Source of the DNA: Symbiodinium sp. CCMP2592
Lineage: Eukaryota; Sar; Dinophyceae; Suessiales; Symbiodiniaceae
Reading direction: 5' to 3'
Assembly: GCA_905221615.1 (NCBI GenBank)
Contig: CAJNDT010002001.1
Span: 1,824,881 to 1,888,880 of the forward strand
DNA length: 64,000 bases
Part shown: one piece after another, positions 1-64,000 of the stretch
Position numbering within the stretch: the stretch's first letter is position 1
Layout of the letters: each line of letters opens with the position of its first letter
The notes under the pieces: generated by a model
The model's database searches: none
Told to the model about the DNA's origin: nothing
Seen by the model: the letters and a program-made list of their open reading frames with translations, nothing else
Translations under genes and position numbers: made by a program

Positions 1-1311
1 AAAGCAATAAGCCTTTCAGGTGGCTTTGAAGGTGGCAGGGCCGGTGGGAAAGTTTAGGGCTTTGGTGTTTAGGTTTTTGGTTTTTGTTAGGTCTTCAGTG
101 ACTCAGAAGTACATTCTTGAAAGGTATATTGGTATATGGAATGGTATAGAGCTTACATCGGCAAATGAGAACCATCTACAGACCTCTACAGTTTGTCTAC
201 CGGGTATGTGGCTTGTGGTACCAGCTTGTTTCAGGGAACAAGCTGCCTTGGCATTGAGATAGGCTGGTCTTGAGGGTTGATGGATGTGCAGTTTGAACAA
301 AGCGAGGGTGTCGACGCGCTTCTTGCGCTTTTCATTTGGGGTTGTAACAACGTTGCTTGCATGGCGTATGCATGGTGCCGACTTTTGTTGTTTTGGAGCG
401 CAGTGCACCGTTGGAGATCGCAGCACAGCGATACGTACAAGTATTCTTCTGGAAAGCTGGGCCAGTACGTTGGTAAAGTCATTCTTTCATACTCAGCATC
501 GCATGGCTTATGAGACTGATGTGACTACAATGGACCTGCTGACAGACATCTACTTGGGGCCTTTCCTTCAATTTGCCGCTCAAGGTTCAGAATCCTCAGC
601 CATGAGAAAGACGATTGCTGTCTCATGGTTAGACAAGGGAAAGGTTGTTTGCCAGGCATTCATAGTCATGTATCCAGGTGGAACTAGCAGCTGAAATAAA
701 CTTGGTACCAGGTAGCCGGCCCCGCTGCAATGTCTTGCCACATGTTTTCTTCAGGTTGTAGGAGTCTGGGCCGTCAAGAATCCGCGTGTTGATCTCCAGT
801 GCCTAAGACCGCCATGGGGAGTCCCAGAGACAAGGGACCCCCAAAACGGCGCAAACTACCACCGAAACTCCTTAAACCCTGAAACTGATCCTGGTTGTGC
901 AGAGACCTGGAGGCCACCCGTCTGTCAGAATCGGGGGTTGAGCGGTCCTCTATGCGGTTTGGGGTGCTAAGTGTTTGGGTATCGTGTTTGCGGTGAGATG
1001 AAGGGAAGAGTCTTGAAAAGCTCCTGCATTCGACGGTGCTTCGGTGCCGTGACTACTGGTGGTGCCATGAGGCAGTCCTCCCAACTTGTAGGACAAGAAG
1101 CTGAAGACTCAAACCTGTACGCACAAACTCTAAATACAGCTTCCCTTTCGACCCTCAGATCCAAGCTCCGCTTTGAGCCCGGTCAGGGTCCGATGTTCTA
1201 CAATGCTTCTGTAAGGGTTCTCTAAGGTTGCTGGAAGGGGTCTAAACAGTTCAAAACGGGAGAGCCAAGAGCCTGAAGTTCGATTCCCAAAAGCTTCAAG
1301 CCCAAACAAAG
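1..1311. other. No supported gene
   Basis: Short overlapping open frames on both strands, none with convincing composition or a recognisable domain. Motifs related to TTTAGGG/CCCTAAA appear near 50-70 and 870-890. I see no RNA gene or ordered repeat here. Confidence 0.4.
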
Positions 1312-1375
1312 CGGTCGTCATCACGAGGAGCTCTTCGACGAACGGCGCGAGCTGCAGACGCTGCGGCAAGAGCGG
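1312..1375 (+). CDS. Candidate internal exon, coiled-coil type
   Basis: The frame reads HHEELFDERRELQTLRQER, a strongly charged heptad-like peptide typical of a coiled coil. It is preceded by AAAG and followed by GTGTCT, compatible with an AG/GT exon. Beyond the exon the frame stops at TAG 1403 and the DNA becomes TTTGGGG/TTTAAGG-like repeat. It is the first of a series of similar + strand islands. The protein family is not recognised. Confidence 0.45.
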
Positions 1376-2058
1376 GTGTCTTCGCATGTGTACCTGGAGG
1401 AATAGGATTTAAGGTTTGGGGTTAAGTGGATTTTGGGCTTGGGGCTCAGGGTGTTTATTGAAGCCCGGGTTGCCATTTCCCGGATTTGGGCTATCATGCT
1501 ATGCGGCAAGGACCTTTATGCTGAATTTGACCAGTGCCTTTCTTGCATGAATATGGTAGTCTTCCATTATGATGTTACTCCTAGCCATACATAGCGATTA
1601 TGCCGATTATGCCATGCAGGCACCCGCAAACTCCAAACCCTGTTTGGATGTTGAAGCGCCTACATACCTGAGTAAGCCATATACATTCAAGAATATGAAG
1701 GTTTGAGTGAACCTTTCAAAGCGTGGAGTCCGGCATTTAGCATCCAGGATGCTAGCCACAACAGGTGTTTTTGGGGTCGTCGATTGTTTGTTGGTTATTT
1801 GCGACAGCCTCTGCTGGCAGTCAATAGAAGGAAGCTTGCAGAAGGCAGAAGTAGAAGCAGGAGGCTTTTTCGCTTTTGTGTCACCTACATCACATTGCGG
1901 CTGTGAAACATGTTTAACGACAGTCGTGCTTGCTCGGGCTTGTGGATGCAGCATTCGGCAAAAGGGTGTTGACTGCTGCACCTTCAGGAACTGGTATGAT
2001 TGAGAACTTGACAGAAACAGCCTCCGCGAAGAGTGGTAACCCCTTTCTGAATCCACAG

Positions 2059-2133
2059 CGAAGACGCCAGGCGATGCTGCAGAAGCAAGTCTGCGAGGCC
2101 GCTAGGGGCGCAAGGGATGCTCATGCCTGGGAG
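2059..2133 (+). CDS. Candidate exon, charged/helical
   Basis: Follows ACAG and reads RRRQAMLQKQVCEAARGARD and onward to HAWEQ, an Ala/Arg/Gln-rich helical composition like the neighbouring islands. The right border is uncertain. No domain is recognised. Confidence 0.3.
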
Positions 2134-2245
2134 CAGAGGCCTCGACGTCGCTTGTTGGGGTCTTCCTGTCTGGGACCTCTAAGACCGCGTTTTTCCGGTC
2201 GGAGGACGTTAGGCATCGGTCCCCGAGGTATGTGTAGGGGCTTAG

Positions 2246-2341
2246 CACTGGATGCATGGTTGAGGAGAAGATGGAGTCCGAGGAGCTTCAAAGAAAGCTG
2301 GCGACTCATCCAGCAAGAAGCCAGGCTTATGATTTCCGCAG
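2246..2341 (+). CDS. Candidate exon, coiled-coil type
   Basis: The frame contains MVEEKMESEELQRKLATHPA then RSQAYDF. The left border follows GGGCTTAG and the right border falls near TTCCGCAG. The frame stays open to TGA at 2409. Acidic/basic heptads match the islands at 1312 and 2944, suggesting one spliced + strand gene. No family recognised. Confidence 0.42.
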
Positions 2342-2943
2342 ATGTAGGAAGTTTCGAACGAATTTCGGGACTGGGAATGACCACGGGGAGCACCCAGACA
2401 TGCAAAGCTGACAGTGTGCGCAAATGTGCTTGGTAAAGCAGCCCAGAACTCGAACTCCGAAAGGCACCTCTGTGCCTCAAACCCTGAACCAACGTCGAGA
2501 TGTTCAAGGCTTTGGGATTTAGGGTTGTTGTTTCCGCGTCCTTCCCACAAAACACCTGCATCCCTGCTGCTTGAGACTCCTTAGCGGTGTCGTAGTAGAT
2601 TTTCCCCCCCAGTGAAAGCCTTCGAGAATCAGAGCCGGCAGGGCCGTTTGGTGCGGATCGGAATCTGAGAGACCATCAGAACTTAGGATTTTGGGTCGAA
2701 GAGTGCAGAATGGGTTGCAACCGTGTGCGTAAGCACGTATTAGCTAACTGTACTGTATAGACCCGAATGTAGCTGCACCATATACACTGCAAGTGGCTTA
2801 CTCCTGAGCCTCAACGCCGATATTAAAAAGCCGCGTGGCCAACAAAAACTCGAGCTCCTAATTCGGCCGAGCCATCTGAAACCTCAAGACTCTATATACA
2901 TCTGGTGGAAAACAGACGGTAGTACACCGGCACTTCTTGCAAG

Positions 2944-3010
2944 GAGTTGGCTCTGGAGGAAGCTTCTGCATCCGTGATTTCGGATCTGAGGCTGCTGGCC
3001 CAGAGAGCTG
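2944..3010 (+). CDS. Candidate exon, helical
   Basis: After TTGCAAG the frame reads ELALEEASASVISDLRLLAQ and then RAV. Leucine/alanine heptads suggest a coiled coil. A possible GT donor lies inside GCTGTG at the right edge. The DNA to the right changes to A-run and CCCTAAA-like sequence. Confidence 0.42.
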
Positions 3011-3585
3011 TGTTCGACTTGAGGTTTCGGACTTATTGTAAGGTTAAAAAAAAAGGGTGTGAAGCTAGGCTTCCCCTGCGTGGCTTTGAGTTTGCGGACT
3101 GGGGAGGTCCCAAAACCGTGCCGAAATCCCACAAGCCATGTCAAAAGAGCCTCCCAGGACGTTTGCACTAATGCACTTCTGCAGGTCGACGGAAGACAAG
3201 GTCTCGAAACCGTAGAACGTTAAGTGAGTGAACCCGAAAGCGACCGACAACCTACGTGCAGAAGACGCGCAGAGTGGCCGTTAATGATCGCTGGACCTCA
3301 TGGCCTGGTTGATGTCAACTTGTCTATACTCACATGAAAAGGAGGCACTTCCCGCGGCGTCCGCAAATAGCACCGCAGCACTGCTCATCATCCGTACGTT
3401 GATTTGTGATCCTGATCCCAGATCGTGAATGCTTGTAGCCGAAACTTCCAGCATGCTATTCCTGGACCCCAAGTCCTAGAAACCCCTCTGCCGTCCTGAA
3501 CCCTTCAGTCCTCATGGAAGCCTGGTTCATTCTAAAACCCAAAACATCCCCCATCAACCCCAAGCCCTGCCAACCCTGATGCAAG

Positions 3586-3652
3586 GTCCGAGAACGGAGA
3601 CGAGACGTCCCTACACGATCGCCTCCGCACAGCGGAGGCCTCCCGCGCCCAG
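3586..3652 (+). CDS. Candidate exon, charged
   Basis: Bounded by GCAAG on the left and GCCCAG on the right, reading SENGDETSLHDRLRTAEASR then AQ. The flanks consist of C-rich telomere-like motif on the left (CCCAAAACATCCCCCATC) and ordinary intron-like sequence on the right. It pairs with the next island 80 bp downstream. Confidence 0.45.
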
Positions 3653-3733
3653 GCGGGGCCAAACCGAAAGCATAAAGCCTGAAGGTCCTAAACTCCTGAG
3701 CCTTGCTTCCCGAGCACTGAAGTTCTTTGCCAG

Positions 3734-3766
3734 GAGGCCCGCAATCGCGAGTTGACCGAGGCAAGG
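3734..3766 (+). CDS. Candidate micro-exon (about 33 bp)
   Basis: Sits directly after TTTGCCAG and reads EARNRELTEAR in the + strand, again coiled-coil-like. If real it is an eleven-codon micro-exon. Downstream sequence becomes GGGTTTAGGG-like. Confidence 0.38.
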
Positions 3767-4035
3767 ACTTTGACACGACTGAGAGGGGCTTCGGGGTCAA
3801 GCGGCTTGGGGCTTCGGGTTTAGGGTCTAGGGTTGGATGGTTTGACCCAAAACTCAGCTCCCACATCCTCAACCGCAAATGTGAAACTAATCTCCAAACA
3901 CCAAAAAGGGGGATCAAGTTTCAGACTACAGAGGATTTCGGTATGGAGTCTGAAACAATAGTAGCAGGTATCTATCTGTCGCTATTTGTATATACATGTA
4001 AATGTATTGCAGTATATACTTTGATCTATGTATAA

Positions 4036-4229
4036 ATGTATATATATATATATATATATAACATATACCATATAACATATAATGTAAACTGTGTATGTAT
4101 GTGTATATATATATGTATATATTATATATATACATATTATTTTACTCTCTCTCTATGTGTATATATATACATACATACATTTATACATTTATACATAGTG
4201 TGTATATATATATATATTAACATATTATG

Positions 4230-4277
<48 letters not shown>
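4036..4277. repeat. (TA)n-rich microsatellite
   Basis: Long runs of TATATA with interspersed ACATA/GTATG, ending in an uninterrupted (TA) block at about 4233-4276. No coding content; Tyr/Ile-rich translations are artefacts of the repeat. Confidence 0.9.
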
Positions 4278-4279
<2 letters not shown>

Positions 4280-4612
4280 CTGGGCGTCCGCCACCCCGTG
4301 AAACTGGTGGGTTGTGAACGCACCCGTTTAACTGGTGGGTTGGACGGCGCCACACCAGGCGTCATCGATGCAGAGGCTCAAGACACCAAACAGCTGACCG
4401 TGAAACTAGCGTGAAAAAAGCGTGAAACAACACCAGAAAACCGTGAAACACACCCAAATAACTGTGAAACCACCACCAATGACTGTGAAACTTTGTGCAT
4501 AAGAAAGCAGTGTTATCATCCACTGAAACAATGTTAAATTCAGTGTTTGAGGTGTGTTCAGTGTTTTGCGTGGTTTACTTGAACGCACCCGTTTAACCGG
4601 TGGGTTGGACTT
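4278..4612. repeat. Repeat unit embedded in TA array, with 21-bp minisatellite
   Basis: A non-TA segment between two TATATG tracts. GAACGCACCCGTTTAAC followed by T or C GGTGGGTTGGAC occurs near both ends (about 4316-4342 and 4574-4600). Between them GTGAAAC recurs at 4422, 4443, 4464 and 4485, an exact 21-bp period, with further copies at 4400 and 4411. The embedded position suggests an insertion into the microsatellite. No protein evidence. Confidence 0.7.
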
Positions 4613-4789
4613 GCATAGTATATGTATATATGCATACCCCATTCCCAAACTGTCAAAATGATGTCAGGTGCGCTGTGCGCTCGTCCAGCGCCGCTGCTGC
4701 AGCACCGTTGCACGGTTGGAAGCTGTCTCTCGGCCCGGACTTTAGCTGAGGTTCGGGGCTTGCCGGGCCCTTCAAGGGCCCTTCAAGAA

Positions 4790-4891
4790 TATAGGGGCCT
4801 TATTTATGAGCAATACTATTTCGGGGCTTCCTCAGTATAGTTATGGTATAATGGGCTCCAAAACCCTAGTCTAATTCTTAAGACCCCTATA
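4790..4891. mobile_element. MITE-like element, copy 1
   Basis: About 102 bp beginning TATAGGGGCCTTA and ending TAAGACCCCTATA, terminal inverted repeats matching at 12 of 13 positions. The inner part TTATGGTATAATGGGCTCC and AAAACCCTAGTCTAATT is closely matched at 28352-28456. Non-coding. A short non-autonomous DNA transposon is the simplest explanation. Confidence 0.55.
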
Positions 4892-5237
4892 GTAGAGCCC
4901 TTATGGTACTAAAAAGAGGGTATTTGGGGTCTATCAGGGGTTAGTTGGGGGACAGGAGCCGGGAATAAGATTTTTGCTCTCGGGTGATGGAGTCATAGGT
5001 TCTCGTAATAGCTACCATTTTCCACACAACTTACAGCCCTCAAGCCCTGAATATTCGGTAGACCCCGGAGCTAGCTTAAAAACAGTCCGAGGGTTTAGAT
5101 GGTATAGGGGAAAAGGGAGCTACACAAGGTGCGTTCGCGCAGCGGTTAATTTAACGCACAATGGCCGGCGACCCCCGACATATAAGACACCCTTTGCCCG
5201 CGCCACCTCCCCCCCACCTCTGCCGCCTTCCTAACCC

Positions 5238-5249
5238 AACAACGGCAGC

Positions 5250-5280
<31 letters not shown>

Positions 5281-5284
5281 GCAA
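5238..5284. repeat. (CAA)n microsatellite
   Basis: About fourteen CAA/CAG triplets. A (CA)n stretch follows at about 5417-5436. Surroundings are C-rich and non-coding. Confidence 0.85.
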
Positions 5285-5584
5285 CAGCCACCCCAGTGTA
5301 AGGATAGCGACCGCAACACCAACAGCCCCGGCCTCATACCGTCTACGCCTCTACACCCATGCCATCACCCCTAACAGTGCTATCCCATCCGATACACCCC
5401 TATACACCCCATCCACACACACACACACAAACACACAACCCGAAAACCTGCCCCAAATCCCTAAGCCCTCTTAGTCCGCCTTCCCTATACACACCCCTCA
5501 ATCCTTTACCCGCTTAACCTCTAATGTTTGCGCAGAGAAACAGCAGGGAGGCAACCAGACCTTGTGACCTAAAGCGAGCTTCAG

Positions 5585-5707
5585 CTTGTCACGGATCGCC
5601 TGATAGCCGCTATTGAAAGGCTGCGACCTCCAACACCCAGCTCCGAGCCTGAACCTAACAACAAGCCCTGGTGCGGGGATTCAGGCAAAGCTGCAGGGTG
5701 CAACAGC
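5585..5707 (+). CDS. Candidate exon, helix plus Pro/Ser-rich segment
   Basis: After GAGCTTCAG the frame reads LVTDRLIAAIERLRPPTPSS, then EPEPNNKPWC, open for 41 codons to TAA at 5708. The amphipathic helix followed by a PTPSSEPEP linker looks like true protein. The right splice border is not clear; GGCAAAG near 5690 is one option. Confidence 0.45.
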
Positions 5708-6086
5708 TAATGACAAAGCCAGACAGCATCACGCAAGACCACCACTGAGCAACGTTATGCAAGCAGCTGTCTGTCAGCACCGGACACTTCTGCAGGACTC
5801 TTGACAGCAGTAGCCAGTTGCTGTGGTCCGGAGAAAACGTCGTCGGAGCAACTACTGATAAGCGTAGCGTAGCAGTGACATCAGTAGTGAGTTTTGCTAC
5901 TCATTTACGATCCATGTTCGTCATCGTTCTTGAGTCAGCAGCGCTTTTGTCAGCCCAAAAAATGCTCTTCAAACTATGAACCCTACAAACCCCGGAGACG
6001 TGAATCCTAGACTCCTCGTAAGATGAGCGAACGGAGCTCTACAGGTAGAATAACTTGGCAACTTGAATGCAGATCCCCGCTCACAG

Positions 6087-6113
6087 GAGCTCCGTGAGGT
6101 CCGCGCGCAGTCG
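6087..6113 (+). CDS. Candidate 27-bp micro-exon
   Basis: Bounded on the left by CTCACAG and on the right by the strong donor GTGAGT at 6114. It reads ELREVRAQS in phase 0, in keeping with the coiled-coil islands around it. Among the cleanest splice borders in the window despite its length. Confidence 0.42.
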
Positions 6114-6315
6114 GTGAGTACGCCTTGCCACCTGGCAACTAGTAGGGTTTAGGGTTTAAGTTGAAGGTTTAGGGGGGCGGCGGGGTTGGGCTAGGATTCC
6201 GGGTTCGGAGTGGTTCAGGGCACAGGTTCGAAGCTTCGGAGTGTAACAGAAAAGGAGTAGCGTAAGCTGTGTCTTTCGGCTGCATGCACTTGTTTGTTTC
6301 TTAAGTCTTGTTTTC

Positions 6316-6397
6316 GCAGGCATATATACACACACACACATTTTTGTATACCTTTACATCCGGATATGGTAATATGTATGGTTTTCGTATGTATATA

Positions 6398-6438
<41 letters not shown>

Positions 6439-6530
6439 CACATGCATTTACACTCGCATGTGTGTGTAGATATATATATATATATACATACATACATGTG
6501 TGTTTGTGTAATAGATACACATATAGATAT
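6316..6530. repeat. CA/TA/ATGT microsatellite
   Basis: ACACAC, then (TA)n at about 6401-6435 and 6470-6485, then GATATAGA. Preceded at about 6148-6175 by TAGGGTTTAGGGTTTAAG, a short exact telomere-type motif. Confidence 0.85.
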
Positions 6531-7397
6531 AGATCTACAGGCTAACCCCCGCTCCCGAGACCCACATCAGAGCTTAAATTACGTTCGAAATCTCGTTACT
6601 TCCCCATCATCAAGGGCGTCATCATACTCTGTACCAGCATCTATCAACATCGTTAGTTCCCTATCAAGACCGTCATCACTATTTGTATCGTCGCCGGGAT
6701 TGCCCTGCTAGAACCAGGAGCATGCATATCCAATGCTTATATGAATGGCAGAACAACCTTACCTGCCGGTGATTGTGGCGTTCACCGTCTTGATATCTAT
6801 GTATGCACATAGTTGCGTGTTTTCGTTTGCAGATATGTACATATGTTTTGGTACAAACACAGCGATCAACATTTCGTATGGTGACGAGCTATGGAGCTTT
6901 AAACTCCAGAACCAGGTCGCAAGAGTGAAAGCGGTTCCTTGCGCGATGGCTTGGAGTCCGCCGGGCACACGCCGTTGAGGGAAGAGGCGGGTTTGCGGTT
7001 CTGGATTTTGGATTTAGGGCTTGTATAGTGCTAGCTCCATACTTGTCAGCTCAGGAAAGAAAAGGATTAGAAAGGCAGGCTGTGGATTTCGGAGTGTTTT
7101 GGACGGCGCAGCCGTGAAGCGCACATCCCTGGATCGTAAAGTCATAAACCTGAAACTGAAGCCAAACTTAACCTGAATCCTGGCAGAATGCACCAACTAC
7201 CTCGTCAAACGAAGACGACATATCGCCCTCAACCCCGAAAGCGGTGCCTAAACCCTGCGTGCCCCAAGCTGTAGATACAGCAGCTTTCAACGCACTATCT
7301 CCAACACTCGATCCATGAAGGCGGAACCCAAGCTTGATCCCGCAAACCCTGAGACCGAACCCGAAAAGACGAGAAGGTCCAGGCTCTTACCGATCAG

Positions 7398-7452
7398 ATG
7401 GATTTTGAGCGAGACCTCCACGACCGCCGGCGCGCCCTGCATGGGGCCCAAG
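7398..7452 (+). CDS. Candidate exon, charged/helical
   Basis: Directly after CCGATCAG, reading MDFERDLHDRRRALHGAQ. Strong Asp/Arg/Leu composition fits the series of coiled-coil islands. The frame continues open into DYLAVLW. Right border probably at GCCCAAG. No domain recognised. Confidence 0.45.
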
Positions 7453-7608
7453 ACTACTTAGCGGTGTTGTGGTGTTGGATGTCGAGGCTTTAGCAACTCC
7501 GGGACGATGAGTCACCCCCTTTGTCGAAGGTCCCTGGTAGAAGATCCGCGGAGGGACCCTGGTCTACGGATTGAGTTGTCTTGCGTTTTGCTGCGCCCTG
7601 ACCCGTCC

Positions 7609-7701
7609 TGGGGTTCGGAACTTGCGGAACCTGCACTGGCGATTGAAAGGCTGGCAGAATTGCGGCTTTTCCGCCTCCATGGACTTGATGGGAGATGCTG
7701 G
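7609..7701 (+). CDS. Candidate exon, leucine-rich helix
   Basis: The + frame reads SELAEPALAIERLAELRLF then RLHGLDGR. Leucine spacing suggests a helix. An internal AAAG at about 7650 could also be a splice border, so the limits are uncertain. Confidence 0.3.
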
Positions 7702-7957
7702 TAAGCCGTAAACACTCGCCCCTGATTGACGAACCGATTCGGTTATTCAGGATTACCGACTACAGTTGATAGTTGGAGCACAAACCCCGAACTTTAGATA
7801 GACCCCAGTGTTTGAATGTAGCATTTGGGTCACTGCAAGTTGTTTTTTCGCCTTGGGAGCTAAGTTCTTGATGGGATTTGGGTCGTAGGGCCGAGCAAGG
7901 TGTAACATTACTATAGTTCTAGAAGACTTACTACAAGTGTTTATTCTGTAGGCATAA

Positions 7958-8230
7958 TTTTAACGCTACGCCGCCCGCCTCGGCTCTTGAGCGGTAGGGC
8001 GAGGGGGCAGTCGATGTTGTATACATGCTAGGGGTGCCTCGAAACGGGGGAGGGGGGGGGGGGAGGGGCCCCTGGAAAGGGGGGGAGGCCGACAAATCAG
8101 GTAAAATGAAGGGAAGCCGACAAACGAACGCAAAAACAGGGTGTCTCCAAACATTTGAGGATTAGGTGGAGGGTACCTGAGGCAACCCCCAAGACGCCTG
8201 GGCCTGTGGCCTCGGCGGATTAGGGAGGTT
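7958..8230. repeat. Dispersed repeat family D, copy 1
   Basis: Starts TTTTAACGCTACGCCGCCC and runs through a G-rich tract (8046-8086) to ACGCCTGGGCCTGTGGCC. The same left half is at 39756 and the same right half at 39900-39985 and 40290-40445. An indel in the middle breaks every reading frame between copies, so it is non-coding. Class (SINE-like or other) cannot be told. Confidence 0.65.
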
Positions 8231-8438
8231 TTGGGTCGTGCCGCTAGGGCCTAAGGGCCTTTCGGCCCCTCGCACGCAGTCCGCAGTTGGCGCACTCACG
8301 CTGATGTCTTGGTTAAAGCTTATGGAACACAACAGCATCAGCAGCAGCGCAAACTTTTCTGTCCCGACTCTGTCGCAGCGACAATTGAGGACATCATGAA
8401 CACCAGTGTAAGCACGCCTATCGCGGTGAAACCTTGTC

Positions 8439-8621
8439 ATGTCTGCTGCCAAGCTGAAGTTCAACCCGAGGTTAGAGCGCTACAGCTCGCCAGAGAAGGT
8501 GGCCACGGCTGTCGCCGAGGCGAAGCTACGAAGAAAGGAATTGGGTTGTTTTAACCCAGCATCCTGCAAGGGAGGAGTTGGACACGTTGCTTCTTTTGGC
8601 GAGTTGGGCTTCAGTCGCTAG
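8439..8621 (+). CDS. Candidate 5' exon or small ORF upstream of the CCCH gene
   Basis: The ATG lies in a good context (CATGTCTGCTGCC) and the frame starts MSAAKLKFNPRLERYSSPEK, continuing VATAVAEAKLRRKELG. Composition is protein-like up to about codon 40, then weakens. It could be the first exon of a gene or a separate small ORF. It is not in frame with a continuous route into the CCCH ORF. Confidence 0.33.
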   Translation: MSAAKLKFNPRLERYSSPEKVATAVAEAKLRRKELGCFNPASCKGGVGHVASFGELGFSR

Positions 8622-8894
8622 GTTTTGGATCTTTGGAGAGCAGCTCCTCCCCAAATCTAGCTTCGCTTGGGTGTATATTTAGGGCAGTCCTGGTCTTGCG
8701 ATGCGTGAGACATTGCCACGATGCCGAAGTATTCGAGAGCCATGTAGGATCCGTAACGACGACAAGCAGACAGCAACAAGTGCTGGTAAATGTTGCCGCT
8801 GCCTTGCAGCTCGAGCTCAATTCCCCTTTGTTTCAATCATCTCTGTATCAGATCCGCTTGCGAACCCATGCTCTCGCAAGCCCAGCTTGAGGGA

Positions 8895-9509
8895 ATGAAG
8901 CTCAAGTTCAAGTTCACTTTCATCGATGTCGAGGAGCCGTCGCCGAGTCTCAGGCGTTGCGCCAGCATGCCGGCAACGTCGACGTATCATCGGAGCACGG
9001 CTGAATGCGAGAACGACTACCTGGCAGGGCTCCTGCAGGAGGCCCGGAATCTCCCCATCCCGCAGGCTGAGATCGCCTCTGACCCAATGCCGGCTCCGGA
9101 AGACCTTGAGGTGGCTTGTGACGAAGCAGATGCAGCCGGAAGCCTCGGGCATCCTTATTTCTGCCGCCGCCCTTGTGTCTTACTGGCTTTGGGCCATTGC
9201 CGAAAGGGAATGGCTTGCAAGTACTGCCATCATGCCCACGACAACAAGAAGCAGCAATCATTTACGAAGCACGTTCGTGATAAGATCAACCGCATGAAGG
9301 GATCTGCGAAATTGTGGTTGCTTCGTGATAGCTTGCTCCTAAAGATGCGGAAAGTTCCAGAGTTAGCTTCACAACTCACAGGGCTCGTCGACATCATCGA
9401 GGAAGGGCTACGCCATGAAGACACAAAGTCGTCAGAATCCGGAGGCTCGCGACTTCACGAGAAGGTCGCTGTCATTTCTGTGGCAGCCATGCTGGGTGAC
9501 TTGGTATAG
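8895..9509 (+). CDS. CCCH-type zinc-finger protein, intronless
   Basis: An uninterrupted 204-codon frame from ATG 8895 (MKLKFKFTFIDVEE) to TAG 9507. I chose this start because the upstream extension (from 8790) is low-quality sequence. Around residues 86-115 it reads HPYFCRRPC then VLLALGHCRKGMACKYCHHA, giving a C-x7-C-x5-C-x3-H finger (Cys94, Cys102, Cys108, His112) with two extra Cys (90, 111). A basic stretch and a leucine-rich C-terminal helix (WLLRDSLLLKMRKVPELASQ) follow. CCCH fingers usually bind RNA; the role here is inferred only from the finger. Proteins with this short CRRPC-type finger are, to my knowledge, common in dinoflagellates. It lies between + strand exon candidates of another reading frame. 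Confidence 0.82.
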   Translation: MKLKFKFTFIDVEEPSPSLRRCASMPATSTYHRSTAECENDYLAGLLQEARNLPIPQAEIASDPMPAPEDLEVACDEADAAGSLGHPYFCRRPCVLLALGHCRKGMACKYCHHAHDNKKQQSFTKHVRDKINRMKGSAKLWLLRDSLLLKMRKVPELASQLTGLVDIIEEGLRHEDTKSSESGGSRLHEKVAVISVAAMLGDLV

Positions 9510-9666
9510 TTGAGCTTGCAAGCATTGCATGTTTTCTCTGTGTAATAATGCGTTCGATTCAAGCTGAAAGCCTCCTCTTTTGTGGCACCGAGCCCATAAA
9601 CCCTGAAACTGCAAACTCCGAACTCAAGGTGACATGTTCACCCGGAACATTGAGCCGGACATTCAG

Positions 9667-9706
9667 CGTCGCCTACAGGAAGAGCTCCGACGCCTCCGCT
9701 TTGAAG
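9667..9706 (+). CDS. Candidate micro-exon, coiled-coil type
   Basis: After GGACATTCAG, reading RRLQEELRRLRFE, a textbook heptad pattern, then AAG. About 40 bp. Upstream in the same frame MFTRNIEPDIQ is also open. Confidence 0.42.
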
Positions 9707-9849
9707 CCTGAGCATGCCAGTAGCTTGGGTGTGGGATTTGATGGAATCAACAAGCGATTTATGCGAATTGGGGCTTAGGGGCTTAAGTCATGCCATGGTT
9801 GTGTGCATGGCTTCTCCGCTTTTGGTTATCGGTGTAGTGGATTGCGCAG

Positions 9850-9905
9850 AGTTGCAAGCGCTACACGCAAGTTGCAGCAAGAGGCTTGCAGACGCCTGCT
9901 GAGAG
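9850..9905 (+). CDS. Candidate exon, coiled-coil type, abutting the tandem repeat
   Basis: After GATTGCGCAG the frame reads VASATRKLQQEACRRLLR. Its right end meets the first unit of the ~300-bp tandem repeat, which begins GTTTTTATTTCG. The GT at that junction could serve as donor. Confidence 0.4.
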
Positions 9906-10812
9906 TTTTTATTTCGTCTCATCGTTTGAATCCTTGCCATTTGCGAAGCTTTGGGGTGTATGGTTTAAGCCCTAACTTGAAGTAGGTCCCAGGGGTCCTG
10001 CCAGAAGCTCGCGCGAGATGGTAAGATACACGGTGTGCCCATGCTGTGAGACTCGACTTCCACCGTCCTCAGCCTCAGCTGCGGCTGTGGATTCTCCGAT
10101 TTTCTGAGCAGCGCCTCAAGTCACAATACCCAGTACTTGGCTCGCATACAGTCTTACAGTGCTGGGATTCCCAATTGTCTATCTGAAACGCCAAACGCAC
10201 CCGCCACGTGCGTTTTTATTTCGTCTCATCGTTTGAATCCTTGCCATTTGCGAAGCTTTGGGGTGTATGGTTTAAGCCCTAACTTGAAGTGGGGTCCTGC
10301 CAGAAGCTCGCGCGGGATGGTAAGATACACGGTGTGCCCATGCTGTGAGACTCGACTTCCACCGTCCTCAGCCTCAGCTGCGGCTGTGGATTCTCCGATT
10401 TTCTGAGCAGCGCCTAAAGTCACAATACCCAGTACTTGGCTCGCATACAGTCTTACAGTGCTGGGATTCCCAATTGTTTATTTGAAACGCCAAACGCACC
10501 CGCCACGTGCGTTTTTATTTCGTCTCATCGTTTGAATCCTTGCCATTTGCGAAGCTTTGGGGTGTATGGTTTAAGCCCTCACTTGAAGTAGGTCCCAGGG
10601 GTCCTGCCAGAAGCTCGCGCGGGATGGTAAGATACACGGTGTGCCCATGCTGTGAGACTCGACTTCCATCAGCCTCAGCTGCGGCTGTGGCTTCTCCGAT
10701 TTTCTGAGCAGCACCTAAAGTCACAGTACCCAGTACTTGGCTCGCATACAGTCTTACAGTGCTGGGATTCCCAGTTGTCTATCTGAAACGCCAAACGCAC
10801 CCGCCGCGTGCC
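9905..10812 (+). repeat. Three tandem copies of a 299-307 bp unit
   Basis: Units begin GTTTTTATTTCGTCTCATCG at 9905, 10212 and 10511, and each ends near CGCACCCGCCACGTGC. Copies are nearly identical. Unit 2 lacks AGGTCCCA, and unit 3 lacks CCGTCC in the CAGCC-rich part. Each unit contains CTGCCAG, then AAGCTCGCGCGAGATG (CGGGATG in units 2 and 3), then GTAAGATAC. That layout resembles a 16-bp exon between an acceptor and a strong donor. The array otherwise looks like duplicated intron. Confidence 0.85.
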
Positions 10813-11428
10813 TTGAGTTTTGCGCCGGTCGAGGTCCTCCCTCAAGTTGACCTGCCAATTGCATGGGCGAGTCGTTGGCCTGGCAAAATGGCCAGGAGGC
10901 CGCAGGCCTCTTCCCTTCCCATATAGCTTCGAATGCACATAGCATGCCAGCTCCTGATGTTTGAAAGATGTGTGAGGAGTGTTGGAAGCAACCGGTGGGG
11001 ATCAAATCGTGCTGCTGTGCCCAGGCATTGCTGATTCGACTCCGGTGCCGCAAGAACCCCAAACCCTAGAGCCCTCGAGCTTTATAAGGCCTAAGCGACC
11101 GAAGGTTAAGATCCGAGTGGATTGTTGGAGCCAGCCAAATCGAGTTCTGAAACGGGCCAGCTTCAGTATGCAGGCACCCCAGCGATCCTATGCAAATGGA
11201 AGCTCCATCCGTAGATGAATAGCTTTCTGATGCTGTGCCTGTTGCGGGTGAGAAATCCGCCGTCTCCGAGGTTTGATTGTACCTATGTCTCAAGATGAAA
11301 TTCTCTGGTATGCGTTTGGAACGGCTCGTTGCACTCCTGGACGCATCTCCATCTACACCACTGATGTGAGCTTGCTAGCTCTGTTTGTTCAGATTACTGA
11401 TCGAATCCTGATTTGATCCCTGTCAAAG

Positions 11429-11470
11429 CCAAGAAGAGCAACGTCTCATGATCCAGCGACTGTCGAATGA
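11429..11470 (+). CDS. Candidate micro-exon, Gln/Glu-rich
   Basis: Follows TGTCAAAG and reads QEEQRLMIQRLSNE, then GTTTTGTC, giving AG/GT borders. It continues the coiled-coil composition of the upstream islands. Confidence 0.42.
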   Translation, partial: PRRATSHDPATVE

Positions 11471-11996
11471 GTTTTGTCCAAGAAAGTGCCAGCGTCATGG
11501 CCGTTTGCCAACGCCCCACAGTGGCGTAGCAACTTTTCGAACCCTGCTTGCAGTGCTCTCCCGAGAGCAGGTTGGTGCAAAGAACGGTTGGCCCTTCGCA
11601 TGCCATCGGCTAGCCTTTGCCATAAGGGTGTGAGTCATGGTTTTCTGAGCCATAGCTATTGTAGTTAGTTGTTTGGCGTGGTATTCGGGCTTGTATTGGT
11701 TCTGCTGCTGTGTCTGTCTCATTGGATGGCCATCCGTGCGATGTGACCTGTTGCACTTTCAATGTGTTTGACCCGCGAAGGAATTTTCTGCCCCAGCCCG
11801 AAGAACGAGCTGGCCAGTATCTACAGTGATACTATAATATTGTGTTGTTGAGAATGTCCCTAGTGATGCAGCATAACATGCACCTAGATCGCCGATTTCT
11901 ACGTATTAAGCCCCCCCAAACTAAACATTCTGCCTTTAGCCCTTTTTACGCGCTTGAAACCATAAGCCGCATTGGGGTTCCTTTGTGCTTTGGGAC

Positions 11997-12069
11997 ATGA
12001 GGTCATTCCCCAACGAACTCACAGACCGTTGGGGCGCCTTCCTCATGCCACGCGGCAATTTCCCTCCAG
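11997..12069 (+). CDS. Candidate exon
   Basis: Reads MRSFPNELTDRWGAFLMPRG then NFPP, ending CCTCCAG. Balanced composition with Trp, Phe and Met, unlike the surrounding repeat. It is 46 bp upstream of the next, longer candidate. Confidence 0.38.
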
Positions 12070-12114
12070 TCCTGTCCGCGAGCTTCGTGATCGAAGTTCA
12101 GTGTCACTGGCCTG

Positions 12115-12309
12115 GTGCTGGTGATCACATTTCAAGCACGTCAACGTGCATCCATAGAGGGGACTCTTCTGCCGCGCAGTCCACATGATCTGCTGCACCT
12201 TGAAGGAGAAAATACAAGCAGCCGTCTGCAGCTGGCCACGAAGCCAACCATCCTGGATCCTTCACCTCACTGCGATGCCGAGTCCAAGTTTTCCAAGCCA
12301 CGCGTCAAG
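12115..12309 (+). CDS. Candidate exon, about 65 codons
   Basis: The frame reads ITFQARQRASIEGTLLPRSP, HDLLHLEGENTSSRLQLATK, PTILDPSPHCDAESK, then FSKPRVKS. It is one of the most protein-like stretches in the window. Other frames here are poorer. The left border is uncertain (CATAG at about 12159 is an alternative), and the right border is probably CGCGTCAAG. No family recognised. Confidence 0.5.
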
Positions 12310-12392
12310 TCTGTTTATTCCAATGTCTGTTTCATCACAACACTTAGGACTAGTACGAGTCTACTCCACACAGTACCAGTGTGATTATTTAG

Positions 12393-12531
12393 TTCCTCGC
12401 AAGCACAGCAAGGTCGCGCTAGCCATTCTGCTACCCAAGCCTCAACCGCCATGGCACTCGGTTGACCCACTGAAAGAGTCTGCACGGCAAGGGATCGCAG
12501 AGTCTGTAAATGAACTGCCAGGATCGTGGGG
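12393..12531 (+). CDS. Candidate exon
   Basis: After GTGATTATTTAG the frame reads PRKHSKVALAILLPKPQPPW, then HSVDPLKESARQGIAES and VNELPG. The preceding tract is pyrimidine-rich with AG, as for an acceptor. The antisense frame is also open, so strand is inferred from the neighbours. Confidence 0.38.
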
Positions 12532-12672
12532 TGATAGGACTTCGGGGCGTAGACATGTTGCTTCATTTCCATACAGTTCAGTTACACGCAGGCAAGACCC
12601 CTGAAACAAGCAGACGTTGTGTTGTGATCAGTTCGGACAAAGGTGTTGCATTTTTGATGCAGCTTCTGCCAG

Positions 12673-12757
12673 GATGGGCGTGAGATCATCATCGAGATGG
12701 CCGCGAGGCAGCAGTCTTCGATCACGTCTCAGTTCTGCGAGCTGTGTGCGCTCGCAG
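12673..12757 (+). CDS. Candidate exon
   Basis: Directly after TTCTGCCAG, reading DGREIIIEMAARQQSSITSQ then FCELCALA, ending CTCGCAG. Good borders and composition. Confidence 0.45.
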
Positions 12758-12976
12758 GGTTTGGCCTATCAGAATGCCATCCCCGGAAAGTAGCCCCAAA
12801 CCTAGACTCCTGACCTCCAAGCCCAAACGTCCCAAAGTCCCCAATTACCCGGCCTAAAGAAGGTCCTGCTAAATTCCGAACTTGCAGGGCCGAAGCCCCT
12901 GCGCAGTCTCCGCGAAGTGTTGCATCCGAAGATGAGGAGCCGGGTGTTTTGGGCTTGGGATAACTGGGGTTCACAG

Positions 12977-13173
12977 AACTGTCGTCGGTGGGGTTGGGAG
13001 ATCCAAGTTGAGGGCCTGCTCAAGGATGTGGACTTTTTGCTAATGATGAGATCTTCATCACTAGCCTGCAAGTATGCCATTGCGACTACAGGATGCAAGT
13101 ACTTACAGATCCCGTTCGACTGCTCCAAAAAATGTTGGACCTGGGCCGCCATTGTGCACCTGGGATCCCGCAC
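12977..13173 (+). CDS. Candidate exon with clean borders (strand not certain)
   Basis: Left border GGTTCACAG, right border CAC followed by GTAAGC at 13174. The frame reads NCRRWGWEIQVEGLLKDVDF, LLMMRSSSLACKYAIATTGC, then IPFDCSKKCWTWAAIVHLGS. The minus strand is also open across 12802-13344 with natural composition (for example MAAQVQHFLEQSNGICKYLH). The donor match and + neighbours tip me to +, but antisense coding is possible. Confidence 0.4.
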
Positions 13174-13621
13174 GTAAGCACCAGGCCAGGACAAAGCTAA
13201 GAGAGCTTTCGAGGGCTTAAAAGCCGGTAGGGTTGGGTTCCCGGGCGCAGGTGCTGCGTACAGCTCTGGAAAGGAAATGGGTTTTTTGTCGGTGCTGGAA
13301 TGATCGCCGCCGCCCTTTGGGAAAGCCATCCGATAATCAAACACGAAAAGATATCGTCGGAAAACGCTAAGTATAAGCGAGAGTCTTTACGTTGCTGACA
13401 CGACCGCTACGCTACGCGTCCTCTCCATGTCTGGCAAGCTGGGATTCCAGGGGCAAGGTTCCTAAGCCGACCGCCGCACAACATGCAAGAAGACAGAGAT
13501 CAAATGTCGGCGCTTTCAGCATGCCTCGGGTTGTTCCACGGGAGATGAGATGTAATTAACAGGGTAGGCTCAATATTCAAAATTACCATTCTTCAGGCCT
13601 CTGTATGCTAGTTATGGGGTT

Positions 13622-13698
13622 ACCCAAAGGGTCCAAGTATCATTGGGGCATTTTGGGGGTCTAAGTATGTCTCATGATGATACTTGGACCCTTTGGGT
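13622..13698. repeat. Perfect 22-bp inverted repeat
   Basis: Arms ACCCAAAGGGTCCAAGTATC+AT (13622-13643) and its exact complement (13677-13698) enclose a 33-bp spacer containing a G-run. Could be a small MITE or a cruciform-forming site. No coding content. Confidence 0.75.
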
Positions 13699-13803
13699 TA
13701 CTTTCGGTTCAACACCTGATCTAAGACAAGCAAGCGCTGGGCAACAGTAAGCACCTCGCCTGCAGGAAACCCTAGAAGGCCGGAGATTCTCAAACCACGC
13801 TAG

Positions 13804-13986
13804 TGGACACGAGCGCAAGCCTTCGCCTCTGTCTCAGATCAGGACTACAACTTTGAAGGCTACTTGGAGCGCCCGACCGACGGCGGCGACTTCGAAAAGG
13901 CATGTCTCTTCGTACCAGGTCTACCGGATCCAACGAGTCAGCTTACATTGAGGTGCAGAGTTTACAACTTACGGGTTGAGGGTGCT
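13804..13986 (+). CDS. Candidate exon, 61 open codons
   Basis: No Met but an open frame between TAG 13801 and TAG 13987: WTRAQAFASVSDQDYNFEGY, LERPTDGGDFEKACLFVPGL, then PDPTSQLTLRCRVYN. CTGTCTCAG at 13837 is a good acceptor; TTCGAAAAG near 13900 is a possible end. Acidic, aromatic-rich composition is clearly protein-like. No domain recognised. Confidence 0.5.
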
Positions 13987-14922
13987 TAGAGTCTGGATTC
14001 GCGGTTCGGGTAGTTGGAGGGCCGACGCGCTTCAACCCCCTCAGTCTCACCAGCCCAAAGAATCTGCTAATTAGGGGCCCACTATACTATAAATATGATA
14101 AGGACCCCCCCAAAATGTATAGGTCATTATTCACTGCATCCCCCAAAGCACAGCATCCCTCGGTCTTGCGAGGCATGCAGGGCCCATCAGTCGGTGGGAA
14201 CTTCGGATTTAGGAAGCCCCATGTTATGAACAAAACCAGGACCAGATCCTTGCTATTCTTTGCTATCATCATCACCACCATCGGTAAGCCACCTCCTGAC
14301 AGGTCTTTGTCGAGATTCGTTCAGGGAAGCAGCGGACTCAGCGAAGGTGTGTCGAGGGGAGAGGCCTGGCGAACAGAGGGGCCTCGATAAATTACTCAAC
14401 GATCTTGTGCTTTTCATAGGACCCTCGATTGCTGCGAGTCTTCGGTTATCTTCAAACTCTTCGCTAAACTGTACGACTTTCGGAGCTCGTGCCTGAGATT
14501 TTGAGGCTTTCGGAATCCATGCCACCATTCATGTTTTCCAAGCCGTTAGCCGTGAATCCTGACCCTTTTCGAATTTGACAGTGGCTCGACACTCTACACC
14601 CAAGGCTTCGTGTCCTTCGCAGCCGAACCTCGCAGAGCTTGCTGAATGAGTCCGGAGCCCAGTGACCTTGGACGTCAACAACCCGTACTCGTAATTGAGG
14701 ATTTTAGGGTTCGCGGTTCTCGGGTCGCTTTCGGATCAAAGCACTTGGACCGCCTGAAAGGCTCTAAGCCCAAGTCAAGTGCGTCATTGAAAGATGCACG
14801 TTGGGACAGGAAATAAGTTGAAATAAGAGAGCACGTCTGAGTTTCATGGAGGGCTCTCGTTCCGAACTAGGACATTATGGCGCCGCTCGCCTTTTTCATC
14901 CCAGTAGACCCTTCGTTCACCT

Positions 14923-15162
14923 CTATGCTACTCCTGCTCGTGCTACCCCCCTTGCAACTACAACCAGCGCAAACACATTGGTCAGAGTCGTATCCTCGTG
15001 CTCGCAATAGCCCTTCTTCATACCCTCCGGTACCCACCACATCTCCGGTCCGAGGTATTCGCTCAGCGTCCTTGCCGAGCCGGCCACCCTCCTCAAAAGC
15101 TGCCCGAGATCCTTCCAGGCGCGCGGTTGCTTTGCATTGCGCCGTAGCGGGTTGGATGCGTT
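14923..15162 (-). CDS. Candidate exon, minus strand, 79 codons
   Basis: Open between stops on the minus strand with no internal Met near its start: QPRAWKDLGQLLRRVAGSAR, TLSEYLGPEMWWVPEGMKKG, YCEHEDTTLTNVFALVVVAR. Very natural composition. The + strand reads a Ser/Pro-rich frame over the same DNA, which I regard as the shadow. If right, it shows at least one gene opposite to the main series. Confidence 0.42.
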   Translation of the reverse strand, partial: NASNPLRRNAKQPRAWKDLGQLLRRVAGSARTLSEYLGPEMWWVPEGMKKGYCEHEDTTLTNVFALVVVARGVARAGVA

Positions 15163-15848
15163 TCAAAGGGTAATTATGTGGGATGCATGACTGGAGTTTC
15201 GTCCAGATTGGGGTTCTAGTGTTGTCTGAACTCCTGTACAACATGTAATGACCGACAAACTCAGGTTTATGTTGCAGCCATTTGAGCTATGGGGTTCCTG
15301 ATCGTTCGGGGGAAGCAGTGGCGATTGATGCTTGGGCTCAGTGCAACCGAAACCTGAGTGTCCGAGGATGTAGCATCGGAATGCCTCGGCAAGACCTGGC
15401 CACATTGATAAGGGATGCTCGAAGCTCCTGCCGTCCCCAACCTAGCTGCTGCAGAGCACGGCTTATCCCGAGACTCCACCGCAGCACAGGCAAGCCCGGA
15501 TGGAGGTACCGGAAGCTCGCCCCAAAAAGGTGTTCCATTTGTGTATATGATCGGACGTTTAGCAAAACCTAAATTCGCAGACGGAGCCCGATTCAGGAAA
15601 CCCGTGGCGAGAACATGTCTTTGCGTGTTTTACAACAGCTTCGCTTGATTCCTGCTTCACGCTACAAAAAAACACTGAGCTGAAGCCTGAACGTCGCAGC
15701 CTGATCCTGCGACCTTGAAGCCTATACCCAAACCCCAATCTCATGCCTCCGACCCGCTGGTTGCTTGGCCTATCAGTCCTGCGGCCCTGAACCCTAATCC
15801 TGAACCAAAATTTCAAAACTAGCCCAAACTTCCCAAATCTCGTAACAG

Positions 15849-15928
15849 GTCAGGCTGCCAGAGGCTGCGCGTTTCCGCTGCGTCTCGGAGCGTCGGGCTT
15901 CGCAGTGGGTCGAGGTGCTGCGTTTCAT
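15849..15928 (+). CDS. Candidate exon ending in a GT-repeat donor
   Basis: After CGTAACAG the frame reads VRLPEAARFRCVSERRASQW then VEVLRFM. The right border runs straight into (GT)n, so the donor would be part of a microsatellite. Arg/Glu-rich as in the other islands. Confidence 0.45.
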
Positions 15929-16072
15929 GTGTGTGTGTGTGTATATTAACTATTTGTTCCTTCTAGATTATCTCTCTCTCTCTCTCTCTCTATGTGTGTG
16001 TGCGTGTGTTTATATATGTATGTGTATGTATATATGTGTATATGTGTAAATGTGTATATGTACATATATGTG

Positions 16073-16125
<53 letters not shown>

Positions 16126-16133
16126 ACAGGTAC

Positions 16134-16166
<33 letters not shown>

Positions 16167-16375
16167 TATATGTATACAGATACATATATATATGTATATA
16201 CATATACATATACATATATATATATATATATATATATTTGTGTGTGTGTTCATGTATGTATGTATGTATAGGTATGTATATATGTATATGTATATATGTG
16301 TAGATGTACGTGCACGTGTATATGTACATGCTGTGAATATGTATATGTGTATATGTGTATGTGTATACGTGTGTG

Positions 16376-16406
<31 letters not shown>

Positions 16407-16570
16407 GCTACATGTCTCATTCATGTTTGTATGTATAGGTGTATATGTGTATATACATACCTATACATATATACCTATATATTTGTATATACGTTTCTAC
16501 GTGTATTTGTTTGTGTATACATGTACATCTACATGTTGTGCCTGTGTATACATATAGACATATATACTCA
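15929..16570. repeat. Compound GT / CT / TATG / TA microsatellite
   Basis: Starts with (GT), then a (CT)n block at about 15969-15991, then about 570 bp of TATG/TATA repeats. Tyr/Ile/Cys/Val-rich translations are artefacts. Confidence 0.92.
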
Positions 16571-17544
16571 TGTGTGTATCTAGGTCTACGTATGCCAGTG
16601 GAAGGTTTAGGGGTGAAAATGCATTTGATCAACGATGCTTTCAGAGGGTCCGAAGGGCAACCTTTACGGTTTGATCATGGGTCTGGTTTGGGATTCGGTT
16701 AGTGCAGTACTACACCTGTGAAGTAGTGATACTGCTCTGGGACTTAAAGCTTGTTATCCTGAGTTCGGCGCGTGCGTTGTGATTTCAGCAGGCAGAGAGG
16801 GTATCAGCACGATTCAAGGACTAGAGCGCAGGGTTTTTTAGGGCTTGTACAACGGTTCGACTCAAGGAGACCCCCACTTAAATCCTGTATTCCACGGGTC
16901 CCGGCACGGGTCCCGGTTGCCAAGAGATCGGTTGGGTTTTTCAATTTAAGCGAATCTCGGGTTATGGGTTTTGGGGTGTTGTTGCGTGCGCTTGTGTTCG
17001 TGTGTTCAGAGAAGCGCTAAGCAGCATGAAGGTCTGGATTGTAGAAGACCTTGTAGTCTCTGCAACAAGCCCAGAGTCGAAGCAAGGTTTCGCAGCAGAC
17101 AGGCATGACTGGGCATGATCCCCTAGGCGCCCATTAAATGGCCCCGTTCTTGAAATTCGGGCTGGATGACCTTCAGTTATTGTGCAAAAGGCCAGCACAG
17201 AAGACAACCAAATCGCAGATGCCGAACTCCTCCACACACATGTTCAACGTTACCAATCCTTCGAGAACCAGAAACCCTCGCTTGAAACAGCGCTTGCCCT
17301 CCAACCACCCTTGAGGCAGTCAACAGTGCTTGGCGGCATGCTTCAGGCTCCGGGAGGACTTCTCAGACGAAAGCCGCATAAGACAAAAAGGGGTTGCTGA
17401 CGGCTTGAGGGCTCAGTGCGGCACGAGGCTTGCATCTGATATTCCACCCATGGTGAGATCTGACACGCTCGGCCGCATCTGAATGACAGCAGCAGTGCTC
17501 GTAGTAGTGTGTGTTGTAATGCATAGCAGTATCTAAGTCTAGCA
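16571..17544. other. No supported gene between microsatellites
   Basis: Mixed sequence with short frames. CAGCAG at about 16790 precedes REGISTIQGLE, a weak exon candidate, and TTTAGGG-like words recur at 16660-16700 and 16830. Some of this may be upstream sequence of the LINE, but no 5' end is visible. Confidence 0.35.
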
Positions 17545-18265
<721 letters not shown>

Positions 18266-18458
18266 CTCCGAACGACTAAGGGTTGGTTCCTCACGCTGAG
18301 CCATGTGCCATGTGCCAACAGTTTGCGTCTGAGCCGCCAGGTCCCAATTCCTGGACCCAGTACCCTGTCTCAACACGGGCCCACTGGGCAGGCGGTAGGG
18401 TTTCCACTAGCCGCGTGGTGGAGGGAGTCACTCGGCTTGCCTTGTGACGAAATAGCGG

Positions 18459-21400
18459 ATGGCGCTGCTCCCAGTGCACTCACAAAATTATTCTCAGATC
18501 AGGAAGAATTCTTTCAAGCATGTTTGCCGACAGGTGGCTGCAAGCCAGCAGCCTGTTTCTTACCGAGGTCAGGTTCTGACCCCAGCTCTTCTCAGGCGCA
18601 TGGGCAACTGCCCACCGCAGCCGGGCTCCAAGCAGTCTTTTGCACCACGATCTCGGGCAGGACAGGCCACCAGGCCTCTCCGAGTACTGTCCTGGAATGC
18701 AGGCCATCTTGGCCAGCAACAATGGTCGGAAGTCAAATCATGGCTCTCCACTGAGGCACACCACACCTGTGATGTGTTCGTCCTGCAGGAGACCCACTGG
18801 CAGGCTACGGCCGAATTTAGTGTTGCAGGCTGGTACTGCATCTCGTCTGCTTCTGCTGCAGATCCGAAGGCCTCTAGACGAAAGCAACGCGGGGGCAAGG
18901 CCCATAAACAGTCACCTGCAGAGGCAATGCCTAATGACGATAAGATGACCCCACCCCGCAAGGAGCCCTCAACAACTCGCGCGGACGGGGTTATGGTTTT
19001 CCTGTCCCCACACATACTGCCCAAAAGTGTGCGCTGGCAGGAACATGTCATAGGCAGAGCCCTGGAGGTCAGGTTTGACTGGCACGGGGCCCGCATCAAC
19101 CTGGTTGCTGTGTATCAACACGTCTGGTCACCGGCCAAGCAGGTACAGACCAATCGTCAGGACAGAGCACATGTCCTGAAGGCTCTTAGCAGATGCGTGC
19201 AACGCGTGCCGCACAGGGACACGCTTATCCTGGCAGGAGATTTCAATAGTTCCTTGCAAAAGCAGCCTAGGCTGGTTGGTCCAGAGATCATTAGCCCACA
19301 GGAACCGAGATCTGATGAGCCAGAGCTTACCAACTTTCTGCTTAATCATCGCTTGGTTGCCCTCAACACGTGGAGGCCTCAGCCGCCACATACGTTTCAG
19401 CAAGGGGATACGCGCACTCAAATTGACTTTGTGCTTACGAGGGAGGTCTCTGCTGGAGGAGCTGCCAAAAACTCTACGCCGCTGGCAGCTTTCCCGCTTG
19501 GAAGCTGGAAGAAAGGCGGGCACTTACCCATCAGTGCAGCTGTCAAACCAGTTCGGCACTGGAACCTGCCAGCCCCTCAGATACAGCAGCATCATTATGA
19601 CACCGCTGCTCTGCAAGCGGCTGTCAGGGACAACACGCTGCCAGCTCAGCACATGCTCGAGTGGGTTACAGCACGACTCACTCCGGACATGCAGCCGGCG
19701 TCATGGGATCGCCTCCTTGGCGAAGCCGCATCCAGGTTTTTCCCTAAGACCCCAGTGGCAATGCCAGATAGTCCGGAGACGAGCCTTGCCAGACGCATGT
19801 GGCGCTCGGCGCGTGGGAGCAATGCTCACCCCAGTGCGGAGCCATCGCCGGAGGATGAAGCCCGGCAGAGGCTGTGTGATCAGCATAAACAGGCGGTTAA
19901 GCAGGCTCGCAAGGACCAGACCAAACGGTTTCTTGCTGAGGTTGATCAGGCTCTGAGCCAGGGCGATCAGCACCTGGCATATCAGACTCTTAAGCACCTC
20001 CGGCCGTGGAAACCGGCTTTGAAAGCTCAGCTTAAGGACGCGCACGGCTTCCTGCTCAGTCCTGCAAACGAACTGGATGAACTGGGGAAGTATGCAACTA
20101 AGGTCTTTGCGGCGCACCCACAGCTCCCGTCTGATTCGGGACTCCTGCCCCTATTGCCACAGACCAAGTTAGCAAAACATATTGCCTCGATCAAGCCTAG
20201 CAAGGCAGTTCCGAAAGGAGCGGCACCGGCCGCAGCCTGGAAGCTCTGTGCTCAGCCGATCTCTGCGGCGCTTTCACAATACTGTTCAAGCCTGACGCAG
20301 GACCAGTCACTGGACGACGATCTGACTCGCGCAGATCTCTGCTTAATCCCAAAACCGGGCAAGCCGGCTGACAAGCCTTCACAACTCAGGCCGCTGGGCA
20401 TTCTTCGCCCGGATGCTAAAGGACTGGCGGGCACGGCCAAGGAGCTCCTGGAGCCTTTCACGCTGCCATACATGAAGCCTCTACCCCAGTTTGCATACCT
20501 CCCTGGGAGAGGTCTTTCGGATGCACAGAGCAGAGCGGTTCAGCATTTAAGGGAAGCAAGGCAGCTCTGTCGCAATGCGAATCTCACCCGAGCGGATCAG
20601 CAGCGGGGACAATGTCCTGTAGGTCTCGTCGGCGGCATCACTTTCGCACTAGACCTGTCACAGGCATTCGACACTGTGTCCCGAAGTGAGATCTTGTCCC
20701 TGCTAGATGAGCTGGGCGCGGATCCCCCGCTTAAGAAACTCATACACGGCCTTCATCATCGATCTAAATACAGACTTCATTCTCAGGGGGCCTACAAGGA
20801 CGTGGAAACTACCACTGGCATCAAACAAGGCTGCAAGTTGGCCCCCACGCTGTTTTCCGTGCTCACAGGCCGCCTCCTTCATAGACTGATAGACGCATTT
20901 GGCTGGGACAATGTCCGCAGATACTTTACAGGTTACGCGGACGACTTCACCATGCATCGCACCATCCGCAGCCAAGCAGACGTGGACGCTGCTCACAAGA
21001 TGATCCTACAGCTTCTGTCGGAGGTGACGAAACTGGGATTACGCGTCAACCCGGCCAAATGTGCCATGCTAGTCAAGCTTAACGGCAGAGAGGCGGAAGC
21101 CGTGCTTCAGAAGCACACCTGCTGGCTGCCCGACTCGACGGGCACACTACAGCGGCATTGGCGACTGGGCAAGCACAGATCCTTCCCTGCATACAAACTT
21201 GAGGCGCAAATCAAGTACCTGGGCATCCAAATTTCCTATGGGAACTTTGAAATGCAGACGCTGCGATTCCGCATAGCGGAGGCTGCCAAAAAGCTCCAGC
21301 AGGTCAAGCGATTCGTCTACAATCGCCGCACCGCGGGGCCAATGGCCAGGCTAAAGGTCTGGTTCACCACCGTTTGGGCCACCTTGGTCACGGGACTCCC

Positions 21401-23399
21401 CGAAGTCGGCCTCACGGAGGAGACGGCCAGGCATCTTAGAGGCTGGTATGCACACAAGATACGCTCGGTCCTCAATCAGCCTGCACACGTCGGCCACACA
21501 CCTACAGCTGACCTGTACCGACTATATTCAATCCAAGACCCGGTAGCCAAAATCCAAACAAGGATGGCTTCTAGACTCAAGCGGTTGTGCAAGAGAACAG
21601 CCCCCTCCGAAGCCACCACTACAGCCCTGCCTGCACACACTCCCAGTGAACCCTCAGCGACGCGGGGCCCATGGGCCAGGCTGAGTCCACCAGCGACGGG
21701 CCTAGCAACACACCAGCAGCCGTCTGAACCACATACATACGGTGACGTCACGCAACTGAGCCACGTCGTACAGGACCTACAGGACATGCTGAGAGAGGTG
21801 GAAAACCTCCCGGCGAGCACCGAGGCCTCACAGCAGCGGCTACACGCCTGCCCTCACTGCGAGTCGGGTTTTGTCTCTGCACATGGCTTACACATGCACG
21901 TCACGCGAATGCATCGCGAGCACGTGCAAAGGTACATTCCCCCCTCCTTTGATCGCAGTCGGCACTCCAAGGATGGTCTACCTGTATGTTCTGCATGCGA
22001 CAAGGCTTTCCATCAATGGAAAGGCCTACGTGACCATCTCTTATCGGGGGCCTGCACGCAGCCGGAACGACTGCGTCAGATCTCTCTCACCACTGAGGAA
22101 CAGATGCAGGGTCAGGCCCTCCAGGGCCTGGCGGCCTTTCGCGCCAAGGTGCAGAGTTCGCCCAGCAACAAACTCAGTGCCATTGCCACCCGGCCAGAGG
22201 CTCAGGAGCTTAAGCATCGGTGCATTTTGTGCGGTTTTTGGACCCCGGACCATACCAAGATGAAGAATCATCAACGACAGGCCCATGCACAAGCATGGCA
22301 GCGAGATGGTCCGGCAGCACTTCAGCTTTGCAAGGCCTATTCTGTGCAGATGATAAAGGGGCACCCCTGCCCCTTTTGCAGGCTGCCGGTCTATGACAAA
22401 CGCAAACACCCTGAGCAATGCATTGTCCTGTTTCAGGTTCTGCTTGGGTGGCACAAGGTGCAAGGCACGGACAAGATGCGGGAACAATGTTCCAAGCCTC
22501 ATCCCAAGACCGCGGTGACAATGTCACTTAGTGGCTTTTTTGGGGCTGCAGACAAGCCAGCTACCGCGGCTGCATCACCCACTGTTGCCATGGCAACGAC
22601 GGGCGCCGTCGGCAGCACTCTCCCGCCAGGCCTGTATTCTCGTATGCGACACATGGTGAACTCGGGTAACACCTGCTATGTCAATGCGACCATTCAGGCC
22701 CTACTAGCCGCGCTAGACTCTGCGTCCAATGTAGCGGAACTGGGACCACTGGTCCAACACTGCATCAACCCGGAAGCGGATCCAATGGATACGAGGCACA
22801 TAAACCCTCCAAGCCTATTCGCTCTCCGGTCCTTAGTGCCTAGATGGCGATTCGATGGCCGTCAACAAGACGCCTCCGAATTTGTCACATACATGCTAGA
22901 GCACAACACGGGGACTCTGCAACCCGCTCGCTGGGAAGGACGCACTAATGGAGTGCCGGAAAGTGAGGATGACGGCCTCACGCCGTTGCTGCTGCCCCTT
23001 TCCTCAGCCTGTCGTACACTGCAGCAGGCCTGCACGGCATGGTATGACCACACGTTCCAGCGCGCCCTGGCATGGGCCCCTGACATCCTGCCAGTCACAA
23101 TCGCTCGATGGATGGACGGCACAAAACGACGCACCCCGCTGGACCTGCGCAGGCACCTCTCAATGCCGTCTTGGATTGAGGGTCAGGGCCGGCAATGGCA
23201 TCAATATGCAGTCATTTCGGGAGTTTTTCACATAGGTGCTGACATACACTCCGGCCACTACCGGTCCTTCTGGATTCACCCAAATGGAGGCGCGCTGTAT
23301 GTGGGGGATGATGCCACCCGCCCATACCCAGCCTCGGCCTCAGATCGCAAACATGTTATGGAAGACTGCTACCTCCTTTTCTTGAGAAGACAGGAGTGA
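18459..23399 (+). CDS. LINE polyprotein: endonuclease, reverse transcriptase, zinc fingers, ubiquitin-specific protease
   Basis: Single ORF of 1646 codons; ATG 18459 follows an in-frame TAG at 18453, though Met48 (18600) could also be used. Residues about 75-360 form an APE-type endonuclease: VLSWNAGHL (Asn80), LQETHW (Glu111), LAGDFNS (Asp261, Asn263), TQIDFVL (Asp323), GGHLPIS (His355). Residues about 620-940 form a reverse transcriptase: FALDLSQAFDTV (Asp732), GIKQGCKLAPTLFS, GYADDF (Asp828/829). Cys/His fingers follow: CPHC...H-x4-H from Cys1131, CSAC at 1177, CILC at 1255, CPFC at 1304. Residues about 1395-1646 read as a C19 ubiquitin-specific protease: GNTCYVNATIQALLA (Cys1406), RQQDASEF, IHSGHYRSFW (His1600), GDDA (Asp1617/1618). 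The first parts nick DNA and copy RNA at the target. The USP would remove ubiquitin and could stabilise element proteins (inference). All catalytic residues appear present. Confidence 0.93.
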   Translation: MALLPVHSQNYSQIRKNSFKHVCRQVAASQQPVSYRGQVLTPALLRRMGNCPPQPGSKQSFAPRSRAGQATRPLRVLSWNAGHLGQQQWSEVKSWLSTEAHHTCDVFVLQETHWQATAEFSVAGWYCISSASAADPKASRRKQRGGKAHKQSPAEAMPNDDKMTPPRKEPSTTRADGVMVFLSPHILPKSVRWQEHVIGRALEVRFDWHGARINLVAVYQHVWSPAKQVQTNRQDRAHVLKALSRCVQRVPHRDTLILAGDFNSSLQKQPRLVGPEIISPQEPRSDEPELTNFLLNHRLVALNTWRPQPPHTFQQGDTRTQIDFVLTREVSAGGAAKNSTPLAAFPLGSWKKGGHLPISAAVKPVRHWNLPAPQIQQHHYDTAALQAAVRDNTLPAQHMLEWVTARLTPDMQPASWDRLLGEAASRFFPKTPVAMPDSPETSLARRMWRSARGSNAHPSAEPSPEDEARQRLCDQHKQAVKQARKDQTKRFLAEVDQALSQGDQHLAYQTLKHLRPWKPALKAQLKDAHGFLLSPANELDELGKYATKVFAAHPQLPSDSGLLPLLPQTKLAKHIASIKPSKAVPKGAAPAAAWKLCAQPISAALSQYCSSLTQDQSLDDDLTRADLCLIPKPGKPADKPSQLRPLGILRPDAKGLAGTAKELLEPFTLPYMKPLPQFAYLPGRGLSDAQSRAVQHLREARQLCRNANLTRADQQRGQCPVGLVGGITFALDLSQAFDTVSRSEILSLLDELGADPPLKKLIHGLHHRSKYRLHSQGAYKDVETTTGIKQGCKLAPTLFSVLTGRLLHRLIDAFGWDNVRRYFTGYADDFTMHRTIRSQADVDAAHKMILQLLSEVTKLGLRVNPAKCAMLVKLNGREAEAVLQKHTCWLPDSTGTLQRHWRLGKHRSFPAYKLEAQIKYLGIQISYGNFEMQTLRFRIAEAAKKLQQVKRFVYNRRTAGPMARLKVWFTTVWATLVTGLPEVGLTEETARHLRGWYAHKIRSVLNQPAHVGHTPTADLYRLYSIQDPVAKIQTRMASRLKRLCKRTAPSEATTTALPAHTPSEPSATRGPWARLSPPATGLATHQQPSEPHTYGDVTQLSHVVQDLQDMLREVENLPASTEASQQRLHACPHCESGFVSAHGLHMHVTRMHREHVQRYIPPSFDRSRHSKDGLPVCSACDKAFHQWKGLRDHLLSGACTQPERLRQISLTTEEQMQGQALQGLAAFRAKVQSSPSNKLSAIATRPEAQELKHRCILCGFWTPDHTKMKNHQRQAHAQAWQRDGPAALQLCKAYSVQMIKGHPCPFCRLPVYDKRKHPEQCIVLFQVLLGWHKVQGTDKMREQCSKPHPKTAVTMSLSGFFGAADKPATAAASPTVAMATTGAVGSTLPPGLYSRMRHMVNSGNTCYVNATIQALLAALDSASNVAELGPLVQHCINPEADPMDTRHINPPSLFALRSLVPRWRFDGRQQDASEFVTYMLEHNTGTLQPARWEGRTNGVPESEDDGLTPLLLPLSSACRTLQQACTAWYDHTFQRALAWAPDILPVTIARWMDGTKRRTPLDLRRHLSMPSWIEGQGRQWHQYAVISGVFHIGADIHSGHYRSFWIHPNGGALYVGDDATRPYPASASDRKHVMEDCYLLFLRRQE

Positions 23400-23403
23400 C
23401 TCT

Positions 23404-23425
23404 GACTCACCCTCAAGGGGTGAGT
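23404..23425 (+). other. Hairpin just after the LINE stop codon
   Basis: ACTCACCC pairs with GGGTGAGT around a five-base loop, six bases after the TGA. It could be a 3' UTR signal for the element RNA; it may equally be chance. Confidence 0.4.
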
Positions 23426-24184
23426 GCTGGCCCTCCAAACCTAGGAATGCGTGCACCAATAGGGTGCCTGTGCGTGGGAAGGCCGGACCCCACAATAGGT
23501 GGGCATGGCCCCCCCCACGTCAAGGCCAAGCATGCTTTAGGCATGCGCAGGCTTACCCGCAGCTTTTCAGGCTGACCCAGCATGGCTGACACGATCCACA
23601 GCCCGGACCACAAAAGTGGTCGAACCGCCTCTCCCCTGGCTCCAGATTCACTAATGGGAGAGCCATCTGAGCCGCTTGGGGTCGACACTCGACGCCAGAC
23701 ATCCGGAGGCGGCAAGCAGCGGCAAGGCAGCGCCCTGCATGCCCTCTCCAACGCTGCAACCAATGGTGCCACTGGCAGACTAAGCAGTAAGTCGCGGAGG
23801 CCATGCCTGTTCTCACTTGCGTCTCTTCCGAGACAGACTGATGGCCCTTCTGCCGGATGCCGCCGCTGTCAGTCGGAAATCATGCCCTAGCCTGCTGCCG
23901 GTCGCGCTACTGCTGCTCTGCTGACAGCATACACAACGCGAATTCCGTTTCAATGTTCAGGTACATACAACAATCTGGAGCTTGATACCCTGCAGCCTGC
24001 AAACTCGCTTTGGCTGATCACTGCCAGTTAGCTCAAAGCCTGTAGGCCGCAACCACTCAAAGGTCTTTTGACCTGGGCGGATCAGCTATAGGGTCTGAGT
24101 CAGTTTCACACCAAAGTGAGTGCACCGCGGCAATCGCCCGCTATGTGCAGAGCCCGCTCGCACAGCGTTCAATTGAATTGAAAA

Positions 24185-24186
<2 letters not shown>

Positions 24187-24280
<94 letters not shown>

Positions 24281-24396
24281 GTAGTGGTAGTGGTAGTGGT
24301 AGTGGTAGTGGTAGTAGTAGTAGTAGTAGTAGTAGCAGTAGTAGTAGTAGTAGTAGTAGTAGTAGCAGTAGTAGTAGTAGTAGTGGTAGTAATCAC
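24187..24396. repeat. (TAG)n array, LINE 3' tail
   Basis: Begins after TTGAATTGAAAA; pure TAG to about 24280, then TGG/CAG interruptions. Similar triplet-derived sequence (GTC, GTT) continues to about 24545. Confidence 0.92.
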
Positions 24397-24574
24397 AATA
24401 CTAGCACCAATAGTAGTAGCACGAGTATTTGTCGTCGTAGTAGTCGTAGTAGCAGCAGCAGCATCGGGCGTCGTTGTTTTGTGTGGTTGTGGTTGTCTTT
24501 GTTGTTGTTGTCGTTGTTGTTGTTGCCCTTGTTGTTCTTGTTGCATGCCTCCCCCAGCAGCACACATTGTCCAG

Positions 24575-24629
24575 AAGGTTAAACACCACCTTGGCAATTG
24601 AAGACAAGCTGAAGCTCAACAGCGAACGT
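24575..24629 (+). CDS. Candidate exon, helical, GTGTGT donor
   Basis: After ATTGTCCAG the frame reads RLNTTLAIEDKLKLNSER, followed by GTGTGT. Borders and composition fit the + strand series, so the LINE may sit in an intron of that gene, in the sense direction. Confidence 0.42.
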
Positions 24630-25042
24630 GTGTGTTATAAGTTTGCACTCCATTACTGCTTTGCACACAATTGGAATTTTCTTGTAACCTCCACGGCCAG
24701 CTGCATGAAGATGTAGCAGTGATGCGACCGATATAGCATTAGCACCATGTTTCGATGGTTGAAAGCTTGCCTGCTGCCTGCTGCCGAAACCGCCTGAGAA
24801 CGTGTGCTTCCTGTGCAGATCACTACACTGTTGGGCCTCGTCTTGGATGCCTTCGATACACATGGTTTAGCTTTCCGCCAGGTTTGTAGATGTCTCGGGG
24901 AATCTGGTCCTAAACGCCAAAGCCAGTACAGCAGATGAGCCCGCAACCCTCAACATGCCTCAGCTTGCCGCCTCGAATACATCCCAAGCTTTCAATCCTA
25001 AACCCTGTGCATTCAAGGTGGGGGTTTAGGACACTATTCGGT

Positions 25043-25339
25043 TCAGGGTGTGGCATCTAGAGCTACCAGGCGAGTTTGACCAGAAAGTAGGGGTTCGGTT
25101 TTCACTGCACGTTTGCTCCATGATGGATCGGTGCAACCTCTCAGATTGCAGATTAAGTAGCAGTTGGAGTATGCAGACATCTTAAGCACCTTAGTATTGA
25201 TGAAGTCTTCATCAGCCACTGTGAGGGTGTTCTTGACGCATGGCTCGCCTTCATCCATGATGCGGATCATTTGCCCGAATTGTGGCGAGGAGCCACAGAA
25301 GGGCGACTGGGCTGGATCCTTCTTCTGGAGCTGTTGCAA
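25043..25339 (-). CDS. Candidate exon region, minus strand (antisense also open)
   Basis: Minus frame: GQMIRIMDEGEPCVKNTLTV, ADEDFINTKVLKMSAYSNC, YLICNLRGCTDPSW. ACTAAG/GTGCTT inside it resembles a donor, so the exon may end after DFINTK. The + frame over the same DNA (ICPNCGEEPQKGDWAGSFFW) is also plausible, resembling a zinc ribbon. I favour minus from its acidic composition. Confidence 0.35.
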   Translation of the reverse strand: MQQLQKKDPAQSPFCGSSPQFGQMIRIMDEGEPCVKNTLTVADEDFINTKVLKMSAYSNCYLICNLRGCTDPSWSKRAVKTEPLLSGQTRLVALDATP

Positions 25340-25571
25340 TGGTCCTTTTTTTGGTTTTGTTGTTGTTGCGTGTATACATATAAGCCGTTGCTGCCGCTAC
25401 TACGGCCTTGCAGAGTGAGTGCCAGGCAAGTACTTTCACGGACTGATAACAGTGTGAATGTCATTCACCACTTGTCTTGTGATTGACCAGAGCTATGCTA
25501 GCAGGTTACAGCTTGGTTGCTATGAGTCTTACCATCCATGCTGATTTAGAAATGCTCGTGTATACGTGTGT

Positions 25572-25666
25572 ATATAGAGCGAGGGAGGGAGGGAAGGAGG
25601 GATGGAGGGAGGCACAGAGGGAGAGAGAGGGAGAGAGGCAGAGAGACAGAGAGTGAGTGAGTGAGT

Positions 25667-25712
<46 letters not shown>

Positions 25713-25790
25713 TAGAGGGAAACCTCTACATCATAACCCTGGCGAAAGAAAGAGAGAGAGAGAGAGAGAGAGACGGAACCAAAGAGATAG
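25572..25790. repeat. GGGA/(GA)n microsatellite
   Basis: GAGGGAGG grading into GAGT and pure (GA)n, interrupted at 25708-25748 by the hairpin element described separately, then (GA)n again. Confidence 0.92.
25709..25760. other. Hairpin element, copy 1
   Basis: GATGTAGAGG pairs with CCTCTACATC (10 bp) around a GAAA loop, then ATAACCCTGGCGAAAGAAAG and (GA)n. The same layout occurs at 54564-54640 with three compensatory pair changes in the stem. Likely a structured dispersed element; class unknown. Confidence 0.6.
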
Positions 25791-25842
25791 AGTTGGCCTT
25801 AGAGAGCTTGTTCACTTGCTGTTTTGGCTGTAATCTTTCGGT

Positions 25843-26133
25843 ACATGATGATGAGGACGGTAATGACGATTATGAGGAGGAGGACGAGAGGGAGCGGAGG
25901 AGCATGAACAGGGGGATAATAAGAATGAAGAAGACGAAGAGCAGGATGAGGATCAATGATACATGGTGAGGGAGTTGTTAACGATGACGGTGAGGGTGAT
26001 GAGGACGATGATGATGACGAAGATAGAGATGAGAGACGACGATTACAGTGACCGTGGCGATGATGATGATCATGATGATGGTGATGATGACGATGATGAT
26101 GAAGAAGAAGAGGATGATCATGATCAAGACGAC
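25843..26133. repeat. GAT/GAG-rich imperfect microsatellite
   Basis: Purine-rich GATGATGAC/GAAGAAGAG sequence. Asp/Glu-rich and His-rich translations on the two strands are by-products. A unique segment follows at 26140-26520 without a frame I can defend. Confidence 0.8.
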
Positions 26134-26641
26134 TCAACCAGGTCAGCGGCATGTCTGCAAGACAGACGATGCAAGCTTGGGATTGGAGGCCTCCGGCGAT
26201 GGCCCTGTGGGGCCTCTGCTGCAGAGGAGCTTTTCCAAACGTCACATCTGCATCCTAACGATCCTTACCGTCAGCGCTACATCCGCGACCCAAACCTTAT
26301 GCCTTATCCAGCTCCGCCTGAGCCAGCACAGCACAGGAGCCATGTGGCGGCAAAGAGCCAGCGACGGACGGTTCCCTGTGCGACAGCCAGCTCCATGTGT
26401 GCTTCCATCGCATCGCTGGCATCGAAAAATCCGGGGCTCTGGAAGTCCAGCCGGACGCTGGCCAGGTGCGGCTGGTGTGCTTCGAAGACACTGTTCATCT
26501 TGTCTTCCTGAATTCCAGAATCAGCTTTCAACGGACACCACCACCGCTGTTACTGTCAGTATCGCTGTAGTCGTCATAACCATCGCGCTAGCACCGCCAG
26601 CACCAGCACCGCACTCACCGTCGTGGTCGTGATTACCAAGA

Positions 26642-26890
26642 TCACGTAGCCAGCAAAGTGCGAGCTTCGGTAGCTTCGTCAGATGCAGTCCCCAGATGTG
26701 GTGGCGAAGACTTCGTGGCGGCCCTCATTTTCACAGTGGCGGGGCTGCCGACCTGGAGCCGCGATCCGAAGCGCACGTTGCTCGCTGCTTTGTGCGGGAA
26801 TGTGGCCCATGAGGCCCAGACAGTACGTGATAGCATGACAAAGTATATCTCGGTCAGGTATACAAAATATACTACTGTAAGGTCTAGCAC
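26642..26890. CDS. Coding-potential island, strand ambiguous
   Basis: GC-rich block between AT-rich flanks. Plus frame: GEDFVAALIFTVAGLPTWSR, DPKRTLLAALCGNVAHEAQ. Minus frame: HKAASNVRFGSRLQVGSPAT, VKMRAATKSSPPHLGTASDE. Either could be an exon; no domain is recognised. Confidence 0.3.
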
Positions 26891-27049
26891 TGTCTAGTCT
26901 AGCCAAGTCGGGTTTTGTTCAGTTCAGTGTAGCATGGCACGGCATGGTGTGGCATCGTGCAGAAATAGAGATGAATAGCACAGAACATAGTTCATGTTAA
27001 TTATGCTCTTTTGTGTGTTCTATTTCACTCACATTTCTTGTGATTTTAG

Positions 27050-27177
27050 GCCCCTGGCTTGAGAGGCGGCTAAAGCGCTGCAGAACTTCTGGCGCCAAAG
27101 ACGTCGACGCACTGTTTCTGTCTACCAGCCTCGACCCCCCAAAGAGCCGGCAAACGGCTGCTTTGCTTTATTCCTGA
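27050..27177 (+). CDS. Candidate terminal exon with strong acceptor
   Basis: Preceded by a long pyrimidine-rich tract ending TTCTTGTGATTTTAG, the best-looking acceptor in the window. The frame reads PWLERRLKRCRTSGAKDVDA, LFLSTSLDPPKSRQTAALLY, S and TGA at 27175. The stop suggests the end of a protein. A second + frame (QNFWRQRRRRTVSVYQPRPP) is open too. Confidence 0.5.
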
Positions 27178-27383
27178 GATATTTTGCACCACGAAGCCGA
27201 GTTCCCATCTAGAGTCTAGAGCTGTCTCTTGAGTGCTGGGTGATAGTTCTCCATTGTCAACACGTCAGGATTCGACGACGCCGAATCGTGCTTTCATTAC
27301 ACAAAGGTTTGAAGTTTTTACTGTATCGCATCCAACCATCTGAGAACTGGTGAGAAGGGGATTCTGACTGCACTTGGATCTGG

Positions 27384-27581
27384 TTAGACAGGCAACAACG
27401 CGCTCCTACGAAGCCACTCGAGCGCAGTATCTCCCCTCAGTGCCAAAGTAGGACGCCGTTGCCGCTGCAAGTATCTAAGAATCTGCTCTGGTGCGCCGCG
27501 GCAGTAAGCTCTTCTTGTTTGCAGTCTAGACCCTTTGCAACGAGCTCTGCACGTCAAAACACCGTTGTATGCATTTCTCAA
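27384..27581 (-). CDS. Candidate exon, minus strand
   Basis: Minus frame reads YCRGAPEQILRYLQRQRRPT, LALRGDTALEWLRRSALLP. Leu/Arg-rich and helical. The + strand is poorer. Borders are not clear. Confidence 0.3.
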   Translation of the reverse strand: MRNAYNGVLTCRARCKGSRLQTRRAYCRGAPEQILRYLQRQRRPTLALRGDTALEWLRRSALLPV

Positions 27582-27659
27582 ACAAATCTCGAGAGAGCCT
27601 CATGAGCCTCCTCGAAGAAACAGCGCTCGAGTACTGTGGACACACTTCACAAGTACCAA

Positions 27660-28060
27660 GCAGCTAGACTGAAACAAAGACCTTGGTTTGGCGTGTCATG
27701 AATTGCTGCTGTTGTTGCTTGTGTTGGCACTGGCGGCGAATTATCTGCTCATTTTGCATTTTTCGCCATCCTCCTGCTGTAGCTGCTGCTGTTGAGGTTG
27801 CCGTTGTTGTCGTCCCCACTGCTGCAGTCGTCCTCGGCCCCCTAGATTTCGCCGCTTCTCCCTCATCATTGTCTTGGTTCGCACCGCCGTCACAGCCATC
27901 ATCATCATCGTCGTCGTCATCCGAACTGAGGCTACAGCGCCTACCGCTTGGACAAGGCCTCCACGCACCATGGGAGCTTCCCCACGCCCAAGGCCGCGCC
28001 GAAGGTTTATTTCCAGGCCGGCAACGCAACAGCTTCCGTTATCTTCCGTTTCGGGCTTCA
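27660..28060. other. Low-complexity GTT/CTG/GTC-rich stretch
   Basis: Triplet-biased sequence giving Asp-, Gln- and Thr-rich readings on the minus strand (DDDDDDDD then ATSTAAATAGG). It could be a low-complexity exon but is more likely decayed repeat. Confidence 0.35.
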
Positions 28061-28351
28061 CATCTCTTTACGATATGGCCTCGGGTTTAAGGCTTACTTG
28101 TGCTTGCAGCGGATTTGTTCGGGCAAGGGTTTGGAGGAGTTGGGTCCTGGAAACCTTGTGGCCAATATGCAGCTTAGGGCTTGAAACCTGTCATCTCTTA
28201 GCTTTATATGGCACAAGATAGCGCTTATATAACTTATTTGCTATCATTAACAGTAGTTGTGCATTGTATGGCTTTGCACGAAACTGACGGACATCCCATA
28301 CTCAGAGCGACAGGTTCAGGACCCTCGGAGCGCTCACATAGTATAGGGCAC

Positions 28352-28456
28352 TGTAGGGGCTTAAATAAATACCAGTACTGTTCTGGGGGGGGGTTCCTTA
28401 TTATAATCATGGTACAATGGGCCCCAAAACCCTATTCTAATTATTAGGCCCCTATA
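28352..28456. mobile_element. MITE-like element, copy 2
   Basis: TGTAGGGGCTTAAATAAATA to ATTAGGCCCCTATA, about 105 bp. It shares termini and the inner ATGGGCCCCAAAACCCTATT with the element at 4790-4891. A run of nine G replaces TTTCGG in the middle. Confidence 0.55.
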
Positions 28457-28583
28457 TTAGGAGGCAGGCGAAGTGTCCTTCCCTGAAGGAGGGGGAGGCA
28501 CGCCGCGGATGGGCGCAACAAAGCGTTGGCAGTGCCCCTGGGTTGGGACTTAGAATTACTGACTTACGTTACGTTGTTCGGAG

Positions 28584-28892
28584 TTGTTTTGTTTCAGGAA
28601 ATCACGTTCATCCGTCTTTTTTCTGATGAGTGAGGGTTCAGGAGTGTTAGGCATGTCGGGCCTCAGTGTCTGCAGCCTCGGCCAACCCAACTTAGAAGTT
28701 GAGGGTGAATGCTCCAAGGTTCGACGGGATGGCTGCGTACTTTGTTCATGCTTGCACGCTTGCTTTCCTAGTTGGCAAAACGCGGAGCAGTGCCTGGCAG
28801 CTCTCGAGCTTCCTGCTTGTTTGAAGCGCTGTACCCGGTCGGGGAATCACGACTGTATGCTGGAACCGACTGCACTCGCACCACAGTCATAA
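28584..28892 (+). CDS. Candidate Cys-rich ORF
   Basis: The second half reads DGCVLCSCLHACFPSWQNAE, QCLAALELPACLKRCTRSG, NHDC, with many cysteines, ending at a stop. The first half is weaker. May be a 3' exon; no known cysteine pattern is recognised. Confidence 0.28.
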   Translation: MFCFRKSRSSVFFLMSEGSGVLGMSGLSVCSLGQPNLEVEGECSKVRRDGCVLCSCLHACFPSWQNAEQCLAALELPACLKRCTRSGNHDCMLEPTALAPQS

Positions 28893-29102
28893 ACGGCTGT
28901 CTCAAGCCACCCGACCAATGAGATGATGGTGCAGAATCAAATCCAGCCAATCGTGTCAAGTTGAGAAACATGTAGAATACAAGTGGTATACATGTTTGAC
29001 TCGAAAGATGATGTGCTCGGAAAAAGTACTTAGTATGTGACTGAAACTTCCAGCCGTTTCTTGTGCCAGCAAGGATGATTAAAAGCAGCTGGTTACACAA
29101 GC

Positions 29103-29248
29103 AACTGTACGAGCACAGGATATGCGTATGCGTACGCGTATGAATGAATGACTGAAAGAACGCATAAACGTATGTATGGATGTATGTATGAATACAATAT
29201 ATGTATGTGATATGTGTGTGTACGCATGCATGTATGCGTGAATATGTG

Positions 29249-29284
<36 letters not shown>

Positions 29285-29660
29285 CATATATATATATACA
29301 CGCATCTGTATGTATATGTATGTGTGATTGTGCCTGTCAGCGCATGTGTGTGTGCGCATGTGCGTACATGTGTCTGTGTTTGTCTGTTTGCATGGGTGCA
29401 TGCATGCACGGCGGCATGCATGCATGTGTGTATGTAAGACACGTGGAAGGTAGTGTGACGTAACGTAATGTGGGGAAATGTATGAAATGTGATGTAATGT
29501 AATGCAATGCACGTCATATGTATGTACGCATGTATGTATGCATGCATGTATTCATGCATTCGTTTATATGTTTACATTTGCTTGACATATGTAATCACAT
29601 GTATGTACGCGCATGCTCATATTATATCTATATATACATATGTATATACTCACATTTTAT
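29103..29660. repeat. ATGT/GCAT/TA microsatellite region
   Basis: Compound repeat of ATGTATG, (TA)n, TGTGCG, GCATGCATG and AATGT words. Purine-pyrimidine alternation is long enough to favour Z-DNA. No gene. Confidence 0.88.
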
Positions 29661-29947
29661 GGCTGTATTAGTCTTGAGGTTTGAGGTTTAGACACACCTG
29701 AAAATGCTGCATGCATTTAAGCATAACATTCTGTGACCAACTGCTATGTGCTCCTGCCTGTGCGACATCCTAGCTACTGATATGTCTTGTGCGAATATTT
29801 ACAAACCATTTCCGGTTCCGGACTTTCGCATTATGTGTTGCATTCTCAACAGCATCTTTCAGCGTGTGTGGATGGATGCTTCTTTAGCCACCCCTAACAG
29901 GTCCTTTGCCAGGTGCGGGGAGTTGCGTTTGCGTGGCATGAAAGGAG

Positions 29948-29991
29948 TAGTAGTAGTGGTCGTCGTAGTAGTAGTAGTAGTAGTAAAGAAG
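29948..29991. repeat. (TAG)n array
   Basis: AGTAGTAGTAGTGGTCGTCG then (TAG). No LINE sequence adjoins it. Confidence 0.85.
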
Positions 29992-30263
29992 TATACAGCC
30001 ATAGCATAGAAAACCCTCTACACAACGTGGTCTTTCGTTCGGCGTATAGGGACCGCATCCTTTCACAGGGTTGACGTAGAGGAAAACCTATAGGGTATTG
30101 GATTAACACCATGCTGAAAAGACACTACCCAAGCTTGTCTGACCACACCGCAGGGAAGAACTTTGGGCCGCAATTTAGGTACGTAGAGTTAGGCCGAACC
30201 CTGCGACAATCCCTAGAGAGGGCGCCAAAGCGTGCAGCACCGCGCGCATGGCCCTAGCAAAAA

Positions 30264-30346
30264 AGTAGTAGTAGTAGTAGCAGTAGTAGTAGTAGGAGTA
30301 GTAGTAGTAGTAGTAGTAGGAGTAGTAGTAGTAGTAGTAGTAGTTC
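30264..30346. repeat. (TAG)n array
   Basis: TAG triplets with CAG and GAG interruptions. Third TAG array on the + strand. Confidence 0.88.
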
Positions 30347-30639
30347 GTAGTATTTGAAACCCCAGCTTCCGCGACACGTCCCGACAGTTGAGCACCACGG
30401 ACTTCGAGATGTACAAACAGCGTCCATGCTGGGTTTTAGCAGTTTAGCACATACTGATGTCTACTTTCGCCATTGGTGTGTAGTTATCTGAAACAGCGTA
30501 CACGCAAAGATGATGTGAATTCTCAACGGCTGATGTGAGACAAAGCCATTGCAAGTACGTGCAATAACACATGGTTAGACGCTGAAGCTCCAGATAGTGC
30601 AAGTGTCCAGATGTCTGTGGGTCACATGTGTCTGCATAC

Positions 30640-30666
30640 ATATGCGTATGTACGAACATACATACA

Positions 30667-30719
<53 letters not shown>

Positions 30720-30735
30720 GTTTATACAGATGTTT

Positions 30736-30767
<32 letters not shown>

Positions 30768-30990
30768 TATGTAGTTGTTTGTTTGTATGTGTATATTTAT
30801 AATACATATAAAGCACATACATACATACTGCCGGTGCATGTATATATATATATATATATGCATACACATACAAATATACACATACACATAATCACATGTG
30901 CCCACATATCCATATCGATTTTGCGACATATACAGCGCACACACGCACAGGTGCGTGTATATGTATGTATATATATATATATATATGTAG
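30640..30990. repeat. CATA/TA microsatellite
   Basis: (CATA)n at 30658-30695, several (TA)n blocks, ending at 30986. Confidence 0.9.
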
Positions 30991-30995
30991 CCGGT

Positions 30996-31090
30996 TCACA
31001 AATCAGAGAACCAAGCCCGGAGCAATCCTAGAAAAGGAGAAGAACAGCACTGCTCCGGCACCGGGGGTGGCGAAGAAGTCGAACCCGAGG
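30996..31090 (+). CDS. Candidate exon
   Basis: The frame reads FTNQRTKPGAILEKEKNSTA, PAPGVAKKSNPRQRL. GAAAAG and GGCGAAG are possible borders. Lys/Pro-rich linker-like composition. C-rich telomere-like motif follows at 31180-31300. Confidence 0.35.
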
Positions 31091-31570
31091 CAGCGGTTGT
31101 CTGGATCTGAGGTTAAGGTGTGGGAGTGTAGAGTGCGGATGAGACTTCGAAATCTACAGGAAAATCTTGCAATGTCAAGCCCCCCAAGCCCTTAGCCTTC
31201 AATCCCCAAACACTGGCCTGAAATACTCAACCTGCAACCACCTCGACCTCCCACCCTACTCCAACGTCTAAATTATGCCCCAAGCCCCATAAACTTCATC
31301 CATTCACTCTTCTTCCTGGATTTCGAGGCCGGTTCAGAGCCGCGCAGTTCCGTTAGAGCCTCGGGGTCCTGTCTTCCGAAACTTTGCGCCTGAAGGTGCT
31401 TTCAAGAAGATTAGCTAAGGGTTTGAGACTAAGGGTTCGGGGATTTGGGTTCGACTTCAGCCCGAGGAAACGGTGTAAGATGTACCCACACAACCAGATG
31501 ACGGTTCATTGGTACATGTGTTTACCACGGATGTGCTGCCTTTCGTGTAATCGCTTCCCCCTTAATGTTA

Positions 31571-31656
31571 AACCCCCCTAATATGAAAAATCCCGGCCCC
31601 CGGAATTTCGCGGTTTCGGGCCCACAATTGAAAGTCAATAAAAACATTAGAGGGGG
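31571..31656. mobile_element. Short inverted-repeat element
   Basis: Begins AACCCCCCTAATATGAAAAA and ends ATTAGAGGGGGCC. The left end matches that of 31743-31819. The middle has CCCGGCCCCC and CGGGCCC, which can pair. Confidence 0.4.
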
Positions 31657-31742
31657 CCTAGGATTGTATTCGCAAGAAGGGGTCGTTGTAAGTGACTGTC
31701 TGGGTCCATAATCAATTACTTCTGAAGCACTGCCAATCCGAA

Positions 31743-31819
31743 ACCCCCCCTAATATAAAAATTGACACTCTGCAATCCAGTTTGTTTATTAAAGGAGTGG
31801 GGGTCTTTAATATTAGGGG
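31743..31819. mobile_element. Short inverted-repeat element
   Basis: CCCCCTAATATAAA at the left and TTTAATATTAGGGGG at the right, inverted with one inserted base. About 77 bp. Same family as 31571-31656. Confidence 0.5.
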
Positions 31820-32148
31820 GAAGGGATTATGCAATTATGCACCTGCTTTTAAAGGTGGTCAGGGTTGTTTGATAACTTTCTTCAGAGAGCTCCATGGGGC
31901 CTTAGGATGAGATTTCAAGTAAGTCAAGCTTTGTTGGAGGTTGCGAAGAAACGACGGTGCTAAGTATTGATGCGTCTGCTATCAGACAGCGTCTCGATGG
32001 AGCTGCCAAAGGGTTGAGACACGGCCGCGGCGAAGCTCTCGTATATTGTTCAGATTTGGAAGGTTGGGTTTACATGATGTTTATGATAGGAGTGGCATCT
32101 CGTGTTTGAACTGGAGAATTTTAGGAAGGTCATGCGACTTCTGTATGC

Positions 32149-32642
32149 CTATAAAAGCACTGCACAAAGAATCCGAGTGACAAGATGGCAGCATGATGTC
32201 GTGGACATGACGGCCCACAAAGTTGAACCATCATTGGTGTTTGTTTGCACAACCGACCGACGGGATGAAGGGTGGCTACGTTGATGCGATACAACCGAAA
32301 AAGCATGCCTCCATGTTTCAACAGAAGAACCCAATAGCAGACATGAGCCCCGTGCCGTGGATGCCATGTTACTGCCTTCATAACTCGGTGCATATTTCAA
32401 CACTCCCCATACGTTCCTGTCTAGAATATACCCTTCATAAACTCGGTGCTGCAGAAGACTCCAATATTTGTATGCGCTGGTGCACTTCTCCCATGCTTCA
32501 TAATTTTTCATTTGTTGACAGTACGGTTGAGCCAAGCAATACTTTTCTCTTCCAAACGAGGCGGGTCCCGAAGGGACACACCATTTCGGCCACGTTCAGG
32601 CAAAATCATTTAGACAGTAGCCCATATACATATATCATTTGA
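32149..32642. CDS. Long island open on both strands
   Basis: Plus 32223-32642 (139 codons) includes GGYVDAIQPKKHASMFQQKN and SNTFLFQTRRVPKGHTISAT. Minus 32149-32535 (128 codons) includes MKNYEAWEKCTSAYKYWSLL and YEGYILDRNVWGVLKYAPSY. Both are unusually stop-free for this AT content. I lean to minus. No domain recognised; a (TA)n tract follows at 32640. Confidence 0.33.
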
Positions 32643-33456
32643 TATATATATATATATATAGACATATATATATATACACAAAAGAAGTCGACAGTCATAG
32701 ATCCTTCTCTTAGCCTTATTGTTGCTTCTGAGGGTGAACCCTCTTCAAGCCATGAAGAACCGCCTTGCGCAGCAGCAGTCCGGGATGCCCAGAGAGGGCG
32801 GTGGAGTTGCAGCAAAGACCCCGTGTAGGGCAGTTTAGGATTTGGGCATTTTCAAGTCATTGAAGATTCGCGTTTTGATTCCATGTAGTGGCCTCATCCT
32901 TTGAAGCGACTGTCCTTGTTATTCAGTTCCTTGTATACCACCAGGCAAACATACACTGGCACCCTGGTCGTGATGTAGCTCGACCACAGTTCAAAGTTCA
33001 ACCAACACTGGACTTGACTGAACTAGCCTTACCCATCCTTGGCCAACGCCCCACATGGGCTATCGTGGCGCTTCAAGTGTTGTTTTCATCCCTGGCATGT
33101 CCGGCTGGTCTGTGAACGGTCATGAACGGTACGAATAAGCCTGGAAGGCCGGTAGTTTCTGAACCCTGCCAAAGTTCTGAAACCCGCGTGAAGCCCCCTT
33201 GGAAAGCAAAGCAATCAAAGGAGCCTCAAAGATTCGTGCTTCCAGTCCTTCCTCATCCTTCGCACGCTTGACCCAGACCCTTGTTCTCGTTATTACTCGG
33301 CAGGAAGCGCTCGCTCGCGAACGACCCTGACACTAAGCCCACGGCCCCTATACCCTCAACAGACTATTTAACCGTCAGCCTGCAAAGGCTGAAACCTAAA
33401 GCACCGCACTCCATTCTCCTCACATCCCCAGAGCCACAAACTCACAAATCATGCAG

Positions 33457-33560
33457 CACGGCAAGGCAGGATGCCGAAGACCGGCGCTTGCATGGGCTGC
33501 AGCCACTGGGCGCTACATTGAAAGCGGCTTCAAGATGCATAAAACAGTGTGTCCGCGAAG
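33457..33560 (+). CDS. Candidate exon
   Basis: Frame reads STARQDAEDRRLHGLQPLGA, TLKAASRCIKQCVREG. Arg/Asp/Leu-rich as in the 5' islands. Possible borders GGCAAG and AAAACAG. Confidence 0.38.
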
Positions 33561-33599
33561 GTTTCCCTCTACATAGTCTGCATATGCAGACTCAGACTT

Positions 33600-34900
33600 T
33601 ACACACACACAGACAAAATGTCCTCGGGCTGAGAGGACGAGTTGAAGGTTGCTTGGATTGCTGTCTGGGGTGTTTCGAGCAGCATCATGATAAGGGCTGT
33701 ATACTGTTCCAAAAGCATATTGGGATGTGGTAAGTTGGTGGCAGCACATCTTCTCCCCAACAACAACGCAACACATGCAGCAGTTTTTTCCAGACACCAA
33801 CTGACCAAGTTCGCGAGCACAAGTGTTGGAATGTACGATGAAGTGGGAGCGTGCAAAGACCATGATTCTTGCTCAATTGTGAGCTGCGCCACTGCGGAGC
33901 CACTCAGCTGCCGCTTCTATCGCGGGCGGCATGAGATTCTAATCTAAGCCCTTGACTCATACAGTGCGAACCCCATACGTCGTGTTCCCAAAATTGTTGT
34001 TCTGGGAGTAGTGTGGCATCCTGTTTCAGAACATTCTCGGCACAGAAGAAACAAAAGTGACACTTTAAGCATGTTGCACCCAAGCTCTATTCTTCAGGCC
34101 CTGCTAAAGCATTCCGTCCAATCGTCATCTTACCTTGCCCATCGCCCAATCAGGGAAATAGCCTGCAACCTAAATCAGCAGGGTGCCGCAGTGAAACTCT
34201 ACACAACTACTTTCTTGCGAGTGCAAGGGAGCATGCGAGAGATGACCCGCAGTGAGTTCCAGGCAAGCGGAAGATGTGCGTCGGAAGCTCAGGCAGTATT
34301 TTTCGAATGAGTGACGAACATGTCGGCGGCTTGTGGCGCGTAAAATCCTGATGTATCGAATGGTTGCTTGGTTACGATTTCTCCAGCCCGTGCTTTCTTG
34401 CATCATGACCAGCTACAGTCCGGAAGGCTGGCGAGGAGTTGCACAGTAGTTGCAGAGTGAATGGTGGACTTGCTTGTAAAGGGCAACCTCAACCCCAATC
34501 AGAGCTTGTGCCCGTAAACGCCGTCAAGTAGCTTACCATGTCACTGACCATGAGCGCCTTGCCTGATTTAGGTATAGTAATGAATAGTAGTATAGTATAG
34601 CAATAAAAATCAGATAGTAGTGTAGTGTAAAGATGTAATGATATTTTGAGAACCCTCCACCTGCTGGAGCCTAAAATGGATTCCCAAGGCTTGGCACGTA
34701 ACGGCGTGCCGGAAACAGACTCGCGAGCGCTGCAAGGCACAGGCTCGGGGTTTAGGATCCACGAATACGTCAAGGTAGAAACTCAAAATTTCATACGACG
34801 TAGGATCAAAAACTTAAATTAAAAGCTCGGGGCTTGGGCCTTTAGGGCGTGGAATTGAGCGTTTGATTTAGAACAGAGGTTCAGACGTTGCATAAAGGCA
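33600..34900. other. No supported gene
   Basis: Short frames on both strands without convincing composition. Around 34570-34640 there is TAGTAGTATAGTATAG low-complexity sequence, then telomere-like GGGGTTTAGGATC near 34748. Confidence 0.35.
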
Positions 34901-34934
34901 GGACTCTGGGCTGAGGCTTTGTAGGGCTTGGATG

Positions 34935-35042
34935 TATGGGAGTTTCCGAAAACTAGGGGCACCCTATTTTGGGGTTCTTATAATAAGGATCCTACTATTT
35001 AGGGTACTATATTAGGGTCCCCTATTTTCGGAAACTCCCGTA
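34935..35042. mobile_element. MITE-like inverted repeat, about 30-bp arms
   Basis: TATGGGAGTTTCCGAAAACT continuing AGGGGCACCCTA (left) mirrors TAGGGTCCCCTATTTTCGG and AAACTCCCGTA (right) with few mismatches, around an AT-rich centre (TTATAATAAGGATCC). Non-coding. Confidence 0.6.
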
Positions 35043-35791
35043 TAAGTCTTGAAGCTTACTTCATATCCAGTCGCTCATTGCGGGCTTGGAACCATCGTAC
35101 AGCGGGTCCTAGACTGTAGCTACAAGGTCTATTTCGGGATGTACATTACTTGGTCAATGGTCTTAAGTTGTTGAGGGCTTTTGAGGATTCCGAATTGTGA
35201 TTCGCGAGCACAGCCTTAAGTATGGCTTAGCATCTGGGTTTCCGGAGTTTGATGCTGCATTCACTGTCTCGGCCTGCCCACTACTGCAAACTTGCCGTCC
35301 AGAGTCGTGCCACGGATTTTTCTTGCCACATTGGACATCGCACCACCACCTGCAGGAGTCGTTTGTTTGCTCAAGCCAGCCGGGGAAGGCTCTTGTGTGT
35401 TCCCTGTGTCTCCATGCATTTTCTGTTAAGTCTTGCGGCCTTGCAGCTGGCAGCATGTGCTCGCCGGGGACCCCAGGTAAACGGGTGTGTTGAGATGGGG
35501 GGGCCTTGTGTCAACCTACGCCTCACATCCATACACTTTGCCGGCGGGCCCCGAGCAATTGTTTAGCAGAACAGTTTTCAGTTGTAGTAGAAGGCCTGCA
35601 GTTTGAGGCCATCCTGACACCCAAGAACCTTTGTATCCGTGGCAAAGCTTGCTCTTCACCATGCATGATACTTGAGATGGGCTGATGATTTGCATAATAA
35701 GTCTTGTGTGAAAACCATGCAGCGCATGCAGGTTTTTTCAACATAATACTCGTATATAGAAAGGCCTGAAGCAGGTGCCGGGTTTTGCAAG

Positions 35792-35890
35792 GAGTGCAGC
35801 ACTGATAAAGGAGTCAACAAGGAACTCAAATCCATGGACAAGCGTCTAGACGAAGAATTCGGTCCATGGGGCAACTGGGCGCGAGCTAAG
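35792..35890 (+). CDS. Candidate exon with clean borders
   Basis: After TTTTGCAAG the frame reads ECSTDKGVNKELKSMDKRLD, EEFGPWGNWARAK, exactly 33 codons, then donor GTGAGG at 35891. Composition is charged and aromatic. The frame stays open to 36046; a second possible end is GGATTCACAGAG/GTAGGC near 36027. Confidence 0.52.
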
Positions 35891-36490
35891 GTGAGGACGC
35901 TAGCACGGCGATCCATGCCGGCCCCCCCATGTGCTGCTGCAACCCCGAGCACCGGCGCAAGACCAAGTGCTTCAAAGCGGAAGGCAGCCCCGGGATTGGA
36001 AGGCAGTTCGTTTTGGCGAGGATTCACAGAGGTAGGCTTAATTTAATGGGCAGGTAGAAGGTATGGTACAAAGACCGCTGCAGTGAGTCTATACTGGCAG
36101 CGATGGCATGCAGAAGGCTGTGAAGAGACATCAATCGACCGCAGTCATGGCGGTCTCAGCAGCAGCCGAAGTAAGAAGTCACTCTGACGAGTCTCTGACG
36201 TCACATGCTGACCTCCGGGCACGGGTTGAGATCCGCACACGTTAAACCTCATACTTTGAAATATTCTAGACCTGGCTGGGGGAGCTGAGGGTGAGAACCC
36301 TTTGGACACTCCTGCGCTTGCATGTGCCTCGAATCTCCGGACCATGACCCCCAAGTACAGATCTTGAGCACCAATCGTGAACCCTTTGAACCCAGATCCT
36401 GAAACCTGAGCCCGAAATCCCAAGCTCACAAACAACCGGCCGCAGCCCTTTACCCTAAATCCAAAACCCCCAAGCCCGACGGTTGAAAAG

Positions 36491-36556
36491 GCGAAACGCT
36501 CCTCACCGACGAACGTGGACAGCTGTGGGAACAGCTGCCGCTGGAGGAGCAGGCAG
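36491..36556 (+). CDS. Candidate exon, acidic helix
   Basis: After GTTGAAAAG, reading ETLLTDERGQLWEQLPLEEQ then A, ending GGCAG/GTTTGG. The flanking DNA on both sides is telomere-like (TTTACCCTAAATCC left; GTTTGGGTTTTGCGG right), so the exon stands out from its introns. Confidence 0.52.
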
Positions 36557-36889
36557 GTTTGGGAGTTGGGGTTTGGGTTTTGCGGGGGATGTACATGCAT
36601 GCACCCACCCTCCATGAATCCTTCCCTTTCCCCCTCCGTCCGTCCATCCGCACATCCGCACATCCGCTGCTTGTATGCAATTGAACACCTAGTTGACCAA
36701 AGGCTTGGTCCGCAGGTGGCTGTCGTCGGAACTTTAGCTCTTCCAGAACCAAGAAAGGGGAACGAGAGAGAAGAGATCACTGGATTGATCAGATGGTGGC
36801 GTCTGGGCGGTCTAGGGCTCTTACTAGCGCTGGTGTCTGGACTCACATGCCTGAGCACGGAAAAGCCATGGCCTGCGATTCACTAGGAA

Positions 36890-37160
36890 CTGCATCTTGT
36901 CCCGACACCCTGACCGAGCTTCTGGCGAAGTGGAGGTTGACATGTGCAGACAGGGGCTTCCTGCAACTGATGGCCCTATTGATAGATATCTGCGGCGAAA
37001 GTTCAACCAATGTACACCTACCTGCGGTCTGTACAGGTCACGACGAAATTCGAGTGCAGCGTCAGCGATCGCACCTACAACATGCAGGCGTGCCGTGCAG
37101 CCATGAGAGCCTTTTGGCAAGGGTAGCCTTAGAATGCTGCCTGAGCCCATCTCAGCCCTG
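36890..37160 (+). CDS. Coding-potential island, frame uncertain
   Basis: Several + frames are open. TELLAKWRLTCADRGFLQLM is one; KFECSVSDRTYNMQACRAAM (after GTCTGTACAG, ending CAAGG/GTAGCC) is another and has the better borders. The region from 37170 is TTTAGGG-like. Confidence 0.3.
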
Positions 37161-37734
37161 AGCTGATTGATTTTGCCTTTCTCGAATAAGGTTTAGGGTT
37201 GAGATTTTTGGGCTCGGGAGGGGCTCATTCATCGCCTGGCGGTGCAGCGGAATCTACATACATCTCAAGCCTTCAAACTGAGAAGGTCAGTTTCCAAACT
37301 CTTAAATTTCGAAAACAGACGACCTAAAAAAGGGCCAGAAATGGCCTGAACCCAATCACCAGCAGAATCCTGATTTGGGATTTGACCGGAAACTGTTGGG
37401 GGTGAGAGGCTTGGTCTTGTTTACGGGATAAGATGCAGGAATGTAGGCAGAACATGCCGCTTAAACCCATGCAACCCCCCGGCGCCTCAATCCGTAAAGC
37501 CCCAAACCTCTAGACCACCCACTGCTCAGCAGCTTCAGACCCCTCCGAACCTCTGAACCCTTAAACCCTACCCCAGCAGCCGGAGGTTCTGAGCGGAGCT
37601 GTGATCCAGGAATCTCCCGAATCGATACTTCAGGAACCACCTGACGTCCAGGACATACATTTTCGGGTTTGTGGTTTAGGTCTAGGGTTTGGGATTCAAG
37701 GTTGGGTTGGCGGCCCATTGGCGGCTGGCGTTTA

Positions 37735-37910
37735 CAGGTTCAAGTAGATGCCGCCTGTGTTTCCTTCTGACCGCTGTCTCAAGCAGCCGTGAGGCCACCA
37801 TAGAACTGATGCGTCCCCGCAAGTCCATCGCTGGGACAGCCAAAGCCAGGTTCCAAGGCCTGCTGGCTTCAGCTTCGCATCAAAGTGGCAGGATCCCGCA
37901 TGTGGTCTGT
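37735..37910 (+). CDS. Candidate exon
   Basis: Frame reads SSREATIELMRPRKSIAGTA, KARFQGLLASASHQSGRI. A hydrophobic run (FACVLVLLVLAVV) follows in the same frame to 38102, which might be a membrane segment or read-through into intron. Confidence 0.3.
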
Positions 37911-38522
37911 ATCTTTATTCTCAGATCTTTCTTCGCATGTGTATTGGTACTCCTAGTTCTCGCCGTCGTAAGGTCGTGGTGCTGCTGGCTGTTCACTTCG
38001 TGGTTTGACTTATTACTCTTCAGTACCACTGTGCACCCTGCATTCCCAACTACAAACCTCGATGGTGCGGAGGAATTGCTTCTGGGAGTCAGCAGTGCTT
38101 AGCAGTGCTTTTGTGCCTGCTTGCCGAGTAGGAGCGAAGTAAGGCCACGCGTGCCGGGCCGTGTCGGTTTGTACGATGTAGCATGCTGAGCCTGTCGAAA
38201 GGGACCCCTTTGGTACTGTTCCGATGGTCAGGTCTCTGGAAACGCAATAGCAGTGGCACTTGCTTTTTCTGGGGTCACGGGTACAGCCAAAACGTCGGAC
38301 TATCGGACGCTCTCGTGTTTCTGAGGACCTAGCCCGACGGAGTATCCCAGATGCTACCCGTAGGCTCCAGTTTTATCTTACTCCGATCATCGCTGAATAT
38401 TGCTGCTCGTCTAACATATTCCAACATGTCTGTATCTTTCCATCTCTGAGAGTGCATATATGGTCTGTGTACAATCAAAATATGTTTCTCTTATCTTTGT
38501 TTCGTCTTAGTCTTAGTCTAAC

Positions 38523-38621
38523 TTCGCCATCGGCCAGGAGCCCATCTACGAGACAAAGCACTTTGCCTGCCACCGCAAGGGGAGAGGACCCACCGCGACG
38601 GATGTGTGCCGCGGCAAGCGT
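38523..38621 (+). CDS. Candidate terminal exon
   Basis: After a pyrimidine-rich TCTTTGTTTCGTCTTAG tract the frame reads FAIGQEPIYETKHFACHRKG, RGPTATDVCRGKR, then TGA at 38622. GGCCAG inside could also be the acceptor. Composition is much better than in the two other frames. Confidence 0.42.
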
Positions 38622-39323
38622 TGAGAGCGCAGGGTTCAGGGTTCAGATCTAGTAGTCCTCGCTAGCACAAGCGCGACTGCAACCCCGTCTCGCTATTCCT
38701 ACCACTGTGTCATCATGATGACTTCCGTGAACAGGCCTCTCTAACTTATCAAAGTGTCACGATTGCAGGGTCGGCGGTGTTTTGCGACGTCTCAGGAACG
38801 GATCATCCATCCGAGAAGTCCTCAGCCTTGAGATGCTCTCGGCCGTTTAGATCCAAAATCCTCCAGTCCTTTCCCCCATGTCCAGCCCATGCACCCCCAA
38901 CCGCGATGTCGACCGTAGAAGGCAGCGAATCGCCCCAGTACGAGAGAAGACACGCTGAAGTCCAGAATCAAGGCCTTGTGTTTACATACTTGTAGGTGTT
39001 TGAAGTATGTCAGTCCACAACACAAGTCCTAAAGCCCCTAAGCCCAAAGCTCCAAGCAGCCAGAACTCCCAAGCCATGTAGGCTTCACCAAAAATTGTCC
39101 GAAAACAAAGAGTCCAGGAACCCCAGAGCATCCACACCCAGGTTCTGCAGGCAAGGACCTTGCCCTGGCCAGACAGTGGAGGCTCCGAGATGCCCCGAGG
39201 ATGACAGCTATCTCTACAAGGACCCCCCAAATCTTGAATTGGAGGGTGTTTATGGCCCTTGACTTGGGCTTCAGGGCTCCGATGCTTTGGGTTTGTGTTG
39301 GGCTCTGGGTGTTTTTGAACCCA

Positions 39324-39423
39324 GAGAAGTGCGAGGAGGCAGACGGCCATGGGGTCTGCATCGAGGAGGAGGATCTGATCGGCGTGCCTCGGTTTCGGCT
39401 ACTTGCTGCCACCGCCACCGCCA
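39324..39423 (+). CDS. Candidate exon, acidic
   Basis: After GAACCCAG the frame reads EKCEEADGHGVCIEEEDLIG, VPRFRLLAATATAK. The right flank is immediately TAGGGTTTAGGGTTTACGG, an exact telomere-type stretch, so the exon-repeat boundary is sharp. Confidence 0.42.
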
Positions 39424-39755
39424 AGTGTGTAGGGTTTAGGGTTTACGGTTTAGGCCAGGCATCATGAGGAACATGTCGAGTTTATGCGGCCTACGCCCCA
39501 AGACTTGGTATGATACAGTCAAGAAAAGTACGAAGTATCTTGCCTGTGCATGATAACTGTTGTGATCTGAACCCAAATCAAGTGCCCAATCATTGTGGTG
39601 CGGTGCACGTTATAAAATCCTATCTGTGTGCATGTTGACCCTGACCTAACATGGTGAACGCAACATCGTCTTGTAGTGCTGTGTGTGTGTGTGTGTACCT
39701 TAGAAGTGCGAGGGTTGTTAAAATGTAAGAGCATAGAATTGTTTTCCATTGTAAA

Positions 39756-39985
39756 TGTAATTTTAACGCTACGCCGCCCGCCTCGGCTCTGTAGCGGCAG
39801 GGCGAGGCGGCAGTGGATGTTGTATACAGCATGCTAAGCGGGAGTGTCGGGGAGGGGGGGAGCCGGACAAGGGGGTGGCAAATGAGCGCAAAAAACGGGT
39901 GTCCCCAAACATTTGGACTGCAGGCAGGAGGATTAGGTGGAGGGTACCTGAGGTAACCACCAAGACGCCTGGGCCTGTAACCGGT
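39756..39985. repeat. Dispersed repeat family D, copy 2
   Basis: TTTTAACGCTACGCCGCCCG at the left, CCAAACATTTGGACTGCAGG in the middle and ACGCCTGGGCCTGTAACC at the right. Lacks the long G tract of copy 1. Confidence 0.65.
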
Positions 39986-40138
39986 TAAGGCCTTCCAGCC
40001 ATGCCGCCCGGAGCAAGAAAAAACAATACAGAAAGAGCCTGAAAAGAAAGACAGGCAGTGGATTGACGACGCAAAAGCCAAAAGCGGGGGCGAGGAGGGC
40101 GGGGAGAAGAAGTGGGAGCAGGAAAGAGTGAAGAGAAA

Positions 40139-40249
40139 GGGGGGGGGAGGGGGGGGTGGGGGGGGGGGAGGGGGGGGGGAGGGGGGGGGGAGGGGGGGGG
40201 GGGGGGGGGGGGGGGGAGGGGGGGGGGGGGGGGGGGGGGGGGGAGGGGG
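40139..40249. repeat. Poly-G tract with A interruptions
   Basis: About 110 bp of G broken only by single A or T. Pro- or Gly-rich translations are artefacts. The complement can form multiple G-quadruplex/i-motif structures. Confidence 0.95.
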
Positions 40250-40287
40250 GGAAAAAAGAGGGGAGGACGCCTGGGAGGGGGCGGGTA

Positions 40288-40445
40288 GGCCCGCAAATCA
40301 AAGAAAATGAGGGGAGGCCGGGCAAGGGGGTGGCAAACGAGCGCAAAAACAGGGTGTCCCCAAACATTTGGACTGCAGGGAGGAGGATTAGGTGGAGGGT
40401 ACCTGAGGTAACCACCAAAACGCCTGGGCCTGTGGCCTCGGCGGA
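40288..40445. repeat. Dispersed repeat family D, copy 3 (right half)
   Basis: CCGGGCAAGGGGGTGGCAAA through GCCTGTGGCCTCGGCGGA, matching copies 1 and 2. The left half is missing, replaced by the poly-G region. Confidence 0.65.
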
Positions 40446-41900
40446 CTATGTTTAAATCCTCACAGCAACCTGCTCTGCATTGCTATTGCCACCACCTACG
40501 ACCTGGTACCTACTAAATACTTGTAGCTGCTACTAGTGCTATGACGTTGCTGCGCCAACCAAGAACCACAGCAGCGCCGCGCCCTGATCAACAACATCAA
40601 TGGAAGCAATAAGCCGTACGTACTCCCTGATTGCAACATCAACAATAGCAACAACGTCAAAATTACACCAGGAAATATTAGAACTAACAGCCACAACAAC
40701 ATCGGCAATAACGACATCCTAAAGGCGGCAGCGGCGCAAACAGAAGCTCTGGCAGCGGCGGCAAATGCGTTGTCAGTAGACAGCAAGCGTGTTTTGGGTT
40801 TCTGTGTTGTTCTTGTTCCTCGCCCGGTGGTGGTACAACAGTATCCGCAGCCGTCGTCGCATCATGTCCCGTGTCCGTTTGAGCCTGTCACCCTGTCGTG
40901 TTCACACTCAATTTGGCTTCTGCCAGCAGCTGCCGGCACAGGAAAACCAGCAGACGATGGGTAGCAGTTGCGGCGTTCAATAGCGGGGTCGAGGCAGCGA
41001 TACCATCGCTACAATAGTGTCACACGAAGTACAACAATCCATGGCGCACTGAATATAGACGGATAGTACAAGAAAGCATTGTGTCAAGAACAGCAGGGCG
41101 TTGAGCTCCGTTGAGGTTCCCTCGGCTGTCACGGAAGCCACGCATCGCCGTGGACGTTGCCCAGGAGCTTACATAGATATGATATGAATGTATTCGGGTC
41201 TGATAGCACGCATCTAGCATGCATGCATCCTGAAAGCCTCGTGCTAGGTTTGGGATAACTAACGGTTTTGCTAGCCGTCATGTCCCAAATTGCTACTGTC
41301 TGAAATACCAACTCAGAATCCCCACTCTAACCGTTATTAAGGCAGGGGGTTATTTGATCAGGATTCGCGGCCTAGGGTGTCCCATGGAGACCAGAAAAAA
41401 TCCAGCCCACAGCATTTCAAATGTTGATGACTGGCTGCCATGGCGAATTTCGTTGCCATTGACATCGGTCTCGCCGTCATTGTGTCAGCAGTAACGCCAA
41501 ATTGTTTGCAAGTATGGCGCCTTCTATTTCGGTGTCGGAGGCACAAACTGGAGGATCTGCCCTACGAACGGCCTCGGCTTGATCAGACAGTTTACGTAGT
41601 GTTGCCCAGAAGTTACCACAAGGGCTATCCTTAGCAATAGCTTTTTGTCGTAGGTCCAGCGGGCATTTGTTCTCGCTGGTACGCAGCAGCAACTACACTT
41701 TGTGGATCGTGGTGGGGTACAACCCCCAGGCATTACTTGAATACGTCGTAGTTCAGTGTCATGTCTTCGAGTTGCTTGATATTTTTCGCGACCGGCGGAA
41801 CTTTAACCCAGTAACCTCAGCACAAGCACCCAACCCCTCCACTGTATTCCTCCTGACCCCAGAACCGGATGTCCAAGCCGGGTTCTGGTAACCAAATCAA
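40446..41900. other. Weak coding islands only
   Basis: Frames at 41440-41890 (for example NYTLWIVVGYNPQALLEYVV on +) are open on both strands; no borders or domain decide between them. A CAACA-rich part lies at 40590-40700. Confidence 0.3.
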
Positions 41901-42001
41901 AGCTGAACCATCGAAGCGGGGACAGAACGGAGTTTAGGGCTTAGCGCACGGCATCGCACTCTTAGGCCCTAAGGCCCTAAGCCCGGGAAAGCCCACAGAG
42001 A

Positions 42002-42076
42002 GGTTTTGGAGCCTTCACCGTCCTTGACACTCCAGGAGTGATGTTCAACACGGGCTGCCAGTGCAAGTCCTGCAAG
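42002..42076 (+). CDS. Candidate exon with CQCKSCK motif
   Basis: Follows CCCACAGAGA and reads GFGAFTVLDTPGVMFNTGCQ then CKSCK, with a TAG right after at 42077 (AAG/TAGGC may be the splice border). The CxCxxC pattern could bind metal. No family assigned. Confidence 0.48.
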
Positions 42077-42357
42077 TAGGCATCGGCTGCTTTGCAGCCT
42101 TGACAACTTGAAGATTGTTCGAAGTCCAAGTTCGCTCCGTCTTTTTTGGGATCGGGGCTAGCCGCTAGCCGTTAGTGGTCGAAAATTTGCTTACACTTTT
42201 CAGGTACTGGCCCCGAGATGTTGGAACCTCTGCATCCCCTCAAAGCCCACATCCTAAGCAAACCCCAGTTGAGTCAAGTCAAAAAACCTGAAACCACCTC
42301 AGGCCCAAGTTCTTAAACCGTGGAGCCGTTAACCATAAAAACTATAAATCGCTCCAG

Positions 42358-42426
42358 GTCAACAGGCAGCTGCGCCGACTTTTGACCAAACTCGCGCGTC
42401 AAGTGACAAAGCTTTGCTCACGGGGA
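42358..42426 (+). CDS. Candidate exon, basic helix
   Basis: After ATCGCTCCAG the frame reads VNRQLRRLLTKLARQVTKLC then SRG. Amphipathic and Arg/Leu-rich. The frame runs on to 42516, but composition falls off after about 42430. Confidence 0.45.
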
Positions 42427-42779
42427 CTTGGGTCACTGGTTGGCACTCTGCAACCCCTACCAGCTGGAGTCGAGGTGTCGGGGCTTCGGTTTTGGATTAC
42501 GTGTTGAGGGTTTAACTGTTTGACGGCACTCTAGAACATTCTTAGACGTGCATCCATTCGGTTTGGCATGGAAATTCGGGGAGCTGCAGCAGCCTCGTGC
42601 AAGCGGATGCCCTCAAATCGTAAATCAGCCGGATGGTCCAAATCTTGAGCAGTGTTCGCAAAAGCGGGCTGCAGGGCCTGGCAGCTGGTCCTCCCATCAC
42701 TTCGAGAAACCAGAGGAGGTGCGAGCTTTTGCTGCGGTTTCATATTGTTGTTGGCCTCGCCGTGGACAACTCTGCTATG

Positions 42780-43340
42780 ATGAATGCCAGGAGTTTTACG
42801 TGAAATGGTTGACATACCCGATTCGCCCGATTCTTGCCATGACGGCATTGCCTTTCGACGGCTCAGTTCCTACACACCTACACACGGCTATAGACCATTC
42901 CAGCCGTAGGCCAGCTGTAGGATCGGGATGGCTTTGCGCTGCTGGTTTCCCTGCCTGATGGCTCTCAGCAACGTGCCTCTTCTTGCACATGGACATACAT
43001 GGAACGCCCACGTTCCTCGCATGGTTATATGCTCAGGTGAAGGGCATCTTTTCCGTTTCGCCCGGCGAGTCTCACTGTGCAGACCGCGACGATCGGGGGA
43101 CCTGCAGGCGCTGGGCGTTGGGCGTCTCCCCGTGCGTAGCATGAGACCTGGCACGGGCCAGGCAGCCCGAGGATGCCGAAGAGTTGGTGGCTCTGCAAGC
43201 CAAGGTCGTCTCTTGGCCTATGCCCCAGACCGTGAACACTCATCCCTAGGCAGCTGGAAAAGCCTACCTGCAACAGTGTGTCGCCTTGGGGGCATTTGCT
43301 TGCAAGGGGAAATGGGTGCACTACGACTTCGAGTTTGAAG
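42780..43340. repeat. Duplicated upstream block, copy A
   Basis: Closely matches 45250-45790, including ATGGCTTTGCGCTGCTGG and the run from AACGCCCACGTTCCTCGC to GGCAGCTGGAAAAGCC. Copy A lacks 19 bp (CTTGGAGAAGCACTGCACC) present in B. From 43037 (after ATGCTCAG) a frame reads VKGIFSVSPGESHCADRDDR, GTCRRWALGVSPCVA, an in-frame TGA at 43142, then PEDAEELVALQAKVVSWPMP. Both copies share that TGA. Confidence 0.7.
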
Positions 43341-43395
43341 TAGCATGAGGGGGTATGATTTACTGTGGTCTTCATGCTGCATGTTGTGAGACCAA

Positions 43396-43449
43396 GGAGA
43401 AGGGTCCATACTGGCGCCGCCAGGAGAAGGGTCCATACTGGCGCCGCCA
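43396..43449. repeat. 27-bp tandem duplication
   Basis: GGAGAAGGGTCCATACTGGC+GCCGCCA twice in direct succession. It keeps frame, giving KGPYWRRQE repeated in one reading. Copy B of the locus has a single diverged version near 47680. Confidence 0.75.
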
Positions 43450-43744
43450 CCATTGGCGACGTGTTCATCCTGTCCGCCCTGGCCAAGGCTACTACAAGGC
43501 TGGGACTCTTTACACCTGTGCTTGTGTTGCCGTTTGGAAGGGCCGGTGTAGGTCGAGACGACAACGGAAGTTCCTGCACCTGAAGCGACTACAACTGAAG
43601 CGCCTGCAGCTTGGCTTCCAAGACAGAAGTTGTTCCGCAATGTCGATGTCCGTGCGCTTTCCTTGGCTGTGGTAGAGCTCCATCCTGCCCGGTCTAGCAC
43701 GTGCAACATCCTAGGCTGGTAATTGAAATTCACAGATTTCACAG

Positions 43745-44119
43745 GTAGAATTTGCTGGTGGCCAGTTTAGAGTTTGGAAGGTGCAGCCGTTCTGGATCTC
43801 GGCCGCGGTGGACACCCCATGCAATAAAGCTTGCGGAGAGTTCAACGACGGCTTGGACGTTTTCAGGTGCGGAAAGGAGGAGATGGCTGCCATTAACTCC
43901 ACGGAAGCAATTGAGGCTTTGGTTGCGGAGTTGGGCCTCCCGAACACCACCTGCAGCCAGCCCCCGAGCAACGGCCCCTCCAGAGACGGTGGAGGGAGCC
44001 CTTTCACCAGGGGAAGTCCAAAGCCGAACGATTGCTACTTTTGGGATCCAAGCAAGCCTGCAAGCGACGTCGACTGCGACGACGTTTCGGTCGACGGTCG
44101 CAGGCCCCTTTGCTACTGT
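43745..44119 (+). CDS. Eight-cysteine module, copy A exon 1
   Basis: Phase-0 exon of 125 codons: acceptor GATTTCACAG, donor GTTCCT at 44120. Reads VEFAGGQFRVWKVQPFWISA, then CNKACGEFNDGLDVFRCGKE, EMAAINS, LGLPNTTC, GGGSPFTRG, NDCYFWDPSKPASDVDC, RRPLCYC. Eight cysteines and two N-glycosylation sequons suggest an extracellular domain. The layout faintly recalls C-type lectin folds (late W-D-P and paired Cys), but I do not assign it. Joining to the next exon at GATCCAACAG keeps frame. Almost identical to 47935-48309. The frame also stays open into the intron (to 44416), which I take as read-through. Confidence 0.62.
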
Positions 44120-44556
44120 GTTCCTGCATCTTGGCAGCACTCCTTGGGCTCCTTCCTGCGGGCGAAAAGATGCAGTTGGCGGCTTGTGGTGCCCGACCCA
44201 GGCGGCGCCGGCTGCTCGATGGCATCGCTTGCAATTGCAACGACTCTGTGTTTGAGGGTGTCTGTGTGTGGGTGTCGCAGAGAGCTTGCTTGGCAGTTGT
44301 CACTTATCATCCCAAGGCCGTCCCTGCTGCTGGGCTGCATCCGTACACGGGAGTTTCCGACGGGCGGTTTGGCGGTTGGGCCTGAGCCTTCAGGTTTCAG
44401 AGATGCTAGTCGGTAGGGCTTCAGCTCCTTGGGACACGGTATTGCGCCAGCCGCAGAGTGCAGCAAGTGATGCTGGGTGCATTGAGCTGGACCGCTTCAT
44501 CTCTTTGAGATGTAGTCTCATTGCATGCTCCGCCCAGACCTGCGGTCTCTGCTCAG

Positions 44557-44892
44557 GATCCAACAGGTCCTTGGTTCTCGGCTGACAGACACCAGACCTG
44601 CAACGACCTTTGCATCTCCAAGAACTACACAGAGTGCGGCAAGGAGGAGATGGCAGCCATCAACTCTTCCCTCGCCTTGGCAGACTTGCTTTTCATTCTC
44701 AACCTGACCTGCACGCCCCCGGACCGCGGAAATGCCTTCAGAGGCGGTACTCCTGGAGGAAGTCCTTTCACCAGGGGTCCTCCGGAAACAAACGATTGCT
44801 ATTATTGGAACCCAAACGAGCCTGCAAGCAATGTTGACTGCATTGGTTCAGTTGGAAATTCCGGTCGAAGGCCGCTTTGCTACTGTAAGTAG
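44557..44892 (+). CDS. Eight-cysteine module, copy A exon 2 (terminal)
   Basis: After GTCTCTGCTCAG, reads DPTGPWFSADRHQTCNDLC, YTECGKEEMAAINSS, ILNLTC, GGSPFTRGPPETNDCYYW, then RRPLCYCK and TAG. 111 codons, parallel module to exon 1 with the same eight Cys, so the protein carries tandem modules. The GTAAGT inside the final TGTAAGTAG could alternatively be a donor to a further exon. Confidence 0.62.
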   Translation, partial: DPTGPWFSADRHQTCNDLCISKNYTECGKEEMAAINSSLALADLLFILNLTCTPPDRGNAFRGGTPGGSPFTRGPPETNDCYYWNPNEPASNVDCIGSVGNSGRRPLCYCK

Positions 44893-45249
44893 GTCCCACA
44901 CGACCTGTGGATTTCAAGATCTCGACTCTGATGCCTGCTAAGCCAGGTTTTTGATTTTACTAGATATTAGATGCGACCAGGCTGAGGGTCTGTCGATCGC
45001 GCGGATCGTCATATCACCCCAGCCGGGCCAGCATCCGGCCACGTGGATGCTGTGCTAAACCCCCGCCTCTTGTAGGAAGAGTAGGGTAGGCATTGGGGCG
45101 ATAGTGTGTGAAAACCTCTAATTTAGAACAACATCCACGTGCCACGAAGCCAGTACAAGCAATAAAGAGTCAAGCAGAAAGGGTGCCGTTCTTCAGATGG
45201 ATAGAGGCGTGCATGTTTGCAAGCTGCATGTCGGTAGGAAAGTACCAAG

Positions 45250-45790
45250 ATGAGTTTTACATGAAATGGTCGATATACCCGTTTCGCACGATTCTCGCCA
45301 TGATAGCATTGCCTTTCGACAGTGGCCCCATTTCTATGCAGGCGTTTGGCCAGATCTTCCAGCCGTAGGCCCTTGGAGAAGCACTGCACCAGCTGTAGGA
45401 TCGGGATGGCTTTGCGCTGCTGGTTTCCCTGCCTGATGGCTCTCAGCAATGTGCCTATTCTTGCACATAGACATACATGGAACGCCCACGTTCCTCGCAT
45501 GGTTATATGCTCAGGTGAAGGGCATCTTTTCCGTTTCGCCCGGCGAGTCTCACTGTGCAGACCGCGACGATCGGGGGACCTGCAGGCGCTGGGCGTTGGG
45601 CGTCTCCCCGTGCGTAGCATGAGACCTGGCACGGGCCAGGCAGCCCGAGGATGCCGAAGAGTTGGTGGCTCTGCAAGCCAAGGTCGTCTCTTGGCCTATG
45701 CCCCAGACCGTGAACACTCATCCCTAGGCAGCTGGAAAAGCCTACCTGCAACAGTGTGAGCTCCCCTTGAGATGGGTGCACTGCGACTTC
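45250..45790. repeat. Duplicated upstream block, copy B
   Basis: Second copy of 42780-43340. The stretch 45515-45727 is unchanged from 43037-43249 as far as I can read it, including the in-frame TGA at 45620. Just upstream, YQDEFYMKWSIYPFRTILA (from about 45242) corresponds to EFYVKWLTYPIRPILA in copy A, amino-acid conservation despite several base changes. Confidence 0.7.
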
Positions 45791-45849
45791 GGGATCCTTC
45801 AAGGTCGTCAGAAAGATTTGTTTGCATCATGGTATGATTTGCCCATAAG

Positions 45850-47640
45850 GAACCCCGAGGTACGTACTTACATACATCCCCCTCCACCAAAAATTTTTGG
45901 CGGGGGGGGGGGGGGAAAGTACGTACGTATGTACCTATACTCGCGTAGTAACTATACCCCCCCCCCCCCCCCCGCGGATGATACGCACGTACATACATAC
46001 TTCCCCCTCCCCGTGCGACAGTTTGTCAGATGCATACCGATTCACGTAGTAACATGCTAACGTACATACTGATCCCCCCCCCGCGTACGTACATACATAC
46101 TCCCCCCTCCCCCTGCGAAAAACCCCGAGGTACGTACGTAGATACATACCTCCCCCACCCCCCCCAAACAAAAAAATTTTGGCGGACCCGCTCCGTTTGT
46201 GGCCGCAGTGGAAGGGTTGGGGGAGGTACGTACGTATCCGTATCTACGTATGTACGTACCTACCTACCTGCCTACGTGTGTACCTGGCTATGCACCATAC
46301 TACCGTACTACTCCCCACCCCCCCCGCAAAATTTTTGGCCGCAGGTTGGTCTTATGGTCGTATACATGCGGACCTCCCGCCAGGAGCGAGCATACTATAC
46401 CGTACTAACATACTAACGCACGTACCCACCCCCCCCGGTTGCGGTACCTGCGTACATTCTGCTCCACAGGCCCCCTGTCCGACACTTAGTGGCCGGAGGC
46501 AGACAGGGTTAGCGGAGGTACGTGCATATGTAGGTATTCCCTACCTACCTAATATCGTACTAACATACTAACATACATACGGACCCACCCCCGGGTAGCA
46601 CACATTCATACCCACCCCCTATCTTGTAACGTCTTTTAACTTACTAGCTAATATACATACCTGCCTCTCCCCTCCCCGGGTCCCGGGTAACGTACATACG
46701 TACGTACTCCCTCCCCCTATCTTCTAACATAGTAACATACTAACGTACATACCTACCCCCGCCCCCCCCCTGGGGATCCCTCGGGTACGGTACGTGCGTC
46801 CATCCAGCCCCGACCCTCCGTTGCTGGCCACAGGGGAAGGGCTGGAAGAGCTACGCACGTATGTACGTATGTACGTACCTACTTACCTGCCTACGCGGTA
46901 CGCCGTATACTAACATGCTATAACGTACATGCCGAACCCCTCTGCGGGTAACATGCGTACAGTAGATACATACTCCCCGCCCCCCCCGGCAAAATTCTTG
47001 ATTCTTGGCTGCAGGTTGGTACTGCCATACATACTAACATAATTACTAACGTGCATGCGGACCCCCCCCAGGGGAACGAGCATACTAGCATATACTAGCG
47101 TACCAACATACTATAACGTACGTACCTACCCCCCGCCCCGGTTGCGCTACCTGCGTACATTCTGCTTCCCCCCTTTCCGACATGTGCGTGCTGTCGCGTA
47201 CATTCCTACGTACTGGCCTGGCTACGCGCTACGACGTGCTGACGTGAAATAATAGCCTATAGTAACGTATTTGCTCACGTGCGTACGAACATCCGTACAT
47301 ACATACGTACTGACGTACTCACGTAGTATACTGCTGTACTATAGCGTACTCAAGTACTAACGTACTTACGTACGTACATACATGCGTCCGCCCCCGGAGG
47401 TCACGGGTAGAAACATACATACATACCTGCGGCCTCCGCCCCTGCATTTTTTCCGAACAAGGCATGCTCAGATACTAACATACCACCCAGCCTAGCAGCT
47501 ACGTGCTATAACGTACTGACGTACTGACTAACGTACGTACGTACGTGCCCAAGGTACGTACTAACGTACTGACGTACATCCGTACCCAAGGTACGTACGT
47601 ACGTGCGTTACCACCCCGCCTGGGTTCTTACTGGATTTGC
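45850..47640. repeat. 1.8-kb ACGT/ACAT plus poly-C low-complexity insertion
   Basis: Begins after AACCCCGAG. Made of GTACGTAC, ATACATAC and CTAACGTACTAAC words alternating with C-runs of 5-15 and occasional CGAAAAACCCCGAGGTACG repeats. It occupies the place of about 100 bp in copy A. Thr/Tyr/Pro-rich translations are artefacts. Confidence 0.9.
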
Positions 47641-47934
47641 CCTAGCCACTAGTCTTCATGCTGCACGTGTTGACACAAAGGATAAGGGCCCACACTGGGG
47701 CTGGTGGGGTCGTTTCCATCGTGGACGAGGCTACTACAAGGCTGGGACTCTTTAAAGACCTGCTCGGCACTGTGTTAAGCTTGTAATGGTCGATGCAGGT
47801 CGAGACGACAACTGAAGCGCCTGCAGCTTGGCTTCCAAGACAGATGTTGTTCCTCAATGTCGATGTCCAGAAGCCTGCTGCCCGGTCTAGCACGTGCAAC
47901 CTAGGCTGGTAATTGAAATTCACAGATTTCACAG

Positions 47935-48309
47935 GTAGAATTTGCTGGTGGCCAGTTTAGAGTTTGGAAGGTGCAGCCGTTCTGGATCTCGGCCGCGGTG
48001 GACACCCCATGCAATAAAGCTTGCGGAGAGTTCAACGACGGCTTGGACGTTTTCAGGTGCGGAAAGGAGGAGATGGCTGCCATTAACTCCACGGAAGCAA
48101 TTGAGGCTTTGGTTGCGGAGTTGGGCCTCCCGAACACCACCTGCAGCCAGCCCCCGAGCAACGGCCCCTACAGAGACGGTGGAGGGAGCCCTTTCACCAG
48201 GGAAAGTCCAAAGCCGAACGATTGCTACTTTTGGGATCCAAGCAAGCCTGCAAGCGACATTGACTGCGACAACATTGGTTTTGCCGGTCGAAGTCCGCTT
48301 TGCTACTGC
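47935..48309 (+). CDS. Eight-cysteine module, copy B exon 1
   Basis: Same length (125 codons) and borders as 43745-44119: acceptor GATTTCACAG, donor GTTCCT at 48310. Differences cluster near the end (SDIDCDNIGFAGRSPLCYC against SDVDCDDVSVDGRRPLCYC), all eight Cys kept. The last codon differs silently (TGC for TGT), supporting coding here and a splice after it. Confidence 0.62.
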
Positions 48310-48826
48310 GTTCCTGCCCTTGGGCAGCACTCATTGGGTTCATTTGGGTCCAGGTTTGTTTTCACACGGGCGAAAAGACGCAGTTGGCTTGTGGTGCCCG
48401 ACCCAGGCGGCGCCGGCTGCTCGATGGCATCGCTTGCAATTGCAACGACTCTGTGTTTGAGGGTGTCTGTGTGTGGGTGTCGCAGAGAGCTTGCTTGGCA
48501 GTTGTCACTTTTCATCCCAAGGCCGTCCCTGCTGCTGGGCTGCATCCGTAGCCCCGGCATTCACGGGAGTTTCCGACGGGCGGAGGTTCAGGAGAGGTTG
48601 GTCGATTTGGCGGTTGGGCCTGAGCCCTGAGGTTTCAGAGATGCTAGAAGCATGTATTGATTACCTTGTAATCAGGTACGAAATAGTCTCAGAGCGGTTA
48701 GGGCTTCAGCTCCTTGGGCCACTCTCATTGGATCCACTCAAGCGCACTCAAGCGCTCGAGAGGCGCTGAGATGATGAGTGTTTCGTGCTATCACCAAATG
48801 CTATGACCAAAACGGTTTCCACTCAG

Positions 48827-49162
48827 GATCCAACAGGTCCTTGGTTCTCGGCTGATAGAGACCAGACCTGCGACGACCTTTGCACCTCCAAGAACTACAC
48901 AGAGTGCGGCAAGGAGGAGATGGCAGCCATCAACTCTTCCCTCGCCTTGGCAGACTTGCTGTCCATTCTCAACCTGACATGCACGCCCCCCCTCCCGAAC
49001 AGCGGAAATTCCCCCTTCAGAGATGGTGGAGGAAGTCCTTTCACCAGGGGTCCTCCGGAAAGCAACGATTGCTATTATTGGGATCCAAACAAGCCTGCAA
49101 GCGACATCGACTGCGGCACCATTGGTCACCCCGGTCGAAGGCCACTTTGCTACTGTAAGTAG
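48827..49162 (+). CDS. Eight-cysteine module, copy B exon 2 (terminal)
   Basis: After TTTCCACTCAG, reads DPTGPWFSADRDQTCDDLC, YTECGKEEMAAINSS, LPNSGNSPFRDGGGSPF, NDCYYWDPNKPASDIDC, RRPLCYCK, TAG at 49160. The intron before it (48310-48826) is about 80 bp longer than in copy A and differs towards its 3' end, while the exon is well kept. Confidence 0.62.
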   Translation, partial: DPTGPWFSADRDQTCDDLCTSKNYTECGKEEMAAINSSLALADLLSILNLTCTPPLPNSGNSPFRDGGGSPFTRGPPESNDCYYWDPNKPASDIDCGTIGHPGRRPLCYCK

Positions 49163-49880
49163 GTCCGACACAGCCTGCGGATTTCGAGATCTCGACATTG
49201 ATGCTGCCTGCGAAGTAGTGGGCGCAATTTTAATCTCCCAATTTTACGTTAGTGCCAAAGCGACTAGGCCTTGTGACCGTCGATCGCGTGAGTCGTCAAT
49301 TCGTCCAGCCTGGAGCATCCGGCCGCACCTCAGACGAAAGAAAGAGTCAAGCAAAAGGGGTGCCGTTCTTCAGATGAACAGAAGGGGCGTGTCAATTAGG
49401 ACTGCAGGAGGCCGCGTGTGGGTAGGAGGTACAAAGGGGAGGCTGAAGCCTAGCAAAGTTGCTCCGACGAGCAACGTTTGAAGATGGCCTTTGCGGGAAC
49501 AGCCTTACTTCGGAATCAAGCAGTCGAGGCAAACCAAGACAGTCGCAGCCCAATGCCATTCATTCGCTCTGAAGGCCTGGGACGAAGTCGGCGAGAAAAC
49601 TCCAGCTCCTCCGGCACTGCTACCTGCACCCAAGGAGTCGGGAGAGGCTTTGGATGTGCGGCGGCTTTAGGTCAGGGCTTGCGGTGGTTTTGCCTGAGGG
49701 GGTTTCGAGATGCAGGCATGTTGCAATGGGGTCTACTCTTTTGTGTTTGGTGTGTTGCATGACATCGGTTCACGACGCCCTACACAGTAATCGCTTCTTT
49801 TTGTACATGTTTGTACTCCTGATGGAAGTATCGTGCAACATCGTAAAATAATACGCACGCCAGAACCTTGAAACCTTGCT
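49163..49880. other. No supported gene
   Basis: Intergenic or UTR of the module gene. Short + frames only; TTTGCGG/GGGTTTCGAG words but no ordered repeat. Confidence 0.35.
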
Positions 49881-49883
49881 GTA

Positions 49884-50040
49884 CAAGGCACTTTCTCCGA
49901 CAAGCCCTTTTGGAAGAGTTTGGCAAACTTATCAGCCCAAAGTTCAAAGGCTTCGGGCGCGGGGTCTAATAGCAGACTTTTGAAACCATCAACAGGTTGT
50001 ATAAAGGGCCACAGGAGGTACAGGAGGTAGCTCAGCCTTG
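49884..50040 (-). CDS. Candidate exon, minus strand
   Basis: Minus frame reads LSYLLYLLWPFIQPVDGFKS, LLLDPAPEAFELWADKFAKL, FQKGLSEKV. Clearly protein-like with hydrophobic start and helical end. The same frame is open to 50497, but beyond 50040 the sequence is telomere-like. Confidence 0.42.
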
Positions 50041-50535
50041 GGCTGCATTTGGGGCAAGGTTCAGTGTTTGCTTGTTCTTGGCGTGACTGCTCTTCTGTGC
50101 ACAGCCAGGGCCAGTTCATGTTTGTCAACGCAGCTGCATGCCTCTTACAACCTGGCGAACATCGAAGCAGCCATTTGCAGGAGCCCACCATGCCGATCAT
50201 CGCATCGGGGCAGTACGAGCCAGGCTTGGCACCAGAACGCCCCAGCCCTACGAAGCCGGGCCCAGACGCTAGACACCCCCAAACCCCTGAAACCCCTGGC
50301 CCCAAGCTCAGCATTTTCCCAAAACCTTCTTTCTCAGTCTCGGAGCACGAGTCCGGTGCATAAGTCCCACGTCGTGGTGTATAGGCCCCAATTAGCAGCG
50401 TGTCTGGCCCCCTCACCATGCTCATCGAACTTGCAGGCCATTCCGTTCTGGCTACAAGGGACCTTGCGCCTGCAGCTGTAGAGATCCCGGATGACAAGGA
50501 GCTTACTTGTCGGGTTGGGGGCGTCGTGAGCTCAA

Positions 50536-50742
50536 GTGCATCGCGAAATTGGTGTCATCTTTGGCTTCAGGCAGGTCCCACAAGCAGTCCTTGATTGCAA
50601 ATGCCCTTTTGGGACTGGTGTTTGCAAGCGAAAACTCAAAGCCGAAGCGGTCAGAACATTCCGGGTAGCTGGGAACCCGAAACGAAGAATGCGAGCGTTC
50701 CGCCCCGAACTCGAAAAAGGCCAAGCCTGCACAGGAATCTGA
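50536..50742 (+). CDS. Candidate exon
   Basis: Frame contains VPQAVLDCKCPFGTGVCKRK (after CAGGCAG) and LKAEAVRTFRVAGNPKRRMR, stop at 50740. The antisense frame is also open, so confidence is low. Confidence 0.3.
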   Translation: MHREIGVIFGFRQVPQAVLDCKCPFGTGVCKRKLKAEAVRTFRVAGNPKRRMRAFRPELEKGQACTGI

Positions 50743-50799
50743 ACGGCATTTCCCGAGTCTCAAACATTAATTATTCTAATAATGCAATCCGAATCCCCG

Positions 50800-50970
50800 A
50801 GCGCCCGTTATCGAGCCCCAGGCACACCCTTTCAAAAATCCAAGAAAGGCCTTAAAAGAAAAGCAGAGGAGCCTTCAGCGGCTTCTCCTCCTCCTCCGGC
50901 ACCTGCAGCTTTGGGTGGTGTTCCCAACAGAGTTCAGGATAAGACTCTCCTCCTCTGGTGCTGGGTAGCA
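50800..50970 (+). CDS. Candidate exon with basic and Pro-rich segments
   Basis: Reads GTPFQKSKKGLKRKAEEPSA, ASPPPPAPAALGGVPNRVQD. KKGLKRKAEEP would be a plausible nuclear localisation signal. Ends at TGA 50971. Confidence 0.38.
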
Positions 50971-51498
50971 TGAACCCCAAAAAGGAACTACTATGGGGCC
51001 TTTGGGTAGGGCCCTCTTGGGTCGAAGGTTTTGGGCCCGCTGTAGAGCTTAAACAGAGTGTTGTGTAGGTCAGTAGGGCCGAGCCGTTTCTTTGTTGTGG
51101 CTCCCGAGAAGCTTATCCAGTTCTGCTCCAGGAAGCCTCGGCTCGGATGTTGTATCAATTAAGTGTTTTCTGATGTGTCGGACCCCTGAGCCGTTTATGT
51201 TTGGGGTAGTGTGTGAGCGAAGATTCAACGAAAAGATGTCTTAAGGCCCGAGCTTTGGCAGAGATCAGGCTCGACAGTTTAGCATGCAAGACACCACTGC
51301 ACTAGGAATGTGGCTTCAGCAGATCCGTGTTCACTGCGGTCGTCAAACCTTCTCAGCAAACGCCGGAATTTGCTGAGCCCTTTCTCTCAAAAAGAGAAGA
51401 ACTCTTCAGCCACCAGAAAGACCGAATGAGCAAAGACCAGATGCCCCTCAAGCCCTGAACCCTGAAATGTCTTCTGAAGTGTCCCACCAGGTGAAAGC

Positions 51499-51590
51499 AT
51501 GCCGACACCCCTGGAGCGACGGCAGATGCGGCAGTTGGCGGCCAATTCAGTGCATGACCGAGTTGCAGCTGCTTGTGCCATTTTGGTTTG
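51499..51590 (+). CDS. Candidate exon, helical
   Basis: Reads MPTPLERRQMRQLAANSVHD, RVAAACAILVW. TCCCACCAG lies just upstream. The right flank GGTTTGGGGGTTTGGGTTC is telomere-like. Confidence 0.42.
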
Positions 51591-51719
51591 GGGGTTTGGG
51601 TTCACGGTTCAGGGATACCAACTGCTCGAACCGAGGCCTAGATTCTAGATAAGCCTCGAGGGATAGAAGGCCCAAACCCGCGATGCAGACATCTCAAGAA
51701 CCCAGCCGCCATCCTTCAG

Positions 51720-51816
51720 ACCCTTAGTGCCTGCATTTGCAAGACCTGCACCCACTGAGTCGTCGCCCTCGCCGCGAGAAGCTGTGTCCGAGGGCGCGAC
51801 ACCAGCAGGCACAGGC
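51720..51816 (+). CDS. Candidate Ser/Pro-rich exon
   Basis: After CCATCCTTCAG the frame reads PLVPAFARPAPTESSPSPRE, AVSEGATPAGTG, TAA at 51817. CGACACCAG may be the true 3' border. A disordered linker is likely. Confidence 0.42.
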
Positions 51817-52258
51817 TAATATACAAACGTTGCGGCTGATCATGTTCAAGATGGTGGTAATTAATGACATAAAGCCGAGTGTGCGATCGTGTTTTAGCCA
51901 CTGCATGGCAACACCCCATAACCCTAGAAGGCGCACGTCACCAGGCCCAATCGGCCCGGTTATTAGCTCCGCGGCAGTGTGGGGAAACGTTACCTGGTGT
52001 TTCCAAAAGCTGCATTGGCTTGAACTACACAGCGATTAGAAGCTGAAGTAGTGCAAGGAGTGGTATGTCTTCGAAAAAGCAGGAATTCAAGTCGTAATCA
52101 GGATCGTATTATAATGCCGTCGATAGTAATCATCAGTGCTGCATCTTTGCTCCAGCACCAGAACTCGCTTTACCTTACTCTTGATATGTCGAAGCTGCCT
52201 CGGTAGATAGGTTTGCACAAAGCTTTTGCCAATCCTATATGATACAAAGCTGTCCTTC

Positions 52259-52642
52259 TCATTTTGGATACGTAAGTGTCGTGGTCATTTCTTCCTGCAT
52301 ACAGAACTCCAGTGCCAGGATAAAGTTGTTGGAGGTCTGGCTAATTAGTAACATGAGCAATAGGTCCCCACATAGTTTTACTATCATAGACAGCGGCACC
52401 TTAACCGAATCATAAAGGCTCCCATATTGCTGTACGGGTAGGGCGTCAGAGTGCCAATTCCTGCTTGGAGGCAGCACACCCACTACGCCATGGCCTCGGC
52501 TGTAGCTCCGAAACCCATGAACTGGTACGCTTGCGTTAACGGGAGATGGGCGGCTCTGAAAGTATTGTATGTTGTAAGAGTCCGAAGGGATCCTAAACAT
52601 AAGAACCCCAGCATAAGGACGGAGAGTCCTCAAGCAAGCCAC
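52259..52642 (-). CDS. Candidate ORF, minus strand (antisense also open)
   Basis: 127 codons: MACLRTLRPYAGVLMFRIPS, HGFRSYSRGHGVVGVLPPSR, IVKLCGDLLLMLLISQTSNN. The + frame 52451-52669 (AVAPKPMNWYACVNGRWAAL) is an alternative. No domain. Confidence 0.32.
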   Translation of the reverse strand: MACLRTLRPYAGVLMFRIPSDSYNIQYFQSRPSPVNASVPVHGFRSYSRGHGVVGVLPPSRNWHSDALPVQQYGSLYDSVKVPLSMIVKLCGDLLLMLLISQTSNNFILALEFCMQEEMTTTLTYPK

Positions 52643-53388
52643 AGACAGCTTCTAGACTTCCCTACCTGAGCTCCGAGAACCCGACATGCTAAATCCGAAT
52701 ACCTAAAGCCTTAAACAGTCAAACCGCAAAAGGCTTGAAGTCATACACTGTTGCGTTACGAATCCCACAGCTCCGTACTTGGATGTCGCTCTTGGTCTGA
52801 ACGTCGTCCAAGGCACCACTGCTACAGATGCATAGAGTTCGTCATTCAAGATTTGGCCTTTGACTTACATTAACTACTACGATACTACGCCATGAGCCAT
52901 CCACCAAGCTTGGTCCAGGCCCCAAGCCGGATCAGATCGCAACTCAGCACTTTAGTCCCGAAGCTGTAGTCTTTCGAAATGCTCAGCTCGGAACTGACGG
53001 CCGAATTACTCTCGTGGTGGGAGAAAAGGCTGCCAGATTTAGGCTCATGGTTGAGGGCTCGGATTGCGAAGGGTATTCGGAGTCGCTGTCAGCATGCCGA
53101 CCCGAAAGCGTGACGGCGAGCTTTCGCCGCATCGATTTACCTGCGAAGGGCTCTTAAGGTTCAGCCCTAAACCCTCAGTTTCACAAAGGGCTCCGAAAGC
53201 CCATGAGCCCTAAAACTTCGAGTCTACTGGCCCTGTGGGTTGATGCATTGAGCTTCAGGGCTGAGATTTTTGAAGTCAGTAATGGTTGGAGCCTCGCCGT
53301 CATCTTCAGTGGCCCGAGGTCCTGAGATGCCGTTCCAGGGGCATGATCAGAGAATCATTCTTTGCACGCTGTCACCAAATCTCCACAG

Positions 53389-53489
53389 TCGGAATGCTAG
53401 CGACGGCAGCAACCATTCTGGTGGTCAAAACAGGCAAAAAAGACATGACCCCCAAGAGACCGAACAAGAATCGCGGGCGCTCCCGACAG
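53389..53489 (+). CDS. Candidate exon with hydrophobic then basic part
   Basis: After AATCTCCACAG reads GMLATAATILVVKTGKKDMT, PKRPNKNRGRSRQ, border TCCCGACAG. A possible membrane segment (MLATAATILVV) is followed by a strongly basic tail. Confidence 0.43.
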
Positions 53490-54563
53490 CAAAGCTAGGT
53501 GCTTGGCCGCAACAGAACGCCTTCGGGACCGATTAAAGCAGCGGGCAGCTGAGACGTTGCTCTGCTGAGCGATAAGGAGCATCCTCAGATCCTCACCACC
53601 ACAGTCGCAGACTTCCACTCTATCAATCATTTGTTCGATCAGCCGACAAATCTATCTCTCAATCACGGAAGCAAGGCAGCAGGCATTTTCATTGTCATCG
53701 TCATAACCATCGTCATCTATAGTCTTGAGTCATGCTGATAGCCGCTTGCCCTGTTGCAAGTATCACGCCGAATGTTGTGCAGTTTCCTTATGCAAAGAAT
53801 CACGTCATCCAAACCGCTTCTGTGGTGGGCAAGGCATTCAGCCTCGTTGTTTCGGATACGGAGACTGTATGATGCTGGGATTTGAGAGCGGATGCTTTTA
53901 GGCTCTTGACTTCCCGCGCCATGTTTCCATCAGTAAAGCTTCCCTCCGACCTCTCCTAGCTGCGGGCATGTTCGGTGTAAAGCCCGGAAAGACTTGCGCT
54001 TTCACAATGATGATTCAGTGACGGCCCTGGGTTGATTCCGATTCCCTACACCCTAAGCCCTTTACCCCAAACCCTGGCTGTGAACAGTCCTGCCCAACAC
54101 CCACCAATGACACCCAAGATTGTTATGATTATTCTTATTGGAAAAGCCTCAAAACACCTGCTGCTCAAAGCGGGAAACTGCCTCCTCTTGGACCTTTTTG
54201 GCCTCAGAAACCTTTGAACACTATAGCAGAATTCCTTCAAACCTGAAACCCTAAGCTCAAGATGGCCTAGAGACTATGCGACCATAGGGCTTAAGGGGCT
54301 TGGAGCTTCGGTGCTTCTGGGTCTCATGGTCGAGGTTCTGCCGGGCTGAGGGTATTGAGGCATGTAGCTGGGGAAGCTGCCACAGAGAGAGAGAGAGTTG
54401 TCTTAGTATCTGGATGGCGATAGGGGTGCTCAGCCCGATTTATTTGGCCTGGATGGAGTTCCGTCGCCTAGTGGAGAGCCTTGGTCAAGAAGACTGAGGT
54501 GAGCCGAGGGTATGCACGCTTCCACTCTTGCCACCCGCAACTGTCGGGGGCGCACTAGCGCGC

Positions 54564-54640
54564 GGCGTAGGGGGACTTGCCCCTACGCCATAGCCCTGGC
54601 GAAAGAAAGAGAGAGAGAGAGAGAGACAGAGAGAGAGCCT
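54564..54640. other. Hairpin element, copy 2
   Basis: GGCGTAGGGG pairs with CCCCTACGCC (10 bp) around GACTTG, then ATAGCCCTGGCGAAAGAAAG and (GA)n. Preceded by GGGCGCACTAGCGCGC, another short self-complementary patch. Homologous to 25709-25760. Confidence 0.6.
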
Positions 54641-55244
54641 AAGTAACCCTGGCCAAAGCCTGACCTTCTCCAACAGGCGCGAGGGATCAGGAAGGACTGG
54701 CGAAAGGAGCCGACGACATTTAGCGCTGAGGGTTGGACTTACTCTGGTGTCGGAAGGGATTGAGCATAAGGTCGGGCATTTGGGGGCTTGATTCTCAGCT
54801 AGGGATCTGGAGCTGAGGAGCACCTTTAACGTCAGAAACGAAAGCACATGGCCCTCAATCTGAAAGCCAAGGCCAGCAGCTTGGTCAAAGCCCTGCCATC
54901 CCACACCTTGATCTGGACGATGGCTACTGTCTTGAAGTGAGACCCTGTTTTCCGTATTGGACAGTCGAAGCCGAACCACAACAACAGTCCTCCGCCTGAA
55001 TGAACATGTTGAACCGTTGGAACCCAACACCCGAAGCAGGACCCGTTCGGTACCCGACGCTTCGTCGATGGTAAACTGGCAGGACAGCTCCTGTAAACTG
55101 CAGAGTGCAGCAGCCAGGTGTTACGGAGGGCAGCGGTTCGGCGTAAGTCTCAACCCGCAATTGAAAAAAACACTTTAAGTCGGGATTGATGCGTCTGTCA
55201 TGTCTAAGTGTGTGCGCGTGGGGCGGGAAGGGGAGGGGGGGCTG

Positions 55245-55428
55245 GTTTCGCTTCGACTCGGCAGAAGGGACATTTCGGAAATGGACGGGACTGCGTTTGA
55301 GTCGGCCCGGGGATGTGATTGCTGCTGCAGACTTCTGCCGCAACAACTGTAACCACAGCAACAAAGTGGTGATGGCGCGACCGAGTATGAGTATGATCTT
55401 GCTGGGTGACAGCACACAACCCAGACAC
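55245..55428 (+). CDS. Candidate C-terminal exon, about 61 codons
   Basis: Reads WFRFDSAEGTFRKWTGLRLS, RPGDVIAAADFCRNNCNHSN, KVVMARPSMSMILLGDSTQP, RH, stop TGA. Diverse composition and the antisense frame is much poorer (His/Pro-rich). CTTGCTGG/GTGACA may be a donor. Confidence 0.48.
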
Positions 55429-55492
55429 TGAAAAGACTCAATCGACTCTTCAGTCCTGGTTTGTTGTCCTCCCGTGTTGTTGTTCTTTAGAC

Positions 55493-55742
55493 TCACGCTT
55501 CCGAGGACCGTTGTGTCACCCGTTTGATGCCATGGGGCGTGCTACGTTTGGAATGTGTCAAAGTCACAGTCTTCCAGCAGGATTGCGATTGGGCATTTAG
55601 TATCTCGAGCTTATTTTCCATTCCCAAGTGGAGACGCAGGACAGACTCCAATACTTTGTCGAGCAGATCTAGACTCATGTGGAGAATGGTCTGTCATACG
55701 TTTGTTGCTTTCACAATCACTGTTCAGAGAGTGCACAGATGA
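55493..55742. CDS. Island open on both strands
   Basis: Minus: MSLDLLDKVLESVLRLHLGM, ENKLEILNAQSQSCWKTVTL. Plus: GVLRLECVKVTVFQQDCDWA, FSISSLFSIPKWRRRTDSN. Minus has the better helix-like composition. Not resolvable by eye. Confidence 0.32.
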
Positions 55743-56345
55743 TGGGGCATCGGACTCCATGCTCAGCTCCCAACAACTTGCTTAGCCAGTTGCTGTCCTC
55801 ATTCTAATTACCTGGACTTTTCACAGGGATCAGGTAGACTCGACTCAGGCACTAAATATGCTGGCTTTGGTGATGCGCCGGAGTTCTTTCTCCTGCAGAA
55901 CGTATAATCTAGTTCACACCCCATGCTGATCACATCAATTAGGCCCCAGTTCCCAGGCCCCAGCCCTAATAGTGAACCCGGGACCTTACATCTTTTTCCC
56001 TCAGCAAGTAAACCCCACGCTTCCCAAGCTCCACTCCTGGCACACCAAGCCTTCCATAAAGGAGCGTATCGAGCTCCGGCACAAGGAGGCTGAGGCCTTT
56101 TTTGGAACATGGGGGTAGGGGGATGCCAGAATCTGAGGTGGGGAGGGCCTCTACCATAAGGGCTGGCGAGTTAGAACAAGGGTCCTGAGATGCATGGGCA
56201 CCTGTACTTTGTAAAGTTCTACTTCCGCCACTCATCTGGCCACTACGGCACTTACGCCACTGCTACTACCAGGACGGCGGCGGCGCTTGGAATTCTCCTG
56301 TAGGCCGAAACTCAAAACCCCCGTCCCTATGGGCCCTACCCACCC

Positions 56346-56414
56346 GAACAGGAGCAGCAGGTCCACGAAAGAGAGGAGAAGCAGCGGACTGCTGAGAGGA
56401 CCGTGCAACGGGCT
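56346..56414 (+). CDS. Candidate exon, coiled-coil type
   Basis: Reads EQEQQVHEREEKQRTAERTV then QRA; both CCGAACAG and GCAGCAG precede suitable positions. Glu/Gln/Arg heptads like the first 12 kb. Confidence 0.47.
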
Positions 56415-56639
56415 TTTCCGCTTTGGGAGTCTTGCGGGTTCAGGAGGCCTATGGGGCTTGCGGCCTTGCGGGGTTTCCCCAAGTTATCCGGAGAGTATGC
56501 TTGGAGTGACCATGTGTGTTGAGGTTGGGCTGCATCGGGTCCTGGTGGCGAAACGAGTACCAAATTCTCAGGCCCTATACTAACGCCCTAGAGCCGCAAA
56601 CCTCAAACGGAAGTCTTGAATTGCCGGGTGTCTACACAG

Positions 56640-56798
56640 GTGTCGGAACTCAGCATGGCCAAGCAAGTTGTACCACAGACAGATGGTGAAGTGGGATTCT
56701 TCCAGACAGAACGCTGCAAAGATTCCGAAGGGATCACCCCAATTCTGACAAAGTCTGGCATGAAATGCCGAAAGACAACAAACGAACAGACAGTTTAA
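56640..56798 (+). CDS. Candidate terminal exon, 52 codons
   Basis: After GTGTCTACACAG reads VSELSMAKQVVPQTDGEVGF, FQTERCKDSEGITPILTKSG, MKCRKTTNEQTV and TAA. Good acceptor, balanced composition and a natural stop. Confidence 0.48.
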   Translation: MSELSMAKQVVPQTDGEVGFFQTERCKDSEGITPILTKSGMKCRKTTNEQTV

Positions 56799-56943
56799 TG
56801 CTGTGTTTAGATGCAGACATGCCATCCGGTACCACGGTCATATACAGCAGGCGGCCGGTCATCGCTGCTAAAGCCGCCTAGTTTCCATGAACATGTGAAC
56901 ATGGAATCGTCAATCTATATCGCCTCGGAGCCTCCACATCCAG

Positions 56944-57031
56944 GAGCACCAAGCGCAACGATGCCCTCAAACGTGTCATGGAGCGCACTTGGGATGCAGC
57001 GAGACGACCGCCGCGAGTGCTTCAAAAACAG
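56944..57031 (+). CDS. Candidate exon, basic helix
   Basis: After CCACATCCAG reads STKRNDALKRVMERTWDAAR, RPPRVLQK, border AAAAACAG/GGGGG. A second + frame (GMQRDDRRECFKNRGG) is open but less convincing. Confidence 0.43.
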
Positions 57032-57120
57032 GGGGGGCTCTGGATTTGATCGTCCCGCGTCTTTACTTCAACCCCAAGGAAACTACTAGTCTCGTGAAGT
57101 TCCGGTTGCTCATTGGCTCA

Positions 57121-57306
57121 TGCATGAGATTTAATGTCAATTCTGTGCCGGTGCGGGAGAGCAGACGAAGCCGCCGAGAGCCCAAACTCGCGTCGAGACT
57201 GGTTGAGGTGCGAGGCTCCAGCTCGCAGAGTCTTTCAAAACTCAGAGCTCAACTGAACCGAGGAACCCCCCGAACTCATGCTAAGCCCACTCTGCATCCA
57301 CCAACC
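57121..57306 (+). CDS. Candidate exon, Arg/Ser-rich
   Basis: Frame reads VRESRRSRREPKLASRLVEV, RGSSSQSLSKLRAQLNRG. GCCG/GTGCGG near 57150 could be a border. Ends at TGA 57307. Confidence 0.33.
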
Positions 57307-57309
57307 TGA

Positions 57310-59660
57310 GCTGCAAACTACAGGCCAGCAGCAGTACAGAAGCAGTAAATCCAAGTCCGAGCGCTTGGGCAGAGGCCGCGAACAGCGTCAAGCAGATGCC
57401 GTGGCACTGGGCTCCGAGGCTTGCGAAGGATGAGCAGTTGCTATAGGCTCTTACTTGCGATGCTTCTAGATTGATTTCGCACTTTGTTCTTTCGGACCTG
57501 AGTCTCAAGAGACTGTACGGCTTGGGGAAACTTGATCGTAGAGGCACGCATATGAATAGCTCACAGTTGTGTTCTTATTGTCCATGCCTGGTTATGCAAC
57601 TAGACTCAGTAGACGTTGTCATTAGCATGCATTGCAAACCTAAGCATGATAGCAGATAGCAGCACATAGCAGCACCATGAAAGTATGTATACATATCGTA
57701 TACAACTGCGAAACCGATGCATCATTGTCTCTGCAGGTTAAACAGACCGGCATTAAGAAGGCCAATGATGATGACGCCAGCCGGAAACACAATCACATCA
57801 CATGATCTAGCATGATCTGTAGAAGCATATTTCCCTAAAATCAGAATGTGCAAGGGCACAAACCGTAAGGACACTGTAGAATGCAACGACTGAATACTGT
57901 ACTACTGGAAAAAGCCCTACCGTCAATGTTCCACTCGCAATCTTTACACATAGCAGATACCGTCAACCCACAATCCCACGCCGCCTAATCGCTTGCAACT
58001 TGTTGCTGGTGCCCTCCGAAGGCGTAGCTGTTCATGGCATTTCGGCTGCTGGCTCAGCACCTGGCCTGTGGGCTCAGAGTTTCTTCGAGTCCCAGCAGCC
58101 AAGGGCCTAACGAGCGGCAGACGAAGTTTCTGGTGCTTTGAATTTTTAGCTGGTAGCTGCGGGGGTAAGGAGTGTCTGGCGTTTGAAGATGGAGCAGTCT
58201 AGGTCTGTGATTCAGATGTTGTACATGGGTTGCAGGGTTCTTGTTGGGGCTTGCGGTGTCTTTTGCTTTTATTCTGTTGCCGACCGTCAGGGTTGAGGCT
58301 CTGCCTGGGCTTATGGTGCCTTTGCAGGGCGTTGTGAGGTTTCGAACAGTGCTTTGGGGATTTAGTTTTCAGATTTCAGACCAGCCCTTGTGTTTTTTGC
58401 ATTGTGCGTCGGGATCGGGATTTCAATCTCTCGGAAGTTCAACGCGTTCGGTTTGGGAGGGGGAGTGGGGGGGGCGTTTCTGGGCTTCATGGGATCCTCG
58501 AATGTCTGAACCTGAAGGATTTACAGGGCACCCACTCATGTACGAACTCATTGCCCATACCCCCTGGCCACGGCAGCTTTCGGCCCAAAGCCCTTGCCTG
58601 GCCACTGGCTTCGTGAAGCCTTGGGAGGTGCCGGGTGGCACAGGGGTCGGTCCCACAGCGTGTGGTTTCAACTGCCTTGGGCTTAGCCGGCTTTCGTTAG
58701 GACTTTAGCAATGAGAATCTTATAACTATAGTGAGGGAACGCGACAAGTACTTGGTCTAGTCACCGGATGTTCCATCGGCAGTGGAAGAGAGATTGAGCT
58801 TGAGATTTTTGTCGCTTCAAGCTTGAAGAGGTTCGGAAGCTTGGGATATTCGGGTTTTGCACCTTTGGGCATTAGTAGTTTGTGGTTTTGGGACATGTAT
58901 GCATAAAGGTGCCGTACCCTTGGGCCAAAATGCCAATCTTTCAAGTCGAGGCTCAGACATGGCCGCAGGGATCCCGCCGCTCGTAGTGTTTGATCCTGGG
59001 CCCCACAGCCTTAGCATTGGCATCATGTAGCTCTCTGAACGATGCACCGCTTCGACTCCGCAACAAGGGACCTTGCTACTGTCGCGATCCTTCTTGTCAT
59101 ACTGACTAAGGCTGGCTGCATAAGTAAGAGCAGAGGGGAGAGTCTGAACCACGCAAAAGCTTGGAGGCCAAGGAGTAAGGGTTTGCGGGCAGCTCCCCAA
59201 GGCCCTTCGGTTAAGTGTGTCTGTGCAAGTACTTGTGGCATCGGCATAAGCACGCGACAGCTAGTCCAACTGTTTGCACATGAAGCATTTCGGGTGGTTG
59301 CCGCTTGTGGTTCGCGCAAATCCATGGAACCGCGATTGGCAAAGTAGAACAATGCTGACTTTCAAAGGCTAACACTGCTTCTCGCACTTATGGCCCAGGT
59401 GCTGAATCCCTGAGCCCTCAACCGTAGACCCTGAACCCTCAGTCAGAGTCTTCTGAAGCGCACGTGTTTTGCAAGATGCTGTGCTAGCGGCAACCTCTCC
59501 GAAACAATCGCACATAGCCAAGCCAAGCTGTGCCCAAGTCTTGCAAAAAATGTAAAAACCTAAAGGCGCGAATCCCGCCAAAAGCCCAATTAGGCTAGCT
59601 TGATATTGGGGCCGTCATGCTTGAGCCAAACCCATATGTATGCCCAGCTGCCTCCTTACC
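57310..59660. other. Mostly unassigned; one minus-strand candidate
   Basis: TTTAGG/GGGTTT-like words recur at 58220-58500 and 58800-58870. Minus 58990-59110 reads LTYAASLSQYDKKDRDSSK with AGCAAG/GTCCC at its end, a possible exon. Short AGCA and CATGAT repeats lie at 57640-57820. Confidence 0.3.
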
Positions 59661-59670
59661 CTCTCGAAAG

Positions 59671-59766
59671 ATTTCTTTGATAGCGGACGAGGCCCATGTA
59701 CTACTCACGGACCTGGTTGCTGGCGCTGCAGGCGGTGTTGCCGTGCGCGCAATGGCGGCTTGGCAG
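59671..59766 (+). CDS. Candidate exon
   Basis: After CTCTCGAAAG reads ISLIADEAHVLLTDLVAGAA, GGVAVRAMAAWQ, border TTGGCAG. 32 codons, hydrophobic and Ala-rich. Followed by a poly-G run at 59798-59823. Confidence 0.43.
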
Positions 59767-59983
59767 TGGCTAATTACGTTTCGGATTCAGGTTCTTTGGG
59801 GGGGGGTGGGGGGGGGGGGGGGGAAATAGTGGTTGAGAGACTTGCGACGCGTGGAGGTGCTCCGACAGTAGAATTTTGTAGGAGGAATCGTAACAAAGGA
59901 CCAAAACCTTCGAAATCGGTTTAGGCTACATATCACCTGTTTTCGAAGACCTGAACTCCAAACCCTTAACCCTTCACCGGTAG

Positions 59984-60159
59984 AAGACTATGCCGTGCAG
60001 CAAGAGCCAAGGCTAGCTCCGGAAGGTCTCGGCTGGCAGAAGTGGCCTTGGCATGGCTTGCGGAATGGATCTCTGAGATTCCCGAACCTGCTTAGTGAGG
60101 AATACGTACTTTGGGATGATGCCAAGGATCCTTCGGTCTATAGATTGAGGTCAATTCCT
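59984..60159 (+). CDS. Candidate exon, 58 codons
   Basis: After TTCACCGGTAG reads DYAVQQEPRLAPEGLGWQKW, PWHGLRNGSLRFPNLLSEEY, VLWDDAKDPSVYRLRSIP, TAG. Rich in Trp/Tyr and acidic residues, one of the clearest protein readings. GATGCCAAG/GATCC may be the real end, which would be a GA donor as reported in dinoflagellates. Confidence 0.5.
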
Positions 60160-60226
60160 TAGCTCAGGTGCTTCAAAGTCTCTGGATCTGAGCCTTGGGA
60201 CCTTCTAGGGACGAAGGCCTCAACAG

Positions 60227-60442
60227 TGGGCAGAGTCTAACAAGCGGACAAGCCAGGATGGACAGCGTGCCCCCATGGAAGCCCCACACAGGGAGCTCCA
60301 TGTGCTGCATAGAGCAATGCAGGGATGTCGAGTGATAAACCCACCGAAAAACTCTCGTTGTGAATCGGGGTGCTTAGCAAGACGGGGATGTGATTCTGAG
60401 AGCACGGGGAAGTTTCGTGGTTTTGCAGGTTTCAGGTTCAGC
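60227..60442 (+). CDS. Candidate exon, up to 72 codons
   Basis: After GGCCTCAACAG reads WAESNKRTSQDGQRAPMEAP, HRELHVLHRAMQGCRVINPP, KNSRCESGCLARRGCDSEST, stop TGA 60443. The first 45 codons are best. The exon may end before the stop. Confidence 0.45.
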
Positions 60443-60616
60443 TGAATACTTCCAAACCGAAACAAGTCTGATGCCGAGTTCTGACGAATGCTGTGGGCTT
60501 CGAAGGCTGCAAGCTGAAGGCTTCTGCGAAATGCCAGTCCCTAAACCCTAGATCTCACAGCTCAACTCCCAAGTAAAGAACCCTTACAGTCCGAAACTAC
60601 GGTGTCCTGCACCCAG

Positions 60617-60690
60617 GTTGACTCAAAGACACCTCCCTCCTCACCCTCTGAGGCATCGCAGCCCCCTTGTCTGATGGCAGCATGCTGTTG
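60617..60690 (+). CDS. Candidate Ser/Pro-rich exon
   Basis: After CCTGCACCCAG reads VDSKTPPSSPSEASQPPCLM. A disordered linker is likely. The frame continues to 60718. Confidence 0.38.
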
Positions 60691-60719
60691 CAGCTCGGTT
60701 GCGTTTATGGTTAGAGTTT

Positions 60720-61950
60720 AGACATGTCCAGACCCGTCTGTACCCAATCATGTTCACTGGCAGCCTCCCTGCTATGATTGTCATGATCTTTCCTACAGGC
60801 CTTGTCGTACTTGTTGGTGCATTGTTCGCAGCGGGGTCTTAAGATCGACAGATTTGATTTCACAAACAGCACCGGTGTTTTGCGTACGCACTACAAACTT
60901 GCCAAGGTTGCAGCACGCTCAACGACGCGTAAGCCTCCAAGTAGGATTCAGATCGACGCAGCTTCAGTGTAGATTACGATGGTTAACCAGTTTGAGATTT
61001 AGTGCGGCTTGGGGCTGACGGACTACTTCGCGAGTTTGTCCTTAGATTCTGGCCTGTGCATCTTGTCGACGACATGTGACGGGTCTAGTGCACGGGTCTG
61101 AGTAACTCTGAGTACTTGAGGATTCTTAGCCACATAGCCCCTAGACTGACTGCAAATTCGAGGCTGACCTCATGGCATGATTTGCTATATCTGGCTCCTA
61201 TACCCTTTACCTGCAAGCCAGGATCGGTGGGCAGGCAGGAAGGCCTGGCATTTGTTTGAACGTGTTGCCAAATGATTGTGGCGGTTGAGGTTTGCGTTCC
61301 CGTCTGATGCGGTTGCACTGAATGTTGTTTACCGGTAGTTGGACTGCTCACATTTGGGGAGCTCTGGTGTGATATTGTGATGTCAACTTCGTATAACTTA
61401 TATGATTCGGAGTGGTTTGGGATTTCCTGTCTACATGGATTCACGAAATCCAGGTTCGGCTGGATCGGTCACGTGGCATAGAGTGACAGCATCCTTTGTC
61501 GTTGACGTACAGTGTCAACATGGACATGATTTTATATGGTGTTTCTAGCTATGCCTTTGCACCAGGACGCACTAGCCAATCGACATGCATCACCCGCTGG
61601 ACGTCCGTGAGATCTCTGAGTTGGATCAATAGACAGCCAGTCGATAGACGATAGAGGCTCCTGGGACCGTGCATCTTTGTGGACTCGTGACAAGGGATGA
61701 TGCACAGATCTTGGACACCCACCACCACATCACCACCCCGATCTGGGAAGCCGCTTCTTAAGGTCCCTGCCCGTGAAACAACCACTAAAAGGGAACCTTC
61801 GGTGTACAACCATCTTCTTTGACCGAACTTCTCCAACCGGCCGAGCTCCGGACCATCGCTGCCTAGGCCTAGGTATGGTAGAGTTAAGAAGGAGCATCTG
61901 AGCATCATTGAACCAAAACAAAAGGAACCACCTAAGCCAACGACTGGTGG
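60720..61950. other. No supported gene
   Basis: Frames on both strands without good borders. GGTTGAGGTTTGCG words near 61285. No RNA gene seen. Confidence 0.35.
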
Positions 61951-61954
61951 CCAG

Positions 61955-62037
61955 GCACGGTGGCGGCCATTTCGATTGCTTTAACTGCACCAGCGACGTG
62001 TGGCAATTTAGGCAGCCTGGGCATGAAGTCTGTACAG
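61955..62037 (+). CDS. Candidate exon with CFNC motif
   Basis: Acceptor CTGGTGGCCAG, donor GTTTGG after TGTACAG. Reads HGGGHFDCFNCTSDVWQFRQ, PGHEVCT. Three Cys and three His could bind metal. Other frames on both strands are open, hence moderate confidence. Confidence 0.42.
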
Positions 62038-62074
62038 GTTTGGGCTTCGGCAAGAGCTTATTGTGCGTGTAAAG

Positions 62075-62130
62075 CTTTTGTGATTTTGGGACTGTGCTCT
62101 TTGAAGCCTTTGGTCGAGTGCTCATTCAAG
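62075..62130 (+). CDS. Candidate exon
   Basis: After GTGTAAAG reads FCDFGTVLFEAFGRVLIQ, ending ATTCAAG. Short, hydrophobic and well balanced. Confidence 0.38.
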
Positions 62131-62685
62131 CCGTCCTTTTTGGCTGGCACTGAGCACACCCCAGGCCCCAAAGGCGTTCGCTGTCGTCTTTATGCCGGGG
62201 GCGCTTCTCTGTTGCTCAGGGGCTCCTCAAGCTCGAAACCTCAATGCTGCGATCGTTGTTCTTGATACGAGCGCTCCAGCGTTTACAACTTATTGTCGCT
62301 CTCTTGCCAAGCTTAGCATTCGATTCGCATGTGCATTCAAAGTGCGGCCTTAGGGACTTTAGGTGTATAGGCGTAGACAGTTGAGCGCTGGGTCGAAATC
62401 GTCCCTGCCGCACTCGATTTACTCCTCAGTACTAGCGGGATGAATCTCATGGCAAAGGTTTGTCTATATTGTCTTCCTGTTGCTACGATCACCTTCGTTT
62501 ATGAACATCATGTGTTGCCGCTGGATCATGAGTGGGCACAGGGAACATACTCTGCTTGATTGCATTATGGTGTTCGCAGTTATTTTTCAGTGTTGGCTCA
62601 AAAACCTTAAAGTGTAAAAACTGCTGAATCGGGACTTGGCGCTAAGTAAGAGGGCCAGACCAATTCGATAGCATCTGTAGTTCAG

Positions 62686-62736
62686 CGGCGGCACGAACGA
62701 CCCACACCCAACATTGCGGAGGCATCAGAAGGCCGA
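62686..62736 (+). CDS. Candidate exon, 17 codons
   Basis: After CTGTAGTTCAG reads RRHERPTPNIAEASEGR, then GTGGAT. AG/GT borders present. Confidence 0.4.
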
Positions 62737-63100
62737 GTGGATTGACCACTCCAAGGACAGTAGGTTTGGTTTTGTGGTGGGGTTTGGCAGCCAACCAAGG
62801 GCTTGCCGCTTCGAAGAGTCAAGCGTTGGACCCAAACCCTCAACTTCTAAATTTCCGTGCTTCCGAAAGCTCTGCACGGACAATTGGTCTGCCTTCTGAA
62901 AACGGATGTTGAGAATATTTGAATGTTTTTCCCCTAGACCCGATGAGCCTAGCAGGCAGTTCAGCATGTTGGAAGTTTGGATTTGCTCACGCCGAAACTG
63001 ATGGCTAGGGATCGCCGTCCTGCGTTTGTTTTTGGAGGTTAGCTCCACGTTTGCGCGTATTTCTTGGGTTTTTGAAGGGCTGCTGTAGTTAGTTGATAAG

Positions 63101-63511
63101 ATGTCTGAAGAAAGTCAACCTGTACCTTTCAGTAACTTGAAGGCCGTGAGCCCTGACATGCTGATCGGATGGCTTGAGGATTTGGTTAGGGCCGGGCCTT
63201 AGCCCAGGATGCACTTTGATCCTCAGATCCGGATCGGAGCCTCAGTCGCTGGATGTTGCATCAGGCTTGGGAGGTCCGGTGAAAAGGTGTTACTGGCTCG
63301 AAATGATGGTACGATGCGATATTCAAGTAATTCTCCGTTATTTCGTCCCGCATGCTACGATATGTACAAGTGGGTGCACGATGGCATGACGTCTGCTATT
63401 TTCTTCCAGCATCCTGCAGCTGAGAGGATGTCCCGTGGGATCCTCGTTGGGGCCACTCCGTTGTCACTCAGGCAGCCTCCCTGGGTTCAGGGTTTCGAAA
63501 CAATTTGTTGA
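63101..63511 (+). CDS. Frame interrupted by one TAG (pseudogene or two exons)
   Basis: ATG 63101 follows a stop at 63086 and reads MSEESQPVPFSNLKAVSPDM, LIGWLEDLVRAGP, then TAG 63200. The same frame continues MHFDPQIRIGASVAGCCIRL, GRSGEKVLLARNDGTMRYSS, CYDMYKWVHDGMTSAIFFQH to TGA 63509. GCCTTAGCCCAG before MHFDP is acceptor-like and GAAAAG/GTGTTA donor-like. Splicing the short gap would shift the frame, so either an exon lies between other partners or this is a broken gene. Confidence 0.42.
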
Positions 63512-63900
63512 AGTCCCTGTCCTCTGTGTTTGCTTAGGGGTATTTAGAAACATTTCCCTAAGAAACATCTAATATTCTAATTTTTGCTAGGGTTCTAAGT
63601 TCAGTATAGTTTATGAGTCATGGTAGCTGCTCTGGGGCTCTAGGGTGTACGTCGAAGTGACCCAAGCCGTCGACAAACCAACCAGTCCAGTACAAATTCG
63701 ACCTTGTGTCACCTCAGAACTTCGGAGAGGGGTGTCTGCGGTCCGAGAGTATGGGAAGGTTGTATATTCTGGAATATCGTTTTATGTACTCATGATGTCG
63801 ACAAAAATACAACTACGATGTGGCCAACCAACACGCTAACAACTAATTCATCAGGCAATATCAGCACTACCTTTGTCAGGTGTGGGGGGTTGGCTTCCAG

Positions 63901-64000
63901 CTCGGGCTGTCAAATGGGCAGAGTGGAGTGAGATGCGACAGCAACAGCGCGAAAGGTCACCGACCGTGATCCAGCATAGTGTCAACGTTCCGAGCCGTAA
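63901..64000 (+). CDS. Candidate exon, cut by the window end
   Basis: After TTGGCTTCCAG reads RAVKWAEWSEMRQQQRERSP, TVIQHSVNVPSR and is still open at base 64000. Gln/Arg/Glu-rich. Confidence 0.48.

Follow-up and report, generated by a model that had tools for sequence, protein, structure and literature searches.

A TAG-microsatellite LINE of Symbiodinium whose single protein ends in a predicted ubiquitin-specific protease

The LINE retrotransposons closest to the element described here carry a protease, insert into microsatellites or have taken up a host-type enzyme. NeSL and Utopia-1_TSP are site-specific LINEs with Cys/His fingers, an N-terminal Ulp1-like cysteine protease and a restriction-like endonuclease (PMC4640811). 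Togen is a microsatellite-specific LINE found in (TG)n of fish (PMC4640811). In Symbiodinium itself, the SymbioLINE-Dnmt elements carry a DNA methyltransferase under purifying selection, encoded in a separate ORF1 (PMC5890265).

Here we describe a LINE from a 64,000-nucleotide stretch of the Symbiodinium sp. CCMP2592 genome (the window) that resembles each of these elements in part. Like NeSL and Utopia-1_TSP, it is site-specific and combines Cys/His fingers with a protease from the ubiquitin/SUMO-protease world; however, Pfam assigns the protease, here a C-terminal ubiquitin-specific protease (USP), to C19 rather than to the Ulp1-like C48 family, and the endonuclease to the APE rather than the restriction-like type. 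Like Togen, it inserts into a microsatellite, but the target is (TAG)n, the endonuclease is of the APE type and a USP domain is present. Like SymbioLINE-Dnmt, it is a LINE of a related host that has taken up a host-type enzyme, kept by purifying selection; in contrast to the methyltransferase in its separate ORF1, the extra enzyme here is a USP that ends a single ORF, in which Pfam finds no DNA methyltransferase. We found no description of a USP in a LINE in the open-licence papers searched, and within that literature no described LINE combines an APE endonuclease, a USP and a TAG target. The view of a preliminary description of this DNA, that a USP fused to a LINE ORF is not standard, thus holds as far as that search reaches.

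The protein is encoded by the longest of four ORFs of at least 250 amino acids in the window, a plus-strand frame with exact bounds and no internal stop, laid out as follows (positions are those of the window).

18459 to 23399, plus strand: single ORF of 1646 amino acids, with endonuclease, reverse transcriptase, four Cys/His fingers and USP in that order (ORF and Pfam)
18687 to 19445, plus strand: APE-type endonuclease, residues 77-329 (Pfam Exo_endo_phos, 2.4e-8, above the curated cut-off)
20346 to 21233, plus strand: reverse transcriptase, residues 630-925, with YADD at 826 (Pfam RVT_1, 8e-22, above the curated cut-off)
21849 to 21914, plus strand: Cys/His finger 1, residues 1131-1152 (sequence motif)
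21987 to 22055, plus strand: Cys/His finger 2, residues 1177-1199 (sequence motif)
22221 to 22286, plus strand: Cys/His finger 3, residues 1255-1276 (sequence motif)
22368 to 22421, plus strand: Cys/His finger 4, residues 1304-1321 (sequence motif)
22518 to 22541, plus strand: TMSLSGFF, a PIP-box-like motif of the linker ahead of the USP, residues 1354-1361 (motif comparison)
22653 to 23396, plus strand: USP/C19 domain, residues 1399-1646, the Pfam part being 1399-1618 (UCH PF00443, 8e-11)
22674 to 22676, plus strand: codon of the catalytic Cys1406, in GNTCYVN (motif; invariant in relatives)
23256 to 23258, plus strand: codon of the catalytic His1600, in HSGHYRSFW (motif; invariant in relatives)
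23307 to 23312, plus strand: codons for Asp1617-Asp1618, which complete the catalytic triad (motif; invariant in relatives)

The unbroken 1646-codon frame that the preliminary description had read from the letters is borne out, its APE endonuclease and reverse transcriptase motifs by Pfam, and its four Cys/His clusters are present. No Pfam zinc-finger model matches these clusters above the cut-off in the window protein; finger 1 of the related locus L035 matches zf-C2H2 at 1.1e-4, slightly below it. Two other minus-strand ORFs of the window, at 28768-29559 and 49733-50497, lack any match in Pfam. Rfam returns nothing for the window as a whole, and PADLOC gives generic reverse transcriptase matches only.

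The whole element, from its 5′ UTR to its 3′ end at 24184, is larger than the ORF, at about 6 kb, and is bordered as follows.

17571 to 17623, no strand: AGT/TAG microsatellite upstream of the element, left part of the target array (repeat scan)
17635 to 17726, minus strand: first 92 bases of the 5′ UTR, inverted (as reverse complement, identical to the 5′ start of other copies)
17724 to 18151, no strand: CTA array, the reverse complement of the TAG target, within the inverted stretch (repeat scan; 143 repeats)
18260 to 18458, plus strand: remainder of the 5′ UTR, not inverted (comparison of copies)
23400 to 24184, plus strand: 3′ UTR with a short A tail at its end (comparison of copies)
24185 to 24391, no strand: TAG microsatellite directly past the 3′ end, right part of the target array (repeat scan)

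The 5′ UTR of about 291 bases leaves no room for a separate ORF1, and none is found. LTRs are absent: the 5′ end is constant across copies, and the 3′ end, present in 19 of the 20 copies fetched, differs from it and carries a tail of 2-9 A. With a YADD reverse transcriptase, an APE-like endonuclease N-terminal of it, no LTRs and a short A tail, the element is an APE-type LINE. In structure-database matches the solved L1 ORF2p ranks above R2, which is a ranking rather than a phylogeny. At the 5′ side of the window copy, the target array lies inside the inverted stretch, so the rearrangement at 17571-18260, which leaves the ORF unaffected, seems to stem from an inversion that followed insertion, or from misassembly, rather than from the 5′ inversion typical of LINEs. 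Apart from the element, a 299-base unit occurs in three tandem copies at 9905-10811.

We searched the genome to which the window belongs, 1.098 Gb in 5383 contigs, for further copies. Among the 28 best candidates scored, the window copy included, 25 span residues 1-1646, none has a stop inside the match, and identity rounds to 100% in 18. Twenty copies were fetched. In 18 of them the frame stays open throughout, one of these being slightly shortened in frame; the remaining two, L026 and L027, are frameshifted inside the USP and share the same flanks, so that they are hardly independent and likely represent a duplicated pair. The catalytic residues are intact in all 17 fetched copies of standard length, the other three being outside the tabulation, and a 26-base segment from the 5′ end has 106 exact matches in the genome (reversed control: 0). 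Judging by these copies, the element is a full-length member of a recently active mobile LINE family. This is at odds with a published account of the LINEs of Symbiodiniaceae as mostly old and divergent (PMC8045281). Two copies depart from the pattern: L025 (G000:C890:1097940-1107930) is a recombinant whose 5′ half resembles L028, with silent differences near zero in the endonuclease, and whose 3′ half from residue 931 onward is identical to the window copy in dN/dS terms; in L011 (G000:C975:53770-63760) the ORF is complete, yet homology with the other copies extends no further than 97 bases past the stop codon, with no TAG array beyond that point.

Outside the UTRs, of which the 3′ measures 778-785 bases (988 in L028) and ends in 2-9 A, the sole sequence shared by the 20 fetched copies is a TAG microsatellite. 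Of 18 canonical 5′ ends, 17 have a TAG-type hexamer no more than 20 bases away, as do 17 of the 19 canonical 3′ ends, compared with 0.7% of random 20-mers of the surrounding DNA (40,000 draws); these counts omit L009 and L022, which have no canonical 5′ end, and L011, which has no 3′ end. The misses are L012 at the 5′ side, where the array is in CTA orientation, and L015 and L025 at the 3′ side, where the repeats are degenerate; L012 is also the exception to an array orientation that is otherwise nearly always the same relative to the element. The array fills at least 30% of the 60-base flank at 16 of 18 5′ and 13 of 19 3′ junctions, versus 2.0% of random windows, and falls below 30% in two of 18 and six of 19. 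Since the flanks are themselves microsatellite, a target site duplication cannot be distinguished from the array. Among the 20 fetched copies, then, the element behaves like a microsatellite-specific LINE that inserts into TAG arrays. Downstream of L017, head-to-tail in the same TAG array, a second, divergent element begins whose 5′ end (TAGCCGCCAC) is similar and whose endonuclease is related, so that the TAG target is common to more than one family. As a separate observation, the 5′ start TAGCCGCCACGGCTCAGA of L010 and other copies resembles the dinoflagellate spliced leader, whose consensus is TAGCC.....GGCTCA, either by chance or through a link to trans-splicing.

The C-terminal part of the protein is a true USP-fold domain with a complete catalytic set, and deubiquitinase activity is predicted for it. 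It matches PF00443 with 42.4 bits against a cut-off of 23.9 (E 8e-11), and the catalytic Cys, His and Asp boxes are invariant in 13 of 13 alignment rows. Cys1406, QQDASEF (at 1469), His1600 in HSGHYRSFW and GDDA (at 1616) all stand where the preliminary description had put them, and a lack of C19 similarity, which it had set beforehand as grounds for dropping the idea, is not what we see, the UCH match lying above the cut-off. USP kinship rests on Pfam, profile and fold: the single window sequence retrieves reverse transcriptases and no USP from the PDB, whereas profile and fold name USP46 and USP12 as the best solved neighbours, with many other USPs tied within about 2 Z. The domain shares its fold and catalytic Cys/His/Asp with the catalytic domains of USP12 and USP46 (PDB 5k16, 5l8h), but it is part of a LINE protein, is about 20% identical to them and lacks the zinc-binding fingers subdomain of typical USPs: 37 profile positions separate its two matched parts, versus 95 residues in USP46. 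A compact USP fold on a selfish element is also found in giant viruses (BFVD: Pithovirus LCPAC404 and others), although those USPs are free-standing virus proteins and differ at a TM of 0.63 and 18% identity; no related locus was confirmed among the viral contigs scanned. A viral source of the element itself was rejected: 67 pattern matches in viral contigs (alignment A1) yielded none confirmed by tblastn.

But what would a LINE do with such an enzyme? We lean, by a little, towards a deubiquitinase that acts in cis and shields the element's reverse transcriptase complex from ubiquitin-dependent restriction. The USP would travel with the reverse transcriptase protein bound to the element's RNA and strip the ubiquitin that host ligases set on this complex, or on host factors at the insertion site, such that the complex would be neither degraded nor blocked before target-primed reverse transcription finishes; the Cys/His fingers would contact either the TAG target or the RNA of the element. 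The preliminary description had likewise proposed that the element may deubiquitinate its own RNP or host factors, and that the finger array may target DNA or RNA; the TAG microsatellites are a DNA target that it had not noticed. Such an enzyme would let the element escape ubiquitin control all the way from its translation up to its insertion and suggests that the element fights the host's protein-disposal system while spreading. The LINE-restriction precedents are mammalian: TRIM41 acts on LINE ORF2p via ubiquitin-dependent degradation (PMC10716122), and TEX19.1 with UBR2 acts on ORF1p, which is degraded through ubiquitin (PMC5570191).

The absence of the fingers subdomain means that the modifier removed might not be ubiquitin. 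Removal of a different ubiquitin-like modifier, be it SUMO, NEDD8 or one of dinoflagellates, would follow the same logic of escaping a host mark, and we hold it to be unlikely but well worth keeping in mind. USP18, an ISG15 enzyme, is among the structural matches of the domain, yet the best neighbours by profile and fold, USP46 and USP12, are ubiquitin enzymes, although many USPs are tied with them. Cellular members of the Ulp1-like protease family act on SUMO. The occurrence of Ulp1-like proteases in other LINEs (PMC4640811) fits this explanation as well.

The linker between finger 4 and the USP bears on two other explanations. Its position between the body of a long polyprotein and a terminal protease would suit a processing enzyme acting on the very polyprotein it belongs to, which might for instance release the reverse transcriptase part from the tail. 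Among viruses, it is common for a polyprotein to be matured by a cysteine protease of its own. However, enzymes of the USP fold cut behind the C-terminal end of a folded ubiquitin-like protein, and the ORF has no match to a ubiquitin-family domain (Pfam, E up to 1); moreover, this variable linker is little conserved except for an LxxFF motif, and we regard self-processing as improbable. The motif itself reads TMSLSGFF in the window, TRSLKDFF in the P0002 family, AGPLQSFF in P0013, SGSLRRWF in P0033 and TGRLDSYF in L035. The strict form [ILMV]xx[FYW][FYW] is found in 20 of 23 proteins examined and absent in three; in P0018 and P0035 the form is WL, in P0034 the assignment is doubtful, and L036 lacks the motif. 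Shuffled linkers contain the relaxed motif at frequencies of 0.016-0.72, so single LxxFF cases prove nothing and the evidence is conservation: when five anchored families are aligned, identity in all five is confined to two columns, the Leu and the last Phe.

The PIP box is a PCNA-interacting motif whose canonical form has a Gln; LxxFF resembles its core without that Gln and may dock the enzyme on PCNA. Cellular USP1 removes ubiquitin from PCNA. A PCNA-docked USP, placed at the insertion site close to ubiquitinated clamp and fork proteins, could likewise strip ubiquitin from PCNA or fork proteins, with the result that the reverse transcriptase, and not a translesion polymerase or repair, would hold the nicked TAG repeat until insertion is done. 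We offer this as a tentative idea, a shade less probable than the removal of another modifier. Human L1 ORF2p binds PCNA and requires it (PMC5821460), and a different site has been proposed (PMC7617806).

How old is the association? Query residues 1120-1646 retrieved 17 proteins of similar length, the best 8000 candidates by shared words having been scored; all 17 have RVT_1 and nine a precomputed UCH match, while Symbiodinium microadriaticum is the annotated source of two. Starting from the most distant homologue, a second search added three more (RVT_1 in 3/3, UCH in 2/3), one of them from Symbiodinium sp. CCMP2592. In the window's genome, the UCH model gives at least 148 matches (best 149 of 1371 candidates scored, with the window's own family outside the scored list), about 70 of which, counted by eye, lie in open frames of at least 1000 amino acids. 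Three of these large frames were read: L035 combines a reverse transcriptase, four Cys/His clusters and a USP; L036 has four clusters and a USP but no RVT_1 match, the fetched stretch starting in an apparent reverse transcriptase end; and L034 (G000:C1007:42925-46734) has an N-terminal USP with no reverse transcriptase in the part seen. The later part of L034 looks Helitron-like by eye, Pfam giving UCH models alone. Across eight USP representatives identity falls to 20%, yet the Cys, the His and the Asp-Asp are invariant in 8/8; the genome evidently holds further, deeply divergent USP-bearing families. On C994, C2844, C3007, C1987, C417 and C5128 (G000), UCH matches are regularly spaced in the manner of tandem arrays of USP-bearing frames, on C994 about every 17.5 kb and paired 2961 bases apart.

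Distances of the reverse transcriptase and the USP correlate at 0.96 over 12 proteins, and both trees split the window, P0002 and P0013/14 from P0018, P0033 and P0034 with full support, inner nodes being partly weak, so the USP has travelled with the reverse transcriptase since before these families parted. A single USP origin in all families is not rejected (p-AU 0.477, with only two other genome USPs as outside rows). No cellular USP parent was found among the 14 matches at E <= 1e-5 that a profile returned from the best 7998 length-limited candidates of 5.8 billion proteins, a capped list that does not argue against such a parent.

The dN/dS check suggested in the preliminary description gave low values for the USP: pairwise NG86 ratios are 0.069-0.121 for six pairs of four distinct sequences, compared with 0.074-0.106 for the endonuclease and 0.022-0.065 for the reverse transcriptase, so that the USP evolves faster than the latter. 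These ratios indicate purifying selection on the USP and on the whole ORF, which fits a USP that does something for the element. We consider it very improbable that the element carries the USP without any use for it, as a passenger or through a chance 3′ fusion. The young copies alone, with one silent and one replacement difference in the USP, show too few changes to demonstrate selection, and the frameshifted pair L026 and L027 (2/20) would suit a dispensable domain; but the low dN/dS, the catalytic residues invariant across deep divergence and the recurrence in other families stand against it. A chance fusion in particular is rejected on this recurrence and on the low dN/dS: the endonuclease-reverse transcriptase-USP fusion that the preliminary description had asked for elsewhere in the genome is present in 25 of the 28 scored copies and also in other families.

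The USP could also serve the host or work in trans, for instance restraining transposition or protecting host proteins, with the element kept partly for that reason, an idea also raised for the methyltransferase-bearing Symbiodinium retrotransposons (PMC5890265). Near-identical copies at many loci and the 106 exact 5′ ends look selfish and recently active, however, and selection covers the whole ORF; we judge a host role slightly less probable still than self-processing.

As far as the literature search reaches, this would be the first described LINE lineage with a USP-type deubiquitinase; the TAG-microsatellite target, the PIP-box-like LxxFF motif and the further, deeply divergent families are new here as well. 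If the cis-acting reading is true, a self-carried deubiquitinase would be a counter-move to ubiquitin-based host restriction of LINE proteins, a question testable with one catalytic mutant and for which insertions could be read out cleanly at the TAG-microsatellite target. Because a single genome holds many divergent families, the arms race would be traceable in sequence, and if the PCNA-docked reading is true, the large radiation of such LINEs would amount to a ubiquitin arms race at the replication fork in one algal genome.
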